From positions 372,001 to 436,000 of the forward strand of contig CAJTFG010000002.1 of NCBI GenBank assembly GCA_910575705.1: 64,000 bases of DNA, given 5' to 3'. A program made the translations under genes and the position numbers. The notes under the pieces were generated by a model. It made no database searches. It saw only the letters and a program-made list of their open reading frames with translations, and had not been told where the DNA came from. Of the stretch, positions 1 to 64,000 are shown piece by piece (position 1 is the first letter of the stretch; each line of letters opens with the position of its first letter). This DNA comes from Erysipelotrichales bacterium. Its GTDB lineage: Bacteria > Bacillota_I > Bacilli_A > Erysipelotrichales > Erysipelotrichaceae.

Positions 1-1
1 T

Positions 2-805
2 AAGCGCCCTCTGGATTTGGCTTGGAGCATACAGCATCGGCTTTATGACGAATTGCATCTCCCGTGTAGCATCGGTGTCGGTCCTAATAAGTTTTTGGCT
101 AAGATGGCTAGTGATATGCGTAAACCGATGGGAATTACCGTATTAAGAAGACAGGAAATCGCAAGGAAAATGTGGCCTCTTCCGATAACGCAAATGTGGG
201 GGATCGGTTCCAAATCAGCACCGATCTTATCGAAACATGGTATAGAAACCATTGGAGATCTGGCAGATCCTGTGAATGAGACCAAAGTGATGACCTTATT
301 AGGAAAACACAGCTATCAATTTATTCAAAATGCCCGTGGCTATGATAAAACTCCGCTTTCTTATAATCGCAGTGTACAATCCATATCACAGTCTACAACG
401 CTGGATCGGGATATTCAGGAATATGAAGAAATACGAGCCGTTTTGGCAAGACTTGCCGAGTCCTTATCTCGCCGTGCAAAAGAAGAAGATGTCATGGGAA
501 GTCTGATCTCCGTATCTATACGTTATTTTGATTTTACGAATATGGTTCGTTCCTTATCACTGGAAACACCGACTCGTGATGCTAAAAATCTCTTAGAGAA
601 TGCTCTGCTTTTATTTGACAGAAATCATAATGACAAAGCAATACGTCATTTAGGCATAGGGCTCGGCTCTCTTACTTCTTCCACAAGAAGTATTCAGCAG
701 CTCAATCTCTTTGAAACGAAGGTTTCCGCTTCTTATGATGTAGTAAACGAATTGAATAAACAATTCCCCAAGGCAAACTTAAAGCGGGCAAGCGATATCA
801 AATAA
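2..805 (+). CDS. dinB: Y-family DNA polymerase IV (DinB), 5' part outside the window
   Basis: This is a translesion DNA polymerase of the Y family, acting at the replication fork on damaged templates. The frame is open to the window edge, so no start is visible; a TTG at 17 is internal. The 267 visible residues cover the end of the palm (SIGVGPNKFLAKMASDMRKP is the family signature), the helix-hairpin-helix thumb (GIGSKSAPIL, GIETIGDLA) and the little-finger domain. The catalytic acidic residues and the SxDE motif must lie upstream. Near the C terminus QLNLF matches the beta-clamp binding pentapeptide, as expected for this family. It could be the Bacillus YqjW/UvrX-type paralogue rather than a DinB orthologue. 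A strong terminator follows directly, so it does not share a transcript with spoIIM. Confidence 0.9.
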   Translation, partial: KRPLDLAWSIQHRLYDELHLPCSIGVGPNKFLAKMASDMRKPMGITVLRRQEIARKMWPLPITQMWGIGSKSAPILSKHGIETIGDLADPVNETKVMTLLGKHSYQFIQNARGYDKTPLSYNRSVQSISQSTTLDRDIQEYEEIRAVLARLAESLSRRAKEEDVMGSLISVSIRYFDFTNMVRSLSLETPTRDAKNLLENALLLFDRNHNDKAIRHLGIGLGSLTSSTRSIQQLNLFETKVSASYDVVNELNKQFPKANLKRASDIK

Positions 806-823
806 CAGCGATATTTGTCGATG

Positions 824-852
824 AAAAGAAGGAAAGATGCCTTCTTTTTTTT
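824..852 (+). terminator. Intrinsic terminator of dinB
   Basis: AAAAGAAGG and CCTTCTTTT pair around a 7-nt loop and run into a tract of eight T residues, 19 bases after the polymerase stop. An upstream ATG for the next gene (837) lies inside this hairpin, which argues for the later start at 879. Confidence 0.8.
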
Positions 853-878
853 CATATGCTTTACTAGAGGTGAAGAAT

Positions 879-1484
879 ATGAAAGGGCATCAGCGCTATT
901 ACGGCTTATTACATAAATATAAACAAGTATATCTATTTATTGCCATCCTCGTCATCGTAGGATTTTGTATGGGCATATTTCTTTCCAACTACATAGATGT
1001 AAAGGATACGGCGAATCTATCCGCTTATCTCACTACCGTTAATGAAAATGTTGATAAATATGCATATTTTGTCGATCAGTTTTTTCTCGGAATTCTGTTT
1101 ATCCTTTTTGTATTTTTTCTAGGTACGAGCATTATCGGCATTCCTATCGTATCTTTTATCACGTTCACAAAAGGACTGCAGATCGGCTTTTCTTGCGCTT
1201 TGTTTGTTTGTACGTATCAAATGAAAGGCATTATCGGTATCCTGATCACACTGCTGCCACAAGTGCTGATGGACTTGTTGGCAACATTTCTCATATCTGC
1301 CTGTGCCATACAACTGTCCATGTATTTGATCTACAGCTGCAGCAATTGCGAGCGTCTGGATTTTAAACGCTTGATCAACAGCGTTTTAAACGATATTTTT
1401 ATATCATTTGTCATCGTTTTAATCGGTTCTTATATAAAAGCAACCGTTGTTATGGAACTCATTCGCCTCTTTAATCTCATGTGA
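879..1484 (+). CDS. spoIIM: Stage II sporulation protein M (SpoIIM)
   Basis: SpoIIM is an integral membrane subunit of the SpoIIDMP machine that drives septal peptidoglycan thinning and engulfment in the mother cell. The 201-residue product is close to the Bacillus protein in length. It has hydrophobic segments near residues 16-36, 66-88, 90-115, 120-155 and 175-195, with few polar stretches. I chose the ATG at 879 because AGAGGTG sits 6-13 bases upstream; the longer frame would start inside the dinB terminator. The neighbourhood spoIIM ... xerD-deoB matches the Bacillus order and supports the name. No clear sigma-E promoter is seen in the short upstream gap. Confidence 0.86.
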   Translation: MKGHQRYYGLLHKYKQVYLFIAILVIVGFCMGIFLSNYIDVKDTANLSAYLTTVNENVDKYAYFVDQFFLGILFILFVFFLGTSIIGIPIVSFITFTKGLQIGFSCALFVCTYQMKGIIGILITLLPQVLMDLLATFLISACAIQLSMYLIYSCSNCERLDFKRLINSVLNDIFISFVIVLIGSYIKATVVMELIRLFNLM

Positions 1485-1533
1485 TGCGAAAAGGTACAAT
1501 TTTATTGTATAATAGTAGGCAGGAGATGATATT

Positions 1534-2199
1534 ATGAAAGAAGGAATGAGCTTTGATTATCTGCCGCAGACAGATATTTATATATATCAGAGAAAAGACA
1601 TGTTTCGCATAAATACGGACACGGCTTTGCTCGGCGGGTTTATGAAGATAAATGAACAGGACAGGGTCTTGGATATCGGTACGAATAACGGTGCGCTGTT
1701 GCTATATGCCAACCGCTTTCATCCTTCTTTTCTTTACGGTGTTGAAATTCAAAAAGAGGCATGTGAACTGGCAGAAGAAAACATGCGCTATCACAATATA
1801 ACAAATTTCCAAATTTTTCATGAGAACATTCAGAACACGCATATAGACGCCGTGGATGTGATCGTATGCAATCCGCCGTATTTTAAAGTTTCACAAAATT
1901 CCCATATCAATGAATCCAAAGCTTTGCGCATCGCCCGTCATGAGATCTATCTGGATCTAGATACGCTCTTACAAAGTGTTGAGCGTCTATTAAAAGAAAA
2001 CGGACGTTTTTATATGATCCATCGAAGCGATCGTATCACGGATATCTTGTGTGGATTACGCAATATTCAAATGGAAGCAAAATGCATACAGTTTGTATAT
2101 GATGAATATAAGGATACCGCAAGGAGTGTTTTGATTGAAGCTGTTCATCATGGAAAAAGTCATTGCAGCGTCTTGCCGCCACATATCATTACCCGATAA
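1534..2199 (+). CDS. tRNA1(Val) adenine-37 N6-methyltransferase (TrmN6/YfiC family)
   Basis: A class I SAM-dependent methyltransferase. Motif I (VLDIGTNNGALLL, residues 45-57) binds SAM and NPPY at 113-116 is the catalytic motif of N6-adenine methyltransferases. The length (221 aa) and the N-terminal RINTDTALLGGF pattern fit the YfiC/YabB (TrmN6) group, which modifies A37 of tRNA1(Val), rather than HemK or RsmC. AGGAGA lies 7 bases before the ATG and a TATAAT (1508-1513) is placed upstream with no clear -35. In Bacillus the homologue sits near rsmI; here it lies between spoIIM and xerD. The family call is firm; the exact substrate tRNA is inferred. Confidence 0.85.
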   Translation: MKEGMSFDYLPQTDIYIYQRKDMFRINTDTALLGGFMKINEQDRVLDIGTNNGALLLYANRFHPSFLYGVEIQKEACELAEENMRYHNITNFQIFHENIQNTHIDAVDVIVCNPPYFKVSQNSHINESKALRIARHEIYLDLDTLLQSVERLLKENGRFYMIHRSDRITDILCGLRNIQMEAKCIQFVYDEYKDTARSVLIEAVHHGKSHCSVLPPHIITR

Positions 2200-2201
2200 T
2201 T

Positions 2202-2231
2202 TTGTATTCATAATATAGAATATGCTATAAT
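2202..2231 (+). promoter_or_regulatory. Sigma-A promoter of xerD-deoB
   Basis: TTGTAT and TATAAT are separated by 18 bases, with a TG one base before the -10 hexamer (extended -10). Transcription would begin about 10 bases before the xerD ATG, giving a very short leader. Confidence 0.65.
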
Positions 2232-2246
2232 TTATCTGGTGATGAT

Positions 2247-3149
2247 ATGCTGATAACAGAAGCCTTGGAAGATTATATCCACTATATTAAAGTGGTTGAC
2301 CAAAAATCAATGACGACGATCGCATCCTATGAAAATGATCTCTATATCTACATAGACTATCTGCAAAAAAAACAGATCGATCAGATGGAAAACATTACAT
2401 ATGCGGATATTCAAGACTTTTTGAATGAACAGGCACTTACAAAGAAAATTTCCTCCATCAATCACATGATAACCGTACTTCATACATTTCATCAATATAT
2501 CAGCTTTACATATGAGCATATTCCTGATCCGAGCCAATTTGTCCGCAGTTCCAAGGGAGCAAAAAGACTTCCACATTATTTTAATGTCCACGATATTGAA
2601 AAACTGCTGGACAGCTTTGGAAACAGCGATCAGGATATCTTTGAACACGCCATGCTGGAGATCCTATACAGCTGCGGTCTGCGCGTATCCGAGCTTTGCT
2701 CTATCCGAGGAAATCAGATACATCTGGATCAGGGATTTCTCCGCTGCATAGGGAAAGGAAATAAAGAACGTATGATCCCTGTACATCCGCGTGCGAAAAA
2801 AGCACTGGAGGAATATCTGCATCTTGTCAGAAATAAATGGGAAAACAAGCGAAGTCCTTATGTATTTATCAATAAAAGGGGAAACGTCCTTTCCCGCCAA
2901 TATGTCCATACTGTCATCAAACGAAACCTACAGCGGAATCATTTAGATGAAAGTCTTTCCGCACATAGCTTTCGTCATAGTTTTGCCTCCCATCTGCTCG
3001 ATGGCGGTGCAGATTTACGAGTCGTTCAGGAACTTCTCGGACACAGTGATATCACAACGACTCAAATTTATACCCATGTTCAGACAAAGCGTCTGAAGCA
3101 AGCTTATAATTCCTTTCATCCGCACGCGAAAAAGGAGGGGGGATCATGA
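2247..3149 (+). CDS. xerD: Site-specific tyrosine recombinase XerD
   Basis: Tyrosine recombinase that, with XerC, resolves chromosome dimers at dif during division. The 300-residue product has an N-terminal SAM-like core-binding domain (about residues 1-95) and a C-terminal catalytic domain. All catalytic residues are visible: Arg146 (CGLRVSEL), Lys171 (GKGNKER), His240 and Arg243 (HSFRHSF), His266 (LGHSDI) and the nucleophile Tyr275 (IYTHV). Its stop overlaps the deoB start, reproducing the Bacillus xerD(ripX)-drm pair, which is why I prefer XerD over XerC. No integrase-like neighbours or att sites are present, so it is a housekeeping recombinase. Confidence 0.92.
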
Positions 3150-4336
3150 TTGATTTTCGACGAATATTTGTTATCGTGATCGATTCTTTAGGTGTCGGTG
3201 CTCATCCGGATGCATCTCAATACGACGATGAGGGAAGCGATACCCTCGGCCATATCGATCAAGCGATGCATACTTTTACCATTCCTAATCTACAGCGTCT
3301 GGGTCTTGCGAATCTACATGGAATGCATCATGTGGAACCGATCTCACAACCAATAGGATACTATACAAAACTAATAGAAGCAAGTGCCAGTAAAGATACG
3401 ATGGCCGGGCATTGGGAAATGATGGGGATAAAAACGACGATTCCTTTTCAAACCTTTACAGAAAAAGGTTTTCCATCATCGCTGATCAGAGCTTTAGAAT
3501 GTGAAACAGGCCGCTCTGTTATCGGTAATAAGGCTGCTAGTGGCACAGAAATACTATCGGAATTGGCACAACAGGCAGATGAAACAGGAAATATGATCGT
3601 TTATACATCAGCGGATTCCGTTTTGCAAATATGCGGGAACGAAGATCCTACAATCATGGGGCTTTCAGAACTTTATCGGTACTGCGAAATCGCTCGCAAG
3701 CTTACAACGCACGGCGAATGGAAAATAGGCAGGGTTATTGCCCGTCCTTATATAAAAACGGCGGACGGTACTTATCAGCGTACCTCCAATCGCCGTGATT
3801 ATGCATTAAAGCCTTCGGTAAAAAGCGTATTAAACGATTTGCAGGCTGGCGGTCTGGATGTGATCGCAATCGGTAAGATCAACGATATTTTCCATGGTGA
3901 AGGAATTACAGACGTCTATCATTCAAAGAGCAGCGTACACGGTATGGAACAGCTGCTTGATATCATGAAACAGGATTTTCACGGTATATGCTTTAATAAC
4001 CTGGTAGATTTTGACGCGCTTTGGGGACATCGCCGAGATCCTCTCGGTTATGGCAGAGAATTGGAGCATTTCGACGTTTTGCTAGGGAACGTACTTGATC
4101 AGCTGAAACAGGAAGATCTTTTAATCATTACCGCTGATCATGGAAATGACCCTGTATTCAAAGGCAGTGACCATACAAGAGAACTCGTGCCCTTGCTCAT
4201 GTATTCTCCGTCATGCAAGGGAAGGGGGCTGTTGCCATATGCTAGCAGCTTTGCATGTATCGGTGCAACGATTGCCGAAAATTTTCATATTGCAATGCCT
4301 CCGATTGGAACTTCTTATAAAAACATGCTAAAATAG
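3146..4336 (+). CDS. deoB: Phosphopentomutase (DeoB)
   Basis: Interconverts ribose/deoxyribose 1- and 5-phosphates, linking nucleoside salvage to the pentose phosphate pathway; cytosolic. It belongs to the alkaline phosphatase superfamily. Asp13 ([10 protein letters not shown]) and Thr85 (KDTMAGHWE) match the metal ligand and the phospho-acceptor of characterised Bacillus enzymes; further metal ligands lie in DHGNDP and HTRELVPLL near the C terminus. Length 396 aa is typical. The ATGA overlap with xerD and a strong AAAGGAGGGGGG Shine-Dalgarno indicate translational coupling. No purine nucleoside phosphorylase or other deo gene follows; mrp comes next. Confidence 0.94.
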
Positions 4337-4364
4337 ACAAGGAAATAAAAAGGAGCAATGATTT

Positions 4365-5198
4365 ATGTCAAATTGCAATAACTGTCCAAGCAAAGGGACA
4401 TGCGGTAAAAAGGAAGATACCTGCGGTATCGTCAACAATCCAAATAATAAAATAACTAATGTAATCGGCGTTATGAGCGGTAAGGGCGGCGTAGGGAAAT
4501 CAAGCGTTACGGTCTTACTTGCTAAACAGCTGATTAAAACGGGCTATACAGTCGGCATCATGGATGCTGATATCACAGGACCGAGTATTCCACGGCTTCT
4601 CGGTCTTGAACGGGAAAAAGCATATGGCAGCAATGATGCGATCGCACCAGTCGTAGATAAAGATGGCATTCGCACCATATCATTAAATTACCTCATGGAA
4701 AATGAAAATCAGCCGGTCGTATGGCGCGGTCCTATGATCGCTAATGCCGTCAAACAGTTTTGGACCGATGTCATATGGGGTGAATTGGACTATCTGCTCA
4801 TCGATATGCCGCCGGGAACCGGAGACGTAGCATTAACTGTATTGCAGACGATTCCCGTAAACGGTGTTATCATGATATCCACACCGCAGCCAATGGTATC
4901 TATGATCGTATCCAAAGCGGTTAATATGTGCAAGATGATGAACATCAAGGTATTAGGCGCGATCGAAAACATGAGCTATGTATTATGTCCGGATTGCCAT
5001 AAAAAAATCCAACTATTTGATACCGATGATACCAAGCACTTTTTAGCTGAAAATGATATTGAATTATTAGGTGAACTGCCAATGACAGCACACATCGCGA
5101 AAATACACAAGGACGATGATTTTGATACATCTTCTCAGGAATCGATTGATCAGCTCGTCAAGCCAATTATCGATAGACTGATACAGCACATTTCTTAG
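4365..5198 (+). CDS. mrp: Mrp/NBP35-family Fe-S cluster carrier ATPase
   Basis: A MinD-like P-loop ATPase that carries Fe-S clusters to apoproteins. GKGGVGKSS (residues 39-47) is the deviant Walker A, MDADITGPS and LLIDMPPGTGD are the family switch regions, and C208/C211 (LCPDC) form the conserved C-terminal CxxC that holds a bridging 4Fe-4S cluster. The N terminus is Cys-rich (CNNCPSKGTC), an extension seen in many anaerobe Mrp proteins and in NBP35-like forms. An AAAAGGAG site precedes the ATG. It may be cotranscribed with xerD-deoB (gap 28 bases) and ends at a terminator. Confidence 0.9.
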   Translation: MSNCNNCPSKGTCGKKEDTCGIVNNPNNKITNVIGVMSGKGGVGKSSVTVLLAKQLIKTGYTVGIMDADITGPSIPRLLGLEREKAYGSNDAIAPVVDKDGIRTISLNYLMENENQPVVWRGPMIANAVKQFWTDVIWGELDYLLIDMPPGTGDVALTVLQTIPVNGVIMISTPQPMVSMIVSKAVNMCKMMNIKVLGAIENMSYVLCPDCHKKIQLFDTDDTKHFLAENDIELLGELPMTAHIAKIHKDDDFDTSSQESIDQLVKPIIDRLIQHIS

Positions 5199-5222
5199 GG
5201 CGTTCTCATATACGCCTTTTCC
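5197..5222 (+). terminator. Terminator after mrp
   Basis: AGGGCGT pairs with ACGCCTT (one G-U) around a short loop and is followed by TTTTCCTT, directly at the mrp stop. Confidence 0.55.
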
Positions 5223-5292
5223 TTATATCTAAAACATTACATAATACACATTATGCGAAGTAAGTGATAAAGGCTTTATTTATAAGCAATCA

Positions 5293-5319
5293 TAAAAAAG
5301 TGCGTATATTTCGCACTTT
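5293..5319 (-). terminator. Terminator of dapB
   Basis: An 8-bp perfect hairpin AAAGTGCG/CGCACTTT overlaps the dapB stop codon; on the minus strand it is followed by six to seven T residues. Confidence 0.8.
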
Positions 5320-5950
5320 ATTCCAATTCCATATACGCATGCAGCTGATAAATGCTTTCAATACACTCATGAAGCTGAATCATATAAGCCTTGCGATCTT
5401 TTACGATATGTTCGATGTATAAGCTTTCGCCTTCGTTTTCCATCAATATCTTATGTCGTACAGTACGCTGATCACCACGGATGGAAGAGATGTCATGGGT
5501 AGATATTTTCATGATATCCCGTAAAGCCAACGCAGTTCCGCTTGGGGAATCTAATTTGCTTTTATGATGCTCTTCAAGAATGTGAATGTCCTGAAAATAA
5601 TGTGCTATTTCATTGATATTTCTTTTAATCCATAACATTCCGATGGAAAAATTACTCGATATGATACAACCGATCTCTTTTTTTGTTGCAATCTTTTTTA
5701 AAGTCTCCTTCTGATTTTCACTTAACCCTGTCGTGCCAATAATAACAGGAACATTGTGTGTAAGAGCGATTACACCATTCACAAACGCCGAATCCGCTTT
5801 TGTGAAATCAATCACAACGTCAGCGAGATGTATGCTTTCATTTAAACAGTCTCTGCAGTTATCGATCGGTATGAGGTCATACTTATCTTTAAAAAATTCC
5901 ATACACGTACTTCCCATTTTTCCTTTCGCACCACATATTATCACTTTCAT
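5318..5950 (-). CDS. dapB: 4-hydroxy-tetrahydrodipicolinate reductase
   Basis: Reduces the DapA product with NAD(P)H in the diaminopimelate/lysine pathway; the same intermediate feeds spore dipicolinate. GAKGKMG at residues 7-13 is the dinucleotide-binding turn, HH at 128-129 with K132 is the catalytic pair, and DSPSGTA at 134-140 is the family signature. At 210 residues it is shorter than the usual 240-270 but all motifs are present. It stands alone between convergent terminators, not beside dapA. Its presence implies DAP synthesis, relevant to the MurE call at 52 kb. Confidence 0.93.
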   Translation of the reverse strand: MKVIICGAKGKMGSTCMEFFKDKYDLIPIDNCRDCLNESIHLADVVIDFTKADSAFVNGVIALTHNVPVIIGTTGLSENQKETLKKIATKKEIGCIISSNFSIGMLWIKRNINEIAHYFQDIHILEEHHKSKLDSPSGTALALRDIMKISTHDISSIRGDQRTVRHKILMENEGESLYIEHIVKDRKAYMIQLHECIESIYQLHAYMELE

Positions 5951-6016
5951 TACAGATCACCAATACAGTATATGCCTCTCTTCCCTCTTGCACCACTAAA
6001 AAAGCCGGACAGACAA

Positions 6017-6041
6017 AGAAAAAAGAGGAATGCTCCTCTTT
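6017..6041 (-). terminator. Terminator of the HU gene
   Basis: AAAGAGGA/TCCTCTTT with a 4-nt loop; the minus strand continues into a T-rich run, 11 bases after the HU stop. Confidence 0.75.
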
Positions 6042-6051
6042 ATTGACAGCT

Positions 6052-6336
6052 TTATTTTACAGCGTCTTTAAATGCTTTTGCAGCTTTAAATTTCGGTGCC
6101 TTTGAAGCAGCGATGGTAATTCTTTCTTTCGTTGCCGGATTGATACCCTGACGAGCAGGACGCTCATTTACTTCAAACTTTCCAAATCCTGAAATATCAA
6201 CTTTACCATTTTCAGCCAAAGTGTTCATAATTTCTTCAAATACAGTTTCTACTGCAATTGCCGCATCTTTTTTCGTAATATCCAGTTTTTCAGCAACGAC
6301 TTCAACCAAAGCTTTTTTATTAACGATTTTTTCCAT
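6052..6336 (-). CDS. hup: DNA-binding protein HU
   Basis: Nucleoid-associated HU/IHF-family dimer that bends DNA. The 94-residue product carries the conserved body (VDISGFGKFEV, followed by RPARQGINPATKE, the beta-arm with the intercalating Pro) and the C-terminal KAFKDAVK helix. The start at 6336 (MEKIVNKKALVE) has GGAGGT nearby; a longer frame to 6375 has no ribosome site. The position next to spoIVA copies the Bacillus spoIVA-hbs arrangement. A strong sigma-A promoter and a terminator make it a stand-alone unit. Confidence 0.95.
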   Translation of the reverse strand: MEKIVNKKALVEVVAEKLDITKKDAAIAVETVFEEIMNTLAENGKVDISGFGKFEVNERPARQGINPATKERITIAASKAPKFKAAKAFKDAVK

Positions 6337-6360
6337 GTTAATTACCTCCAATATAGATAT

Positions 6361-6389
6361 ATGATACCATTGCAAAAGTGCTTTTTCAA
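6361..6389 (-). promoter_or_regulatory. Sigma-A promoter of the HU gene
   Basis: On the minus strand TTGAAA is followed after 17 bases by TATCAT, with TG one base before the -10. The start point would lie just upstream of the GGAGGT site. Confidence 0.75.
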
Positions 6390-6441
6390 TACATTTAAAA
6401 GCAGAACTATCGTTTTTTTATGAAACCGTATATGAAATCGT

Positions 6442-6465
6442 TTACATTTTTACAATAAAATGTAA
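6442..6465. repeat. AT-rich inverted repeat between spoIVA and HU
   Basis: TTACATTTT and AAAATGTAA form perfect 9-bp arms around TACAAT. It lies 30 bases past the spoIVA stop, but no T tract follows on the minus strand. It may be a weak terminator or a protein-binding dyad. The role is not determined. Confidence 0.4.
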
Positions 6466-6494
6466 TATTGGAGGTATCCTTATATCATCAGACG

Positions 6495-7973
6495 TTATAA
6501 GACGATCGCAATCACGTTTCCTTTTCCTTTGTTTACTAACTTGGTCAGGATATCCTGAAGGCGCACTCTGGCAGCCTCCGGTATCATGGAAAGCTTAGCA
6601 TTCAAACCATCCCGGATAAGATCAGATAGCTTACGCCCGAAAATATCGGATTCCCAGATCGTCTGATCATTGATACCCGCATCCCTTAATAAATAATTGA
6701 TCAGCTCTTCACTTTGTTCTTTAGAACCGATAATTGGTTCAAAGGAACTCTCTACGTCGACCTTGATCATATGAATACTCGGAGCGATCGCTTTCAGTTT
6801 TACACCATAACGGCTTCCCTGCTTGATGATTTCTGGCTTACTCAACTCGATATCCTGCAAAGATGCGCTGGCAAAGCCATAACCGGTCTGTTTTACCATC
6901 TTCAAAGCCGAGCTGATCGCATCATATTCTCTTTTTGCTTTGGTAAAATCCTGCATCAGGGAAATCAGCTGTGCTTTATCGTTTACTTCCACACCGATGA
7001 TCTCCTTCAAAATATCATTATACAATCCATTGCGCACGGCAATATCCACATTTACAACACCTTCACCGGTATCGATCGTCGCAATATTGCTGGAATCGAT
7101 ATATTCATTCTCGTTTAATACTTGTGTGATATTTTCTACTTCACGCAGTTTATCAACACTGGACATGCTTTTCTGGATCGTCTCATTGAAACTCTGCTTC
7201 AACCAGTGATCATCTGACAGCACCGCAATCCATTGCGGTATGTTGATATTGATCTCGGATACCGGAAACTCGTAAAGTGCTTCTCTTAAAATATCGTGAA
7301 CATCGCTTTCACTCATCTTATTGACAGCCATTGCCAGTACCGGAACTCCGTATTTTTCACGGAGTTTCTCTACGACCATGCTACAGGATGCAGAATTTAC
7401 ATTCGCGCTGTTTACGATGACGATAAACGGTTTGCCGAGTTCTTTTAACTCATCGATAACTTCCGCTTCTGCTTCGATATACGCCTCTCTGGAAAGATCG
7501 GTAATCGAACCATCCGTCGTAATGACGATACCGATGGTAGAATGATCCTGAATAACTTTCTGTGTTCCCATCTTGGCTGCTTCATTGAATGGAACCGGTT
7601 CATCAGACCAAGGTGTACGCACCATACGGATACCGTCTTCATCCTTATATCCTTTTGCCTCCGGAATGACATACCCTACGCAGTCAACAAGGCGAACATT
7701 CACGTTGAAGCCATCCTCAAACTCAATCAAAGCCGCATTATTAGGTACAAATTTAGGCTCCGTCGTCATAATGGTCTTCCCTACACCGGCCTGTGGCAGT
7801 TCATCGATCATCCTTGCTTTCTCATATTCATCATTTACATATGGGATCACTGCTTTTTCCATGAATCCCTTTATAAACGTGGATTTCCCGACACGCACCG
7901 GACCTACGATACCTAAGTAAACATCTCCGCCGCACCTTTGTGCTATATTTTTTAATATCTCCGTGGTATTCAT
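6495..7973 (-). CDS. spoIVA: Stage IV sporulation protein A (spore coat ATPase)
   Basis: Forms the basement layer of the spore coat on the outer forespore membrane by ATP-driven polymerisation. With the start at 7973 the protein has 492 residues, the same length as the Bacillus subtilis protein. GPVRVGKS at residues 24-31 is the Walker A; Lys30 matches the residue essential in Bacillus. The N-terminal TRAFAC-GTPase-like domain is followed by middle and C-terminal domains required for polymerisation and SpoVM contact. GGGAGG precedes the chosen ATG; seven extra upstream codons would overlap it. A sigma-E-like promoter lies just upstream. This gene is a strong marker that the organism forms spores. 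Confidence 0.97.
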   Translation of the reverse strand: MNTTEILKNIAQRCGGDVYLGIVGPVRVGKSTFIKGFMEKAVIPYVNDEYEKARMIDELPQAGVGKTIMTTEPKFVPNNAALIEFEDGFNVNVRLVDCVGYVIPEAKGYKDEDGIRMVRTPWSDEPVPFNEAAKMGTQKVIQDHSTIGIVITTDGSITDLSREAYIEAEAEVIDELKELGKPFIVIVNSANVNSASCSMVVEKLREKYGVPVLAMAVNKMSESDVHDILREALYEFPVSEININIPQWIAVLSDDHWLKQSFNETIQKSMSSVDKLREVENITQVLNENEYIDSSNIATIDTGEGVVNVDIAVRNGLYNDILKEIIGVEVNDKAQLISLMQDFTKAKREYDAISSALKMVKQTGYGFASASLQDIELSKPEIIKQGSRYGVKLKAIAPSIHMIKVDVESSFEPIIGSKEQSEELINYLLRDAGINDQTIWESDIFGRKLSDLIRDGLNAKLSMIPEAARVRLQDILTKLVNKGKGNVIAIVL

Positions 7974-7997
7974 TTTAAATCCTCCCTTATTCACTCT

Positions 7998-8027
7998 ATA
8001 TCTATGTGTCTTTGAAAGCGATTATGC
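7998..8027 (-). promoter_or_regulatory. Candidate sigma-E promoter of spoIVA
   Basis: On the minus strand GCATAAT is followed after 14 bases by CATAGATAT, resembling the sigma-E consensus (ATA-type -35, CATA-type -10). spoIVA is sigma-E dependent in Bacillus. No sigma-A style pair with good spacing is seen there. Supported by pattern and family knowledge only. Confidence 0.45.
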
Positions 8028-8100
8028 TTTTTTTATTCTGCTTTTCTATTTTTTTGATCCCATATCATAAAAATAGAGCTTTTCGATCATCTACAAGACA

Positions 8101-8139
8101 AAAAAAGAAACTTATATATCTTTTCTTATAAGTTTCTTT
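8101..8139 (-). terminator. Terminator after the BFD-like gene
   Basis: A 13-bp perfect stem (8104-8116 with 8127-8139, arms AAAGAAACTTATA and its complement) overlaps the stop codon and runs into a T-rich minus strand. Confidence 0.75.
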
Positions 8140-8314
8140 CTGCTAATAATTTACGTATCGCTTCCTCGGCTTCATCGTGGCATAAACCGCATACCGTAGA
8201 AATACCTGTCATGTCCTGTACGGATTTAAAATCTGTTGCGCCTGCGGCAATGGCTTTTTTAATATCGCCGACAGAAACATTCATACACGTACAGATAATC
8301 GTATCATCATTCAT
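8126..8314 (-). CDS. BFD-like [2Fe-2S]-binding domain protein
   Basis: A 62-residue stand-alone bacterioferritin-associated-ferredoxin-like domain. C8 and C10 (ICTCMNVS) and C42 and C45 (VCGLCHDEA) provide the CxC...CxxC ligands of a 2Fe-2S cluster. AAGGAGT 7-13 bases upstream selects the start at 8314. Stand-alone forms are common in Firmicutes; roles in iron handling or as an electron-transfer module to larger oxidoreductases are suggested in the family, but no partner gene is adjacent here. It follows prfC by 43 bases and probably shares its transcript. Confidence 0.8.
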   Translation of the reverse strand: MNDDTIICTCMNVSVGDIKKAIAAGATDFKSVQDMTGISTVCGLCHDEAEEAIRKLLAERNL

Positions 8315-8357
8315 CGTACACACTCCTTCATCAATAGTATGTACAAACTTGCTTTCT

Positions 8358-9947
8358 TTATTCCATATTTCCAAATTCGCTCAATGTCAGCTGCTTATTT
8401 TGATCCAATGCCCATTTAATACCCCAATTATTCATAAAGATAATCAGGTTACGCCCTTTCAGATCACGCACTCTTTTGGAATCTCCTGTCAGATTCAGCG
8501 TATTCGGATCTATGGATTGATCATCGATCCAGCGCACACATTGATATGGGAGGATCTCCAGTTTGATATCCACGTTATATTCACTCTTGAGACGCTGTTC
8601 CAACACCTCAAACTGCAAAACACCAACACCGCCTACAAAGATCTCCTCCATTCCGATATTGATCTCCTGAAATACCTGAATAGCACCTTCCTGTGCGATC
8701 TGTGTAATTCCTTTAATAAACTGTTTACGTTTCATCGTATCCTTTTGTGTCACACGGGCAAAATGTTCAGGGGCAAAAGTAGGAATACGTTTAAACTGGC
8801 ACTTCATAGAAGGTGCGCATAAAGTATCGCCGATAGAGAAGATGCCCGGATCAAAAACGCCGATGACATCCCCTGCATAAGCTTCTTCGATGATCTCCCT
8901 TTCCTGCGCCATGAACTGCTGTGGCTGTGACAGCTTGACTTTTCGGTTTCCTTGGATATGTTGCACTTCCATCCCTTTTTCAAATTTACCGCTGCATATG
9001 CGCATAAAAGCAATGCGATCACGGTGAGCCTTATTCATATTCGCCTGGATCTTAAATACAAAGGCGGAAAAATCTTCTTGAAAAGGATCGATCGTACCAT
9101 CTATGGTTTCTCTTGAAAGAGGAGATGTCGTCATGGAAAGGAAATGTTCAAGAAAAGGTTCTACTCCGAAATTTGTCAAGGCACTGCCAAAAAACACAGG
9201 AGTCAGCGTTCCTTGATGAAGCGCTTCCTCATCAAATTGCGTGCTCGCAATATCCAAAAGTTCATTATCCTCTTTCAGCTGATGAAAAAAATGATCTCCT
9301 AAGATTTCAATGAAGCTGTCATCTTCTAAAGTTCCTTCGATCATTTCCGCTTCTTTCTGACCGTGATCGCCGCCATGAAAAGCAATGATACGCTGATGAT
9401 CGCGCTCATAAACACCTTTAAATTCTTTGCCAGAGCCGATCGGCCAATTCATCGCATAGGTAGCGATGCCTAATTCCTCTTCAATATGTTCCAAAAGGCG
9501 AAACGGATCCATAGCGGCCCGATCCATCTTATTTACAAATGTAAAGATCGGAATATGACGCAATAAGCATACTTTAAACAATTTTTTCGTTTGTGCTTCC
9601 ACGCCCTTAGAGGCATCGATAACCATGACCGCACTGTCCGCTGCCATCAAAGTTCGATATGTATCTTCCGAAAAATCCTCATGACCCGGAGTATCCAATA
9701 TATTGATGCAGTAATTTTCGTATTCAAACTGCAAGACAGAGCTGGTTACAGAAATTCCTCTTTGCTTCTCGATCTCCATCCAGTCACTGACGGCATGTTT
9801 GTTTGCCTTCTTCCCTTTTACGGAACCTGCCTGCAGGATCGCTCCGCCATATAGCAGCAGTTTCTCTGTCAGCGTCGTCTTTCCGGCATCCGGGTGAGAA
9901 ATGATAGCAAACGTCCTTCTGCGCTCTATTTCCTTTCGTATATCCAT
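8358..9947 (-). CDS. prfC: Peptide chain release factor 3
   Basis: Ribosome-bound GTPase that recycles RF1/RF2 after termination. G1 HPDAGKTT is at residues 18-25, switch II is DTPGHEDF, G4 is NKMD, and the C-terminal domains II/III follow EF-G-like architecture; about 529 residues, matching E. coli RF3. The ATG at 9947 is preceded by GAAAGGATGAAGG at workable spacing, whereas an ATG three codons earlier abuts its Shine-Dalgarno. Together with the neighbouring accessory genes it sits between gpsA and spoIVA, which are close together in Bacillus. Confidence 0.94.
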   Translation of the reverse strand: MDIRKEIERRRTFAIISHPDAGKTTLTEKLLLYGGAILQAGSVKGKKANKHAVSDWMEIEKQRGISVTSSVLQFEYENYCINILDTPGHEDFSEDTYRTLMAADSAVMVIDASKGVEAQTKKLFKVCLLRHIPIFTFVNKMDRAAMDPFRLLEHIEEELGIATYAMNWPIGSGKEFKGVYERDHQRIIAFHGGDHGQKEAEMIEGTLEDDSFIEILGDHFFHQLKEDNELLDIASTQFDEEALHQGTLTPVFFGSALTNFGVEPFLEHFLSMTTSPLSRETIDGTIDPFQEDFSAFVFKIQANMNKAHRDRIAFMRICSGKFEKGMEVQHIQGNRKVKLSQPQQFMAQEREIIEEAYAGDVIGVFDPGIFSIGDTLCAPSMKCQFKRIPTFAPEHFARVTQKDTMKRKQFIKGITQIAQEGAIQVFQEINIGMEEIFVGGVGVLQFEVLEQRLKSEYNVDIKLEILPYQCVRWIDDQSIDPNTLNLTGDSKRVRDLKGRNLIIFMNNWGIKWALDQNKQLTLSEFGNME

Positions 9948-9989
9948 ATCCTTCATCCTTTCATAAACCTGATCTGCATTTCGTTTGTA

Positions 9990-9998
9990 ATTATAGCA
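9990..9998 (-). promoter_or_regulatory. Extended -10 promoter of prfC
   Basis: TGCTATAAT on the minus strand is an extended -10 about 40 bases upstream of the prfC start; the -35 position is only T-rich. Confidence 0.45.
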
Positions 9999-10093
9999 AA
10001 AATTGCCGTATTAGAAAAGATAATCGCTGCTTTTCTGTACGAATCGAACCTTTTCTTTTCTTTACAGTTCTTATTAACAAAGGGGAATACAGT

Positions 10094-10579
10094 ATGAGAA
10101 AACATATCTTATTATATATCAGCGCATTATTTCTGTGCGGATGCTCCTCACAGGAGCAAAAAAGTATCTTGTGCAGCGGATATTTGAACGGGAAACAGAT
10201 AACGACCAGCTTGCAGGCACATGGCGATGATGTTTATATTGAAACATATGAAGAAGTGTTGGATCTCAGCAAGATGGGATATGACAGCAATAAATTTAAC
10301 GATGCGCAAAAACAAGAAGTGATCTCTTTGATGAGTTCCCGCCATTACGATACTTCGAAATTTGAAAACATTCCCGGTGTTTCCCTTTCCGCGGAACTGC
10401 AAGACAACAATCTTATCATCCGCTTACAAGTTGATTATGAAGAAGCGAATATCGATGACTTAAAAGAATTGCACCTGATTGAAGACAGCGGCTTTTTAGA
10501 TTTGGGGATCTCTTTAGAAAAGACAAAAGAAGGCTACGAAGCCAATGGTTTGATCTGTAAACAGCCAGAAAATCCATAG
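10094..10579 (+). CDS. Small lipoprotein, YehR/DUF1307-like
   Basis: A 161-residue secreted lipoprotein. Residues 1-16 form a signal peptide ending in the lipobox LCGC, with the lipidated Cys at 16. The mature part begins with SSQEQ and contains GYLNGKQITTSLQAHGDDVY and a later GVSLSAELQDNN segment. This layout resembles the YehR (DUF1307) lipoproteins, although similarity is judged by eye only and the function of that family is unknown. AAGGGG precedes the ATG. It is the only + strand gene between 5 and 26 kb and stands alone between divergent prfC and a convergent pseudogene. Confidence 0.75.
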   Translation: MRKHILLYISALFLCGCSSQEQKSILCSGYLNGKQITTSLQAHGDDVYIETYEEVLDLSKMGYDSNKFNDAQKQEVISLMSSRHYDTSKFENIPGVSLSAELQDNNLIIRLQVDYEEANIDDLKELHLIEDSGFLDLGISLEKTKEGYEANGLICKQPENP

Positions 10580-10610
10580 AATTTTTATGTTCCAATATGA
10601 TGGCTTTTAT

Positions 10611-10636
10611 AAAAAAGACAAGTCTTTGCTTGTCTT
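10611..10636 (-). terminator. Terminator shared by the convergent genes
   Basis: AAGACAAG/CTTGTCTT with a 6-nt loop; flanking A6 gives a good T tract on the minus strand. It could also stop the + strand lipoprotein transcript. Confidence 0.7.
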
Positions 10637-10663
10637 ACTATATTATTTTTCAAGAAGGGAATA

Positions 10664-12059
10664 TTATTCTTGATTTATCATTTGACGGACAACAGAGTCT
10701 TTGATAAGAAGGTTCTGTTGTTCTAATTTTTTAATTATAGATGAGAATTTTGGTAAATAATACTTATGGGCAATAAGAAGTTCATCTAATACCCTCTTTG
10801 CACTATATCCAGAAGGAATCAAAGGATTTAGAGAAAATGCTTCCAGCAATAACCCGTAATTTCCGCTGACAGCTGCCTCTATCGTACATTCTTCCATAGC
10901 TTTCATGCATTGCAACCAGCCACGCTGTGCACTCGGTAATTTCCCCCATACAACTGGCATAGCACCTTTTCCAGTAATGAAACTGCTTATTTCAACAACA
11001 GCATCTTCAGGTAATTCCGGAATAGCTCCTTTATTTTGCGTACTCACTACCATATGCGTTTTTTTTATCATTATAAATGGAATTGATGCACTCACAAGCA
11101 GCATCGCTATAGTACGCACCCCCTCGCTTGCTTAACTCCTCAGGCTTATAGCAAAGAGCCGGATCTTTATATAATTCAAATAACCTTTCTTCTGTTTCTT
11201 TTACCTGTTGACCACGTGTTCCAATTGTTTCATATTCCTCTAAAGAATGCCTTAACATTTCCTCTTGGCGGTAATAGTAACGGTGATAACCGCAAGGAAT
11301 CATCTGCATCTGCTCAATCTGTTCCCTAAAAAAGGTACATTATCAATGTTAGCCGGCAATCCTACATCTTTTCCTTGTATCATCTCTTTTATGATCTGCG
11401 ATGTAATGTCTGTTCCATCTTTTTCATATACTTTATGCCAGTGAAAATGATTCAACCCTACAAATTGATGAATCAATTCATTAGCTTGTCTGCCGATAGC
11501 GCCGGGTTCTTTCATCATGGCAATAACAGGAACATTGCAGAGCCCGATACATTTCTTCCAATTACCGTACTTTATAACCGCTTCCGTTACCATCCCACTG
11601 GGATTGGTAAAATTAATAAGCCAGGCATCCGGGCAAACTTCTTTCATATCTTCTACGATTTCCAAAATAACGGGAATTGTACGAAGCGCTTTGAATATAC
11701 CGCCTGCTCCATTCGTTTCTTGCCCCTGCATACCATATGACAATGGAATTCTTTCATCTTTTATACGCGCTTCTAAAAAAACCTACGCGGAATTGGGTAG
11801 TAACAAAATCTGCATTTTTCAAGGCCTCTTTTCGATCAAAGCTGACATGTACATTAACTGGATAGCCTGCTTTTCCCCACATTCTTCGTGCCATATTTGC
11901 ATCAATTTCAACCTTTTCTCTCCCCTCTTCTACATCTACCAACCAGATTTCTTTTATTGGAAGTTCTGGATAACGCTGTATAAAGCCTTCCATAAGCTCT
12001 GGGGTATAACTACTCCCACCACCGATCGTAACAATTTTTAAACCTTTTTTCATATTCAA
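10664..12059 (-). pseudogene. GH4 6-phospho-beta-glucosidase (LicH-like), disrupted by three frameshifts
   Basis: The four open segments read together as a family 4 glycosidase (NAD- and metal-dependent) that would hydrolyse phosphorylated beta-glucosides imported by a PTS. Recognisable in order are GGGSSYTPEL (NAD binding), DFVTTQFRVG, QETNGAGG, INFTNPSGMVTEA, GLCNVPV and GLNHFHWH (Cys and His metal ligands), PCGYHRYYY, KRGGAYYSDAA and NPLIPSGYSAKRVLDE. Reading frame is lost three times: an extra base in A7 at 11775-11781, a missing base in A6 at 11338-11343, and an extra base in T8 at 11059-11066 (plus-strand bases). Restoring one base at each site gives a continuous protein of about 460 residues. 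All three are homopolymer sites, so sequencing error or slippage is possible, but the adjacent regulator is damaged at non-homopolymer positions too. No PTS gene is next to it. Confidence 0.9.
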
Positions 12060-12075
12060 TACCTCCTCTACTCTC

Positions 12076-12103
12076 TTTATAAAGTATTTTTTTCTAAGAA
12101 CAA
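12076..12103 (-). promoter_or_regulatory. Candidate promoter of the GH4 gene
   Basis: TTGTTC and TATAAA on the minus strand with a 16-base spacer, upstream of an AGGAGGT ribosome site. The promoter and ribosome site look intact although the gene is broken. Confidence 0.45.
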
Positions 12104-12118
12104 CTGCATATGTAAAAA

Positions 12119-12135
12119 CTGAAACTTTTTTTCAG
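12119..12135. promoter_or_regulatory. Palindrome, possible RpiR operator
   Basis: CTGAAA and TTTCAG flank five bases, between the end of the rpiR-type gene and the GH4 promoter. TGAAA/TTTCA arms are typical of sites bound by sugar-phosphate regulators of the RpiR family; assignment here is inferred from position. Confidence 0.4.
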
Positions 12136-12140
12136 ATAAA

Positions 12141-12181
12141 ATAAAAAGAATTCAAAAAAACAGAAACTTTTTGAATTCTTT
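12141..12181 (-). terminator. Terminator of the rpiR-type gene
   Basis: A 14-bp AT-rich perfect stem (12145-12158 with 12168-12181; core AAAGAATTCAAAA) overlaps the regulator's stop codon. Confidence 0.65.
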
Positions 12182-13039
12182 ATTTTTCTGTGTCTTTAAT
12201 AAAACGATCATCCATATAATCTATGGATTCATAAACATATTTTCTATTTTTCTCACGATCTTGATTATAGATGCATCCATACAAAACATCCATAATATAT
12301 TGCAGACCTATATGACTTGAAAACTGTGAAATGCGATTCTGCAGTCTTTCATTGCCGCTTATAGCCAAATGATAAGGTATATACTGTGAAAAGTGATAAG
12401 AACCTATTTTGCTGATCATCACAGCTGGAATACGCTTTTCATATAGCTTTTTTGCGATCGGAAGAATCCAAGAAGCCCTTCCGGAATAAGAGAGGATAAG
12501 AGCAACATGCTTTTCATTAGAAGCAAGTACCTGCATACGTTGATTATAAAAAGACTTCGGGCAATTTACGGTTCTTCCGATCGTCATCATCTTATCCTGA
12601 AAATTTTCTGCAATATTTATATTATGTGCGTGTGTATAAATATCAATCATATCTGCACGATTCAATATGGAGACGACATTTTCTAAATCTACTTCATCCA
12701 GACATGCAAGAGAATCATGAATAGTAGCTTCATGAGCTTATAAGCAATGGCAGAAAAATCATCCGAAACAAGAAAAGGATAATTGGCATCCACTTGTCAC
12801 CATTGATCTTCCATATTCACTTGATTTTTGGAAATCTCTACCTTTATGTCGTTAAATCCTTTTAACCCTATCTTTTTACTGAAACGATGCAAAGCCGATT
12901 TAGATACATGAATAGAATCTGCCATTTCCAGTATTGTCATTTGCAGAATCTGCTTTTCATTTTTTAAAATGTAATCAGCAATTATCATTTCTACTGGTGT
13001 TAAACTTTTACATGACTGAATTCTTTTTGCTAATGTCAT
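12180..13039 (-). pseudogene. RpiR/MurR-family regulator, broken by a nonsense codon and a frameshift
   Basis: The N-terminal HTH_6 domain is intact over about 75 residues (LTPVEMIIADYILKNE, then SIHVSKSALHRFSKKIGLKG). At 12797-12799 an in-frame TGA interrupts; the same frame then reads on sensibly (QVDANYPFLVSDDFSAIAYKL). Near 12738 one base appears to be missing, after which the next frame continues with HEATIHDSLACLDEVDLENV and the SIS sugar-phosphate-binding domain through to 12180. Restored length is about 285 residues, normal for the family. Neither lesion is in a homopolymer, so true decay is likely. The gene starts 30 bases after gpsA and would have regulated the GH4 gene. Confidence 0.85.
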
Positions 13040-13069
13040 AAGGGAACCTCTTATTACAAAATAATATGA

Positions 13070-14062
13070 TTATAACTCCGCTTTCAGATCTCTTTCCATC
13101 AGATCTTGTGCAGAAAGGCGCGGTTCTTTCCCTTCATACAGAACTTTGTATACCTCATTGACAATCGGCATTTCAATTCCCTTATCGGCAGCTAACTGAT
13201 GCAGGACTTTTGCGGTACGAATACCTTCCACAGTCTTTGTGTTCGTCTTCCAGAAAACATCTGCGGTATTTGCCTTTCCAATATCATATCCTGCCTGAAA
13301 ATTACGAGAATGCACACTGGTACATGTTACGATCAAATCACCGATCCCGGTAAGTCCCATAAACGTTTCTTTACGCCCACCCATGGCAACCCCGATACGG
13401 ATCATTTCCGAAAGCCCTCTTGTAATCAATGCCGCTCGCGTGTTATCGCCATACCCCAAGCCGGATAACACACCGCTGGCTACCGCGATCGTATTTTTAA
13501 TAGCTACGCCGAATTCACTGCCGACCTCATCGTTTCCGCGATATACACGTAAATAACGATTAGAAAACACATTTTGTACTGTTTTCGCATCTTCTTCATT
13601 CAATGAAACAGCGCATATCGTCGTCAGCATCCGCAATACGACTTCTTCCGCATGAGAAGGACCGATCAGCGAAACAACGCTGCTGAGCTTTTCTTCGGGA
13701 ATGAAACGGCGGATAACATTAGACATCCGCTCATTAGTAAGCGGATGGAAACCTTTAGAAGTGTTGATCGCTATGATCTTTTTCGTCAAAAGCGGTGCAA
13801 TCTGCGTACATACATCTTCAATGGCGATCGTCGGAACCGAAAATACAACCATATCCGCATCTTTGACAACATTTAGATCCATCGTCGCTTTTATATGTTC
13901 GTTTAAAGTGAGATCTTTAAAAAATTTACGATTGTGATGCGTGCATATATCATCGATCTCATCCTTATTAACGCCCCATACCGTAACGTCTTCCTGATTA
14001 TCGGCCAATACTTGTCCCAAAGCTGTTCCCCAGCTGCCGCTTCCTATAATCACTGTTTTCAT
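13070..14062 (-). CDS. gpsA: NAD(P)H-dependent glycerol-3-phosphate dehydrogenase
   Basis: Makes sn-glycerol 3-phosphate from dihydroxyacetone phosphate for phospholipid synthesis. GSGSWGTAL (residues 7-15) is the Rossmann turn; IGPSHAEEV, GVAIKNTIAVASGVLSGLGYG (catalytic Lys in AIKN) and GLTGIGDLIVTC are family blocks. 330 residues, normal. It follows der by 12 bases in the cmk-der-gpsA order known from Bacillus. Confidence 0.95.
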   Translation of the reverse strand: MKTVIIGSGSWGTALGQVLADNQEDVTVWGVNKDEIDDICTHHNRKFFKDLTLNEHIKATMDLNVVKDADMVVFSVPTIAIEDVCTQIAPLLTKKIIAINTSKGFHPLTNERMSNVIRRFIPEEKLSSVVSLIGPSHAEEVVLRMLTTICAVSLNEEDAKTVQNVFSNRYLRVYRGNDEVGSEFGVAIKNTIAVASGVLSGLGYGDNTRAALITRGLSEMIRIGVAMGGRKETFMGLTGIGDLIVTCTSVHSRNFQAGYDIGKANTADVFWKTNTKTVEGIRTAKVLHQLAADKGIEMPIVNEVYKVLYEGKEPRLSAQDLMERDLKAEL

Positions 14063-14074
14063 AACAATATCTCC

Positions 14075-15382
14075 TTATCGTTTTTCTCTAGCTAGTATGC
14101 GCAGAGTTGTCCCTTCGAATGAAAAAGCTTCCCGTAATTGGTTTTCCAAATAACGGCGATAACTGAAATGAAACAATTCTGGATCGTTGACAAATAAAAT
14201 AAAGGTAGGCGGAGCAACGGATACCTGAGATGAATAAAATATTTTAAGACGTTTTCCATTATGGGTAGAAGGCGGCGTGATCAGCTGAGCATCATTGATG
14301 ACTTCATTTAACACACTGGTCGGTATACGTAACAAACTGCTGTCATGAACGGCATCGATCATCGGCATTATCGTCTGGATACGCTGCCTCTTGAGCGCAG
14401 ATACAAATAAAATCGGCGCGTAGCTTAAATATAAAAACTGCGTACGGATCTCCTTTTCGATCTTATGCATCATCCGTTCATCTTTTTCCACAGCATCCCA
14501 TTTGTTGTATATGATAATGACGCCTTTACCTGCTTCATGAGCATAGCCTGCCACATGCTTATCCTGTTCCCGAATACCGCTTTCCCCATCAATGACAAAC
14601 AAAACCACATCACTTCGCTCAATCGCACTCATGGCTCTTAAAACGGAATATTTCTCAATATTCTCATAAATTTTTCCGCGTTTTCGGATGCCAGCTGTAT
14701 CGATGACGACGTATTCTTTTCCCTCATGACGAAACGGCGTATCGATCGCATCTCTTGTAGTTCCCTCAATATTGGAAACGATCGTTCTGTCCTGCTGCAA
14801 AATGGCGTTTACCAAAGAAGATTTCCCTACATTTGGCCGACCGATCACACAAAACTTTGTCATTCCCTCATAATCGCTTTTTCTATTCTCATGAAAACAG
14901 GTGATCACCTGATCCAGAACATCACCCATTCCGATTCCATGAACGGCAGATACCGGCATAGGATCCCCTAAGCCAAGAGCGTAGAATTCATAGATATTGT
15001 CATTCAAAGAGATATCATCGATTTTATTCACCGCTAAAATTACCGGTTTTTTTGATTTTTGCAGCATGCGACCAATATATTGATCATCACTCGTCAGACC
15101 TTCTCTTCCACTGACGACAAAGACGATGCAATCCGCTTCCTCGATCGCAATTTCCACCTGCATGTGGATCTCATCGCGAAACGGCTGATCTTCAACTTGT
15201 ATCCCGCCGGTATCGATAACACGGAATTCCTTTGTCAGCCACTCCGCTTTTCCATAAATACGGTCACGTGTAACACCGGGAGTATCTTCTACAATACTCT
15301 TGCGTTCCCCGACCATACGGTTAAAAATTGTTGACTTTCCTACATTCGGTCGGCCAACAATCGCTACAATTCCATGTATCAT
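14075..15382 (-). CDS. der: Ribosome-assembly GTPase Der (EngA)
   Basis: Essential tandem GTPase for 50S subunit maturation. Two G domains are seen, each with GRPNVGKS (residues 10-17 and about 180-187), DTGG or DTAG switch II motifs, and NKID or NKWD G4 motifs, followed by a KH-like C-terminal domain ([21 protein letters not shown]). Length 435 is standard. It lies between cmk and gpsA, 12 and 35 bases from its neighbours, so an operon efp-side to gpsA is likely. Confidence 0.96.
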
Positions 15383-15417
15383 ACATTTTGCCCGATCAAA
15401 CTGATCAGACCCACCTC

Positions 15418-16077
15418 CTATCTGTGGATGGTATCCAGCAATCCGCTGATTTTTTCAACCACCTCATCAATGGTCATATTTGAAGTATCGATTTCAACTG
15501 CATCATCCGCTTTGCGCAAAGGAGAGGCTGCTCGATGAGAATCCTGATAATCACGCTTTTCAATATCACGATAGATCTCATCATATTGAGCAACGATATT
15601 TTTTTCTATGTATTCTTTATATCTTCTCTGAGCACGGGCTTCCGTGGACGCTACCATATAAATCTTCAATTCAGCATCCGGTAAAACAACGGTTCCGATA
15701 TCGCGTCCATCCATGATATATCCTTTATTCTTCGCAATTTCCTGCTGCATGGCAACAAGTTCCTGTCGAACTTTCGGGTACGTGCTGACATTGGATGCAT
15801 GCATGCTGATATCATTCGTGCGAATCTGTTTTGTCACATCCAGATCATTAACAAAAACATTCCCGTGAGGATCAAAACGGATCTCCATATCACGTATCAT
15901 ATTTGCCAAAGCATCCTCATCGGACATATTCACACCGCTGTGCAGTGCATGATAAGCAGCACACCGATACATTGCACCTGTATCCAGATGTGCATAATGA
16001 AGCTTTTCTGCTAATATTTTAGCAATCGTGCTCTTTCCTGCCGCACTGGGGCCATCAATTGCGATGTTAATCTTCAT
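15418..16077 (-). CDS. cmk: Cytidylate kinase
   Basis: Phosphorylates CMP/dCMP with [13 protein letters not shown] (residues 8-17) is the Walker [12 protein letters not shown] and [20 protein letters not shown] are CMP-binding blocks. Start 16077 gives 219 residues, matching the family; it is preceded by GGGGGA and overlaps by one base the stop of the upstream unknown gene (TGATG), so translation is coupled. A longer frame to 16155 lies inside that upstream gene and is not used. Confidence 0.95.
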
Positions 16078-17012
16078 CACAGTGTTCCCCCGGCTTTCAC
16101 CAACATGATGATAACAAAAGCGATAACACCGAGCAGCGCAAGGATCAAACAGCACAAAATAACGTTTAAGATGCGATTATTCTTCTCCACGCCATCGCTG
16201 AGATCCGTAAGTTCATCTTCATATTCATCTAATTGTCTGCGCAGCTGCTGCGTTTCTTCCACCAACTTTTGATGTAGCAGCTTCTCTCTTTGCATCTCCT
16301 GCTCGTAAGTGCTGATATCATTTGCCGCTTTCATAGGCACCTTCTGACTGACAGTCTGTGAAAATTCCCGTGAAGGAGATATCGGTTCATGAAAAAGAGG
16401 CTCTTCCTTCAAAGGTTCCTGATACTGCGGCTGTGGCTGTACCGGTGATTCATAAAAAGGTTCTTTGACAGTTTCCCTGCGTGGTATGGAAGACATGAGT
16501 CCATCTTCGTGCAGCTGCTCATACCGCGGCTGCGGATTTGTCGTTTCATCAAGCAGACTTTTTACCTCTTTCGCAATCTCTTCATTGCTCATCGTATTTA
16601 CCATATCCTCGATAGATGGAGCGGGAGCTTTTTCTTCCTTGATATCCTCTACATAATGGGAACGCGTCGGACGATTCGGCTGCAGTTGCTGCAAGATATC
16701 GATCTGCGTATCATCGCATTCTCTGGTACCTTTTTTCAAATTATACTGTTTTACCTCATTCAAAAAATCATCCAGATACTCATTTTGAAAATCGTTTACC
16801 GTATCCTCCGGTTCTGAGATCCTAGTAATCTTCTCTCTTTCCGGCATATGCGGCTGTTCCTCTTCAAAATTCATCTTTTTAAAGATAGAAGCATGAACAT
16901 CGCTCATCCCCTTATCATATCCATCTGTTCTATTATTCTGGCTTTCATCCATTCCCGTATCAATATTTTTTCTCAATTCCTCATATTTTTTAACTCTTGA
17001 TAACTTTTCCAT
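16077..17012 (-). CDS. Unknown tail-anchored, coiled-coil membrane protein
   Basis: I do not recognise this 311-residue protein. It opens with MEKLSRVKKYEELRKNID, continues as a long polar, Pro/Glu/Gln-rich, probably disordered stretch with repeated PQ/EP motifs, then a coiled coil (about residues 235-275, EQEMQREKLLHQKLVEETQQ) and one C-terminal transmembrane helix (NVILCCLILALLGVIAFVII) followed by a few residues. This is the layout of a tail-anchored or single-pass cytoplasmic scaffold. GGGAGG 9 bases before the ATG is a good ribosome site. It is translationally coupled to cmk. Coupling to cmk and der hints at a growth or division role, but that is only inference. Confidence 0.75.
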   Translation of the reverse strand: MEKLSRVKKYEELRKNIDTGMDESQNNRTDGYDKGMSDVHASIFKKMNFEEEQPHMPEREKITRISEPEDTVNDFQNEYLDDFLNEVKQYNLKKGTRECDDTQIDILQQLQPNRPTRSHYVEDIKEEKAPAPSIEDMVNTMSNEEIAKEVKSLLDETTNPQPRYEQLHEDGLMSSIPRRETVKEPFYESPVQPQPQYQEPLKEEPLFHEPISPSREFSQTVSQKVPMKAANDISTYEQEMQREKLLHQKLVEETQQLRRQLDEYEDELTDLSDGVEKNNRILNVILCCLILALLGVIAFVIIMLVKAGGTL

Positions 17013-17101
17013 AAAAAAATGCCTCCCGATTCCATAATATTATACCAAATAATCCTCGAAATGAATATCGCTTACCATGTATTTTTTCAGTTTTTTATAA
17101 A

Positions 17102-17133
17102 TGTAAAAGGATACTTCTTATAAGAAGTATCCT
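17102..17133 (-). terminator. Terminator of efp
   Basis: An 11-bp perfect hairpin (AGGATACTTCT with its complement, loop TATA) ends 7 bases before the efp stop side and runs into TTTTAC on the minus strand. Confidence 0.75.
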
Positions 17134-17139
17134 CTGTCA

Positions 17140-17703
17140 TCATTCTTTTGAACGTCCGGAATATTTCCCATCCGAAGTATTAATCAAAATCACTTCGTCC
17201 TGAGAGATAAACAGCGGAACTTTTACTTCCAATCCCGTTTCCAAAACGGCATTTTTGGAAGCGGAAGTAGCTGTATCCCCTTTTACTGCCGGTTCGCATT
17301 CTACCACGCGCAAAGAGACCTTATCCGGAAGGATTACACCTAAGATCTCTCCTTCAAACATAGAGATCATCACGTTATCATTCGGCTTTAAAAAATTAAT
17401 CTCCCATTTCAAATTATCCTTCAAGACCTCAATCTGCTCATATGTCTCATTATCCATGAAGATCAAAGCATCATCGCTATCATACAAATACTGCATTTCC
17501 TTTTTATCGATATGCGCAGGAGCTACCTTATCTCCTCCCCCAAAAGAAAGCTCTACATTTGCTCCGGAGCGCAGATTTCTGACTTTTGCTTTTACGACCA
17601 TGGCAGATCTTGCCGTTTTATTCTGACTCTGTTCCAAAACAACAAAGATCTCTCCATCTTGCTGTATGGTCATTCCCGGCTTTAAATCATTTGAACTTAT
17701 CAT
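17140..17703 (-). CDS. efp: Elongation factor P, with Arg at the loop-tip position 32
   Basis: Relieves ribosome stalling at polyproline. The 187-residue protein has the usual KOW-like domain I and two OB-type domains; the signature near the C terminus (INTSDGKYSGRSKE) is canonical. An ungapped comparison with Bacillus EF-P puts Arg32 (NKTARSAMVV) where Bacillus has the modified Lys32 (VKPGKGAAF). Arg32 is typical of the rhamnosylated subfamily known from Pseudomonas and Neisseria. No earP-like gene is in this window. A TTGACA hexamer sits upstream (17760-17765, minus strand) but without a well-spaced -10. Confidence 0.95.
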   Translation of the reverse strand: MISSNDLKPGMTIQQDGEIFVVLEQSQNKTARSAMVVKAKVRNLRSGANVELSFGGGDKVAPAHIDKKEMQYLYDSDDALIFMDNETYEQIEVLKDNLKWEINFLKPNDNVMISMFEGEILGVILPDKVSLRVVECEPAVKGDTATSASKNAVLETGLEVKVPLFISQDEVILINTSDGKYSGRSKE

Positions 17704-17782
17704 GTTTACTTCACCTTTCTCTAGTTATTCCTCTTATATTTTAATTCATTTGCCCATTTTGTCAAATCCTTCTTTTGTTTCA

Positions 17783-18112
17783 CTACATCAGACTTTTAAA
17801 GCGGATACTGCTTACAAACACCATCGTGGTAACAAAGGTAATGAGATAAATGTATGTAAAAAGAGAAAAGCTGCTTTGAGAAGCAAAGCTATGATAAACG
17901 GCATAAAACAAAAGACTGGCAAAAAGGCATACGACAAGATCACGAATTTCTACCGTTCGGCAGGTTGCCTTATGATATATACAGCGCAATATGATCAGAT
18001 AAAAAAGACACGGAATTATCAGATAATACGATACGCTTTCCAAAAACATCAACATGTGCCCCAACCCCAGAAAAAAGCAAAAACTCAACAAAGCAACAGA
18101 GAAATTTAACAT
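17783..18112 (-). CDS. Small membrane protein at the end of the comG operon
   Basis: A 109-residue, very hydrophobic protein with about four membrane segments (roughly residues 3-22, 28-44, 58-74, 82-103) and a few Cys and His in the loops. It has a good GAGGTGATATC ribosome site and begins 15 bases after the comGG stop, so it appears to be the eighth gene of the comG transcript. I do not recognise it. It is not a pseudopilin (no prepilin motif) and too small for a prepilin peptidase, which lacks the needed Asp motifs here. Confidence 0.6.
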   Translation of the reverse strand: MLNFSVALLSFCFFLGLGHMLMFLESVSYYLIIPCLFYLIILRCIYHKATCRTVEIRDLVVCLFASLLFYAVYHSFASQSSFSLFTYIYLITFVTTMVFVSSIRFKSLM

Positions 18113-18127
18113 GATATCACCTCAATA

Positions 18128-18547
18128 CTATTGTGGATCATACTCATTTTCATATACGATATCTAGGATTTCTTTCGTATCGGGATCCAGCAATATGTGC
18201 AGATGCTGCTGCAAACTGCGTAAAGTATACATCGCTCGCACTTGATCGTCCTCATATTCCAACGATATCCCACATTCGCGGAACGTCAAATTTTCTACTT
18301 CTTTCCGTTTATCTCCGTCCGTGATCTCACCTTCTTCTACGGTATCGAGATCCATTTTATAAAAATGCTCGTTGATATGATGAAAGATAAACAACTCACA
18401 ATAATACCCGCCTTGAGAAAGCTTCCGCAGTTCTGCAAGCGTTTTATAGCGTGCAACATACAGTTGAGCGGCGATGAGTAAAAAAGCTATGAAAAGCAAC
18501 AAGAACGCATTGATAAAACCGTTTCTATTCACAATACAAAACGACAT
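18128..18547 (-). CDS. comGG: ComGG-like minor pseudopilin
   Basis: 139 residues with an N-terminal hydrophobic helix after a short polar leader (VNRNGFINAFLLLFIAFLLI) and a soluble C-terminal region. It occupies the comGG position and overlaps the comGF stop. The prepilin cleavage motif is degenerate: the Glu at +5 is absent, as is also usual for Bacillus ComGG-type proteins. AAAGGGGAAAAG precedes the chosen ATG; the longer frame reaches back into comGF. Homology is inferred mainly from position and layout. Confidence 0.7.
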   Translation of the reverse strand: MSFCIVNRNGFINAFLLLFIAFLLIAAQLYVARYKTLAELRKLSQGGYYCELFIFHHINEHFYKMDLDTVEEGEITDGDKRKEVENLTFRECGISLEYEDDQVRAMYTLRSLQQHLHILLDPDTKEILDIVYENEYDPQ

Positions 18548-18911
18548 CGTAACGCTTTTCCCCTTTTTGATAATCCAGATAAGCACAGCCTCCTTCCCAT
18601 CGAAAAACAGCATCATCCACATGCATGAGAAAAATTTCATATCCCGGCCCCTTTACGATATTTTGATGATGATAATACAGCTGCCAATCTTCCTTGCGAT
18701 AGTGAAAAGATATTGCGGATGGCTCTACTGAAATATCTCTGCTTTGCGAAAACAAAAGACGTAGCTGATAAACAGCAAGAATATCCTGATGAAAAACAAT
18801 GGGATCCGGAATTTTTCTTATCAATTGCAGCACGGGAAACAACAATGCGATGCATAAGGATAACGCCATGAGCGCAAAGAGGGTTTCTATCAGCGTAAAT
18901 CCCTTATTCAT
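18525..18911 (-). CDS. comGF: ComGF-like minor pseudopilin
   Basis: 128 residues starting NKGFTLIETLFALMAL, a clear type IV prepilin signal (Gly before Phe, Glu at +5), followed by a soluble domain with HYRKEDWQLYYHH and VDDAVFRWEGG as in ComGF proteins. Minor subunit of the competence pseudopilus in the membrane and wall. Overlaps both neighbours in the operon. Confidence 0.8.
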   Translation of the reverse strand: MNKGFTLIETLFALMALSLCIALLFPVLQLIRKIPDPIVFHQDILAVYQLRLLFSQSRDISVEPSAISFHYRKEDWQLYYHHQNIVKGPGYEIFLMHVDDAVFRWEGGCAYLDYQKGEKRYDVVLYCE

Positions 18912-19077
18912 TGCGATATATCTCCTCTATCATAGAATTTTTCAATATACCCTCATAATGTGGTTCCAGATTTTTCTTAGACGCCATCAACTGCACGACA
19001 AGTAATACCAGACAAGAAGCGATACATAGAAACATGAGCGCCTCAATAAGCAAAAACCCTCGTTTATCGTATATCAA
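18904..19077 (-). CDS. comGE: ComGE-like minor pseudopilin (TTG start)
   Basis: A 57-residue pseudopilin-like peptide, IYDKRGFLLIEALMFLCIAS, with prepilin cleavage motif and Glu at +5 followed by a short soluble tail. The TTG at 19077 has GGAAGTGG upstream and overlaps the comGD end; the longer reading frame lacks a ribosome site and repeats comGD sequence in another frame. It is shorter than Bacillus ComGE, so a truncated or reduced version is possible. Confidence 0.7.
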   Translation of the reverse strand: MIYDKRGFLLIEALMFLCIASCLVLLVVQLMASKKNLEPHYEGILKNSMIEEIYRNE

Positions 19078-19447
19078 TATAACCACTTCCCAACTGAAAA
19101 TAGAAACATGCCTGCTGTGAGCGATAATAGAAACAGATCGTCTTTGCCTGTGATATGGTTCCATCCTCATAAAACCGCAAGGAAAAGACATCCGATGTAA
19201 TTCCTCGGCGATATGGAAAGCGATGATGATCGATCAAAAGCGCATCGGACGCAAAGGAAAAAGTAACTGTTTCATGCTTTTGCATCGCTTCGATATGCGC
19301 TTGTACCAAATATTCGCGTATACGTTCCATCTCTTCTTGCAAATAAGACGGAACTGGCGCATATATGCTGAAAAGCAATATCAGAAAGCTTGTCAGACAT
19401 AATACGAGGACGGTTTCCATCAACGTAAACCCACGGCTATCGCACAT
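19064..19447 (-). CDS. comGD: ComGD-like minor pseudopilin
   Basis: 127 residues beginning MCDSRGFTLMETVLVLCLTS, a standard class III signal with the cleavage after Gly and Glu at +5. The C-terminal region has the alternating beta-strand pattern of GspH/ComGD (HRFPYRRGITSDVFSLRFYE). ATG at 19447 is preferred to a GTG three codons earlier. It overlaps comGC by 11 bases. Confidence 0.8.
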   Translation of the reverse strand: MCDSRGFTLMETVLVLCLTSFLILLFSIYAPVPSYLQEEMERIREYLVQAHIEAMQKHETVTFSFASDALLIDHHRFPYRRGITSDVFSLRFYEDGTISQAKTICFYYRSQQACFYFQLGSGYIDIR

Positions 19448-19733
19448 GCGCTTCACCGTCGAAGATTTCTATCTTATCACCGTTGGGGCAACGACGCTGG
19501 CTTTCTTTTAAATACCCTCCCGATATGAGATCATCCATGCTTTGCGGCGGCTGCAACATTTCGATTTCAAATAACAAAGCTTGTGCATTCACGACCTCAA
19601 CAAGCGCCTCACAACCTTTTGACTGGATGATCTCCTGTTTCTGACGTATATTAGGAAGCGTCAGTAAAAACAGCAAAGCGATGATCGATAACACGATGAT
19701 CATCTCTAAAATGGTAAATCCCTTTTTGTTCAT
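19437..19733 (-). CDS. comGC: ComGC, major competence pseudopilin
   Basis: 98 residues; MNKKGFTILEMIIVLSIIAL is an ideal class III leader with a short basic n-region, cleavage before Phe and Glu at +5, and the rest is a compact helical protein as in ComGC. It would polymerise into the pseudopilus that pulls transforming DNA through the wall. The window has no prepilin peptidase gene, so ComC must lie elsewhere. Confidence 0.9.
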   Translation of the reverse strand: MNKKGFTILEMIIVLSIIALLFLLTLPNIRQKQEIIQSKGCEALVEVVNAQALLFEIEMLQPPQSMDDLISGGYLKESQRRCPNGDKIEIFDGEAHVR

Positions 19734-19745
19734 AACTTCTCCTTT

Positions 19746-20717
19746 CTACATAGTTTCCAACAACTGTAACGGTACCAGCAAAATCTGATAGACCATAATA
19801 ACCAAGCATCCGACAAATCCATAGGAAGCAGTCTGTATGAGCACACTCATACGACGCATAAGCATCATCCATCGTTCTTCCTGAAAAACGATATAATCTT
19901 CCAGACATTCTTTCAGCGTTCCGGTCTTTTCGCCGATGGAGAAATTCATGCGAAGCGTATCGCATATATATGGATGCTTATCTATGACAAAAGAAAGATC
20001 CTTTCCTTCCTCCATCGCTTGTTGAAGAGACTTTGCAAAGAAGACGAACATCGGCCTGCCCTTCAGCGATATCAAAAAAAAGATCGCTCGTTTCGTAGAT
20101 AACCCCTCTTCTTCCAGTTCTTTTAAATAGCAAGCAAAGACATAGCTGATATATTCCTTACATAGCGGGATACAAAGAAGGCGTGGCATGTACTTTTCAG
20201 GAATCTTGTATATTTTACATACAATAAAGAACATGAGAGCACCTCCGCTCAAACAGGTGATTCCATAGTATATCAGTTTTAAAAAGAAGAGCGTAGTCAT
20301 AAAAAACATATCGCTCATCTCTTCTAAAAAGCCCAAAAGCAGCTGGGGGATGATCAGATGAAGAAAGAACGCTAAAGTCACATAAGCGAAATAAAATATA
20401 AAAAGCGGATATGCGGTTTGTTTCTTCAGTTTTTTCTTTATTTCCTTTTCAAATACGGCCATGCGAATAGAACAACGGATAGCACTGGAAAAAGAAGTGA
20501 CTCTAAGGAAAAACAAGAGATGTCTTTTCAAAATTGCCGGAGCATGCGTGCATATTTCCTGCTGCATGCCCAATCCCTGTCGCATGCTATCTTCTATCTC
20601 TCGCGTATCCTTTTGCAGGATGTGCAAGCACTCGATAAGCGGATATCCCTTATACAGGAGCTTCGCTAAATATTCCCATTCATGCATCTTCCAAATCGTA
20701 GAACGCTTCTTTGGCAT
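19746..20717 (-). CDS. comGB: ComGB, pseudopilus platform membrane protein
   Basis: GspF/PilC-family inner membrane platform. 323 residues from ATG 20717 (MPKKRSTIWKMHEWEYLAKL), which aligns with the usual ComGB N terminus; other starts at 20687 or 20831 are possible. Three hydrophobic segments (near LFIFYFAYVTLAFFLHLIIP, FLKLIYYGITCLSGGALMFF and the C-terminal SYGFVGCLVIMVYQILLVPL) match GspF topology, and FSIGEKTGTLKECLEDYIVF is the conserved family segment. It overlaps the end of comGA. Confidence 0.88.
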   Translation of the reverse strand: MPKKRSTIWKMHEWEYLAKLLYKGYPLIECLHILQKDTREIEDSMRQGLGMQQEICTHAPAILKRHLLFFLRVTSFSSAIRCSIRMAVFEKEIKKKLKKQTAYPLFIFYFAYVTLAFFLHLIIPQLLLGFLEEMSDMFFMTTLFFLKLIYYGITCLSGGALMFFIVCKIYKIPEKYMPRLLCIPLCKEYISYVFACYLKELEEEGLSTKRAIFFLISLKGRPMFVFFAKSLQQAMEEGKDLSFVIDKHPYICDTLRMNFSIGEKTGTLKECLEDYIVFQEERWMMLMRRMSVLIQTASYGFVGCLVIMVYQILLVPLQLLETM

Positions 20718-21672
20718 CGATAAGTTGCTGTTCAACAGCGTCGTGAATCTCTTTTTGAATTGTCTTATGCTTTTTTGACGGTTTTCCCGAGATAAAAAAC
20801 TCCTCAAGTTCCTGTCCGGCAAGAATCTCATAAATGCAAGTCCTCTCCTTTCGTTTATAACGGATGCACAAGCGCTGCGCAGCGATCCCTTTTATGACCT
20901 CATGCAATTCATAGCGTGAAAGGCCAAGTTCCTCCATACGATAAAGTGCTTCATAAGCGTCCTTGGCATGGATCGTAGAAAACACAAGATGTCCTGTCAG
21001 CGCACAGCGGTATGCCATTTTCGCAGTATCCCGATCACGTATCTCTCCCAACATGATCACATCCGGATCATGACGCAAAAGCTGGCGAATCCCTTCTTCA
21101 TATGTAAAACCCGCCTTTTCATTGATCTGCAGCTGTAAATAGTGATCATCGATGATTTCGATAGGATCTTCTAAGGTAATCACCTTTCTGTTTTGCTTCA
21201 CCGATATCAAGCGCAGTAATGTATGCAGCGTCGTTGTTTTCCCCGACCCCGTAGGACCGCACATGAGCAATAATCCCGTACGATAGCATATCCATTTTTG
21301 AAATACGGCGATGCTGCTTTTTTGAACGCTCAGCTGCTCCAGCCGTTGAATGCTGTGGTTATTTAAAATACGCAGTACCCCGGTCTGCGTCTGGATCGTC
21401 GTCAAAACGGAAAAGCGAAAGAAGTATCGTTTCCCATCATATATATGAGTAAAACGCCCCGATTGCGGCTCATTGGAGTTTGCCAGATCCAGATTGCTGA
21501 TATATTTCAAATAGTGATACAGTCTTTCATCGATCCGTGCATCCCGCAGTCGTTCCATACCGCGCATCCCTCGCATCTGTACGCGCAGTTCCTCATGCTG
21601 AAAAACAAAATGAACATCACTGGCCCGCTGTGACAGCATCAGATAAACAAGATAGTTCAGCCTTTCTTCCAT
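20680..21672 (-). CDS. comGA: ComGA, competence pseudopilus assembly ATPase
   Basis: GspE/PilB-family hexameric ATPase that powers pseudopilus assembly. From the ATG at 21672 (GAGGTGATAT upstream) it has 330 residues: N-terminal domain 1-100, Walker A GPTGSGKT at 139-146, Asp box ITLEDPIE, Walker B VIMLGEIRDRDTA and His box. The longer frame to 21795 crosses the terminator of the upstream MATE gene and is not used. First gene of an eight-gene operon with overlapping frames. Confidence 0.93.
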   Translation of the reverse strand: MEERLNYLVYLMLSQRASDVHFVFQHEELRVQMRGMRGMERLRDARIDERLYHYLKYISNLDLANSNEPQSGRFTHIYDGKRYFFRFSVLTTIQTQTGVLRILNNHSIQRLEQLSVQKSSIAVFQKWICYRTGLLLMCGPTGSGKTTTLHTLLRLISVKQNRKVITLEDPIEIIDDHYLQLQINEKAGFTYEEGIRQLLRHDPDVIMLGEIRDRDTAKMAYRCALTGHLVFSTIHAKDAYEALYRMEELGLSRYELHEVIKGIAAQRLCIRYKRKERTCIYEILAGQELEEFFISGKPSKKHKTIQKEIHDAVEQQLIDAKEAFYDLEDA

Positions 21673-21726
21673 CCATATCACCTCATCATATCTATACGGA
21701 TCCTCTATGAAAAATCCTAAAGAAAT

Positions 21727-21758
21727 AAAAAAAACATATCCGCGACGATGCGGATATG
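21727..21758 (-). terminator. Terminator of the MATE gene
   Basis: CATATCCGC/GCGGATATG, 9 bp perfect with a 6-nt loop, followed on the minus strand by T8. It isolates the comG operon from the gene upstream. Confidence 0.85.
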
Positions 21759-21773
21759 CAAAAGAAATCTTGA

Positions 21774-23177
21774 TCAAACTTGTATATAGACCCATTCGCC
21801 TTTATGAAAACGAAGATGAGACAGCGCATAGCGAATAAGCTGATCCAAAAATAAGGAAATCCATGCTCCCATAAGTCCCCAAGCAAACGGAAAGCAAAAG
21901 AGCCATGTCAAGATCGGACGAATAACAGTAACGCTGATCAAAGAGATGAGAGCGGTATATTTGACATCCCCTGCACCCCTAAGACTTCCAAATGTAATGA
22001 CCTGCGTAATCTGAAACATCATGGTAATCGCTATGACAAACATGATCTGCGATCCCATTTGGATGATTGCTCCTTCATCGGAAAACAGAGCGATGATCGG
22101 CACACGGAATACGCACATGAATAATCCCAAGAAAAAACCGAGCAGCATCCCGATTCGACGGGTAGCCTTGGAATATAGGATAGCCATATCGCTTCGTCTC
22201 TCTCCGAGGCTTTGCCCAACCAAGGAAGAGGTAGCTATCGATAAGCCGTCTCCAACGGAAAAAGAAATCGTCATGATATTCATACATACCTGATGAGCCG
22301 CAAATTCTATCATGCCTAACGCAGCTACTGTCTTTGCATATGTAAAAAAGCCGATACGCATAAATACCTGCTCAATAAACGCCGATGAGGAGATGCGGTA
22401 CAGATCCGATAATGTCCTCCGGTCAAAATGCCAATCTTGATTCCGTTGAATATACAGAAAACCTCTTTTATGAAAAACGGAGCATATCGACATGATGCAA
22501 GCTGCTACATTTCCGATAGATGTTGCAAGCGCAGCGCCCGCCACTCCCATCTGCGGAAAGATGCCGATGCCGTTGATTAACAGATAATTAAAAAATAAGT
22601 TTAAACCATTAGCAGCCAGATTCGTACGCATGCTGATTTTTGTATTGCCGCACCCTCTTTGCGCCGCATTGATCGTCATGGATATACAATTAAAAAAGTT
22701 ACCAACCATCAAGATTTGAAAATATGTGACCGCAAGATCGACATATCCCGGTAAAGCACCGGCCAAGATCAGGATATCCCGCGCAAAAAAGAATCCCGCT
22801 AACGATAATAGGAATGACGTTCCAGCTGTTAATAGGATCGACTGCCGTAAACAACGGTTAGCGCTATCTGCATCCTTTTGCCCCTTCCTACGGGAAACGA
22901 TGACGGTAACCCCGACATTCAGCGACATGATCACCGCCAGAATAATGAACTTCGGCTGATTGCATATTCCTACAGCGGCAATCGCATCCGCTCCGATCCC
23001 TCCTACCATGATAAGATCAACGGCGCCGATCAGTGATATCAAAACCGATTCCATCATACTCGGCCAGGCAATTTGAAATGTACGTCTGTAAATCGTCTCA
23101 TCGTTTGGAATATCACCGATGATCTGTTCCTGGCGCAGCATTTCCTTGCAGCAAAACAGTTTACGTAACAATCCCAT
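21774..23177 (-). CDS. MATE-family efflux transporter
   Basis: A 467-residue multidrug/toxin extrusion antiporter of the NorM/DinF type, in the cytoplasmic membrane, with about 12 membrane helices in two matching halves. The typical start of the first half, FQIAWPSMMESVLISLIGAVD then MVGGIGADAIAAVGICNQP, and FVIAITMMFQITQVITFGSL in the second half identify the family. AAGGGG lies before the ATG. Substrate cannot be told from sequence. It has its own terminator and precedes comG. Confidence 0.88.
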   Translation of the reverse strand: MGLLRKLFCCKEMLRQEQIIGDIPNDETIYRRTFQIAWPSMMESVLISLIGAVDLIMVGGIGADAIAAVGICNQPKFIILAVIMSLNVGVTVIVSRRKGQKDADSANRCLRQSILLTAGTSFLLSLAGFFFARDILILAGALPGYVDLAVTYFQILMVGNFFNCISMTINAAQRGCGNTKISMRTNLAANGLNLFFNYLLINGIGIFPQMGVAGAALATSIGNVAACIMSICSVFHKRGFLYIQRNQDWHFDRRTLSDLYRISSSAFIEQVFMRIGFFTYAKTVAALGMIEFAAHQVCMNIMTISFSVGDGLSIATSSLVGQSLGERRSDMAILYSKATRRIGMLLGFFLGLFMCVFRVPIIALFSDEGAIIQMGSQIMFVIAITMMFQITQVITFGSLRGAGDVKYTALISLISVTVIRPILTWLFCFPFAWGLMGAWISLFLDQLIRYALSHLRFHKGEWVYIQV

Positions 23178-23193
23178 GCAACCCCTTCTTTCT

Positions 23194-23224
23194 TAAAAAC
23201 AGAAACATGCCCCGAAGGACATGT
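23194..23224 (-). terminator. Terminator of the MBL hydrolase gene
   Basis: ACATGTCC/GGGCATGT with a TTCG tetraloop (one G-U pair) followed by TTTCTGTTTTT on the minus strand. Confidence 0.65.
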
Positions 23225-23829
23225 CATCGTAAAAATGAATTGGTAAGCAGCTCCTGCTGAATGGTTGTCGATTCACCGTGTCCCGGATATACACGAAGAT
23301 CCGGATCCAACGTTTTCACCATGCGTAAAGTCTGCGTCATATGCGCATTGCTAGACGTATAAAAATCGGTTCTGCCGATACTTCCCTGAAAAATCACATC
23401 ACCGCAGATCAAATTCTCATGCCATCGCAGCATCACGCTTCCCTCACTATGTCCCGGTGCATCGATCACATCAAAGGTAAAACTGCCGATAGACTGCTGT
23501 CCGACACCGAGATACTTCACATCATGCTGTACGGTGATGTTTTGGCTTTCACTGAGATTCAAATGCGGATCCCGCAGTAACAAGGCATCCCTCTCATGAA
23601 CATAAACGTCACAATGAAACATCTCAGCAATAACATCCACACCTGCAATATGATCAAAATGCCCATGGGTCAAAACGATTCCATCAACAATGCCATCGCG
23701 GGCGGCAATGGCGGCATGAATCCTTTCGGATCGGCTTGCCGGATCAATGATCAGCACATGGCGATCTTCCCATAAAAGATAGCAGTTTGTAGCAAGTGCC
23801 CCTAATACCAAACGTTCTACGCTATACAT
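23224..23829 (-). CDS. MBL-fold metallo-hydrolase (glyoxalase II-like)
   Basis: 201-residue cytosolic metallo-beta-lactamase-fold hydrolase. THGHFDH (H55, H57, D59, H60) plus the later His in DAPGHSEGS, Asp in CGDVIF and GHGEST supply the binuclear metal site of hydroxyacylglutathione hydrolase-like proteins such as YqgX. As Firmicutes often lack glutathione, the substrate is likely another thioester; this is inference. It sits alone between rpmG and the MATE gene. Confidence 0.85.
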   Translation of the reverse strand: MYSVERLVLGALATNCYLLWEDRHVLIIDPASRSERIHAAIAARDGIVDGIVLTHGHFDHIAGVDVIAEMFHCDVYVHERDALLLRDPHLNLSESQNITVQHDVKYLGVGQQSIGSFTFDVIDAPGHSEGSVMLRWHENLICGDVIFQGSIGRTDFYTSSNAHMTQTLRMVKTLDPDLRVYPGHGESTTIQQELLTNSFLR

Positions 23830-23841
23830 ATACTTCCTTAA

Positions 23842-23869
23842 TAAAAAAGGTCATATGACCCCTCTTATT
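23842..23869 (-). terminator. Probable terminator of rpmG
   Basis: GGTC/GACC core around ATAT, extended by G-U pairs, then T6 on the minus strand. Weak core, but well placed just after rpmG. Confidence 0.45.
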
Positions 23870-24014
23870 TTTTCTCCTTATGCAATGTTTTTTTGTTGCA
23901 GCGCGGACAATATTTCTGAATTTGCATGCGCTCTGGATTTTTACGTTTATTACGTGTTCCAATGTAGGTTTCTTCGCCACATTCAGAACATTTGAAAGTA
24001 ATTCTATCTCTCAT
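23865..24014 (-). CDS. rpmG: 50S ribosomal protein bL33 (zinc-binding form)
   Basis: Translated by hand: 49 residues, [19 protein letters not shown]..., ending [14 protein letters not shown]. The two CxxC pairs show it is the zinc-binding (C+) paralogue of bL33. GAGGAGG sits upstream of the ATG. An extended -10 promoter precedes it. Confidence 0.95.
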
Positions 24015-24042
24015 GGTGATTCCTCCTCATACTTGCTAGTGA

Positions 24043-24051
24043 ATTATATCA
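24043..24051 (-). promoter_or_regulatory. Extended -10 promoter of rpmG
   Basis: TGATATAAT on the minus strand, about 30 bases upstream of the rpmG start, with no clear -35. Confidence 0.5.
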
Positions 24052-24068
24052 TACTCTATTTAAAAAAG

Positions 24069-26156
24069 CTAATATTTTTTAAAAAACTCTGCTAAAACAG
24101 CTGGCATGATCTCCGCAGAACATACATTATCCTGCAGATTGGATGCATTCGAAGAAGTCGGCGCTATACAGGCAAAGGCCAGATTCGGTTGGCTTGCCGG
24201 TGCAAATCCGATGATAGAGGCATTGACGCTCTCCCTTCCATTCTGCATCACTTCCGCCGTACCGGTTTTAGCAGCGATATCATGTCCCAGCGCTTTCATG
24301 CCTGACCCGCAAAACGCCGTATTGATACATTGCTGAAATCCCTCATGAATACGATTGAAATAATCATGATTGCCGTAGACGCTTGACAGCATCGTCGTCT
24401 TATTCTCAAATACGGTATTGCCGTTGATATCCGTAGCGCGCAACACTACTTTGGGTTTTGCCTTCATCCCCTTCGTGGCGATCGTAGATGCGTACTGAGC
24501 GATCTGCATCGCCGTATAGGAATCATATTGACCAATCGCAAAATCCAGCAGCTTACCCGGTTCCTTGGAATATCCGACAAACCCAGACGCTTCACTTGGC
24601 AAATCGATTCCCGTTGGGATACCGAGACCAAACTGCGAATAATAATTGCGCATCAATGCAAAGGTATCGGAAGGATCTTCGATCAACAAAGGACCATTGG
24701 GAATATAAGACGCACCGCCTAAACGTATCGCGATATTGAACATATACACATTGCTGGACACTCCAAGAGCCCGAATGTCATCGATAGCTCCATAATTGCG
24801 GTACGATGCTTTCGGCGGTGTTCCGGCAATATACATCGGCGCATCGACGATGATCTCTCCCGGCTTTACCACGCCTTCATTCAATCCCATGTACAATGTT
24901 GCCCCTTTGATGATGGAACCCGGTGCATTCGCATCCTGATACGTACCACTGGCATATGGAATGATATTGCCTGCATCATCCATCAGCATACCGCTCATCG
25001 CATAGACCTCTCCTGTCTGCGGATGCATCAAGACGACAAATACCTTTTTATAATCCGGACGATGGAGATTGCTTTTCCCTTTTTCTAACGACTCCCATAA
25101 AATTGCATCTACTTTCTGCTGCAATTCCATATCGATACTTAAATGAAGCGTATATCCTTTCTTTCCCGATACTACCTCATTAAATATCGCAAAGCCGTCA
25201 TCATCGTAACGGATATCATTGACGCGCTTAGTTCCTTTCAATAAATCTTCATACTGTTTTTCCAAACCGCTGTATCCCACACGTTCACTAATACTGTATC
25301 CCTTTGCCTGATAGTATTCCTGATCTTCTTTGGGGACACCTTGCACATTTGATGTCACGCTGCCCAAAACATCGCGCAGCGTACTTTCATAAGGATAAGA
25401 ACGCTTCCACGAACCAAAATCGACATCAAAACCTGTAAGTTCTGATTTATGCTCCATCAAATAAGCAACCTGATCGCTGTTTGCATCGGATATGATTACC
25501 TTCGTTTCATTGACAGATCCCTTCTCCATCAGCAAAACGGTAGCATATACCTTTTTCGTATGCTCATCCGCCAGCTCGTTTACCATATCCATAGTGATCC
25601 GTTCTAAACGAAGTTCCTCCATCTGCTGCTTTTGCTCAGCGGTTCCGTTAAGAGCAAGTTCATATTCTTCTTTGCTCCAAAGATGAGAGGCATAATCCTG
25701 ATTGCCGTTTTCGTCTTTATGAAGCCGTATGTATAAATTCTTTAAATCTACTTCATTCAAAGAATCGCTGGAAACATCAAAAGATTCTACAAATTTCTCC
25801 GCCAATTCCCATTCCTGCTGGGCGGTGATATCTTTCGGCGGGTAATAGATGATATCGTGGCTTTGTACGCTTCCGACTACCAATTCCCCGCTGCGATCCA
25901 TCATAGCGCCTCTAGGTGTCGTCAATACTTGCTGCTTAAGCGTATATGCTTCCAGCTTAAGCGTATATTCTTCATTTTTGCGGATTTGTACATTGACAAG
26001 CTGAACAGCAAGGATGACAAATCCGGCGATGATCATCATTGTAAAGACTTTTAAACGCTGGTTGACGATTCTCTGCATATCACTTGGACGATTCAATAGA
26101 GCGCTGCTCCTTCTCATCTGGTCTAAATCTAACTTGCGAAAGGGATTTAAAGGCAT
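24069..26156 (-). CDS. Class B penicillin-binding protein (PBP2-like transpeptidase)
   Basis: A 695-residue bitopic peptidoglycan transpeptidase. One membrane anchor near residues 38-57 (FTMMIIAGFVILAVQLVNVQ) is followed by the dimerisation domain starting RGAMMDRSGE, and the transpeptidase domain with PGSIIKGA (SxxK nucleophile), SSNVYMF (SxN) and AAKTGTAEV (KTG). Such proteins work with RodA/FtsW-type partners in elongation or in spore cortex synthesis; which one cannot be decided, as no rodA, ftsW or mre gene is near. It precedes rpmG and is divergent from ispG. Confidence 0.9.
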   Translation of the reverse strand: MPLNPFRKLDLDQMRRSSALLNRPSDMQRIVNQRLKVFTMMIIAGFVILAVQLVNVQIRKNEEYTLKLEAYTLKQQVLTTPRGAMMDRSGELVVGSVQSHDIIYYPPKDITAQQEWELAEKFVESFDVSSDSLNEVDLKNLYIRLHKDENGNQDYASHLWSKEEYELALNGTAEQKQQMEELRLERITMDMVNELADEHTKKVYATVLLMEKGSVNETKVIISDANSDQVAYLMEHKSELTGFDVDFGSWKRSYPYESTLRDVLGSVTSNVQGVPKEDQEYYQAKGYSISERVGYSGLEKQYEDLLKGTKRVNDIRYDDDGFAIFNEVVSGKKGYTLHLSIDMELQQKVDAILWESLEKGKSNLHRPDYKKVFVVLMHPQTGEVYAMSGMLMDDAGNIIPYASGTYQDANAPGSIIKGATLYMGLNEGVVKPGEIIVDAPMYIAGTPPKASYRNYGAIDDIRALGVSSNVYMFNIAIRLGGASYIPNGPLLIEDPSDTFALMRNYYSQFGLGIPTGIDLPSEASGFVGYSKEPGKLLDFAIGQYDSYTAMQIAQYASTIATKGMKAKPKVVLRATDINGNTVFENKTTMLSSVYGNHDYFNRIHEGFQQCINTAFCGSGMKALGHDIAAKTGTAEVMQNGRESVNASIIGFAPASQPNLAFACIAPTSSNASNLQDNVCSAEIMPAVLAEFFKKY

Positions 26157-26232
26157 GATTTCAACTCCTGGTCTTTATTATAATACATTTCTTAAAAAAA
26201 TGCCTTTCTTTTTCAAAGTTTCTGTTTGCTGT

Positions 26233-26261
26233 TTGTAAATGCTTCACATTTTGATTATAAT
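26233..26261 (+). promoter_or_regulatory. Sigma-A promoter of ispG
   Basis: TTGTAA and TATAAT separated by 17 bases, 22 bases before the ATG. Confidence 0.7.
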
Positions 26262-26282
26262 AGCATCAAAGAGGTGTTTCCA

Positions 26283-27347
26283 ATGAAACGAGAAGAAACC
26301 AGAAGCATACAAGTTGGCGATCTACAGATCGGTCATCAAAAAAACGTTATCCTACAATCCATGTGCAATACGCAAACTAAGGATATCGACAAGACCATCG
26401 AGCAGATTCTTCACTTAGAAACCCTGGGCTGTCAGATCATTCGCATGGCAATCGCCGATGAGGAAGATGCAAAAGCCATCGCGCAGATCAAACGCAGTAC
26501 TCATGTCCCATTGGTTGCGGATATTCACTATGATCATCGTCTCGCTATTCAATCGATCCATTACGGCATCGATAAGATCCGTCTGAATCCGGGAAATATC
26601 GGCAGTGCGGATAATGTACGTGCAGTCGTGCAAGCCTGCCGGGAACACAGCGTCCCGATCCGCATCGGAGTTAACAGTGGCTCTTTGGAAAAAGACATTC
26701 ATGAAAAATACGGAAAACCGACCGCAGAAGGGATGATCGAAAGCGCCAAGCGGCATGTCGCCATATTAGAGCAGCAAGATTTCCGCGATATCTGCCTTTC
26801 GTTTAAGTCTTCCGATCCTTTGCTGTGCATAGAAGCTTACCGCCTCGCTTCTCAAACGTTCCCATACCCTCTCCATTTGGGTGTTACCGAAGCTGGCACG
26901 TATATCGGAAGTGCTGTGAAAAGCAGCATGGCATTAGGAACATTGCTGAATGAAGGGATCGGCGATACGATCCGCATCAGCGTCAATGGAGATCCGGCAC
27001 TGGAAATACCGATCGTAAAACAGCTTTTGAAATGTTGTCATCTCATAGAAAATGTTCCGAACTTGATCGCATGTCCTACATGCGGACGCACGCAATGGAA
27101 TATGGAACCGATCGTAAAAGAAATGGAAGATTTTCTGCAAACGATAGATGCGGATATCAATGTTGCCATCATGGGATGTGCTGTAAACGGTCCAGGAGAG
27201 GCAAAGCACGCGGATATTGCGATCGCCGGCGGGAACAAAGAAGGCCTGCTTATAAAAAAAGGCGTCGTGATAGAAAAAATACCGCAGGAACTTATCGTCC
27301 ACCGATTAAAGGAAGAAATCATACGGATGACAAAACAAAGCTCATGA
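26283..27347 (+). CDS. ispG: 4-hydroxy-3-methylbut-2-enyl diphosphate synthase (flavodoxin/ferredoxin)
   Basis: Penultimate step of the MEP isoprenoid pathway; a 4Fe-4S enzyme. 354 residues from the ATG at 26283, which has GAGGTG upstream; the longer frame lacks a site. TIM-barrel signatures VGDLQIG, VPLVADIHYD and IRLNPGNIG are present, and the cluster ligands are in CPTCGRTQW and MGCAVNGPGEAKHAD. ispH is also in this window at 38 kb but as a separate unit, as is common. Confidence 0.96.
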   Translation: MKREETRSIQVGDLQIGHQKNVILQSMCNTQTKDIDKTIEQILHLETLGCQIIRMAIADEEDAKAIAQIKRSTHVPLVADIHYDHRLAIQSIHYGIDKIRLNPGNIGSADNVRAVVQACREHSVPIRIGVNSGSLEKDIHEKYGKPTAEGMIESAKRHVAILEQQDFRDICLSFKSSDPLLCIEAYRLASQTFPYPLHLGVTEAGTYIGSAVKSSMALGTLLNEGIGDTIRISVNGDPALEIPIVKQLLKCCHLIENVPNLIACPTCGRTQWNMEPIVKEMEDFLQTIDADINVAIMGCAVNGPGEAKHADIAIAGGNKEGLLIKKGVVIEKIPQELIVHRLKEEIIRMTKQSS

Positions 27348-27367
27348 AAATTCTCATGAGCTTTTTT
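27337..27367 (+). terminator. Terminator of ispG (likely bidirectional)
   Basis: AAAGCTCATGA/TCATGAGCTTT, 11-bp perfect arms around AAATTC, then T5; it overlaps the ispG stop and also ends 10 bases from the convergent peptidase gene. Confidence 0.85.
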
Positions 27368-27376
27368 ATATTAGGA

Positions 27377-28618
27377 TCAATACTGTTTAAAATCTTTCAG
27401 GCAATAGATCGCCTTTCCCGGTCCCGTTATCCATTCGGCACCGTCTTTTGTGACAAGGACCTGATCTTCCATACGGAAAGCAAGATGCATGTTATCCGCA
27501 CCATCGTTAGGATCAAACGGATATAATCCGTTCTCTACCGCAAATACCATCCCCTCCTCCATAAGAAGTTCATTTTCATCATAGATCATCGGATATTCAA
27601 CGACATTAAGACCCACGCAATGACCGCTTGAATGAATGACATAATCGCCATATGGAGAATCTTTCAAAAACCGTTCGATAACGCGGTTTAATTCTCCAAT
27701 CGATCTTCCCGGCTTCATAAATTCTTTCCCGGCCACAACACAGCCTCGCGAAATCTCTGCCATTTCCCGGATGTCCTTTGGAATCTCGTTGCCGAGATAC
27801 ATCATCCTCGTCAGATCCGAGGCATAGCCATCAATATGTCCGCTGATATCAACGAGCAGTACCTCTTCTGGCTGTATGACCCGATCCGTCGCATAAGCAT
27901 TCAATGTCGAGTACTTTTGAATACCGCTCGTTACGGTAAGATAGGAAAACTTATCAACACCGGCAGCCGCCATTTTACTGGCAATGCTGCGGGAAACATC
28001 TTTTTCCGTCGTCTGTCCAGGGCGGACATCGCGAAACGTCTCTTCAATCGCCCTTTCCGTAATATAACAAACACTACGAATGCGGTCGATCTCCCATTTA
28101 CTTTTGATCATGCGGGCTCTTTGATATGCCAAAGTCCCATCCGCAAAGGTAAACTCGGGATACTGTTTTGAAAACTCCTCGATCATCTGCAAAGACCAAT
28201 AAAACTGAGAGCCTTCTCCCTTTTCCAAACCGATGACTTCGGTTTGTGGATAAATGGATGTAATCGCCTTATAGGTCGCTTCTATATGATTGCCAGCATC
28301 CAACGTTCCGATATTGCGCGATTTGGTTCCCGATACAAATATATTCGGGATCCAACTCGTAAATTTCACCGTACTTTTTTCCAATATGCGAAGTACGATA
28401 GCCGGTTCCCCCTCCAAAGGAACCAGAGCATATACCGGTCGAAATAAACTGGATGTATACCAAGAGCGATATCCCGTTGCATAATAGATGTTCTCCGGCG
28501 TCGTCAACAACAGCATATCGAGGTTCATGCGCTTCATCTCTTTTTGCAGCTTATGTACATGCAGTTCGTATTCTTTCTTCGGGAATGATTTGAACTGTTC
28601 ATCAAATGTAAGAATCAT
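27377..28618 (-). CDS. M24-family Xaa-Pro peptidase in a PTS operon
   Basis: 413 residues with a creatinase-type N-terminal domain (1-180) and the pita-bread C-terminal metallopeptidase domain. Metal ligands are seen in VDISGHIDGYASDLTR (two Asp), the HSSGHCVGLNVVEYP segment (His) and EEGMVFAVENGLY (Glu), as in PepQ/PepP proteins. It would cleave dipeptides or N-terminal residues before proline in the cytoplasm. It begins 12 bases after the PTS IIC-IID gene, so it is the last gene of that operon. This pairing suggests the PTS substrate may be linked to a peptide or amino acid, but creatinase-fold proteins of other function also exist. Confidence 0.85.
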   Translation of the reverse strand: MILTFDEQFKSFPKKEYELHVHKLQKEMKRMNLDMLLLTTPENIYYATGYRSWYTSSLFRPVYALVPLEGEPAIVLRILEKSTVKFTSWIPNIFVSGTKSRNIGTLDAGNHIEATYKAITSIYPQTEVIGLEKGEGSQFYWSLQMIEEFSKQYPEFTFADGTLAYQRARMIKSKWEIDRIRSVCYITERAIEETFRDVRPGQTTEKDVSRSIASKMAAAGVDKFSYLTVTSGIQKYSTLNAYATDRVIQPEEVLLVDISGHIDGYASDLTRMMYLGNEIPKDIREMAEISRGCVVAGKEFMKPGRSIGELNRVIERFLKDSPYGDYVIHSSGHCVGLNVVEYPMIYDENELLMEEGMVFAVENGLYPFDPNDGADNMHLAFRMEDQVLVTKDGAEWITGPGKAIYCLKDFKQY

Positions 28619-28630
28619 GACCGTTCTCCC

Positions 28631-30247
28631 TTATGCGAAAATGCCAAGCAGACCACCGACAAGTCCGGCAATGAAAATCAACGCGATCACTTTCATGGAA
28701 GATATGTTTTTCTTCGTGATCATCCAATAGCATAACAATGTCAGCAACAGTGGCAGCATACCCGGAAGAATGACGTCAAACAGCTGCTCCTGCAAAATAA
28801 ACGGTATTTCGCCTCCGACATCAAAGCTCAAGGCCGTTGACAGTGTTACAAAGTTTCCGACAAGACCTCCCAACACCATACATCCCATAACGGAAGCTCC
28901 CAGAATCAGCTTGTTGATCTTTCCACTTTCCAGCAGTGTAACGATGGCATCGCTTCCCTTTTCATAACCAAGCTTATAAGAGAACCAATATATAGACCAC
29001 ATGATACATGCTTCCATCACGATATAACCGATCGGTCCCATGATATTACCGCTTTGAGATATACCGATAAACAGCGTCAGCAATAACGGTGTGATCACAC
29101 CACCGTCGATCGTATCACCGATACCTGCCAAAGGTCCCATCAAACTGGATTTGATAGAAGTGATCATATCATCGCTGATTTCTTCGCCGCCCTGTGCTTT
29201 CTTTTCTTCCAGCGCAGCGGTTAAACCGATGATGCATGCACCCCATTGCGGCTCCGTATTAAAGAAATTCATATGAAGTTTCATTCGTTCAGCACGCTTC
29301 TGCGGATCGTTTGGATACAGTTTTTCGATAACCGGCAGCATAGCGTGACAAAATCCCGTACCCTGCATTCTTTCATAGTTATAATTTGCCTGATTGAACA
29401 TGATCCAACGGAACCATGATCTCTTGATCGTTTTCTTATCGAGCAAGGCATATGCCGCTTGTTCCTGACTGATCATGTCACTTCCCACAGAAGAGAACAG
29501 TCCGCCTTCCTCATCCTTGTTTTTCAACTGCATATAGATGATCGTTAAAACCAAAGATAAGAATCCGGTTGCGATCATATCCAAATGGAAATACTGCACC
29601 AGCATAAATCCGAGGAAGAACATCGGAATGGACTCGCCCTTAAAGATGGATTTTAACGTCAGCGCAATACCGACTGCCGGCAGCATGCCGCCGATCGTAG
29701 ACAATACGCCTACAACGTTATCTCCTAAGAAATTCAAAACATCACTGATATAGGCTACTCCGTAATATACGATCACAAAGCAGGCGATAAAGCTTACGAC
29801 AAACAGAAACAGCTGCGGCATCACAACATCTGCGATCCAGAATTTTTTCGTATCCCCTTGTGCAGCATATTTTTCTGCCATCCGCACATTCCCGATATTT
29901 ACCGTCAGCTTCGTTACCCAGATAACGGTTCCCAGCAATCCTACCGGAACAGCAAGAGACATCGCCGTATTGACATCCACGCCTCCGGAAATTACAAACG
30001 CCGTTCCAACGACACCGGCTAATGCAATATCTCCCGGCACAGCTCCACCGGCTCCGATAAATCCCAAATACAAGATATTGATCTGCGCACCGACGATCGC
30101 TCCTTGTGTCGGATCTCCTAAAATAATACCGGATAAGAACCCTAATACAAGCGGTCTCATCAACGTCCACCAGCCAACCCCCAGCCCCCAGGTGCTGTTC
30201 CCTAAGTAATACAGCAAAGCTAATAATATTCCCTGTAGTAATGTCAT
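28631..30247 (-). CDS. PTS mannose-family IIC-IID fusion protein
   Basis: 538-residue membrane permease. Residues 1-260 match the IIC component (GVGWWTLMRPLVLGFLSGII, then GDPTQGAIVGAQINILYLG) with about eight membrane segments. A polar linker (KNKDEEGGLFSSVGSDMISQ) leads into IID from about residue 275 (RSWFRWIMFNQANYNYERMQ, GTGFCHAMLPVIEKLYPND, then SSLMGPLAGIGDTID). In most bacteria these are two genes; here there is no stop between them. It works with the separate IIA and IIB encoded upstream to import and phosphorylate a sugar or amino sugar. The substrate is unknown. Confidence 0.9.
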   Translation of the reverse strand: MTLLQGILLALLYYLGNSTWGLGVGWWTLMRPLVLGFLSGIILGDPTQGAIVGAQINILYLGFIGAGGAVPGDIALAGVVGTAFVISGGVDVNTAMSLAVPVGLLGTVIWVTKLTVNIGNVRMAEKYAAQGDTKKFWIADVVMPQLFLFVVSFIACFVIVYYGVAYISDVLNFLGDNVVGVLSTIGGMLPAVGIALTLKSIFKGESIPMFFLGFMLVQYFHLDMIATGFLSLVLTIIYMQLKNKDEEGGLFSSVGSDMISQEQAAYALLDKKTIKRSWFRWIMFNQANYNYERMQGTGFCHAMLPVIEKLYPNDPQKRAERMKLHMNFFNTEPQWGACIIGLTAALEEKKAQGGEEISDDMITSIKSSLMGPLAGIGDTIDGGVITPLLLTLFIGISQSGNIMGPIGYIVMEACIMWSIYWFSYKLGYEKGSDAIVTLLESGKINKLILGASVMGCMVLGGLVGNFVTLSTALSFDVGGEIPFILQEQLFDVILPGMLPLLLTLLCYWMITKKNISSMKVIALIFIAGLVGGLLGIFA

Positions 30248-30262
30248 TTTTCATTTCCTCCA

Positions 30263-30739
30263 TCATAGTAAATCTTTGACGTCTACTTCACGATCGTTAG
30301 GAACCAGCTGATATATAATTGCGATCCCCTTCTCTATAATGCGCTTAAAAGACGCCACTTCATCATCACTCGCAGAAACATTTCGGTTGAAGCGTTTCCT
30401 CTTCTCCGTTGCTCCCATACCGCCAAGGATCACTTTTGATATGCGCAATCCTTTCTCGATCATCATTTCTATCACTTCCGGAACCTTTACTAAAACCATG
30501 ATGTTCTCACCTTTCAGCGGTTCATCCAGCAAAAACTCGGCAGCATCCATCTGATTCATCAAGATCACTTCCACACCAGCGGGTGCCGCTGCCTTATAGA
30601 TCCTCAACATAAGCTGATTTTTAGACAGTTCGTCATCGATAATCAGAATCTTATTAATGGGATATACCTTGATCCATGCCGTTACCACCTGTCCATGGAT
30701 CAGACGATCATCAATTCTTGTAATCAATACATTCTTCAT
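30263..30739 (-). CDS. PTS mannose-family IIB component
   Basis: 158 residues from the ATG at 30739, which has AGGAGGTG 6 bases upstream (a GTG three codons earlier would overlap this site). DRLIHGQVVTAW carries the phosphorylated His15. Cytosolic; transfers phosphate from IIA to the incoming sugar. It overlaps the end of the IIA gene by 29 bases and is 15 bases before the IIC-IID fusion. Confidence 0.93.
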   Translation of the reverse strand: MKNVLITRIDDRLIHGQVVTAWIKVYPINKILIIDDELSKNQLMLRIYKAAAPAGVEVILMNQMDAAEFLLDEPLKGENIMVLVKVPEVIEMMIEKGLRISKVILGGMGATEKRKRFNRNVSASDDEVASFKRIIEKGIAIIYQLVPNDREVDVKDLL

Positions 30740-31166
30740 GCTGCTCACCTCCTTTTTCGTTCGCTTCGTTTTTGCCGATGATTTCAGAACAATCGATAAT
30801 TCCGGATCTTCCCTGTTCTAAGATCTCATGGATATCGGAACCTTGCAGTTCGTTCCTTCGAATCAGTATTTCCAAAAGAATGCTCAAATTCACTCCCGTT
30901 ATATGCTGAAACTCATATTCTTCACTCATACTCATGATGATATTGAACGGTGTCCCGAAAAAGATATCGGTCAATACGATCACCTGCTCACCAGACGCTG
31001 TCAACGCAGCCATCGCCTTTCGAATATCCTCTGTCAGCTTTTCCAGACTGCACCCCAGATCGACACCGAAGGTCACCACATCTTCCTGCCTGCCTACGAT
31101 CATCTCTGCCGTTGCCAATAAGGCACTGCTTAAATTCCCATGCGTTACGATCATTAATTTACTCAT
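30711..31166 (-). CDS. PTS mannose-family IIA component
   Basis: 151 residues. MSKLMIVTHGNLSSALLATA places the phospho-acceptor at His9 as in ManX-type IIA domains, and VIVLTDIFFGTPFNIIMSM is the second family block. Cytosolic, receives phosphate from HPr. Its ATG overlaps the end of the regulator gene by 8 bases, so translation of the operon is coupled from the regulator on. Confidence 0.92.
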   Translation of the reverse strand: MSKLMIVTHGNLSSALLATAEMIVGRQEDVVTFGVDLGCSLEKLTEDIRKAMAALTASGEQVIVLTDIFFGTPFNIIMSMSEEYEFQHITGVNLSILLEILIRRNELQGSDIHEILEQGRSGIIDCSEIIGKNEANEKGGEQHEECIDYKN

Positions 31167-33015
31167 ATCTTTGTTTCCACTCCTCTGCTACATGCTTCTC
31201 AAACTTCGTTATGATATTGGACGGGCAGTTTTCCAGCAAATAGATCAATTTTGAAGAAAACAGCATATAGTCCCAGTTATTCATCAGAAATTCTATGCAT
31301 GCGATCGCTCCTTTTTCATCTAACAATATGAGACAGCTGTTACCAGCTTCCCTTTGAAATACATATTCATAGCGGATATTGCTGCCGCCTTCTATTTCCA
31401 TCATGACGTCATCCGTTTGTGACAGACTTCCCCGCCGGTCCATCGCTTCTACATGTACGCTGATATCATGAAGGTCATTTAAAATCCGCACCAATTCCAA
31501 ATAATAATTTTTCTTATCCGATATGATCTTGGTGATCATCGCATCGATCAGATCATATTCATGTTCTCCTAATATCGGCTGTATTGCGACGCATGTATCT
31601 GCCATGTCATCGGTCATGATCGTTGATAATATCAAGTCATAACGCCCTTTTACATCATCGCTGTAATGATCCATAAACGTGATATGCAGATTATGGAAGC
31701 GTTTATGCAGCTGCACTTTAAACAGATTTCGCAAACTGTTCTTTTCATCAAACAAAACAGCGGTTTCGATCGTACTTTCATAATCGATCAATTCACTTTG
31801 TATATATACCATGAGATAACTGATCTCATCGTCGTTAATGAGAGCCAGACCATGCTTCTGACAAAGGATCCAACAAATGATGCGGCATACTTTTTCCATC
31901 GCCCGATATTCGGTTCTCATCTTATCAAGGATCGGATTTTTAAACTTCTGATTGCTGGCGACACGTGACAGCATGAAAAATATATGCTGCCGTATGCTCA
32001 AGCAAAACGCTTCTTTGCTGCGCAGGCTCAAACCGGTAATAGCGGAAAAAGCATCGATGAAATCATCGGTAAATTTCTCAGAGACTTCCTCCAAATTGAC
32101 ATTGCTGGCAGCATTCAGATTTACACTGGACAGCAGCCAGTTCAAAAACGACATTTCTTCAATGGTCAATGCACTGTCCAACGTATCTTTCATAAATCCG
32201 AGCACCTTATGAAACACTTCCGATTCGGCAAATAAAGCGACACGGTCATTGCGGGATTCATTGATCATTCCGAACCGTTCGATGCGATACAGCTGAATCA
32301 GTATGCCCAAACGCAGCCATTGCTGTTCTTGTAAGCTTAGCTTTTGATCTATCACACCGTCATTGTGGATCCCTTTCAAGATCTCATTGATGACATCCAG
32401 ATATTTCTTTTTAAACAGTTCTTCGATCTCTCGTTGTACAAATTCGGAAACGATGACATCGCCGTTTATGATCTCATCGATCCCATAATGCCGTATAAAT
32501 GCGTGGAGTTCATTCAGCAAAGCTCTTCGTATCTGAATTTCATTTCCCTGAACGAAAGTACCGCTGCTGTTTTTTATCATAGAAAGCTGATAGTTTCGCA
32601 AATCTTCTTCTAAACTTAACACATCGGTATGGATAGAAGACTTGCTTATAAAATATTCCTCGGAAAGACTTGCGATGGAAAATAGCTCCGGTGCCCGCAG
32701 CAACACGTTTAACAACAGATCCTGTTTCCGCTCCACCACCTTTGCAAACGGTTCCCTGCCTATATCAGAATTGCTCAAACGATCTAAAAATACACCGAGT
32801 TTCACACGGTTTTCCGCATCGATATCCAATATGATGCCCGTTCCGGCTTTTTTTACAATTTCCGCCTGATAGTCCATAAGCAGCTCGTTCAATTCTTCAA
32901 TATCTCTTCGTATGGACTTTTCCGAGATATGAAAACGGTCGGCATATACCTTTACCGGTACAAATGAAGAGTTATCTAGCATATGGATCAATAATTCCCT
33001 TTGTCGTTTTTTCAA
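31159..33015 (-). CDS. PRD-containing (BglG/MtlR-like) PTS operon regulator
   Basis: 618 residues. Two N-terminal helix-turn-helix modules (ADRFHISEKSIRRDIEELNE near residues 25-44 and SEEYFISKSSIHTDVLSLEE near 118-137) make it a DNA-binding activator rather than an RNA-binding antiterminator. PRD-like segments follow; in the second (IRQHIFFMLSRV ... DDEISYLMVYIQSE) the first conserved His is kept but the second is Tyr. A EIIB-like fold follows (TAVLFDEKNSLRNLF) without its phospho-Cys, then a C-terminal EIIA-like region. It probably senses PTS phosphorylation and activates its own operon through the palindrome upstream. Confidence 0.85.
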   Translation of the reverse strand: MKKRQRELLIHMLDNSSFVPVKVYADRFHISEKSIRRDIEELNELLMDYQAEIVKKAGTGIILDIDAENRVKLGVFLDRLSNSDIGREPFAKVVERKQDLLLNVLLRAPELFSIASLSEEYFISKSSIHTDVLSLEEDLRNYQLSMIKNSSGTFVQGNEIQIRRALLNELHAFIRHYGIDEIINGDVIVSEFVQREIEELFKKKYLDVINEILKGIHNDGVIDQKLSLQEQQWLRLGILIQLYRIERFGMINESRNDRVALFAESEVFHKVLGFMKDTLDSALTIEEMSFLNWLLSSVNLNAASNVNLEEVSEKFTDDFIDAFSAITGLSLRSKEAFCLSIRQHIFFMLSRVASNQKFKNPILDKMRTEYRAMEKVCRIICWILCQKHGLALINDDEISYLMVYIQSELIDYESTIETAVLFDEKNSLRNLFKVQLHKRFHNLHITFMDHYSDDVKGRYDLILSTIMTDDMADTCVAIQPILGEHEYDLIDAMITKIISDKKNYYLELVRILNDLHDISVHVEAMDRRGSLSQTDDVMMEIEGGSNIRYEYVFQREAGNSCLILLDEKGAIACIEFLMNNWDYMLFSSKLIYLLENCPSNIITKFEKHVAEEWKQRYE

Positions 33016-33046
33016 TTGATTCCCATCCTTTTCTTTGTACGCTCAC

Positions 33047-33075
33047 ATTATAGCATTGCATATTCTGCGTTAAAA
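33047..33075 (-). promoter_or_regulatory. Promoter of the PTS operon
   Basis: On the minus strand TTTTAA, 17 bases, then TATAAT with a TG extended -10 (TGCTATAAT). The -35 is poor, which fits a promoter needing an activator. Confidence 0.6.
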
Positions 33076-33081
33076 TTCTTA

Positions 33082-33109
33082 ATCATGTCCATAATATTGT
33101 GGACATGAT
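33082..33109. promoter_or_regulatory. 10-bp perfect palindrome upstream of the PTS promoter
   Basis: ATCATGTCCA and TGGACATGAT flank 8 bases, with the inner edge 6 bases upstream of the -35. No T tract follows, so it is not a terminator. Position and symmetry suit a dimeric activator site, most simply for the PRD regulator encoded next. Confidence 0.65.
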
Positions 33110-33158
33110 CGGCAGATACATAAATGAATTTTCTAAAAATCATACCATTCAGACATAA

Positions 33159-33192
33159 AAAAAAAGACAGAATCACACATAAGGTGTCTGTC
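33159..33192 (-). terminator. Terminator of nfo
   Basis: GACAG and ACAC pair with GTGT and CTGTC (one 4-nt bulge), followed by T9 on the minus strand, right at the nfo stop. Confidence 0.65.
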
Positions 33193-34092
33193 TCATAACG
33201 AAGGTACGATTCCTTCTTGATTTCGGATCTTATCGAATACTTGAGGATCAAACCGTTGATTTCGCAACATTTCGATTTCAAAACGATACGGAGGATACCC
33301 GTCTACATACGGTGTCTCCAATATTTTTATCGCATCATGCACACGCGGATTATGAACAACAGCAGACAATGCATCAAATCCTATCTCGCCAAATCCAATG
33401 TTGGCATGACGGTCTTTATGGGCACCTAGCACATTTTTAGAATCGTTGATATGCATGACCGCTAAACGATCCAGACCGATGATATGGTCGAATGCATCCA
33501 AAATTTCATCAAAGCAAGTGATATCGTAACCAGCATCGTGTATATGGCACGTATCTAAACATACCTTGATATTCTCCGGATGATCCACATGATCGATCAA
33601 ATAGCGAATCTCTTCAAATGAAGAGCCTACTTCGCTTCCCTTGCCGGCCATGGTCTCCAAAGCGATTTGTACATTTCCGATATGTTCCATAGCCAGATTC
33701 AAACCCTCGGTAATCTTCTGCAGACCTGCCGGAATGCCTGCCTTGACATGACTTCCCGGATGCAGCACCAAATAGGTAGCATGAATGCCTTTCACACGTT
33801 CAATTTCCTGCTTTAGAAAGTCAACACCGAGCTGAAATGTATCGGCATTAACCGAATTTGCCAAATTAATAATGTACGGTGCATGAACGACCATAGAGCT
33901 TTCCTCGATCCCATGCTCTTTCATCAATGAAAGCGCCTCTTCTACCTTGAGCTGCGAGATCGGTTTGCGAAATGTGTTTTGCGGTGCTCCCGTATACAGC
34001 ATCAATGCAGTCGCTTGATAAGATATGGCTTCCTTTACCGCTCCCAATACGAAATCAGGTGCTGACATGGAAACATGACATCCTATTTTCAT
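33193..34092 (-). CDS. nfo: Deoxyribonuclease IV (AP endonuclease)
   Basis: Zinc-dependent AP endonuclease of base-excision repair, 299 residues. [75 protein letters not shown] hold the three-zinc site ligands in the normal order. The ATG at 34092 overlaps the stop of the helicase gene and has AGAGGGG upstream. Cotranscribed with the DEAD-box helicase. Confidence 0.95.
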
Positions 34093-35450
34093 CAATATCC
34101 CCTCTTTTCCCGAACGCTTGCTTTCGCCCGTTCTTTTTTCTGCTTATTTATCTCCGTGCGAATCAATTCTCTTTTCTTTTTTCGCTTTAATTTCTCAATC
34201 TCTTTATTTCGTTTTACCTTATACCCAGGTTTTACTTTCTTTTTTTTCTTAGAAACGATCTTCGCAATCTCCTTTTCTAAAGGATCTTCCTTTTTCGTCT
34301 TTTTAACAAATAATCCCGGAAGTTCTGCCCATTCATCATTACGCAGTGTTCGATGATGAAATCCGATCCCTTTAGTCATCAGTGAACGAATGGATGCTTC
34401 ATCCTGTTTTTGATACAGCGCATAACAGATCCCGTCTTTTCCTGCTCTGCCCGTACGTCCGCTACGGTGGATATAAAAATCGAGTTCCTTAGGAAATCCT
34501 AACGAGATCACATGGGTAACTCCCTCTATATCAATGCCCCGTGCTGCGATATCCGTAGCAACCACATATGATTTGTGCAGCTGCTGAAGTTCCTTCATCG
34601 CTTTCTGACGGGCACGCGGTGTCAAATCGCCATGCAGTTCAATGACCGCATATCCGCTATCCCGCATCCGTTGTGCGGCAGAAGCCGCTTCTGTACGAGT
34701 ATTCGCGAAGATCAAACAAATATACGGCTGGATAAGCGGAATGATCTTCATCAGCACATCTTCATAAGCATGCTGCCGGCATGGAACGAGCACATGTTCG
34801 ATATGCGGATGAAAGTCACTGTTTTCTTCAATCTTCACGATATGCGGTGCATGCATATATTTTTTCAAAAACAACTGCAGCTGCTGAGGGATCGTCGCAG
34901 AAAAACTCATCATCTGCAAATGACGGTTCATCTTTCCGGCAATCGCATCCACATCGTCAAGGAATCCAAGCTCCATCGTCATATCTGCCTCATCTACCAC
35001 GAATATTCCAGCACGTTCCACCCGTAAAGTCTTTTCCTTCAAAAACAGATCGCGTATCCTCCCCGGTGTGCCGATCACAATATGCGGCTGTACTTTCAAC
35101 ATCTCACTCATGCGGCTTCTTTCCATGCCGCCGATGATCAGACGGATGCGCAAGGCAGGAAAAACTTCCGCCATTTTTAAAGAGCGCTGATAGATCTGCG
35201 TAGCCAATTCTCTGGTAGGTGCCGTTATCACGGCTTGTACCTGATCTTTTGACGGATCTGCCTTTTCCAAGATAGGGATCAAAAATGCATGTGTCTTCCC
35301 GGTACCCGTATCAGAAATACCTATGATATCGTTTCCCTTTAATGCAAAGGGCAATACTTCCTTTTGAATAGGCGTAGGCGAAACAAAGCCTTCTGCCTGC
35401 AAAAAGCGTCTTGTCTCGTCACGAAAAACATAATCGCTGAATTTATTCAT
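34092..35450 (-). CDS. DEAD-box RNA helicase (CshB-like)
   Basis: 452-residue ATP-dependent RNA helicase. Q motif ([13 protein letters not shown]), motif I DTGTGKT, Ia [20 protein letters not shown], and [12 protein letters not shown] are present across two RecA domains, followed by a long basic tail (about residues 385-452, [11 protein letters not shown] and onward) of the type seen in CshB. Roles in cold adaptation, mRNA decay or ribosome assembly are known for the family. A good promoter precedes it. Confidence 0.92.
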
Positions 35451-35484
35451 AATACCTCCTATGTAGGCAAAAATTCTCTATGTT

Positions 35485-35513
35485 ATTATACATGAATTTA
35501 TTTTTATTGCCAA
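35485..35513 (-). promoter_or_regulatory. Sigma-A promoter of the helicase-nfo operon
   Basis: TTGGCA, 17 bases, TATAAT on the minus strand, about 35 bases before the helicase ATG. Confidence 0.75.
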
Positions 35514-35517
35514 ACAG

Positions 35518-35546
35518 AAGAAAAGATGATCAAGCGATCATCTCTT
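35518..35546 (-). terminator. Terminator of the first NlpC/P60 gene
   Basis: AGATGATC/GATCATCT with AAGC loop, flanked by GAAGA/TCTTC; it lies just after the stop. Confidence 0.65.
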
Positions 35547-35547
35547 C

Positions 35548-36567
35548 TCAGTTTAAACGAATGAATACAGGTCCTGATCCGACGTAAGCGGAAGCAACTG
35601 TCGTAGTTCCCTTCCAACCACCGTGAACAGCCTGACCGTTTCCGATATAAACAGCAACGTGCGCCGTTCCGACACCGCCATCTGCATAATAGATGATATC
35701 TCCCGGCAAAGCATCGGCTGCCGAAACAACAGTTCCCAATGACAGATATCCGGCCGGAGATCCATGATAATGAATACCGACAGCTGCCAATGCCTTAGTA
35801 ACCAAAGACGTACAATCCTGCGCCACTCCCAGCTGTGCCATCGCCGCGTCCGCTACCGTATTGCCGCCGCTGTAAGCAGGTACTTGAGTCCCTGCCATCT
35901 TGCGCGCATGTTCTTCAGCCAGCTCCGCAGCTGTCTTTTCTTTTTCTTTTACGATGATCGTAGCACTGGCACTGGATTCGTTTCCGTTCTTATCCACCGC
36001 CTTCACCGTTATCACATATTCCCCCGGTGTTGTCGTATCTATACTGCCCTCTATCTCATAATAGCTCTGCGCTGTTTCTTCGCTTTTTCTTGCGATCGCT
36101 CCGTCTACCGGGTCACTCACACTCTCAACAAGGGATGATACATCGTATTCTTCATTGAATGACAGCGTTACCCTTTCCGATGCCAATGTGATTTTCGGTG
36201 CTTGTGTATCCTGCACCTTGACTACTTTTGTGAATTCTCTTTCCTGTCCATCCATGCTCACTTTGAATGTCAGGGTCTGTTCTCCTACCTTTGTAACATC
36301 CAATACAGGCAGCGTTACATCTCCTGTGCTTGATGCTATCAAGGTAGTTAAATCGAAATCCGTATCACCATATTCGATGACGGACAGCTGTTCCACACCA
36401 TCCGCAGTACGTGCATTTTCTACAAACTGAATATTCAAACTTTCAAACACGCTGCGATCGTATACATATTCGTTAAACCGATAACTTCCGAATGCTACCG
36501 CAGATACGGAAGCACATACTGTTAAAACTCCTTTTTTCGTCATTAAGAACGTTAAAAAATTATTCAT
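35548..36567 (-). CDS. Exported NlpC/P60-like protein with Ig-like domain, non-canonical active site
   Basis: 339 residues. An N-terminal hydrophobic segment (KKGVLTVCASVSAVAFGS) directs export, probably as an anchor. Residues about 60-200 form Ig-like (DUF5011/HYR-type) repeats (GDTDFDLTTL; VDKNGNESSASATIIVKEKE), followed by an acidic helix and a C-terminal papain-like domain. The putative Cys is in QDCTSLV rather than the usual DCSGF, with His in GTAHVAVYIG and another in AVHGGW. It likely cuts peptidoglycan stem peptides outside the cell. ATG 36567 has AAAGGAG upstream. The Ig region is almost identical to that of the next gene. Confidence 0.85.
   Translation of the reverse strand: MNNFLTFLMTKKGVLTVCASVSAVAFGSYRFNEYVYDRSVFESLNIQFVENARTADGVEQLSVIEYGDTDFDLTTLIASSTGDVTLPVLDVTKVGEQTLTFKVSMDGQEREFTKVVKVQDTQAPKITLASERVTLSFNEEYDVSSLVESVSDPVDGAIARKSEETAQSYYEIEGSIDTTTPGEYVITVKAVDKNGNESSASATIIVKEKEKTAAELAEEHARKMAGTQVPAYSGGNTVADAAMAQLGVAQDCTSLVTKALAAVGIHYHGSPAGYLSLGTVVSAADALPGDIIYYADGGVGTAHVAVYIGNGQAVHGGWKGTTTVASAYVGSGPVFIRLN
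35930..36370 (-). repeat. Near-identical Ig-like module, copy 1
   Basis: About 440 bases nearly identical, including synonymous sites, to 37268-37710. Only about six residues differ over 150 codons, while the flanking N-terminal and catalytic regions have diverged. Confidence 0.85.
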
Positions 36568-36713
36568 TTTCTCACGTCTCCTTTCCTCCATAAGTGCTTA
36601 ACAGTTCCCTATGTTAACATGATTATTCCAAAAACAAAACCCTATACATACTTTTTTTCTCGTTTTCAACGGGAATCGTATAATACCTCGTTTTCGTATC
36701 CTGCATATATAAA

Positions 36714-36793
36714 TTTTGTAGAAATGGCACATTCCCCTATAATTAAAGGACCTGTCGCATATTTCACCCTATCGTATGATAGCGCCTACAAAA
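36714..36793 (-). other. Possible structured RNA leader of the first NlpC/P60 gene
   Basis: Reading the minus strand, TTTTGTAG near 36793 pairs with CTACAAAA near 36714, and GGCGC with GTGCC inside it, enclosing a hairpin CTATC-ATAC-GATAG and a small CCT/AGG hairpin. The result looks like a closed multi-branch RNA of about 80 bases, about 150 bases upstream of the start codon in a 270-base gap. It does not match any riboswitch consensus I know well, including the c-di-AMP (ydaO) type often found before wall hydrolases. Chance pairing is possible. Confidence 0.3.
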
Positions 36794-36840
36794 CTTAACC
36801 GCAGAATTATGTTAAATTATGTGATGCTGGAAGAATTTTC

Positions 36841-36867
36841 AAAAAAAAGAATGCTTTGTGCATTCTT
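36841..36867 (-). terminator. Terminator of the second NlpC/P60 gene
   Basis: AAGAATGC/GCATTCTT with TTTGT loop and T8 on the minus strand. Confidence 0.85.
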
Positions 36868-36872
36868 CATTC

Positions 36873-37886
36873 TTAATATCTTGAAACTGCGGTAATCGTT
36901 CCATAGCCGCTCATACCGGTAATACGTACGCCCAAACTAGGATTTAACGCATGGACGATCTGACCGCCGCCGACATAGATAGCGACATGAGATCCGCCAT
37001 TATATACAACGACATCCCCCGGCTGCATATCAGCGGAAGCTACCGGCGTTCCGCCTGCCCCCTGAGCGCCTGCTGTTCTCGGTAAGGATACTCCAGCCTG
37101 CCCAAATACATATTGAACAAAACCGGAACAATCAAAACCGGTCTCCGGAGAATTGCCGCCATATGCATAAGGTGCTCCGTTATAACTCGTCGCAATACTT
37201 ACCACACCGCCGGCAATAACACTTGGATCCGGTGCGGTATAACCGCTGCCCAAACGTTCCTTTTCCAGCTCCGCGGCTGTCTTTTCTTTTTCTTTTACGA
37301 TGATCGTCGCACTGGCACTGGATTCGTTTCCGTTCTTATCCACTGCCTTCACCGTTATCACATATTCTCCCGGTGTTGTCGTATCCACACTGCCTTCTAT
37401 CTCATAATAGCTTTGCGTTGTTTCTTCGCTCTTTCTTGCGATCGCTCCGTCTACCGGATCGCTCACGCTCTCCACAAGAGATGATACATCGTATTCTTCA
37501 TTGAATGCCAGCGTCACTCTTTCCGATGTCAATGTGATCTTCGGTGCTTGTGTATCCTGCACCTTGACTACTTTTGTGAATTCTCTTTCCTGTCCATCCA
37601 TACTCACTTTAAATGTCAGGGTCTGTTCTCCTACCTTTGTAACATCCAATACAGGCAGCGTTACATCTCCTGTGCTTGATGCTATCAAGGTAGTCAGATC
37701 AAAATCGGCATTTCCATACTCGATCGTAGGTGTTCCTTCGCTAAATTGAATATCCAGTCTCTCATATGCAGTGCGCTCCTGCACGAAATCGTTAAATTGA
37801 TAACTTCCGAATGTAACTGTTGATACGGAAGCAAATACTGTCATGATTCCTTTTTTCGTCATTAAGAACGTTAAAAAATTATCCAT
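36873..37886 (-). CDS. Exported NlpC/P60 peptidoglycan endopeptidase with Ig-like domain
   Basis: 337 residues with the same plan as its neighbour: N-terminal export segment (KKGIMTVFASVSTVTFGS), Ig-like repeats, acidic linker, and here a canonical NlpC/P60 domain with the catalytic Cys in TGFDCSGFVQYV, His in GSHVAIYVG and third polar residue in IVHALNP. It would hydrolyse D-gamma-Glu-meso-DAP or similar bonds in peptidoglycan. ATG 37886 follows GAAGGAGACG. A TTTCCA-17-TATCAT promoter lies upstream. Tandem paralogue of the gene at 35548. Confidence 0.92.
   Translation of the reverse strand: MDNFLTFLMTKKGIMTVFASVSTVTFGSYQFNDFVQERTAYERLDIQFSEGTPTIEYGNADFDLTTLIASSTGDVTLPVLDVTKVGEQTLTFKVSMDGQEREFTKVVKVQDTQAPKITLTSERVTLAFNEEYDVSSLVESVSDPVDGAIARKSEETTQSYYEIEGSVDTTTPGEYVITVKAVDKNGNESSASATIIVKEKEKTAAELEKERLGSGYTAPDPSVIAGGVVSIATSYNGAPYAYGGNSPETGFDCSGFVQYVFGQAGVSLPRTAGAQGAGGTPVASADMQPGDVVVYNGGSHVAIYVGGGQIVHALNPSLGVRITGMSGYGTITAVSRY
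37268..37710 (-). repeat. Near-identical Ig-like module, copy 2
   Basis: Direct repeat partner of 35930-36370; identical over long runs such as the region around 37546-37670. Confidence 0.85.
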
Positions 37887-37929
37887 TTTTTCACGTCTCC
37901 TTCCCAAAATAAGTTGCTCATACGAAGTT

Positions 37930-37958
37930 ATGATAGCACGATTTCATGGAAATGGAAA
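37930..37958 (-). promoter_or_regulatory. Promoter of the second NlpC/P60 gene
   Basis: TTTCCA, 17 bases, TATCAT with TG extension on the minus strand (TGCTATCAT). Confidence 0.55.
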
Positions 37959-38024
37959 CCATATCTTCAAAATTTTTCCAAAAGCACATGCGTGTTTTCC
38001 GATGAAATTTCATCAAAATTGCGT

Positions 38025-38030
38025 TATAAT
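38025..38030 (+). promoter_or_regulatory. -10 element of ispH
   Basis: TATAAT 17 bases before the ispH ATG; the -35 region is not recognisable. The start codon has GATGAGG immediately upstream as ribosome site. Confidence 0.45.
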
Positions 38031-38047
38031 AGCGATGAGGTAATCGT

Positions 38048-38962
38048 ATGGAAATTATAAAAGTCACCCCCCGAGGCTACTGTCAAGGAGTCGTACGGGC
38101 TATCACCATCGCTAAAGAAACGGCAGCGGCTTATCCGAATCAAAACATCTATATCCTTGGTATGCTCGTGCACAATCAATATGTGATGAAGGCATTAGAA
38201 GCCCTACGTATCCAGTCGGTCGATGATAAGCGCAAAAAACGGATCGATCTTTTGGACGATATAGAAGAAGGTGTCGTCATCTTCACAGCACATGGCATAA
38301 GTGAAGATGTGATGCGAAAAGCGGAAAAAAAAGGACTGATCTGCGTTGATGCCAGCTGTCCGAATGTAAAAAGAACTCAAGAGATCGTCAAAGAATACTT
38401 ACGTCAAGGCTATGAGGTTCTTTATATCGGAAAAAAGCATCATCCGGAAGCAGAGGCCGTATGCAGTACGGATCCTCGGCATATCCATTTGATATCTTCT
38501 GCAAACGATATTCCTGCTTTCCATAGCAAACCCGTATTCGTCACGAATCAGACAACGATGTCCATATTTGATATAGAACACTTATTTCATATCATACGCC
38601 AGCAGTTCCCCAGCGCTATCTTCAGTGAAGAAATCTGCAATGCAACCAGAGTACGGCAGGAAGCGATCGCTTCTTTGGAACATAAAAATATCGACTGTCT
38701 GTTTGTTGTCGGCGATCGACATTCCAACAACTCCCTGCGGTTAGCACAGATCGCCGAGGAAAAGCATATCCCACATGTATTTTTGATCGACAGCGTACAA
38801 GATATACATATAGGAGAAATCAAGGATCTTCAGCGTATCGCCGTAACGTCCGGAGCTTCTACCCCCACGTACCTGACCAATCAGGTCATCGCTTTTCTGG
38901 AAGCGTTTGCTATTGATAAAGCAGCAGAAAAACCATCAGTGAACATAGCTGAGATTTTATAG
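38048..38962 (+). CDS. ispH: 4-hydroxy-3-methylbut-2-enyl diphosphate reductase
   Basis: Last MEP-pathway step, giving IPP and DMAPP; 4Fe-4S enzyme of 304 residues. The three cluster Cys are C12 (RGYCQGV), C104 (DASCPNVKRTQ) and C197 (EEICNATRVRQE); TAHG and TNQTT (Thr) and SGASTPTYL supply substrate-binding residues. No fused S1 domain. Monocistronic, divergent from the NlpC/P60 gene. Confidence 0.96.
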   Translation: MEIIKVTPRGYCQGVVRAITIAKETAAAYPNQNIYILGMLVHNQYVMKALEALRIQSVDDKRKKRIDLLDDIEEGVVIFTAHGISEDVMRKAEKKGLICVDASCPNVKRTQEIVKEYLRQGYEVLYIGKKHHPEAEAVCSTDPRHIHLISSANDIPAFHSKPVFVTNQTTMSIFDIEHLFHIIRQQFPSAIFSEEICNATRVRQEAIASLEHKNIDCLFVVGDRHSNNSLRLAQIAEEKHIPHVFLIDSVQDIHIGEIKDLQRIAVTSGASTPTYLTNQVIAFLEAFAIDKAAEKPSVNIAEIL

Positions 38963-39041
38963 CGGATCTTCCTAAAACAGCATGAATCCTACTAGTTTAC
39001 AATGCAATTATTATAAAATGGAAATATAGTATATCGTATGC

Positions 39042-39080
39042 AAAAAAGATGGATCTACTCATGTTCATAGTCCATCTTTT
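39042..39080 (-). terminator. Terminator of the dnaG-rpoD-trmK operon
   Basis: AAAAGATGGA and TCCATCTTTT pair across the trmK stop codon; T6 follows on the minus strand. Confidence 0.7.
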
Positions 39081-39729
39081 CTGTTTTTTCTAAAAGCTTT
39101 TCCTTATAATATAAGAATTTTTTATAATGATCATGTGACGGTGACAGCTGATCAAGGATTTCTTCCGTCTTATGCCGTTCATACATACAGTACGCTAAGA
39201 AATCAGCAGAATCTTGATTTTTTCCGAATAATAATTCATCTTCTGTCAGAACATCTCCTGTTCTCGCAGAAAATTTCAAAATGTGATAGAAATGTCCATC
39301 CTGTATGACTTGATCTCGCATCAGAAGAAACCGATGTGCACTGATCCACGAGCGCATCTCTCTGACATCGGTATTTGGCTGAACGATAATCTCCTGACAA
39401 TCATAAAGACGATCGATGCCGTTCTCCAAAATGTTTCGGATGGTCTCAAAGCCCATACCTGCTATTACAATACAATCCGCATCAGAAGGTACTTGCTGTA
39501 ATCCGTCAGAAAGTATTGTGGAAATGGTTCCACAACAATTTGCCTGAGTTATCGCCTCTTCGGCTCTTTGCAGCGGCCGAGGATTGATATCGCATGCATA
39601 CGCTTTCGATATTACACCTTGCTGTATGAGAGAAATGGGCAACAGCCCATGATCGCAGCCGATATCCGCTAAAATACTGTTCTTTGATACCATGCCGGCA
39701 ATACATGCCAAGCGTTTGCTTAACTTCAT
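39055..39729 (-). CDS. trmK: tRNA adenine-22 N1-methyltransferase
   Basis: Makes m1A22 in tRNA. 224 residues: SAM-binding ADIGCDHGLLPISL near residues 23-36, CDINPRPLQRAEEAI, CIVIAGMGFETI and QPNTDVREMRSWI are TrmK family blocks. The ATG overlaps the rpoD stop. In Bacillus trmK also directly follows sigA. Downstream yqfO-type gene is absent here; a terminator follows. Confidence 0.93.
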   Translation of the reverse strand: MKLSKRLACIAGMVSKNSILADIGCDHGLLPISLIQQGVISKAYACDINPRPLQRAEEAITQANCCGTISTILSDGLQQVPSDADCIVIAGMGFETIRNILENGIDRLYDCQEIIVQPNTDVREMRSWISAHRFLLMRDQVIQDGHFYHILKFSARTGDVLTEDELLFGKNQDSADFLAYCMYERHKTEEILDQLSPSHDHYKKFLYYKEKLLEKTEKMDYEHE

Positions 39730-40934
39730 CAAGGCTTGTCTACGAAATCCTTCAGTCGTTTTGATCTCGTTGGATGTTTTAGTTTCCGCAGTGCCTTAGC
39801 TTCTATCTGACGAATGCGCTCCCTTGTGACATTAAATTCTTTTCCTACTTCTTCCAACGTACGGGTTCTTCCATCATATAATCCAAAGCGCAGACGCAAA
39901 ACCTTTTCTTCACGTTCTGTCAATCCTTGAAGGACCATATTGATCTCATCTTTTAACAGCTGGTTATTCGCATATTCATCCGGAGACAGCGCTTCTTTAT
40001 CCTCAATAAAGTCTCCCAGATGGGAATCATCCTCTTCCCCGATCGGTGTTTCCAGAGAAACCGGTTCCAACGCGATCTTTTGAATTTCACGCACTTTTTC
40101 CGGTGTGATATTCTCCATTTTCTCGGCGATTTCCTCAGCCGTAGGATCTCTTCCCAGATCCTGAACGAGCTGTCGCTGGATCCGTGTCAATTTATTGATC
40201 GTCTCCACCATATGTACAGGAATACGAATGGTACGCGCCTGATCTGCGATCGCTCTTGTGATCGCCTGACGGATCCACCAGGTCGCATAAGTACTGAATT
40301 TGAATCCCTTGGTGTAATCAAACTTTTCAACAGCCTTTACCAACCCCATATTACCTTCCTGAATGAGATCCAAAAACAGCATTCCGCGTCCTACATATTT
40401 TTTAGCTATCGAAACCACAAGACGAAGATTGGCAGCGATCAGCTTCCGCTTTGCGACTTCATCTCCCTCTTGTATCCGCCTTGCTATTTCCGGTTCATCG
40501 TTAGGATCCAATAGATCCACACGTCCGATCTCTTTCAGATACATCTTTACCGGATCATTGATCTTCGTATGAGAGGAATTGGCAAAACTCTGTTCCAACA
40601 TTTCGATATCGCTCGCCAGATGATTTGCCTGTATTTCTTCATCATCTTCTTCATCATCGATAAAATCAACATCATCCTCATCATCTAAGGCAGTATCTTC
40701 TGTAATATCGACATCGTCATCGTTTTTTAAAACGATACCGTTATCATGGAACCACTTCAGAAAATCCTCCGTATCCTTATCATCCATATCCAGATGCTCA
40801 ACCGCATCCATGGCATCCTTCTCATAGAGAACCTTATTGATATGATAGGATTCCTGTAATTCCGCCTTAATGTCATCCAGCGTCTTATACTCCTGTAAAA
40901 GAGCCTCATTTTTTGCCGTTTTTTCCTTTTTCAT
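39729..40934 (-). CDS. rpoD: Primary sigma factor RpoD (SigA)
   Basis: 401 residues. Region 1.1-like N-terminus, then a very acidic linker (about residues 74-100, with runs of Asp/Glu), region 1.2 ([16 protein letters not shown]), 2.1-2.4 ([40 protein letters not shown]), 3 and 4.2 ([20 protein letters not shown]). Directs housekeeping transcription. Its ATG overlaps the dnaG stop in the macromolecular synthesis operon. Confidence 0.97.
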
Positions 40935-42700
40935 TAAAACATTCCTCCCTTTTCGATCATCGCTTTACGTTCCTTTACCCATGCTGTTCGATTATCAGCA
41001 AGACGAGCTTTTTCCATAGGATCGGCTGTCTTTTCTATCTCTTTGTTCAGCATTGCAATCTTATCATCCAGCAAGCAAGCTTTTATCTTCGAGATAGCTC
41101 CCTTCAAAACATTTATGCGGACATCTTCTTTGCCCAATTCCCAGCTTGCAATGTCCAACAGCAGCGCCTTTACTTTTTCTTCTTTTACGATATCCAATAG
41201 ATCGGCAATCTCGATCCGATCGTGTGTGCGATAATAATCAATGATATACATCGCCAATTTATTACATTCCTCATCTTGGAGAAACCCAAGTTCTTCCTTA
41301 AACATATTGCTGGCAGAAATACCGTTGAGCATCTGCGATAAAATCTCCCATTCCGCAAGCAGTTTTCCTTCTTTCGGATATGTAAGAAACGCTCTTTTTC
41401 GATAGCTTTCCTTTTCTTTGGGAACTGCCTTCTTTGAAGGAAGCTGTTGCATATCAAAGCCGGTCAGCTGCTTCAGTTTCATAAAGAAAGCCGTTTTTTC
41501 AAAATCGGTAGCCAACTGATCAATATAAGAAGCCATCTCTACAGCAAATTCTTTTTTCTGCGTATAATTATCAAGATTGTATGTTTCCACCAGATATTCA
41601 AACAGAAAATCAATCCACGATATTGTCCTCTCAGCCGTCTTTATCAGTTCTTCTTTTCCGTATACATCGATGATCTCATCCGGATCCAAGCCATAGCGAT
41701 TATCGACGATATCGAAGGAAAGATGTTGTTCCAAAGCTAATTTTCCAAATTTATATGTAGCGTTCTTACCTGCCTTGTCCCCGTCGTAACAAACGACGAC
41801 AGGCACACTCAGGCGTTTCAAAAGCATGATCTGTTCTTTGGTACACGCCGTCCCCAACGTCGCCATACAGTTTTTCATCCCTGCTTTTTCAAAAGCCAGC
41901 ACATCCATCGCACCTTCTACGACATAAACGCGATGACTCTTCTTTGCCTCCGGCTTCGCCCGGTGGTAATTAAAGACGATATTCCCTTTAACATAAATAT
42001 CAGTATCCTGCGTATTGATGTATTTCGCCTCATCGCTCTCCTGAATACGCCGTGCCGAAAATCCTATCGGATTCCCTTGATCGTCATGGATCGGGATCAT
42101 GATGCGATTCGAGAAGATATCGCGCATGCCCAAAGCGGTGATCCGGGCGATCCCGGCAGAAACAATATCCTCGTCCTTATGTTTTTTAGCATGAAGATAT
42201 TTGTATATCTCATCATTGGGGGGGTTGTACCCCAATTCAAAACGCCGCATGATATCCTCATTCAATCCGCGTTTTGTCAAATACTCCCGGACGTGATTAG
42301 CTTGTACGCTTTGTAAGGAATAATGCGTAAAATCAATCGTATCCCGACACACCTTATATAAGGCAGCCTTATGCGGATCCACCGGACGCTGCGGACGCTC
42401 AAGCGGAATCTCCAAATGCAGTCCGGCATATTCCGCTACTTTATAGACCGCTTCGACAAAAGCGATCTGTTCATATTTCTGAACAAACGTAAATACATTT
42501 CCGCCGGTACCGCATACAAAGCACTTGAATATCTGCTTATCGGCAGAAACGGACATACTCGGATCATGATCATCATGAAAAGGACAAGTACACCAATAGC
42601 TCTTGCCTTTTTTTGTTAAAGGGATGTAACGGGAAACAACTTCAACGATATCGGCTTTGGCTCGTATATCGTTGATCTGCTGTTCACTTAAACGTGCCAA
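40934..42700 (-). CDS. dnaG: DNA primase DnaG
   Basis: 588 residues. N-terminal CHC2-type zinc finger ([17 protein letters not shown]), RNA polymerase core with TOPRIM ([26 protein letters not shown]), and a C-terminal helicase-binding domain. Synthesises RNA primers at the fork. 13 bases downstream of glyS, coupled to rpoD. Confidence 0.97.
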
Positions 42701-42713
42701 ACGATCACCTCAG

Positions 42714-44087
42714 TTAAAATTTAATTTTTTCTTCAATATAGGAAACCAAATCATCGATGCGAACACGTTCCTGTTTCATCGTATCACGATCACGGACTGT
42801 TACACATTGATCTTCTGCCGTTTCAAAATCCACAGTAACACAGAACGGCGTACCGATCGCATCCTGACGGCGGTATCGCTTACCGATGCTACCGGCATCA
42901 TCAAATTCACAGGCACACGTAGGAGCCAGTTTATGGAAGATATCCATCGCCTGTTCGTTCAGTTTCTTGGATAACGGCATGATGCATGCTTTGACCGGTG
43001 CCAAAAACGGATGCAGATGCAATACGACACGAGTATCGTTTTCCAGCTGTTCTTCTTCATAGGCATCACACATAAAGGTCAAAAACAAACGCTCTACTCC
43101 GACTGCCGGTTCAATACAGTACGGCAGATACTTGCGATTTTCTTCCTGATCGAAATATTCCATATTCTGCTTTGATGCATTCTGATGACATGTCAAATCG
43201 AAATCCGTACGATCGGCGATCCCCCATAACTCACCCCAACCGAATGAGAAATGATATTCGATATCACTCGTGCCGGTCGAATAGTGGGACAATTCTTCCT
43301 TTGAATGCTCACGGATACGCAGATGTTCGCTCTTCACACCTAGATCCGTCAAAAAGTTCATACAGAATTCCTTATAATATTCATACCATTTCTTATCTTC
43401 ACCGGGTTTGGTAAAAAACTCCAGTTCCATCTGTTCAAATTCTCTCGTACGGAAGATAAAGTTCCCCGGTGTGATCTCGTTTCGAAAGCTTTTTCCTACT
43501 TGACCGATACCAAAAGGAAGCTTACGGCGCGTCGTACGCTGCACATTCTTAAAATTCACAAACATTCCCTGTGCGGTTTCCGGACGAAGATAGATCGCAT
43601 TTTTAGCTTCTTCCACAACGCCCTGAAAGGTCTTGAACATAAGATTGAATTGGCGGATATCGGTAAAATCGTGACTTCCGCAATCCGGACAGGCAATCTT
43701 ATGCTCGCGAATATACGTCATCATTTCCTCGTTGGACCATCCACCGGGATTCACAGCTCCCTGTGCGTCATCTTCAATCAGCTTGTCCGCACGATGTCTC
43801 GTTTTACAGTTTTTACAATCCATCAAAGGATCGGAAAAACCGCCGACATGACCGCTGGCTACCCATACCTGCGGATTCATCAGGATCGCCGATTGAATAC
43901 CGACATTATAAGGACTTTCCTGAATGAATCTCTTCCACCATGCCTGCTTGATATTATTTTTGAGTTCCACACCGAGCGGACCGAAGTCCCAAGTGTTAGA
44001 CAACCCGCCGTAGATCTCCGATCCCTGATATACAAACCCGCTGTTCTTGGCATGCGTAACAACGGTCTCAAATAATTTCTCGTCCAT
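42714..44087 (-). CDS. glyS: Glycyl-tRNA synthetase, single-chain dimeric type
   Basis: 457-residue class II synthetase of the eukaryote-like alpha2 type, not the bacterial GlyQ/GlyS tetramer found in Bacillus. [40 protein letters not shown] (motif 2) and [13 protein letters not shown] (motif 3) are clear, with an anticodon-binding C-terminal domain and a zinc-knuckle-like insertion ([13 protein letters not shown]). Preceded by its own strong promoter and GAAAGGGG. Confidence 0.95.
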
Positions 44088-44101
44088 AACAAGCCCCTTT
44101 C

Positions 44102-44131
44102 AAAAAAAATGCACCCTTTCTGGTGAATCAT
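44102..44131 (-). terminator. Hairpin plus T8 in the glyS leader
   Basis: On the minus strand ATG and CACC pair with GGTG and CAT (3-nt bulge), followed at once by eight T, just before the glyS ribosome site and after its promoter. It looks like a weak attenuator-type terminator. No T-box motif is seen. Confidence 0.3.
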
Positions 44132-44164
44132 ATAAATCTGAATAGATACAAGAATACACTATAA

Positions 44165-44193
44165 TATATACACTTTTTTACCCTTGATGTCAA
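44165..44193 (-). promoter_or_regulatory. Strong sigma-A promoter of glyS-dnaG-rpoD-trmK
   Basis: TTGACA, 17 bases, TATATA on the minus strand; about 75 bases of leader before glyS. Confidence 0.75.
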
Positions 44194-44230
44194 TGAAATT
44201 CCCTTACTTTCCTTATATATAAAGAAATGT

Positions 44231-44253
44231 AAAAGAAAAACCGGCTTACCGGT
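44231..44253 (-). terminator. Terminator of the ybeY-recO operon
   Basis: ACCGG/CCGGT with a TAAG loop then TTTTTCTTTT on the minus strand, 4 bases past the recO stop. Confidence 0.7.
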
Positions 44254-44256
44254 CTG

Positions 44257-45006
44257 TCAGCTATTTCTGAAATCCATCGTTTCAATGTTTCTTAAAAAGC
44301 GCATGCTTTTTAAATGAATCCCGCTATATTGCTCAAAAAAGGAAAAAAGTCCGTCAAAATGATGAAACGACCATTCCGCATACTGCTCCATCACATCGTA
44401 ATGGGCATCGTCAGCGAGCACCAAAAGACGAAAGCACTTTAAATCCTCTCTTGTTTCCTTACGCATTTCCTGCCGATAGCAATCGGCGCATACAAAACCG
44501 CCGTCTGCGGCGGAAAACGAACAAATACGTTCAACAGAACCGCAATGCACACATCTTTCCACGACCGGTTTCATTCCCTGAAGAGCCAGGATATAAGCCA
44601 GAAACATGGCGGCAGGAGCATATGGTTTAGCTGTCTGATCAAGACGCTTAAAAGTCAAAAGCAGTTTTTCATAAACTTCCTTCTCCATATCGCTGCAAAA
44701 GGATAAAAGCATATCGCAAAGAACGGAAGCAATGCTTTGTTTGATCAAATCTTCACGGATATGACGAAAACTTTCCAGCTTATCCGCTGTCCGCATACCA
44801 TGGATCGTCTGTCCTTCTTTATAATCCAGATAAAACCTCACATGCATGAAACGCTGAGAAACAGCGGCATTTTTGCTGGCGATTTTCCGTATTCCTTTCG
44901 CAACGACACTGATCATTCCATCTTCGAACGTGAGCACTCGAAGGATCGCATCATATTCCCGATAATCCTTAACTTCCAAGATGATGCCATCTACTGTCTT
45001 ATTCAT
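44257..45006 (-). CDS. recO: DNA repair protein RecO
   Basis: 249 residues; OB-fold N-terminus (DGIILEVKDYREYDAILRVL), helical domain, and zinc-binding CVHCG ... CADC. Loads RecA onto SSB-coated DNA with RecR. Overlaps era by 8 bases; last gene of the ybeY-dgkA-cdd-era-recO unit known from Bacillus. Confidence 0.94.
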   Translation of the reverse strand: MNKTVDGIILEVKDYREYDAILRVLTFEDGMISVVAKGIRKIASKNAAVSQRFMHVRFYLDYKEGQTIHGMRTADKLESFRHIREDLIKQSIASVLCDMLLSFCSDMEKEVYEKLLLTFKRLDQTAKPYAPAAMFLAYILALQGMKPVVERCVHCGSVERICSFSAADGGFVCADCYRQEMRKETREDLKCFRLLVLADDAHYDVMEQYAEWSFHHFDGLFSFFEQYSGIHLKSMRFLRNIETMDFRNS

Positions 45007-45898
45007 CTTTTTTCAGCTCCGAATAACCGAACTGCTGGAGCTTGTTAGAGCGATTCCGCCAATTATTTTCTACCCGAACAAATAGCTCCAGATTCACTTT
45101 CTTATGCAATAAAGCCTTTAATTCTTTTTGGGCGCTCAACCGTATGGAACGAATCATATCCCCTTGTTTCCCTATCAAGATCCCCTTTTGCGAAGAGCGT
45201 TCCACAATGATCAACGCTTGAATATCACATGCCGTCTCCGTTTCTTCTTTTCTTTCGATGACGACCGCTACCGAGTGCGGCACTTCTTCCTCTGTCTTAT
45301 ACAAGACCTTTTCTCGGATAAGCTCCGCTATGCGAAACGATTCCCCGTGGTCGCTGATCATATCGTCCGGATAATATTTCGGTCCTTCTTTTAAATAGGT
45401 TTTGGTCGTTTGCAACAGCGAATCGACATTATCGTGATGCAAAGCCGATATAGGGAAGATCTCACAGAAATCATAGCGTTCTCCCCACTCTATAAGCTTT
45501 TCCATACACTCCTGTTTCGCAAGAAGATCCACTTTATTCAAAATGAGAAAACACGGTAACTCCGAAGCTTTGATCCTTTCCAGCAAAAACGCATCCCCGC
45601 TTCCGAACTCTTGGGTGATATCGCTGATCCAATAGATCACATCCGCTTCCGAAAGAGCGGAATAGGCGCTCTTGTTCAATGTTTTTCCGAGTTCATGCTT
45701 CGGTTTGTGGATCCCCGGTGTATCGATGAAAACATATTGTACGTCCGCCAATGTCAAAATACCGCAAATATTATTTCTGGTCGTCTGTGCCTTCGGAGAT
45801 GTGATCGCTATCTTTTCTTTTAAAATTGCATTCAGCAATGTACTCTTACCGGCATTGGGACGTCCGATAATACTAATAAAACCAGATTTATAACTCAT
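44999..45898 (-). CDS. era: GTPase Era
   Basis: 299 residues: GRPNAGKSTL (G1), DTPGIHKPKHELG (G3), NKVD (G4) and a C-terminal KH domain with GKQGDMIRSIRLSAQKEL that binds 16S rRNA. 30S assembly factor. Overlaps cdd by 4 bases and recO by 8. Confidence 0.96.
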   Translation of the reverse strand: MSYKSGFISIIGRPNAGKSTLLNAILKEKIAITSPKAQTTRNNICGILTLADVQYVFIDTPGIHKPKHELGKTLNKSAYSALSEADVIYWISDITQEFGSGDAFLLERIKASELPCFLILNKVDLLAKQECMEKLIEWGERYDFCEIFPISALHHDNVDSLLQTTKTYLKEGPKYYPDDMISDHGESFRIAELIREKVLYKTEEEVPHSVAVVIERKEETETACDIQALIIVERSSQKGILIGKQGDMIRSIRLSAQKELKALLHKKVNLELFVRVENNWRNRSNKLQQFGYSELKKDE

Positions 45899-46296
45899 AA
45901 AAGATCCTTTCCGGAAAACGACAACGGCATAAGTTCACGAATCGTCGTCATTTTCTGCATACTTCCGTTCGAGAGGTAAATAGGCGTATCCTCTTCTATC
46001 AATTCTACCATCACCTGACGGCACGCTCCGCATGGCATAACCAAATGCGGATGATCACATACGATCGCCATCTGCAGGATATCCTGCTTTCGATATCCCA
46101 AAGAATACGCAGCAAACAGCGCACTGCGTTCCGCACAATTGGTCAGTCCGTAACTCGCATTTTCAACATTGGCACCTGTGACAAACGTATGATCCTTCAT
46201 CTCAATACAAGCTCCTACGCAAAAGCGAGAATATGGCGCATAAGCGTTTTGCGCAGCCTTCCACGCTTCTTTCAGCAGTTTCTCCTGAGCTACCAT
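45895..46296 (-). CDS. cdd: Cytidine deaminase
   Basis: 133 residues, homotetrameric type. NCAERSALFAA holds the zinc Cys and catalytic Glu, PCGACRQVMVE the two further zinc Cys, and ANVENASYGLTNC the substrate pocket. Deaminates cytidine/deoxycytidine. Overlaps dgkA and era. Confidence 0.95.
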   Translation of the reverse strand: MVAQEKLLKEAWKAAQNAYAPYSRFCVGACIEMKDHTFVTGANVENASYGLTNCAERSALFAAYSLGYRKQDILQMAIVCDHPHLVMPCGACRQVMVELIEEDTPIYLSNGSMQKMTTIRELMPLSFSGKDLL

Positions 46297-46652
46297 AGCA
46301 GTTTCCCTCCAAATATGAGGATGCCGATCACCGCTGCCATAAGAGATACTAACAATACCGCTGCCGCAGCATAATCCTTGATGATCTTAGCAGTCGGATG
46401 ATATTGCAAAGAGATCATATCCACGATATGCTCGATGGCACTGTTGATATATTCCGCAGCAATGACCAAAAAAATGGCCGCTGTTACAAAGCACCACTCC
46501 CACCACGTCAGCGAAAACAGAAGACCCGCCGCAACCGTCATACCTCCAAGAAAAAACTGTATGCGGATACTTCTGTCATGACAAAGACCATGCAGCAACC
46601 CGGCTGCCGCATAAGTAAATTTACGCGTTCTTTTTTTTCGGTACGATCTCAT
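46290..46652 (-). CDS. dgkA: Diacylglycerol/undecaprenol kinase family protein
   Basis: 120 residues with a basic N terminus and three membrane helices; EYINSAIEHIVDMIS is the DgkA catalytic signature. In Firmicutes the homologue is mostly an undecaprenol kinase feeding lipid carrier recycling. Overlaps ybeY by 32 bases, and cdd. Confidence 0.92.
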   Translation of the reverse strand: MRSYRKKRTRKFTYAAAGLLHGLCHDRSIRIQFFLGGMTVAAGLLFSLTWWEWCFVTAAIFLVIAAEYINSAIEHIVDMISLQYHPTAKIIKDYAAAAVLLVSLMAAVIGILIFGGKLLW

Positions 46653-47088
46653 CTAATATCACATCCTGCAGCAAAAACATCTTCGCTTCCTCTTCTTTTG
46701 TCATATGATCATATCCCAACAGATGCAAAAGCCCATGCACAAACAGAAAGCACACCTCTCTTCGCTTACTATGTCCATATTCCTCCGCCTGTTGACGAAC
46801 AGCTTCCACATTGATAAAAATATCGCCCAGCTGTGCATCTTCTTCCATCATTTCATAGTCTTCCTTTTTATCCTGCAACGCAAAACTGATCACATCGGTG
46901 GGACGGTCGATATTACGATAATACCGATTGATCTCCTGTATCTCCTCAGGCGATACGAAAATCACCGATGCGCACAGTTCCTCTTCTATATGCAAAACTG
47001 CCGCTGCGCGATCCGCAATCGTTAAAAAATCCGTTTTATAACGCTGCCACACCTTTTGTGAAGAACGATTGATAACGACAAGTTCCAT
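46621..47088 (-). CDS. ybeY: Endoribonuclease YbeY
   Basis: 155 residues from ATG 47088 (GAGAGGTG upstream). HGLLHLLGYDH gives the three zinc His; DRPTDVISF and LGDIFIN are family motifs. Needed for 16S rRNA 3' processing. First gene of the ybeY-dgkA-cdd-era-recO operon; a longer frame to 47166 lacks a ribosome site. Confidence 0.95.
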   Translation of the reverse strand: MELVVINRSSQKVWQRYKTDFLTIADRAAAVLHIEEELCASVIFVSPEEIQEINRYYRNIDRPTDVISFALQDKKEDYEMMEEDAQLGDIFINVEAVRQQAEEYGHSKRREVCFLFVHGLLHLLGYDHMTKEEEAKMFLLQDVILDEIVPKKKNA

Positions 47089-47284
47089 AGTGCACCTCTC
47101 ATCTTTCGTTTCTATTATACCATCAAATAAAAAGAGGAACCAGCCCATATACGCGAAGCTGTACATTTTCCCGCCACTGTATAAAAATCCGCCTATTCAC
47201 CGGCTTTTTTCTAAATATTACCTATACGATAAATAAAAATTCTGTTAAAATATAATTGTTTCAATATGTCTAGGAGGATAGAAT

Positions 47285-48955
47285 ATGTTACCTACAGCAG
47301 ATATTGGCTGGGATTTCATTATAGGAGGCCTTGCATTATTTCTGTTCGGCATTCAATTCATGGGAGATGGATTGAAAAGTATCGCCGGAAGCAAATTGCG
47401 CGATTATATTGATAAGTATACAAATAAACCGTGGAAAGGAATTTTGGTCGGATCAATCATCACCGTATTCATCCAATCCAGCAGCGCTACTTCGGCGATT
47501 GCGATCGGATTTGTCAGAGCGGGTCTGATGAGTTTGGAACAGTCCATCGGCATCATTATCGGTGCCAATATCGGAACGACCGTCACCGCTTTTCTGATCG
47601 GTATGAAAGTAGAAGAATTCGCCTTGTATTTCGTCTTTATCGGCGTTGTCATCACGCTGTTTTCCAAACGTAAAAAACAGACATATCTGGGACAGATCGT
47701 ACTAGGATTCGGCTTGCTGTTTTTCGGTCTTCGTCTCATGGGTGATGAACTGTCAAAGCTGGGACAGCTGGATTTCTTCGGAAGCATGGCAACGACCATG
47801 GCAGATCAGCCGTTCTTAGGAATGCTCTGCGGTACGGTGATGACGGCGATCGTTCAATCCAGCAGCGCCGTGATCGGTATCATCCAGAAGATCTACGATT
47901 CCGGATCTCTTACCTTAGCCGCTGCTCTTCCTTTCGTCTTCGGTTCCAATATCGGTACTACCATTACCGCGGTATTCGCCTCTATCGGAGGAAGTATTTC
48001 CGCAAAACGGGCAGCCGCAGTCAATGTGCTCTTCAATGTGTTAGGCACTTCACTGTTCATGCTGCTGTTAAATCCTTATGTCGATTTCATTACGAATATC
48101 AGTATCGAATATGACATCAGTCCGATGATGCAGATCGCTATTGCCCATATACTGAGGACCCTGGTCATTTCCATCATCGCATATCCGTTTATCTCTCATA
48201 TGGTAAGCTTGATCAAGAAGATCATACCGGGTGAAAGCGAAGAGAAGATCGAAGTAGAACTGGATGCTCTGGATCCAAAATTGGCTGCTTCCCTTCCTGC
48301 CGGCGCCCTCGGTGTTTCCAAACAGGTAACCATTAAAATGGGAGATCTTGCTATGGACTGTGTAAAAGCCAGTCAGAAATATTTTAATAAACAGTCCAGT
48401 AAATATCGCGATGTCTCACGTCAATATGAAGATGCCATCAATACCTTGGATGCAAAGATTACCGAGTATCTGATGGGGATCGCTCATGAAAACCTCGGTC
48501 AGTCCGATACCGATGAATTTATCAGCAACTTGCAGGTTATTAAAAATATCGAGCGAATCGGTGATCTTACCATGAATCTGAACGAATTTTTCGATATTGC
48601 CTATGAAGATAAAGATACTTTCAGTGAATATGCGATCCGCGATATCAACGAAATGTATGAAACGGTATTGGAAATGAGTACATATGCCCTGTCGTTTTAT
48701 GATACGCGAGACGAGGTCTGGATCCAGCAGATCAACGATAAAGAAAATTATCTGGATCAGATCGAAGAAGCTGCCCGACAGCGTCACTTTAAACGGATGG
48801 CTAAGCAGGAATGCGGCAAAGGTGTTGCGTCCAGCTTATACATCGATATTTTGGGAACGTTGGAACGAATCGGCGACCACGTTTGGAATATCGTCAAAGA
48901 AAGCAATGAAGAAATGCGTATCAATGCTCATATACAACCGGAAAATCAGGAATGA
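47285..48955 (+). CDS. Na+/phosphate cotransporter with PhoU-like domain
   Basis: 556 residues. Two inverted-repeat halves each carry a QSSSA motif (QSSSATSAIAIGFVRAG and QSSSAVIGIIQKIYDSG), the hallmark of NptA/SLC34-like Na/Pi cotransporters, with about 8-9 membrane segments to residue 320. The C-terminal 210 residues are PhoU-like helical bundles (VIKNIERIGDLTMNLNEFF; GTLERIGDHVWNI). It may import or export phosphate. TAGGAGGAT precedes the ATG; a TATAAT lies at 47251-47256. It interrupts the conserved phoH-ybeY block on the opposite strand. Confidence 0.92.
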   Translation: MLPTADIGWDFIIGGLALFLFGIQFMGDGLKSIAGSKLRDYIDKYTNKPWKGILVGSIITVFIQSSSATSAIAIGFVRAGLMSLEQSIGIIIGANIGTTVTAFLIGMKVEEFALYFVFIGVVITLFSKRKKQTYLGQIVLGFGLLFFGLRLMGDELSKLGQLDFFGSMATTMADQPFLGMLCGTVMTAIVQSSSAVIGIIQKIYDSGSLTLAAALPFVFGSNIGTTITAVFASIGGSISAKRAAAVNVLFNVLGTSLFMLLLNPYVDFITNISIEYDISPMMQIAIAHILRTLVISIIAYPFISHMVSLIKKIIPGESEEKIEVELDALDPKLAASLPAGALGVSKQVTIKMGDLAMDCVKASQKYFNKQSSKYRDVSRQYEDAINTLDAKITEYLMGIAHENLGQSDTDEFISNLQVIKNIERIGDLTMNLNEFFDIAYEDKDTFSEYAIRDINEMYETVLEMSTYALSFYDTRDEVWIQQINDKENYLDQIEEAARQRHFKRMAKQECGKGVASSLYIDILGTLERIGDHVWNIVKESNEEMRINAHIQPENQE

Positions 48956-48969
48956 TCTCCGGTTTTTTA
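48936..48969 (+). terminator. Terminator between convergent Na/Pi and rhodanese genes
   Basis: AACCGGA/TCCGGTT around the Na/Pi stop codon, then T5; overlaps the last codon of the opposite gene. Confidence 0.75.
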
Positions 48970-49329
48970 TTTCACGATGGCATATGGCCAGCTGCCGATG
49001 CCTCCTAAGTCATAAACCTCTGTATAACCCATGTCCGCTAACATATGAGCCGCCTGACGACTGCGATTCCCGCTTTGACAATACACGATGATAACAGAAT
49101 GTTTATCCGATACGATATTCGCTATTTCTTTTTCTACCGCCTGCAAGGACAAATTGATACTGTTTTCTATATGTCCTTGACGATATTCTGCCGGTTCCCG
49201 CACATCAAGCAAGACCGCTCCCTGCTGCATCTTCTCTAATGTTTCATCCGCAGTAATAGTCTTGGGGGGTTCCTGCGAAGAGCATCCTGCCATAAAGCAA
49301 ACCAACCATAGTACAATCATTTTTTTCAT
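48967..49329 (-). CDS. Rhodanese-like lipoprotein
   Basis: 120 residues. Signal peptide with lipobox (MAGC, lipid Cys at 15), then a single rhodanese domain: LLDVREPAEYRQGHIENSIN and the active-site loop YCQSGNRSRQAAHML with the catalytic Cys. An extracytoplasmic sulfurtransferase or redox-related protein; its sulfur acceptor is unknown. AGGAGG precedes the ATG. Confidence 0.9.
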   Translation of the reverse strand: MKKMIVLWLVCFMAGCSSQEPPKTITADETLEKMQQGAVLLDVREPAEYRQGHIENSINLSLQAVEKEIANIVSDKHSVIIVYCQSGNRSRQAAHMLADMGYTEVYDLGGIGSWPYAIVK

Positions 49330-49390
49330 AAGATCCTCCTTTTATTTTCCATAGTATACCATATACTTCAGAAAATAGATAAAGAAAGGA

Positions 49391-49419
49391 TTGCTATTTA
49401 TGAAACAAAGCTGTATAAT
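49391..49419 (+). promoter_or_regulatory. Promoter of tRNA-Glu
   Basis: TTGCTA, 17 bases, TATAAT; about 24 bases before the tRNA. Confidence 0.65.
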
Positions 49420-49442
49420 AAATTAGCAATCTTATTACACAT

Positions 49443-49517
49443 GTCGCGTTCGGCAAGCGGTTAAGCCACAGCCCTCTCAAGGCTGTATCACGGGTTCAAG
49501 TCCCGTACGCGATACCA
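49443..49517 (+). tRNA. tRNA-Glu (CTC anticodon)
   Basis: Cloverleaf folded by hand: acceptor GTCGCGT/ACGCGAT (first pair G-U), D stem GGC/GCC, anticodon stem CAGCC/GGCTG with loop CTCTCAA (anticodon CTC, reading GAG), T arm ACGGG-TTCAAGT-CCCGT, encoded CCA. The D-loop AAGCGGTTAA is typical of tRNA-Glu. Flanked by its own promoter and terminator. Confidence 0.93.
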
Positions 49518-49525
49518 GAAAAGAA

Positions 49526-49558
49526 AAAAACCTTATCGATCTGATAAGGTTTTTTTAT
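49526..49558 (+). terminator. Bidirectional terminator between tRNA-Glu and phoH
   Basis: AACCTTATC/GATAAGGTT with GATCT loop, A7 on one side and T7 on the other. Confidence 0.85.
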
Positions 49559-49562
49559 ATCC

Positions 49563-50528
49563 CTATTCCCCGTCCGCTTCCTCATAGCGTTCTAATATTT
49601 TTTGCACCAATGGATTTCTGACAACATCAAGAGAAGTAAGCTCGGCAAAAGAAATCCCTTCAATCCCCTCCAGTAAGCGTTTCGCATTCAACAATCCGGA
49701 ATCTCGCTTATGGATCAAGTCGATCTGCGTAATATCACCTGTAATGACGATCTTCGACTGAAATCCCATACGCGTCAGAAACATCTTCATCTGTGCCCGC
49801 GTAGTATTCTGCGCTTCATCGAGAATAATAAAGGCATTATCCAACGTTCTCCCACGCATATAAGCCAGCGGAGCGATCTCGATCACTTCTTTTTCGATAA
49901 GCTTTTCAACCGTTTCACTTCCCAGCACATCATTTAAAGCATCATACAGCGGCCGTAAGTACGGATCCACTTTCTCCTTCAGATCCCCCGGCAGAAATCC
50001 CAAACTTTCCCCCGCCTCCACCGCCGGACGCGTTAGAATGATCTTGCGTATTTCTCCCTTTTTCAAGAGCGTTGCCGCATATACGACCGTGAGATATGTC
50101 TTTCCTGTTCCGGCAACACCGCTGGCAAAGACGATATCACTGCTGCACATGCATTTAAACAAATAGCGCTGTCCTATCGTTTTCGGATAAATCAATTTTC
50201 CGGAAACCGTCCTTCCGATCGCTTTTTGATAATTCAAACACAGCTGATCCAGCTTTCCGATATCCGCCAGCTTACATGCATATATGACATCCCGTTCACT
50301 AAGTGTGACAGACTGGACGATCATATCCAGCAATGCCCAAATGACATCACGGATCTGTTGCTGTTTTTTTATATCATCATGGAGAATATGCAAATAACCA
50401 TCGCGCATGATGATCTCTCCATGAAATGCATCACATATGATATTTATATAAGAATCCTTGGGCCCGCACAGCTTGGCGATCTCCTCCAGTTGATACCCTT
50501 CTAGAGATATGCTCATTTTATCACTCAT
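49563..50528 (-). CDS. phoH: PhoH-like ATPase
   Basis: 321 residues. [10 protein letters not shown] is the Walker [20 protein letters not shown] the Walker B and sensor block, and [11 protein letters not shown] follows as in PhoH. The N-terminal KH-like extension is normal. Cytosolic ATPase/possible RNA helicase linked to RNA metabolism with YbeY. Nine bases downstream of yqfD, as in Bacillus. Confidence 0.95.
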
Positions 50529-50537
50529 AAAAACTCC

Positions 50538-51467
50538 TTATGGAGAGGTAATATCCTCAAACAACGTATAATGTATCGTCATACTTATTGTACCCGCATC
50601 CGTAGAGAAATGCAAAATATTTTCCTTGTAAATCCGTTCCTTCTCTTTCGTAAGCTCCTTGGCCACCTCTCTGCGTGCTTCCAATAATAACTGATAAAAC
50701 TGAAACGCTTCCGGAAGGTCGTTATCCTCCATCGTCACAGTAATATCCTGCCACGTATATGCATACACCTTGCCCTTTACATAAATATCCTCCGGCTGAT
50801 TCATGCTGTCGATCAAAACATTGCTTACGAGAACATCACCGGCATGCACATAATCGTTCAACTGCACATTTTTATTGCCGTGCTGCAGATCGAATTCAGC
50901 GATTACACCATCCTTTTGAGCGATCAGTTCATCTCTTCCCAGCTCCTTTACATCCGCAAATTCTTTCGGTGTGTAATAGATCACATAACGGCTTCCTTCT
51001 TTCACGATTTCCAGCCATGCAATATCATTTTCACATCGCTTTTTCAACTCTGTCTTCAACGGCAGGATATCCATGGAATAAAACGGAACTTGCACATTCA
51101 TATCCGTCAATGCATCCTGTATGACTTGTTTGGAAGCTTGCTTCTCCCCTATCAGTTCAATCGCAAATACCATGTGGGACAGCCAATACCATAAAGCGAT
51201 GCTCACTCCGATACTAAGAAGATGTCTGGGAGACCGAAGAATTCGAAGCAGCAATCCCAAACAGCCGGTCGTCTTTATAAAACGTGCCTGCTCAAAAGCT
51301 TTTTCAACTTCATGTCGTTGAAAAAAAGATGTATAAAAGGAAATGCTTCCATCCTGCTGTTTTACCTCGTACACCGCAATTCCTCTGTGAATACAGCGGT
51401 TCAAAAAGCGATCCATATCGCCATGATAGCACCAATAATCCAACCCCAGCGTAACGCTATGTTTCAT
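50538..51467 (-). CDS. yqfD: Sporulation protein YqfD
   Basis: 309 residues with one membrane segment near 85-105 (LSIGVSIALWYWLSHMVFAI) and a large outside domain. The YqfD family is conserved in endospore formers, expressed in the mother cell in Bacillus, and needed for efficient sporulation; mechanism unclear. This copy is shorter than the Bacillus protein (about 400). Overlaps the end of yqfC. Confidence 0.88.
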   Translation of the reverse strand: MKHSVTLGLDYWCYHGDMDRFLNRCIHRGIAVYEVKQQDGSISFYTSFFQRHEVEKAFEQARFIKTTGCLGLLLRILRSPRHLLSIGVSIALWYWLSHMVFAIELIGEKQASKQVIQDALTDMNVQVPFYSMDILPLKTELKKRCENDIAWLEIVKEGSRYVIYYTPKEFADVKELGRDELIAQKDGVIAEFDLQHGNKNVQLNDYVHAGDVLVSNVLIDSMNQPEDIYVKGKVYAYTWQDITVTMEDNDLPEAFQFYQLLLEARREVAKELTKEKERIYKENILHFSTDAGTISMTIHYTLFEDITSP

Positions 51468-51657
51468 ATCCGAACATCACACTTTCCAGCTTTCCTTCTA
51501 TAAGGATCTCATATCTGCTCAGCGCGCATACCTGCAGTTTTTTCCCTCTTATCATCAAGATCCTGTCTTTCATTCGCAAATGGATCTCATCAGAAGCAAC
51601 ATGAATCACATCTTTATAATGCTCAACCATGATCTGTTGATTATCGATTGTTATCAC
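51457..51657 (-). CDS. yqfC: Sporulation protein YqfC
   Basis: 66 residues from GTG 51657, which has GAGGTGAT upstream; a GTG three codons earlier overlaps that site. IHVASDEIHLRMKDRILMIR and FGY near the C terminus match the small YqfC family found beside yqfD in endospore formers. Function in the spore is not known in detail. Confidence 0.82.
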   Translation of the reverse strand: MITIDNQQIMVEHYKDVIHVASDEIHLRMKDRILMIRGKKLQVCALSRYEILIEGKLESVMFGYET

Positions 51658-51711
51658 CCATATCACCTCTGTATAAAATACGCAAAACGGAAGCTGTTTA
51701 TGAATGTATAT

Positions 51712-51740
51712 AAAAAAAGTCCGAACTTTCCTCGGACTTT
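51712..51740 (-). terminator. Terminator of rpsU
   Basis: AAAGTCCGA/TCGGACTTT with T7 on the minus strand. Confidence 0.85.
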
Positions 51741-51744
51741 CTGA

Positions 51745-51924
51745 CTATTTACTACGACGTGCTTTACGTGCAGCTTCTGACTTCAGTTTACGGCGTACGC
51801 CAGGTTTTACGTAAAACTCTCTTTTGCGAGCTTCAGCAAGGGTTCCGTTTCTGGATACTTGACGCTTGAATCTACGTAAAGCATCATCAAGAACTTCATT
51901 TTCTTTTACTACTACTTTTGGCAT
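51745..51924 (-). CDS. rpsU: 30S ribosomal protein bS21
   Basis: Translated by hand: 59 residues, [19 protein letters not shown]..., with the basic C-terminal half ([19 protein letters not shown]) and ARRSK end typical of Firmicute S21. GGGAGGG precedes the ATG. Own promoter and terminator. Confidence 0.96.
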
Positions 51925-51956
51925 TATTTACCCTCCCTTCTGATGCAAGCAATAAT

Positions 51957-51985
51957 ATTATATATAAACTCTGGTAAAAATGCAA
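51957..51985 (-). promoter_or_regulatory. Sigma-A promoter of rpsU
   Basis: TTGCAT, 17 bases, TATAAT on the minus strand. Confidence 0.75.
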
Positions 51986-52046
51986 CTAAAATTATGCCGA
52001 ATACGCATGAAATATGCGATTTATACATATATAAATACAATGGGTA

Positions 52047-53516
52047 CTACGGCTTTTTCACCTTATCGTCTTCTATACCGAGATAATATTTTCGTATGCA
52101 ATGACGGGCAGCGCGATGATCGCCCAGCCATGGCTCTCTGCCGTTTTCCCGATACATAAAAACCTCATCACCTTTACCGAGGATCAAAACCGTATCACCG
52201 ACATTAGCGGTCTCAATAGCCTGGCGAATCGCATCATAGCGATTTTCAATAAAGATGCTGTTCGTATTCGTAATCCCGCTGCGGATCTCATTTGCAATAT
52301 CACGCGGTGATTCATCGCGTGGGTCATCTTCCGTCAAAAAGATATTGTCACAATAACGGGAAGCGATCTCTCCAAATATCCTGCGTTTTTTCGTATCACG
52401 CTTACCGGCAGATCCAAATACGGATATGATGCTGCGATCCTGCTGTGTTATATTCTTAGCATACTCAAATACCTTTTCCAGTCCATCCGGCGTATGTGCA
52501 AAATCGACGATAACATTAAACGGCTGCCCTTCATCGATGCGTTCCATCCTTCCTTCTATCTGCGGAAGATCAGAAACATACGATATGACATCCTCTAACG
52601 GCAGCCCGGCTTCCGCCATTGCAGCGATCGCCGCCAAAAGATTATAAATGTTATAGAGCGCTACTAAGTTCGTCTGTACCTCATATTCCCTTCCTTCATG
52701 CAAAAGAAGGAAACTGGATCCTGTCGTACCGATGCGGATCTGATCCGCCTGATAATCTGCCGCATTCTGGATACCATAGCTCACACAGTGCGCCTGTGTC
52801 GCTTCTTTCAGTCGTTCATAATAAGCGTCATCGCTGTTTAACACGGCGATCCCGTCCTCTTTCAAATTAGCAAACAGTCTTTTCTTCGCTTCAAAATAAT
52901 TTTCAAAAGTCACATGAAAATCCAAATGATCATATGTAAGATTCGTAAAAACGGCAATATCGAAGTCTACAGACTGCACTCTTCCCAGTTCCAAACCGTG
53001 AGAACTAACTTCCAAAGCAACTGCTTTTACTCCATGGGAAACCATTTCATGCATCGTTTCATGAATGCTGATCGCATCCGGCGTCGTCAATTTCGGCTCC
53101 TTGGTAACATTGCCATAACTGATAGAAATCGTTCCGATATACCCGCATAGTTCATGGTGAGAATACGCATCTTTGATGATCGTAGCAACGCTGCTTTTCC
53201 CATTGGTACCGGTAATACCGAACACGAGCATTTTTCGGCTTGGATGGTCGTAATATTTGCTGGCAATGATATTCAGCGTCTTATTTACGTTTTCTACCTT
53301 GATATATACGACATCATCCTGCATATCGGGAATATCTTTTTCATGGATGATGCATACCGCTCCTTTCTTAATAGCGGCATCGATGAATTCATGTCCGTCA
53401 TGGACAAATCCTTCCATACAGAAATACATATTTCCAGGCTGTACCGTACGTGAATCAATACTGAGCCCTGTAATTTCTATCTCCGGCGCATGATCAAATA
53501 TATTTGATAACAACAT
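52047..53516 (-). CDS. murE: UDP-MurNAc-tripeptide ligase MurE
   Basis: 489 residues. Mur ligase ATP-binding GITGTNGKSSVATI, the carbamylated-Lys region, and C-terminal domain are present. It adds the third residue of the stem peptide. The specificity loop reads DDPRDESP (residues 397-404); meso-DAP enzymes normally have DNPR, Lys enzymes DNPA or similar. Retention of Arg favours DAP, and dapB is present, but the Asn is replaced by Asp. It lies 2 bases after mtaB, outside a dcw cluster. No terminator seen. Confidence 0.94.
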   Translation of the reverse strand: MLLSNIFDHAPEIEITGLSIDSRTVQPGNMYFCMEGFVHDGHEFIDAAIKKGAVCIIHEKDIPDMQDDVVYIKVENVNKTLNIIASKYYDHPSRKMLVFGITGTNGKSSVATIIKDAYSHHELCGYIGTISISYGNVTKEPKLTTPDAISIHETMHEMVSHGVKAVALEVSSHGLELGRVQSVDFDIAVFTNLTYDHLDFHVTFENYFEAKKRLFANLKEDGIAVLNSDDAYYERLKEATQAHCVSYGIQNAADYQADQIRIGTTGSSFLLLHEGREYEVQTNLVALYNIYNLLAAIAAMAEAGLPLEDVISYVSDLPQIEGRMERIDEGQPFNVIVDFAHTPDGLEKVFEYAKNITQQDRSIISVFGSAGKRDTKKRRIFGEIASRYCDNIFLTEDDPRDESPRDIANEIRSGITNTNSIFIENRYDAIRQAIETANVGDTVLILGKGDEVFMYRENGREPWLGDHRAARHCIRKYYLGIEDDKVKKP

Positions 53517-53518
53517 GC

Positions 53519-54811
53519 TTATTCCTCCTTAAGAACTGCGGTTAAACGATCATCACTGTATTCCGTTATAACGGCATTTCTCATCGTATGCAACAGTGAT
53601 TGCGTTCCTTTTACATAAACGGGAAGATATTCACTCGTATGTCCGAAGACATAACCGTCTTCCATTTTTTCAAACAGTATCTGAACTTCTTTCTGCAAAA
53701 AAGAAGATTTATATTCATTATATAGATTTTTAGATAAAGCCGCAAGTCTGGCAGCTCTTTCCTTTTTCACAACATTGCTGAGATGACCGCTCATTTCCGC
53801 TGCCTTTGTATGATCACGGCGGGAATATGGAAAAACATGCAAAAAGCTTAGTTTCATCTTTTGGATGGTAACGCACGTTTCCGTAAAATCCTCTTCGCTT
53901 TCCTGCGGAAATCCTACGATGACATCACTCGATATACTGATGCCGGGCACCGTCTGCCGTATATATCCGATCCTTTTTATGAGGGCAGCCACATCATAAG
54001 GACGCCCCATTTTCTTTAATACCGCATCGCTGCCGGATTGTATCGGAATATGCAGATGCCGCGCAATCCGAGGTTCTTCTTTGATCAGCTGCAAAAGTTC
54101 ATCATCAATTTCATTCAATTCAATAGAAGATATGCGGATGCGTTTCAATCCGACGATCTTCAGCATTTCTTGCAGCAGGATGCGCAACGATATGTTAAGA
54201 TCGCGTCCATACCGGCCGGTATGAATCCCGGACAGTACGATCTCCTGATGTCCGTTTGCGACAAGATCTCGAGCGATTTGAATTGCCTCATTGAGAGGAA
54301 GAGAACGTTCCTTTCCTCTCGTATAAGGAATGATGCAATAGCTGCAAAACTGATTGCATCCGTCTTGTACTTTTAAATACGCCCTCGTCTGATGATGAAA
54401 ACGCTGTATCGGCAAAGATTCAAACACGCTACTCTCACGGACATTTATGATATGTTTTTGAAATTCTCTCTTCTTCAATGCATGTTCGATCATCTGCGGA
54501 AGCAATCTCTTACCGTCACTTCCAATCAGGATATCCACATGCTCCGATGCTTCCAGATCGCAATGGCTCTGTGCATAACAGCCGACAACGGCAATGATCG
54601 CCTCAGGATTACGGGCATGCGCCTGATGGATCCGCTGACGGCTCTTACCGGCAGCTGCGTTTGTCACAGCACAGGTATTGATTATGTAAATATCCGCTTT
54701 TTCTTTAAAAGGCACTTCCTCGTAGCCTTTATCCAACAAAGATTGTATATATCCTTCTGATTCATATGCATTTACCTTGCATCCCAAGGTACTGATCGCA
54801 AAACAGGTCAT
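53519..54811 (-). CDS. mtaB: tRNA t6A37 methylthiotransferase MtaB
   Basis: 430-residue radical-SAM enzyme that makes ms2t6A37. N-terminal UPF0004 domain with cluster Cys (STLGCKVNAYES, NTCAVTN, GCYAQ), radical-SAM CNQFCSYC near residue 151, C-terminal TRAM domain. In Bacillus (yqeV) it also sits between rsmE and rpsU, confirming the assignment over MiaB. Confidence 0.94.
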   Translation of the reverse strand: MTCFAISTLGCKVNAYESEGYIQSLLDKGYEEVPFKEKADIYIINTCAVTNAAAGKSRQRIHQAHARNPEAIIAVVGCYAQSHCDLEASEHVDILIGSDGKRLLPQMIEHALKKREFQKHIINVRESSVFESLPIQRFHHQTRAYLKVQDGCNQFCSYCIIPYTRGKERSLPLNEAIQIARDLVANGHQEIVLSGIHTGRYGRDLNISLRILLQEMLKIVGLKRIRISSIELNEIDDELLQLIKEEPRIARHLHIPIQSGSDAVLKKMGRPYDVAALIKRIGYIRQTVPGISISSDVIVGFPQESEEDFTETCVTIQKMKLSFLHVFPYSRRDHTKAAEMSGHLSNVVKKERAARLAALSKNLYNEYKSSFLQKEVQILFEKMEDGYVFGHTSEYLPVYVKGTQSLLHTMRNAVITEYSDDRLTAVLKEE

Positions 54812-54857
54812 CTTTTCACTCCTTATTTTCCATTATACATGAAAGCCTATAAAATGT

Positions 54858-54886
54858 AAAAATGAACTCTTTTATGAGTCCATTTT
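54858..54886 (-). terminator. Terminator after the unknown Cys-rich gene
   Basis: AAAATGGACTC/GAGTTCATTTT (one G-U) with T-rich tail on the minus strand. Confidence 0.6.
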
Positions 54887-55636
54887 ATGTATCGCTTTTG
54901 CTATCTTCTTTTTACAGCGTTCATCCACACAATCGCATTCCAAAATCATCTCGGCGATCCCCTTTTCATCGTGATTCATAAACAACAACGCCAAAACGCT
55001 CTGCTTTTCCGGATTCAACCGGTCTTTTCGCTGCGGATCCAAAGAAAGAATTCCCGTACAGTTGCCATCTTCCATCAGATAAAACCGATTCAGCTTTGAA
55101 AAATACAGACAATACCCCTTATCGCCATCCGCGATCCACTCCGCACTGCTGAAATGATTCTTATAAGGAAGACAGTTATAAAGACCGTCTTGAATATAAC
55201 CGCGAAAATCTTTCGTAAACAGCCGATACTGCTTCAATTCCAAATTCACGATCTCATCTGCATAAATATGATTGATATGTTCATCGAATACCGGCATGTA
55301 TACCTTCTGTTCGCCGGCAATCAAATATTTCAGATCGCTGCATTTCCTGTCGATATCGACATGCACAAGATGATTACGTTCCTTATAATCGAGTCCCTGC
55401 CAAAAATCCTGCATTTCCACAAACGATTCCAAAAAGCAATCTTCCAGCCTTTTTTTATTAAAAATGCTTTCATATAATACCTCACATCGAAAATAAGATA
55501 TATCATCTTTCGGATTGCAAGGAATGCCGTATTCCTTTAAAAAGCTTTGCATCTTTGACAATTTCTTTTTATATGCCGCAAGCTTTAACACTTTATCTTT
55601 ATATTTTTTCTGCAAGATCTGTTCAACTTTTGTCAT
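54872..55636 (-). CDS. Unknown Cys-rich cytosolic protein
   Basis: I do not recognise this 254-residue protein. It has no signal peptide or membrane segment, starts with a basic, coiled-coil-like helix (MTKVEQILQKKYKDKV), and contains about 10 Cys, including CDCVDERC near the C terminus (residues 235-242), which could bind metal. It overlaps rsmE by 14 bases and lies between rsmE and mtaB, genes adjacent in Bacillus; that suggests an inserted lineage-specific gene, possibly in tRNA or rRNA metabolism, but this is only inference. Confidence 0.7.
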   Translation of the reverse strand: MTKVEQILQKKYKDKVLKLAAYKKKLSKMQSFLKEYGIPCNPKDDISYFRCEVLYESIFNKKRLEDCFLESFVEMQDFWQGLDYKERNHLVHVDIDRKCSDLKYLIAGEQKVYMPVFDEHINHIYADEIVNLELKQYRLFTKDFRGYIQDGLYNCLPYKNHFSSAEWIADGDKGYCLYFSKLNRFYLMEDGNCTGILSLDPQRKDRLNPEKQSVLALLFMNHDEKGIAEMILECDCVDERCKKKIAKAIHKMDS

Positions 55637-56378
55637 TCTTATCCCCTATCATATCATAATAAAAATCAATCGTATTCAAAAGCGATAATGCCGCTGTTTC
55701 TGCACGCAATATACGATACCCTAGCGATATACGACAAAATTCCTGTTTCATCAGGATCTGCACCTCTTCCTGTGCAAATCCCCCTTCGCTCCCTATCACG
55801 CATGTAACGGAACTTGGATACGGGTGAGTGCTTAACACGTGATACAGCTTCTCACTTGCGGCATCCGCTTTCTCATATGCGATCAAATTGACATCGGATC
55901 GATACGCCGCGATCTCCTGTAAGGAAATAGGCGGCAATACTTCCGCCCGCGTAGATCGCTTGCATTGCTCGCATGCCTCCAATGCAATCTTATTCCATCG
56001 GGAAAGCTTTTTATCCAGTTTTTCTCTCGGTATTTTCACAACGCTTCGCTGTGAAATGAGAGGCACGATCTTAGAAACACCTAATTCACAGGCTTTCTGA
56101 ATCAAAAAGTCCCATTTTTCTCCCTTGATCATTCCTTGTATAAGGGTAACTTCTACACTTGCTCTCGTGCGATCGACAAGTTCTTCTATCACTTGTCCGC
56201 ATACCCCTGCTTTCTGAATATCGATGCGAACATGAAAAAGACGGTGAGAAGAATCTGCAATGCGCACAATATCATCCTTCTTCATCCGTACGACATGCAT
56301 CATATGATGTGACTGCTCTTCATCAAACGATATGCTTTGTCCTATCTCTGCCCGTTCCTTTATAAAATACTGCTGCAT
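55623..56378 (-). CDS. rsmE: 16S rRNA U1498 N3-methyltransferase
   Basis: 251 residues. SPOUT fold with the trefoil knot seen at the C terminus: VIGSEGGFAQEEVQ and SLGYRILRAETAAL; N-terminal PUA-like RNA-binding domain. Methylates U1498. ATG is preceded by CGGTGATATC. Confidence 0.94.
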   Translation of the reverse strand: MQQYFIKERAEIGQSISFDEEQSHHMMHVVRMKKDDIVRIADSSHRLFHVRIDIQKAGVCGQVIEELVDRTRASVEVTLIQGMIKGEKWDFLIQKACELGVSKIVPLISQRSVVKIPREKLDKKLSRWNKIALEACEQCKRSTRAEVLPPISLQEIAAYRSDVNLIAYEKADAASEKLYHVLSTHPYPSSVTCVIGSEGGFAQEEVQILMKQEFCRISLGYRILRAETAALSLLNTIDFYYDMIGDKNDKS

Positions 56379-56473
56379 GATATCACCGAGTACATTCTAC
56401 ATCAAAATGGATAAATTTACAATTCTGAGATCATCCATTCCTATATAAAAAGAATGACCGTGCTTTCCTTTTA

Positions 56474-57220
56474 TCATTTCATCTGTACCGCCTTTAGCTT
56501 ACCTTGCTCCGCCCATGCCCGCAGCTGTTTCACCTCAAATGGTTTCAACCTTCGGTATTCTCCCTGTTTCAGATCCGAGCAGATCAAAAAACCGAGCTGT
56601 TTGCGGTGCAAGCGACGCACTTCATATCCCAGTGCTTCCATCATACGCTTAATCTGCCGATTCTTTCCTTCATAGATCGTCAGATCAAAGCTCATCTGAT
56701 TTTTTTTAGGATCATTTTCCGTAATTCGGATCTTTGCCGGCATCGTTTTTATGCCGTCATCTAAAACAATCCCTTTTTTTATCTCATTGATCTGCGGAGG
56801 CGTTAACATTCCGTTGATCGTCAAATTATACGTTTTAGGTATATGGTAGCGCGGATGGATCAGCAAGTTCGCAAATTCACCGTCATTTGTCAGAATCAAC
56901 AATCCGCTTGTATCATAGTCCAGTCTCCCTACCGTAAACAGCCTCTCTTCACAAGGGATCAGCGATATGACGGTTGATCTGCCAAACTCATCTTCCGCTG
57001 TGCAGATCGTCTTTTTCGGCTTGTTCATCACATAGTATACCTTGTTTTCACGAACGATCTGTTTCCCATCCACTTCGATCACATCCCCGCGTTTTACCTT
57101 AGTCCCCAGTTCCGTGACGACCTCGTGGTTCACACATACCCTTCCATCCAAAATATACTGCTCCGCCTTTCTGCGCGAAGCGATCCCGGATTGCGCGATC
57201 ACCTTCTGCAAACGTTCCAT
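56474..57220 (-). CDS. rluB: 23S rRNA pseudouridine synthase RluB
   Basis: 248 residues. N-terminal S4 domain (ERLQKVIAQSGIASRRKAEQ) and catalytic domain with GRLDYDTSGLLILTNDG, where Asp is the nucleophile. Neighbouring spmB and dacB match the Bacillus rluB locus. Modifies U2605. Confidence 0.94.
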   Translation of the reverse strand: MERLQKVIAQSGIASRRKAEQYILDGRVCVNHEVVTELGTKVKRGDVIEVDGKQIVRENKVYYVMNKPKKTICTAEDEFGRSTVISLIPCEERLFTVGRLDYDTSGLLILTNDGEFANLLIHPRYHIPKTYNLTINGMLTPPQINEIKKGIVLDDGIKTMPAKIRITENDPKKNQMSFDLTIYEGKNRQIKRMMEALGYEVRRLHRKQLGFLICSDLKQGEYRRLKPFEVKQLRAWAEQGKLKAVQMK

Positions 57221-57276
57221 AAGCCACTTCCTTTCGCATACCTATTGTACATGAAAGAAAGAAGAAAAGCACGTAT

Positions 57277-57792
57277 TTATTGAAAAAACAAAATGGTTAA
57301 CAAGATCGCCATACCGATCCCCGCAGCATCAGCAATCAGTCCGATCGTCAAAGAATTTCGTATTTTCCGTATTCCCACCGTAGAAAAATAAAGTGAGATC
57401 ACATAAAACGTCGTATCGGTAGAACCTTGAATGATACTGGCCATAATCCCCTGCATGCTGTCTACACCGCATGTTTTGAAAATATCGATCAGCACTGCCA
57501 ATGACGCATTTCCCGATACCGGACGAAAGAGGATCATCGGTACGATCTCGGATGGAATATAGGGGATCCCTTTGGCGATCAGCTGAGAAGACAGTTCCAT
57601 CAATCCGCTTTCCCGAAGCAGCGATATAGCACACATCATCGCCAATAAAGCGGGATATACACTGCTGAAAAGATGCAGGCCTTCTTTTACCCCGTCACTA
57701 AAGCTGGCATATGCATTGACTCCCTTTACCAATGCATAAAGAAAAATGACAAGCACCAAAACCGGAAGTATATATACCGTTATTTCAGTCAC
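57277..57792 (-). CDS. spmB: Spore maturation protein B
   Basis: 171 residues from GTG 57792, which overlaps the spmA stop (GTGACTGA). About five membrane segments; Gate/nucleoside-recognition domain with RPVSGNASLAVLIDIFKTCG. With SpmA needed for spore core dehydration. Longer frame upstream lies in spmA. Confidence 0.92.
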   Translation of the reverse strand: MTEITVYILPVLVLVIFLYALVKGVNAYASFSDGVKEGLHLFSSVYPALLAMMCAISLLRESGLMELSSQLIAKGIPYIPSEIVPMILFRPVSGNASLAVLIDIFKTCGVDSMQGIMASIIQGSTDTTFYVISLYFSTVGIRKIRNSLTIGLIADAAGIGMAILLTILFFQ

Positions 57793-58357
57793 GATAATTC
57801 CACCACCGATCCACAAGCAAGCCTACAGCGGATGCAAAGACAGTTGCCGCAACGGCATACGGCATAAAGCCGACGGCGTCCAACGAATGAAACGATGTGC
57901 GCATGGCGATGATCGTCGTTGATAAAAGTGTCACACCGGCTGTATTCAGCACCAGAAACGTCACCATAGAACGTGTAGCCGTATCTGGCTGCGGATTATG
58001 TTTCTGCATCCCCTCCATGGCTTTCAGACCCATCGGCGTAGCCGCACTTCCCAAACCGAACATATTCACCGTGATATTCGTAGCTATATAACCGAGCGTT
58101 TCTTCATCATCGCGGATGTCCTTAAAAAGAAATTTCAAAAAGGGATGAAACAGATGTTCAAGCTTTTTCAGTAGCCCGGCTTCTTTTGCAATATTCAATA
58201 TCCCGTTCCAAAAGCATGTCATACATAGCAAGGGCAAAACGAAATCAAATGTTTCCTTTCCGATATTGAGCAATACACCGTTTAACATATCTACCTTACC
58301 CGTACATAAACCATATAGCATAGATGCCGCAATCATTATCAGCCATATCGCATTCAT
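57785..58357 (-). CDS. spmA: Spore maturation protein A
   Basis: 190 residues, four to five membrane segments, Gate domain with FGLGSAATPMGLKAMEGMQ and FLVLNTAGVTLLSTTIIAMR. Partner of SpmB. Twelve bases after dacB, same order as in Bacillus. Confidence 0.93.
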   Translation of the reverse strand: MNAIWLIMIAASMLYGLCTGKVDMLNGVLLNIGKETFDFVLPLLCMTCFWNGILNIAKEAGLLKKLEHLFHPFLKFLFKDIRDDEETLGYIATNITVNMFGLGSAATPMGLKAMEGMQKHNPQPDTATRSMVTFLVLNTAGVTLLSTTIIAMRTSFHSLDAVGFMPYAVAATVFASAVGLLVDRWWNYRD

Positions 58358-58369
58358 AAAAACACTCTC

Positions 58370-59344
58370 CTATCCGGATGTATCTGCACGAGTCGCAGGA
58401 TATTCGTAAACCATCGTCTGTTCGTTTTTTTGCACTTCCACCACAAACGTCGCTTCTTCCATATGGGCATAGACATCTACGCGATCACTGTCATCCTTAT
58501 GCACGGATATCTGCAAAGGCTCCTTCACAGTGATCTGATGACCGCAAGCCTCAAATGTTCCCGCCTCCAAAAGCGTCATGACTTTTATTTTTTCAAATGT
58601 CTCTTTATGCTTGCTTTCATGAAAGCGGAAATCATCACCCATGGATAATGTGACGACAATGCTTTCTACATCGCCGTTTTGAGCGCTTGTCACTAACGTT
58701 CTGCCGGCTTTTTTGGTAAATCCCGTCTTTCCCCCAGTCGCAAATGGAAAATCAAAGAGCAAGCGGTTTTTATTTTTCCATCGCTGATTCCATTCTGTCG
58801 TATAATACTGTGCCCCCGCAATTTCTCGAAATACCGGATTTTTCATCGCATAAGACATGAGGATCGCCATATCATAGGCAGTAGAAAGATTGCCGTTGCC
58901 GTCATCATCCAATCCGCTGGCATTCTCAAAAACCGTATTCAGCATACCGATCTCCTGCGCTTTCTCATTCATCTTCTTCACAAAAGACTGCTCATCACCG
59001 CACATATGTACAGCGATCTCTTTAGCGGCATCATTACCGCTTCTCAGCATCAATCCATGCAGCAGGGATCGAAGGGATACCTCTTGTCCTTCTTTAAGGT
59101 AAATGCTGCTTCCTGTTGCTGTTTTTATCACATCGCTGACCTTCCACGTATCATCCAAATTTCCTTCTTCGATCGCTATGATCGCCGTCATGATCTTTGA
59201 TATACTGGCAACGCTTTGCTGCTTGTGCATATCCTTTTCCTCAATGACCGTATCATCGGATGATGATAAGACACAATAGCTTTCTGCATGAACAAGCGTA
59301 CATTGCAACAATACGCATATAAGCAATAAAACTACTTTTTTCAT
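58370..59344 (-). CDS. dacB: D-alanyl-D-alanine carboxypeptidase DacB (PBP5*), spore cortex type
   Basis: 324 residues from ATG 59344. Signal peptide KKVVLLLICVLLQCTLVHA; SISK (SxxK), SGN and KTG (GGKTGFTKKAG) motifs of class C PBPs. Trims cortex peptidoglycan during sporulation. Linkage dacB-spmA-spmB is diagnostic for PBP5* rather than vegetative DacA. A sigma-E-like promoter lies before it. Confidence 0.92.
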   Translation of the reverse strand: MKKVVLLLICVLLQCTLVHAESYCVLSSSDDTVIEEKDMHKQQSVASISKIMTAIIAIEEGNLDDTWKVSDVIKTATGSSIYLKEGQEVSLRSLLHGLMLRSGNDAAKEIAVHMCGDEQSFVKKMNEKAQEIGMLNTVFENASGLDDDGNGNLSTAYDMAILMSYAMKNPVFREIAGAQYYTTEWNQRWKNKNRLLFDFPFATGGKTGFTKKAGRTLVTSAQNGDVESIVVTLSMGDDFRFHESKHKETFEKIKVMTLLEAGTFEACGHQITVKEPLQISVHKDDSDRVDVYAHMEEATFVVEVQKNEQTMVYEYPATRADTSG

Positions 59345-59359
59345 GATATCACCGCTACA

Positions 59360-59388
59360 AGTATATGTCAGAAAAGATCGAAAATGAC
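59360..59388 (-). promoter_or_regulatory. Candidate sigma-E promoter of dacB-spmA-spmB
   Basis: Minus strand GTCATTTT, 13 bases, CATATACT, close to sigma-E consensus; the Bacillus dacB operon is sigma-E dependent. Pattern match only. Confidence 0.5.
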
Positions 59389-59397
59389 GCTTTATCA

Positions 59398-59426
59398 TAG
59401 AAAAAAAGAATAGGCTAACACCTATT
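59398..59426 (-). terminator. Terminator of scpA-scpB
   Basis: GAATAGG/CCTATTC with T7 on the minus strand, overlapping the scpB stop. Confidence 0.8.
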
Positions 59427-59964
59427 CCTCAAACAGTTCTTCTTCAAAATTTGCATCCGGTTTCGGAAGCTCCGGCAATTCTTTCAGACTTTCCAGTTTA
59501 AAAGCGTCCATAAATTCCGGTGTTACTTCATATAAAAACGGTTTCCCCGGAGCATCACTGCGGCCGCATTCTTTTATCAACGATCTCGCCATCAGCTTGC
59601 GAATCATCATATCGCACCCTACTCCTCGTATCTCTTCAATCTCCGCACGAGTCATCGGCTGCTTATAAGCGATGATTGCAAGAGTTTCCAAAGCAGCCTG
59701 AGAAAGAACTGCCATCTTGCTGTTCGCAAACAGCTTTTCCGCATAAGAATGAATGCTTTCTTTCGATACAAATTTATAATATCCGCCAAAACGCACCAGT
59801 TCGATGCCTCGCTGCGGTTGCATATATTCATCCATCATCGCTTCCAGCAAGCGTTCTGTTTCATCGTTTTCCATCTCCAGCACATCCGATAGCTGTGCCA
59901 GTGTCAATCCCTCATCTCCGCTTAGAAATAGCAGACCTTCCAATACTGCGTATGTATCATCCAT
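59422..59964 (-). CDS. scpB: Segregation and condensation protein B
   Basis: 180 residues from ATG 59964 (GAGGTGG upstream). Two winged-helix domains; ALETLAIIAYKQPMTRAEIE with EIRGVGCDM is the family core. Binds ScpA in the SMC condensin complex. Overlaps the scpA stop by 8 bases. Confidence 0.95.
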   Translation of the reverse strand: MDDTYAVLEGLLFLSGDEGLTLAQLSDVLEMENDETERLLEAMMDEYMQPQRGIELVRFGGYYKFVSKESIHSYAEKLFANSKMAVLSQAALETLAIIAYKQPMTRAEIEEIRGVGCDMMIRKLMARSLIKECGRSDAPGKPFLYEVTPEFMDAFKLESLKELPELPKPDANFEEELFEE

Positions 59965-60694
59965 GTAAAGCCACCTCATTCTTCATCAGCCATATCGTAT
60001 CCTCGTCAACGGTAAACAAAATCTCCTGATGCTTGATCAGATCCAAAACAGACAAAAACGTCACGATAACCATATGCAGATCTGTACAGTCATCGCACAA
60101 CGATTCAAAACTGATCTTCTTCTGCCATGCATCCCATCTTTTTTTGATCTGTAAAATACGTTCATCGACCGAAAGCTCCTTGATCGTCATTTTCGTCTCA
60201 TACGGCTGTAATAAAGCCATCCTGCGTATCATACGATTCATCGCTTTTACCAAATCATACGGGTTCCCCTGAATATCTTCATCTGACGATACTGTCATCC
60301 AGCGCTTCGTCTCTTCACTCATAGGCTTTTCCATCAGCTGCTGCCGCTCTTCATATTTTCTCTGAAATATCTCAGTCACTTCCTTGAAGCGCTGATATTC
60401 CAGTAATCGTTTCATCAGCCGCTCACGCTGATCTTCTTCGTATTCTTCCTCAATCTCTACTTTTTCTCGCGGCAGGAGTTTTTTACTTTTATATTCCAAT
60501 AGCCCCGCTAATTCACTGAGATATTCACTGGCAACTTCCAAATGGAGTTCTTCCATGGAATTCAAATAGGACAAATACTGATCAGTCAGAACATCCATAT
60601 CCAGATCAAACAGATCAAGCTTATTATCCTTAATCAGATGCAGCATCAAATCAAGAGGACCCTCAAACTGCTCAATCGTTATCGAAAATGCCAT
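59957..60694 (-). CDS. scpA: Segregation and condensation protein A
   Basis: 245 residues from ATG 60694 (GGAGGTG upstream). Kleisin: FEGPLDLMLHLIKDN N-terminal SMC-binding helix and C-terminal winged helix (VTFLSVLDLIKHQEI). Bridges SMC heads. Longer frame to 60727 lacks a ribosome site. Confidence 0.95.
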   Translation of the reverse strand: MAFSITIEQFEGPLDLMLHLIKDNKLDLFDLDMDVLTDQYLSYLNSMEELHLEVASEYLSELAGLLEYKSKKLLPREKVEIEEEYEEDQRERLMKRLLEYQRFKEVTEIFQRKYEERQQLMEKPMSEETKRWMTVSSDEDIQGNPYDLVKAMNRMIRRMALLQPYETKMTIKELSVDERILQIKKRWDAWQKKISFESLCDDCTDLHMVIVTFLSVLDLIKHQEILFTVDEDTIWLMKNEVALHG

Positions 60695-60798
60695 GAAATC
60701 ACCTCCGTGCTTTATTATAACAAACATTCCTTGTAAAAAGTAGTTTAAAAATTAAAAAAGCATAGAAACACTGACATGTATCCCTTATAAAAGACAAT

Positions 60799-60822
60799 AA
60801 AAAAAAGGCGCATAAAGCGCCC
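60799..60822 (-). terminator. Terminator of the SDR gene
   Basis: GGCGC/GCGCC with TTTAT loop and T8 on the minus strand. Confidence 0.8.
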
Positions 60823-60844
60823 ATATAGAAAAGGATCAACACGC

Positions 60845-61603
60845 TTATCCGACAAAGCCGCCGTCCACCGAGAGAACCGCTCCGGTAACATAGGAAGCCA
60901 TATCGCTCGCCAGAAAAAGAAATGCATTGGCAATATCTTCAGGTTCTCCCAAACGCTGTATAGGAATCCCTGCCGCCATACCAGCGATCAACTTCGGATC
61001 CAGTGCTCTTACCATATCCGTTGCTATGATCCCCGGAGCGATCGCATTAACGCGAATACCGTCTTTCCCGAGTTCTCTGGCCAAAGACTTCGTCATCCCG
61101 TTTACCGCAAATTTGCTCGCAGGATAGGCAACACCGGATTTCTGTCCAAAAATGCTTACCATGGAACTCGTGTTCAAAATGACTCCTCTGCCTTTTTCTT
61201 TCATGATCGGTGCCACCTGGCGAATCATATGGAACATAGAATCCACATTGATATTCATGACCTTATGAAAATGTTCCTCATCATAACTGTATAAAGGTGT
61301 CGCATCGGATACTCCGGCATTATTGATCAAAATATCGATCGTACCAAAATCACGAAGGATCTCCGCTACCGTTTCTTTCACGCTCTCCACGCTCGTGAGA
61401 TCAGGATGATATCCTTTTACGTCATAAGACGTATCCACCTGTTTTAACTCCTCCAGTGCATGATGAACCGTTTCTTCACGAGAACCGAACATCGCGACAT
61501 GAGAACCGGCATCCAAAAAAGCTTTTACCACCGCAAAACCGATGCCCCGCGTACCTCCCGTTACTACAACTACCTTTCCTTTCAACGAATCAAATGCTGC
61601 CAT
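60845..61603 (-). CDS. Short-chain dehydrogenase/reductase (FabG-like)
   Basis: 252 residues. TGGTRGIG NAD(P) turn near residues 15-22, NNAG, Ser in LNTSSMVS, and YPASK catalytic Tyr and Lys; C-terminal VDGGFVG. Reduces a 3-oxo group; could be 3-oxoacyl-ACP reductase or a sugar/alcohol dehydrogenase. No fab genes nearby. ATG 61603 follows AAAGGAG. It sits downstream of spoVAF (gap 97 bases), perhaps on its own promoter. Confidence 0.85.
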   Translation of the reverse strand: MAAFDSLKGKVVVVTGGTRGIGFAVVKAFLDAGSHVAMFGSREETVHHALEELKQVDTSYDVKGYHPDLTSVESVKETVAEILRDFGTIDILINNAGVSDATPLYSYDEEHFHKVMNINVDSMFHMIRQVAPIMKEKGRGVILNTSSMVSIFGQKSGVAYPASKFAVNGMTKSLARELGKDGIRVNAIAPGIIATDMVRALDPKLIAGMAAGIPIQRLGEPEDIANAFLFLASDMASYVTGAVLSVDGGFVG

Positions 61604-61700
61604 TAAAACAACTCCTTTCGCTATTTCTATGTACACTATAGCATATTCACAAAGGATTGCAAACGTTTTCATATCGGATGATCATCGCCACTGTAAGCAT

Positions 61701-63053
61701 CTATTTCTTCAATCGAATAGGAGCACCAAACAATATCTTCTTACATTCTTTGAAAGAAAACGGTATAAATGGATACAAATACGGGTATTTCACCGTTTTT
61801 GTGGAAAGAAGCAATATCAGATGCAGCAATACCCCAACGCAAAAGCCGCTCAATCCGAAAAAGAGAGCCAATCCGCCGATCAATATGCGAAAGACTTTAT
61901 TTGCCAAAGATAATTCATAGCTCGGCGTCAATAAATTCCCGATATTGCATAAAGCGATCATCACAAGGATCTCCTTGGTATAGGCACCTAATTCGATTGC
62001 TGTATCTCCCATGATAAACACAGCGATAAATCCCATGATGCCGGAAAGTATCGACGGCGTATGTATCAAAGACTGGCGGATCCATTCTACCACGATATCC
62101 GCAAAGATGATCTGAAATCCAAATTCAAATAAATTGATATCCATCATCGGTATATTCAGCATCGTCGGATTCCTCTCGACGATGAGGACGATCCAAAGCG
62201 GCAAAAGATAAATGGAAAACAAGATACCTACCAAACGGATGATTCTGGTAAAACAAGCAATCAAGGTCGTTTGCGTATATTCCTCGATCTGTTTAGTCTG
62301 TTCGAAAAAGGTAGTCGGAATGATCATGGCAGTAGGCGCATTATCTACGAGCACGACGAGATACCCTTGCAGCAGATGGATCGCACATATATCCGGGCGT
62401 TCGCTATAACGGACATGCGGATAAGGATTCCATGTTTTTCCATACAATGCCTCGCACAAATTGCGTTCACTTAAAATCTCCATCTCATCCAAATGCAGCA
62501 AGCGATTTTCAAAGTCCTGCAAGATATCTGGATCGACAAGATGCTCGATATAACAATATGCGATATCCGTTCTAGTCTTGACTCCTTCTTTATTAATGAC
62601 GATGCGTAACTTAGGGTCGCGGATACGACGGCGGATCAAACCCACATTTAAGATGATATTCTCTACAAATCCATCGTGGGAACCGCGTACGCTTTTTTCT
62701 ACTGAGGGTTCCGCAGTCGTTCGGGATGGATACTGACGCGTTTCTATGCAATAATACGTATCGCTTCCTTCTAACAGTACCAAACATTGTCCGCTCAGCA
62801 GATTGGTAATCGCCTTATCTCTGTTTTTTTGTTTATCTACTGCTCCCGGATAAAAGGTCAGATGCAGATCGTGATTTGCCGTGATCACAATGCTTTCCAC
62901 CAAATCCGAGATCATCGCGTTATCGCTTAAAGACGATAAAAAGATCAGACAAACATGTTGCTTTCGTATTTCGATCTGCCGATATACGACATCAAATGAA
63001 GAAGCCACAACAGATCGTATATCCTGAATCTGCTGTTCTAACATGGATTTCAT
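61701..63053 (-). CDS. spoVAF: Spore protein SpoVAF (GerA-family)
   Basis: 450 residues. N-terminal cytosolic GerA domain (LLSGQCLVLLEGSDTYYCIE; REPRTTAEPSVE-like RTTAEPSVEKSVRGSHDGF) and a C-terminal part with about five membrane segments (RNPTMLNIPMMDINLFEFGF). SpoVAF sits in the inner spore membrane and, with SpoVAEa/FigP, promotes germinant signalling in Bacillus. ATGA overlap with spoVAE. Slightly shorter than the Bacillus protein. Confidence 0.92.
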   Translation of the reverse strand: MKSMLEQQIQDIRSVVASSFDVVYRQIEIRKQHVCLIFLSSLSDNAMISDLVESIVITANHDLHLTFYPGAVDKQKNRDKAITNLLSGQCLVLLEGSDTYYCIETRQYPSRTTAEPSVEKSVRGSHDGFVENIILNVGLIRRRIRDPKLRIVINKEGVKTRTDIAYCYIEHLVDPDILQDFENRLLHLDEMEILSERNLCEALYGKTWNPYPHVRYSERPDICAIHLLQGYLVVLVDNAPTAMIIPTTFFEQTKQIEEYTQTTLIACFTRIIRLVGILFSIYLLPLWIVLIVERNPTMLNIPMMDINLFEFGFQIIFADIVVEWIRQSLIHTPSILSGIMGFIAVFIMGDTAIELGAYTKEILVMIALCNIGNLLTPSYELSLANKVFRILIGGLALFFGLSGFCVGVLLHLILLLSTKTVKYPYLYPFIPFSFKECKKILFGAPIRLKK

Positions 63054-63403
63054 GACTTTGGTTTAAACACCACCGCTGCCAAAAAGGCAAACAGGATCGC
63101 CGCCGTAATTCCAGAAGCAGTCATATCAAACATACCGGCAATGATACCGATCAATCCGTTTTCCTGTGCCTGTGCCAACGCTCCATGAATCAGAGAATGA
63201 CCAAAGCTCGTAATCGGCAAGGAGGCTCCCGCTCCGGCAAATTCAATCAGTTTATCATAAAGTCCGAAGGTATCCAGCGCAGCTCCAATCACGACGAACA
63301 TGCTTGTAATATGTCCTGCAGTCAGTTTGGTATTATCATAGATCAGCTGCCCTGCCAGTGATATCAAACCGCAGACAGCAAATGCATTTACAAACATCAT
63401 CAT
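63050..63403 (-). CDS. spoVAE: Stage V sporulation protein AE (SpoVAEb)
   Basis: 117 residues from ATG 63403 (GAGGTGAGTGAT upstream), four membrane segments, with GAGASLPITSFGHSLIHGAL as in SpoVAEb. Part of the channel for Ca-dipicolinate movement into and out of the spore. One base after spoVAD. Confidence 0.92.
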   Translation of the reverse strand: MMMFVNAFAVCGLISLAGQLIYDNTKLTAGHITSMFVVIGAALDTFGLYDKLIEFAGAGASLPITSFGHSLIHGALAQAQENGLIGIIAGMFDMTASGITAAILFAFLAAVVFKPKS

Positions 63404-63404
63404 A

Positions 63405-64000
63405 TCACTCACCTCTTTCATATACGATAGCATGCGCAATACAAGGAATCGTCTCTTTCTGCTGTACGGCAACCGGTGACAGCAAAGCTCCCGTTGCAAT
63501 TACCATGATACGTTTCATCTCGTTATCTTCCAGATGCTGTAACAGCTTTGCCAAGGATACGCACATGCTGCAGGCACAGCCGCTTCCTCCGCAAAAAGCA
63601 TCCTGTTCTTTAAAATCATAAATCATCAATCCGCAGTCATGCAGTCGATTATGAAGGTTATATCCCTTTTGTACCAAAAGATCCGTCAGAAAAGAAAAGC
63701 CGATCTTTGATAAATCACCGGTTACGATCATATCATAGTCTTCAAAGGAACGACCGGTGTCCTTAAAATGCGTCTGCAACGTATCGAAAGCCGCCGGAGC
63801 CATCGCCAATCCCATATCATTGGCATCTTTATGATCCCAATCAATGATCTTCCCCGGTGTGAAAGAGGCAACTTTAATAGCGCTTTTCTGCCGCCCTAAT
63901 ATCACCGCACCAGCGCCGGTTACCGTCAATGTTGTCGTCGGTTTCTTCTGTATTCCGTATTCGTTAGGAAAGCGAAACTGTCTTTCTGCCGTAGCCACAT
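63405..64000 (-). CDS. spoVAD: Stage V sporulation protein AD, N terminus outside or at the window edge
   Basis: 197 codons are visible, then the frame runs off the window; the family is about 335 residues, so roughly 140 residues are missing from the N-terminal half. Thiolase-like fold; VTGDLSKIGFSFLTDLL and FCGGSGCACSMCVSLAKLL are SpoVAD signatures. The protein binds dipicolinic acid on the forespore membrane. First visible gene of spoVAD-AE-AF. Confidence 0.92.
   Translation of the reverse strand, partial: VATAERQFRFPNEYGIQKKPTTTLTVTGAGAVILGRQKSAIKVASFTPGKIIDWDHKDANDMGLAMAPAAFDTLQTHFKDTGRSFEDYDMIVTGDLSKIGFSFLTDLLVQKGYNLHNRLHDCGLMIYDFKEQDAFCGGSGCACSMCVSLAKLLQHLEDNEMKRIMVIATGALLSPVAVQQKETIPCIAHAIVYERGE

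Follow-up and report, generated by a model that had tools for sequence, protein, structure and literature searches.

An arginine-tipped elongation factor P in an Erysipelotrichales bacterium, probably working without modification, belongs to a clade free of lysine tips

The gene for elongation factor P (EF-P) lies on the minus strand of the window, the stretch of 64,000 nucleotides from an Erysipelotrichales gut bacterium that was analysed here, and the plus-strand reading of 17140-17703 is interrupted by stops. Its surroundings comprise housekeeping genes on the downstream side and a pilus cluster on the upstream side:

13070-14062, GpsA, housekeeping context (Pfam)
14075-15382, EngA/Der, housekeeping context, with cytidylate kinase on its efp side (Pfam)
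15418..16155, minus strand, cytidylate kinase, housekeeping context (Pfam)
16077..17012, minus strand, downstream neighbour of 311 amino acids without a Pfam match
17140..17703, minus strand, efp, elongation factor P of 187 amino acids, sole copy in the genome (open reading frame list, TIGR00038, Pfam domains)
17599..17619, minus strand, computed codons of the beta3-beta4 loop K29-T30-A31-R32-S33-A34-M35, loop position from the AlphaFold2 model
17608..17610, minus strand (read 17610-17608), AGA codon of the tip residue Arg32
17783..18112, minus strand, upstream neighbour of 109 amino acids without a Pfam match
19437-19733, N_methyl, comG-like pilus cluster beyond the 109-residue neighbour
19746-20831, T2SSF, same cluster
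20680-21795, T2SSE, same cluster

The 187-residue protein scores 224.8 bits against the NCBIfam efp model TIGR00038 (cut-off 185.8) and contains all three Pfam EF-P domains (KOW, OB and C-terminal OB). It fails the YeiP and EfpL models with 111 and 124 bits against cut-offs of 264 and 216. A Foldseek search with the EF-P model returns EF-P structures as top matches, including the EF-P of Staphylococcus aureus, which has the same fold and shares 45-48% identity in the structural match. The nearest EF-Ps among the best 80 of 127 matches on named contigs are those of Longicatena and Amedibacillus dolichus at 86-88% identity, which makes Erysipelotrichaceae the most likely family of the genome. 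The genome (1.845 Mb in 11 contigs, rated 100% complete) contains no other EF-P over the cut-off in a PF08207 search, and PF01132 gives a single match. Elsewhere in the window, successive short frames at 10664-12059 on the minus strand appear by eye to be one frameshifted family-4 glycosidase gene.

The initial annotation had placed arginine at position 32 of this Firmicute EF-P, and the assignment holds. The site is occupied in most bacteria by a lysine that is chemically modified. In a phmmer alignment with S. aureus EF-P (6rji) the window loop NKTARSAMVV aligns without gaps, so that Arg32, encoded by AGA, falls on Lys32 and Lys29 on Lys29. In the AlphaFold2 model (mean pLDDT 88) strand beta-3 spans residues 18-29 and beta-4 residues 35-43, which puts residue 32 at the centre of the modelled turn and makes Lys29 the last residue of the strand; together with the alignment this rules out the alternative in which Lys29 forms the loop tip. 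The lengthened beta3-beta4 loop characteristic of EfpL and YeiP is absent, the protein being gapless against EF-Ps with a seven-residue loop. With Thr30 and Arg32 the window EF-P lacks the lysine tip with proline at -2 of the 5-aminopentanolylated type, and it carries the pattern of EarP substrates, an arginine tip with no proline at -2. The glycine at -1 that EarP substrates need is absent, and Ala31 stands in its place.

The emphasis of the initial annotation on one odd Firmicute does not survive, as an arginine or methionine tip is the state of a whole clade. An alignment across relatives, proposed there as a check, gives KTA[RM] loops and never lysine: in the best 80 of 127 relatives from a contig scan the loop reads KTARSAM in 29, KTAMRQM (methionine at position 32) in 48, KTARSQM in two and KTARSAT in one. 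With such recurrence the loop of the window EF-P is no chance feature, and Arg32 is invariant within the KTARSAM group among the relatives listed. In a census of the class, 239 genomes gave a match and the loop was read in 90 of them (30 taken automatically and 60 picked to span the families other than f3); second copies from 11 genomes were added, as was the one copy that G017 has. Across the resulting set of 112 rows for the tree, ten named relatives included, residues 30-32 are Pro-Gly-Lys in 45, Thr-Ala-Met in 30, Thr-Ala-Arg in 19, Gln-Gly-Arg in six, and Ser-Gly-Arg and Ser-Ala-Arg in four each, with TGR, SAN, TAK and a gapped loop once each. Every row with Pro30 has Lys32, and lysine occurs at the tip in one of the 67 rows without Pro30. 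Three entries stand apart: the loop of L175 (G443) aligns with a gap which leaves its tip residue unsure; the EF-P frame of L159 (G270) contains one in-frame TAG, attributable to recoding, a pseudogene or an error; and G041, from the window's family and 99% complete, has no EF-P match by protein or PF01132, either through loss or through an assembly gap.

The careful tree was built with the loop columns removed and with 27 of the 112 rows omitted as near-copies or long branches. It recovers a clade of 45 rows with 25 arginine tips, 20 methionine tips and no lysine (bootstrap 100, SH-aLRT 96), drawn from families f1 (that of the window), f2, f5, f16, f8 and f19; a quick tree of all 112 rows contains the same clade with 59 rows (SH-aLRT 96). 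Most of the efp genes listed for f5 and f16 carry an in-frame TGA, as expected in Mollicutes, and it is from this that the name Mollicutes-like is inferred for these two families; arginine tips are retained in their very small genomes of 0.7-0.9 Mb. The closest group outside the clade is f10, with the loop KPGKGSA. The loops KSARSAA and KSARSGA of f9 and K[ST]ARSGA of f11 are placed among lysine-tip rows in the careful tree, which gives this type of loop more than one origin. The rows with tip loss outside the clade (L136, L137 and L176 in f9; L141 and L180 in f11; L155 in f17, with KSANSMA) suggest that the Pro-Gly-Lys tip was lost independently in f9, f11 and f17. The four tip states require seven changes on the tree.

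The searches for earP, epmA and ymfI-type genes that had been suggested with the initial annotation give nothing over the cut-offs in the window's own genome. EarP (PF10093) is absent over the cut-off from this genome and from 247 genomes of the class; the controls were silent too, so the class-wide negative leans on a match of 272.7 bits in G177, the only one among 244 genomes of the order. The earP gene of G177 (L083, contig C126) lies on a contig of 5.25 kb in an 87%-complete assembly of the window's family, directly upstream of an EF-P with the loop KSGRNAA that shares 32% identity with the window EF-P. The short contig and the divergent, EarP-type EF-P make this look like contamination, with transfer as the alternative, and G177 EarP was set aside as a genuine member of the order. 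RmlC (TIGR01221), which is needed for the EarP donor dTDP-rhamnose, is absent from the window's genome. Of 26 arginine-tip genomes searched, 9 do have RmlC above the cut-off, which restricts the argument from the rhamnose donor to the window genome and does not let it stand for the clade. The searches for EarP and EpmA used family models alone; the best match in the window's genome to the EpmA model reaches 216 bits (cut-off 286.9) in a frame of 498 amino acids, which points to a LysRS-like protein. For YmfI the best match in the genome is as follows:

60845..61672, minus strand, match to the YmfI model NF047420 with 179 bits against a cut-off of 238

This candidate was not counted as YmfI, since it scores higher as a general SDR of the FabG/glucose dehydrogenase type. 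None of 68 genomes exceeds the cut-off of NF047420, those with lysine tips included, and the model is therefore useless as a test of presence; one control passes, presumably B. subtilis in view of how the model is defined.

The YnbB family (PF06838) is more informative. Matches occur in 23 of 80 genomes, of which the 15 full-length ones (506-552 bits) were counted and the eight partial ones (25-33 bits; G000, G008, G018, G030, G043, G273, G313, G416) left out. Full-length YnbB is present in 15 of 35 genomes with a lysine tip versus 0 of 45 without (Fisher p about 5e-7, kinship ignored), the latter including one asparagine tip (G346) and the gapped loop of G443; within f1 and f2 the counts are 12 of 12 versus 0 of 18. 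The window's own genome (G000) has no full-length YnbB and only a partial PF06838 match of 26 bits. YnbB is likewise missing from 20 of the 35 lysine-tip genomes, so an arginine tip cannot be read from its absence alone.

A second EF-P with Lys32, which would have displaced the arginine form as the main version, is not found in the window's own genome by PF08207 or PF01132, yet both kinds coexist in 11 related genomes. Fifteen genomes, mostly picked for two EF-P matches, were inspected for a second EF-P, and 12 of them encode an EF-P with the loop KPGKGAAIL (L231-L242) that is about 37-41% identical to the window EF-P; it is a second copy in 11 and the sole EF-P in G017. Each of these 12 EF-Ps is followed on its own strand by a short-chain reductase, 197-235 bases past the matched EF-P domain. 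This reductase scores higher against general FabG models and is YmfI-like by position only. In 11 of the 12 the lysine-tip EF-P has a full-length YnbB-family gene at a distance of 1.0-6.2 kb; in G017 that gene lies elsewhere, near a contig end. One such region is L231:4510-9229, where the lysine-tip EF-P, the short-chain reductase and a nearby PF06838 gene are found together with a PnuC-like transporter upstream. In B. subtilis the 5-aminopentanol modification of Lys32 is reported to require both ynbB and ymfI (PMC5885033). Wherever these families have a B. subtilis-type kit, it thus accompanies the lysine-tip EF-P and not the arginine or methionine one. The lysine-tip copies, nine of 12 of which were kept in the careful tree, form one clade (100/100) that mixes genomes of f1 and f2, which suggests horizontal transfer; EF-P, reductase and YnbB resemble a cassette for EF-P modification that moves horizontally. 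Both the second EF-P and a full-length YnbB are missing from the window genome. The idea that the resident EF-P diverges faster in genomes with a second copy was also considered and dropped, because it is unsupported in f1 (permutation 0.33) and the f2 test (permutation 0.02) compares four with four related rows, kinship uncorrected.

The genome's valyl-tRNA synthetase (ValRS) retains its PPP motif and PP motifs are kept in window proteins; with a sole EF-P, the ValRS motif implies that some form of polyproline rescue is needed. The initial annotation had aptly asked whether EarP, another modification or none serves Arg32, and of these EarP has become the weakest option. Absence of modification is the most likely answer because neither EarP nor RmlC is found, Ala31 replaces glycine and relatives carry methionine tips. 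These tips, in sister lineages, stand on the same N-K-T-A stem, and methionine is not a possible acceptor of the known lysine or arginine modifications. The window EF-P is probably an ordinary housekeeping factor whose tip works without post-translational extension. The guanidinium of a bare Arg32 would make the contacts made elsewhere by a modified lysine, and an unmodified Arg32 would touch the tRNA and the factor would rescue ribosomes stalled at polyproline. Precedents are Arg32 of Thermus, for which a contact with C75 of the tRNA is described (PMC2821294), and R33 of E. coli EfpL, reported to be unmodified by mass spectrometry and functionally needed, the R33K form failing (PMC11611912). 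Counter-evidence comes from E. coli EF-P, where a bare K34R is given as having 20% activity and G33A as abolishing function, and from P. putida, where EF-P without modification is described as either inactive or inhibitory and function also depends on G31 (PMC6544042). Since the E. coli loop works poorly with bare arginine and G33A and G31A are harmful, the KTARSAM loop would have to be tuned differently.

The same observations weigh on the other explanations. With no recognisable EarP, EpmA or full-length YnbB in the genome, an enzyme of a kind as yet undescribed may still modify Arg32, for example with another glycosyl or acyl group. That full activity of most characterised EF-Ps is reported to need an extension (PMC6544042, PMC5885033) argues for such an enzyme, as does the weakness of bare arginine in the P. 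putida and E. coli mutant loops (PMC6544042), but it is unlikely, given that a dedicated arginine-modifying enzyme could not tolerate the swap of arginine and methionine on the same stem, that arginine tips are kept in Mollicutes-like genomes of 0.7-0.9 Mb, and that Pfam finds no domain linked to EF-P modification among the examined neighbours of efp, the two immediate ones lacking any match. Alternatively, polyproline rescue may have been lost and EF-P may have a role independent of the tip, for instance alongside an ABC-F ATPase of the YfmR type. B. subtilis EF-P K32A is reported to support growth without YfmR while failing on polyproline (PMC11381351), and two proteins of the window's genome with the ABC-F C-terminal domain PF16326 are YfmR candidates; this is nevertheless quite improbable, as the sole EF-P coexists with the PPP of ValRS and the PP motifs of window proteins, and Arg32 does not vary within the KTARSAM group, which looks like selection. 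Rhamnosylation by an EarP that the model misses through divergence would agree with the arginine tip, the lack of proline at -2 and the RmlC matches in 9 of 26 arginine-tip genomes. It was rejected as scarcely credible: the model detected a genuine EarP, that of G177, with 272.7 bits, the window's genome has neither EarP nor RmlC, and in P. putida G31A is reported to lower in vitro rhamnosylation to below 1% of wild type, so that Ala31 speaks against an EarP substrate (PMC6544042).

An unmodified arginine tip remains the preferred reading, and with it goes a probable single loss of the Pro-Gly-Lys tip in an ancestor shared by Erysipelotrichales, the Mollicutes-like families, in which TGA is read, and two further families, after which the tip became arginine or methionine. 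A wider scenario is offered with more hesitation. In it that one event would have ended tip modification and left the whole clade translating polyproline with a bare arginine or methionine. Some members would later have gained, beside the resident bare factor, the mobile cassette of lysine-tip EF-P, short-chain reductase and YnbB-family enzyme, whose EF-P is the sole one left in G017, and the K[ST]ARS switches in two other families would suggest a repeatable route from modified lysine to bare arginine. Taken as a whole, this tentative scenario has somewhat less than an even chance of being right.

EF-P is usually said to need a tip extension in order to work. If the reading is true, a clade-wide, lysine-free and apparently enzyme-free EF-P, including that of very small genomes and of methionine-tip sisters, would show the extension to be dispensable. 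The loops of the clade would be natural variants to test, and in relatives that have a bare EF-P beside a probably modified one the two could be compared directly in one cell. Arginine EF-Ps have been listed for Thermus, Deinococcus and Borrelia, the last given as without EarP (PMC4739656), and a survey of 1166 sequences reports tip frequencies of 0.77% for methionine and 14.75% for arginine (PMC6544042). An arginine tip without EarP is already known from Thermus and Borrelia, and the surprise is limited. Literature searches identified no prior description of Erysipelotrichia or Mollicutes EF-P tips, and in the literature searched none was found of the lysine-free clade as a unit, the KTA[RM] loop or the separate lysine-tip cassette with YnbB. 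Brewer and Wagner reportedly treated horizontal transfer of EF-P in 2024, which may overlap in part with the present findings.

Among known EF-Ps, that of Thermus thermophilus (1ueb, 4v6a) shares the Arg32 tip and the lack of proline at -2, but its loop KLGRGGA keeps Gly31 and it belongs to a different phylum; its Arg32 contacts with C75 and 23S rRNA have been described as an adaptation to the lack of modification (PMC2821294). Borrelia burgdorferi likewise has Arg32 and is listed without EarP (PMC4739656), although it is a spirochaete. The EarP-type Arg32 EF-Ps of Pseudomonas, Shewanella and Neisseria also combine an arginine tip with no proline at -2, yet they require EarP, dTDP-rhamnose and glycine at -1, in contrast to a window genome without EarP or RmlC and a protein with Ala31. 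E. coli EfpL and YeiP resemble the window EF-P in their arginine tip, reported for EfpL as unmodified by mass spectrometry (PMC11611912), whereas the loop of EfpL is longer and EfpL is found alongside a modified EF-P, and the window protein fails the models of both. The Lys32 EF-Ps of B. subtilis and S. aureus have the same fold as the window EF-P, in which their Pro30-Gly31-Lys32 is replaced by Thr-Ala-Arg in a genome without full-length YnbB or a YmfI over the cut-off.
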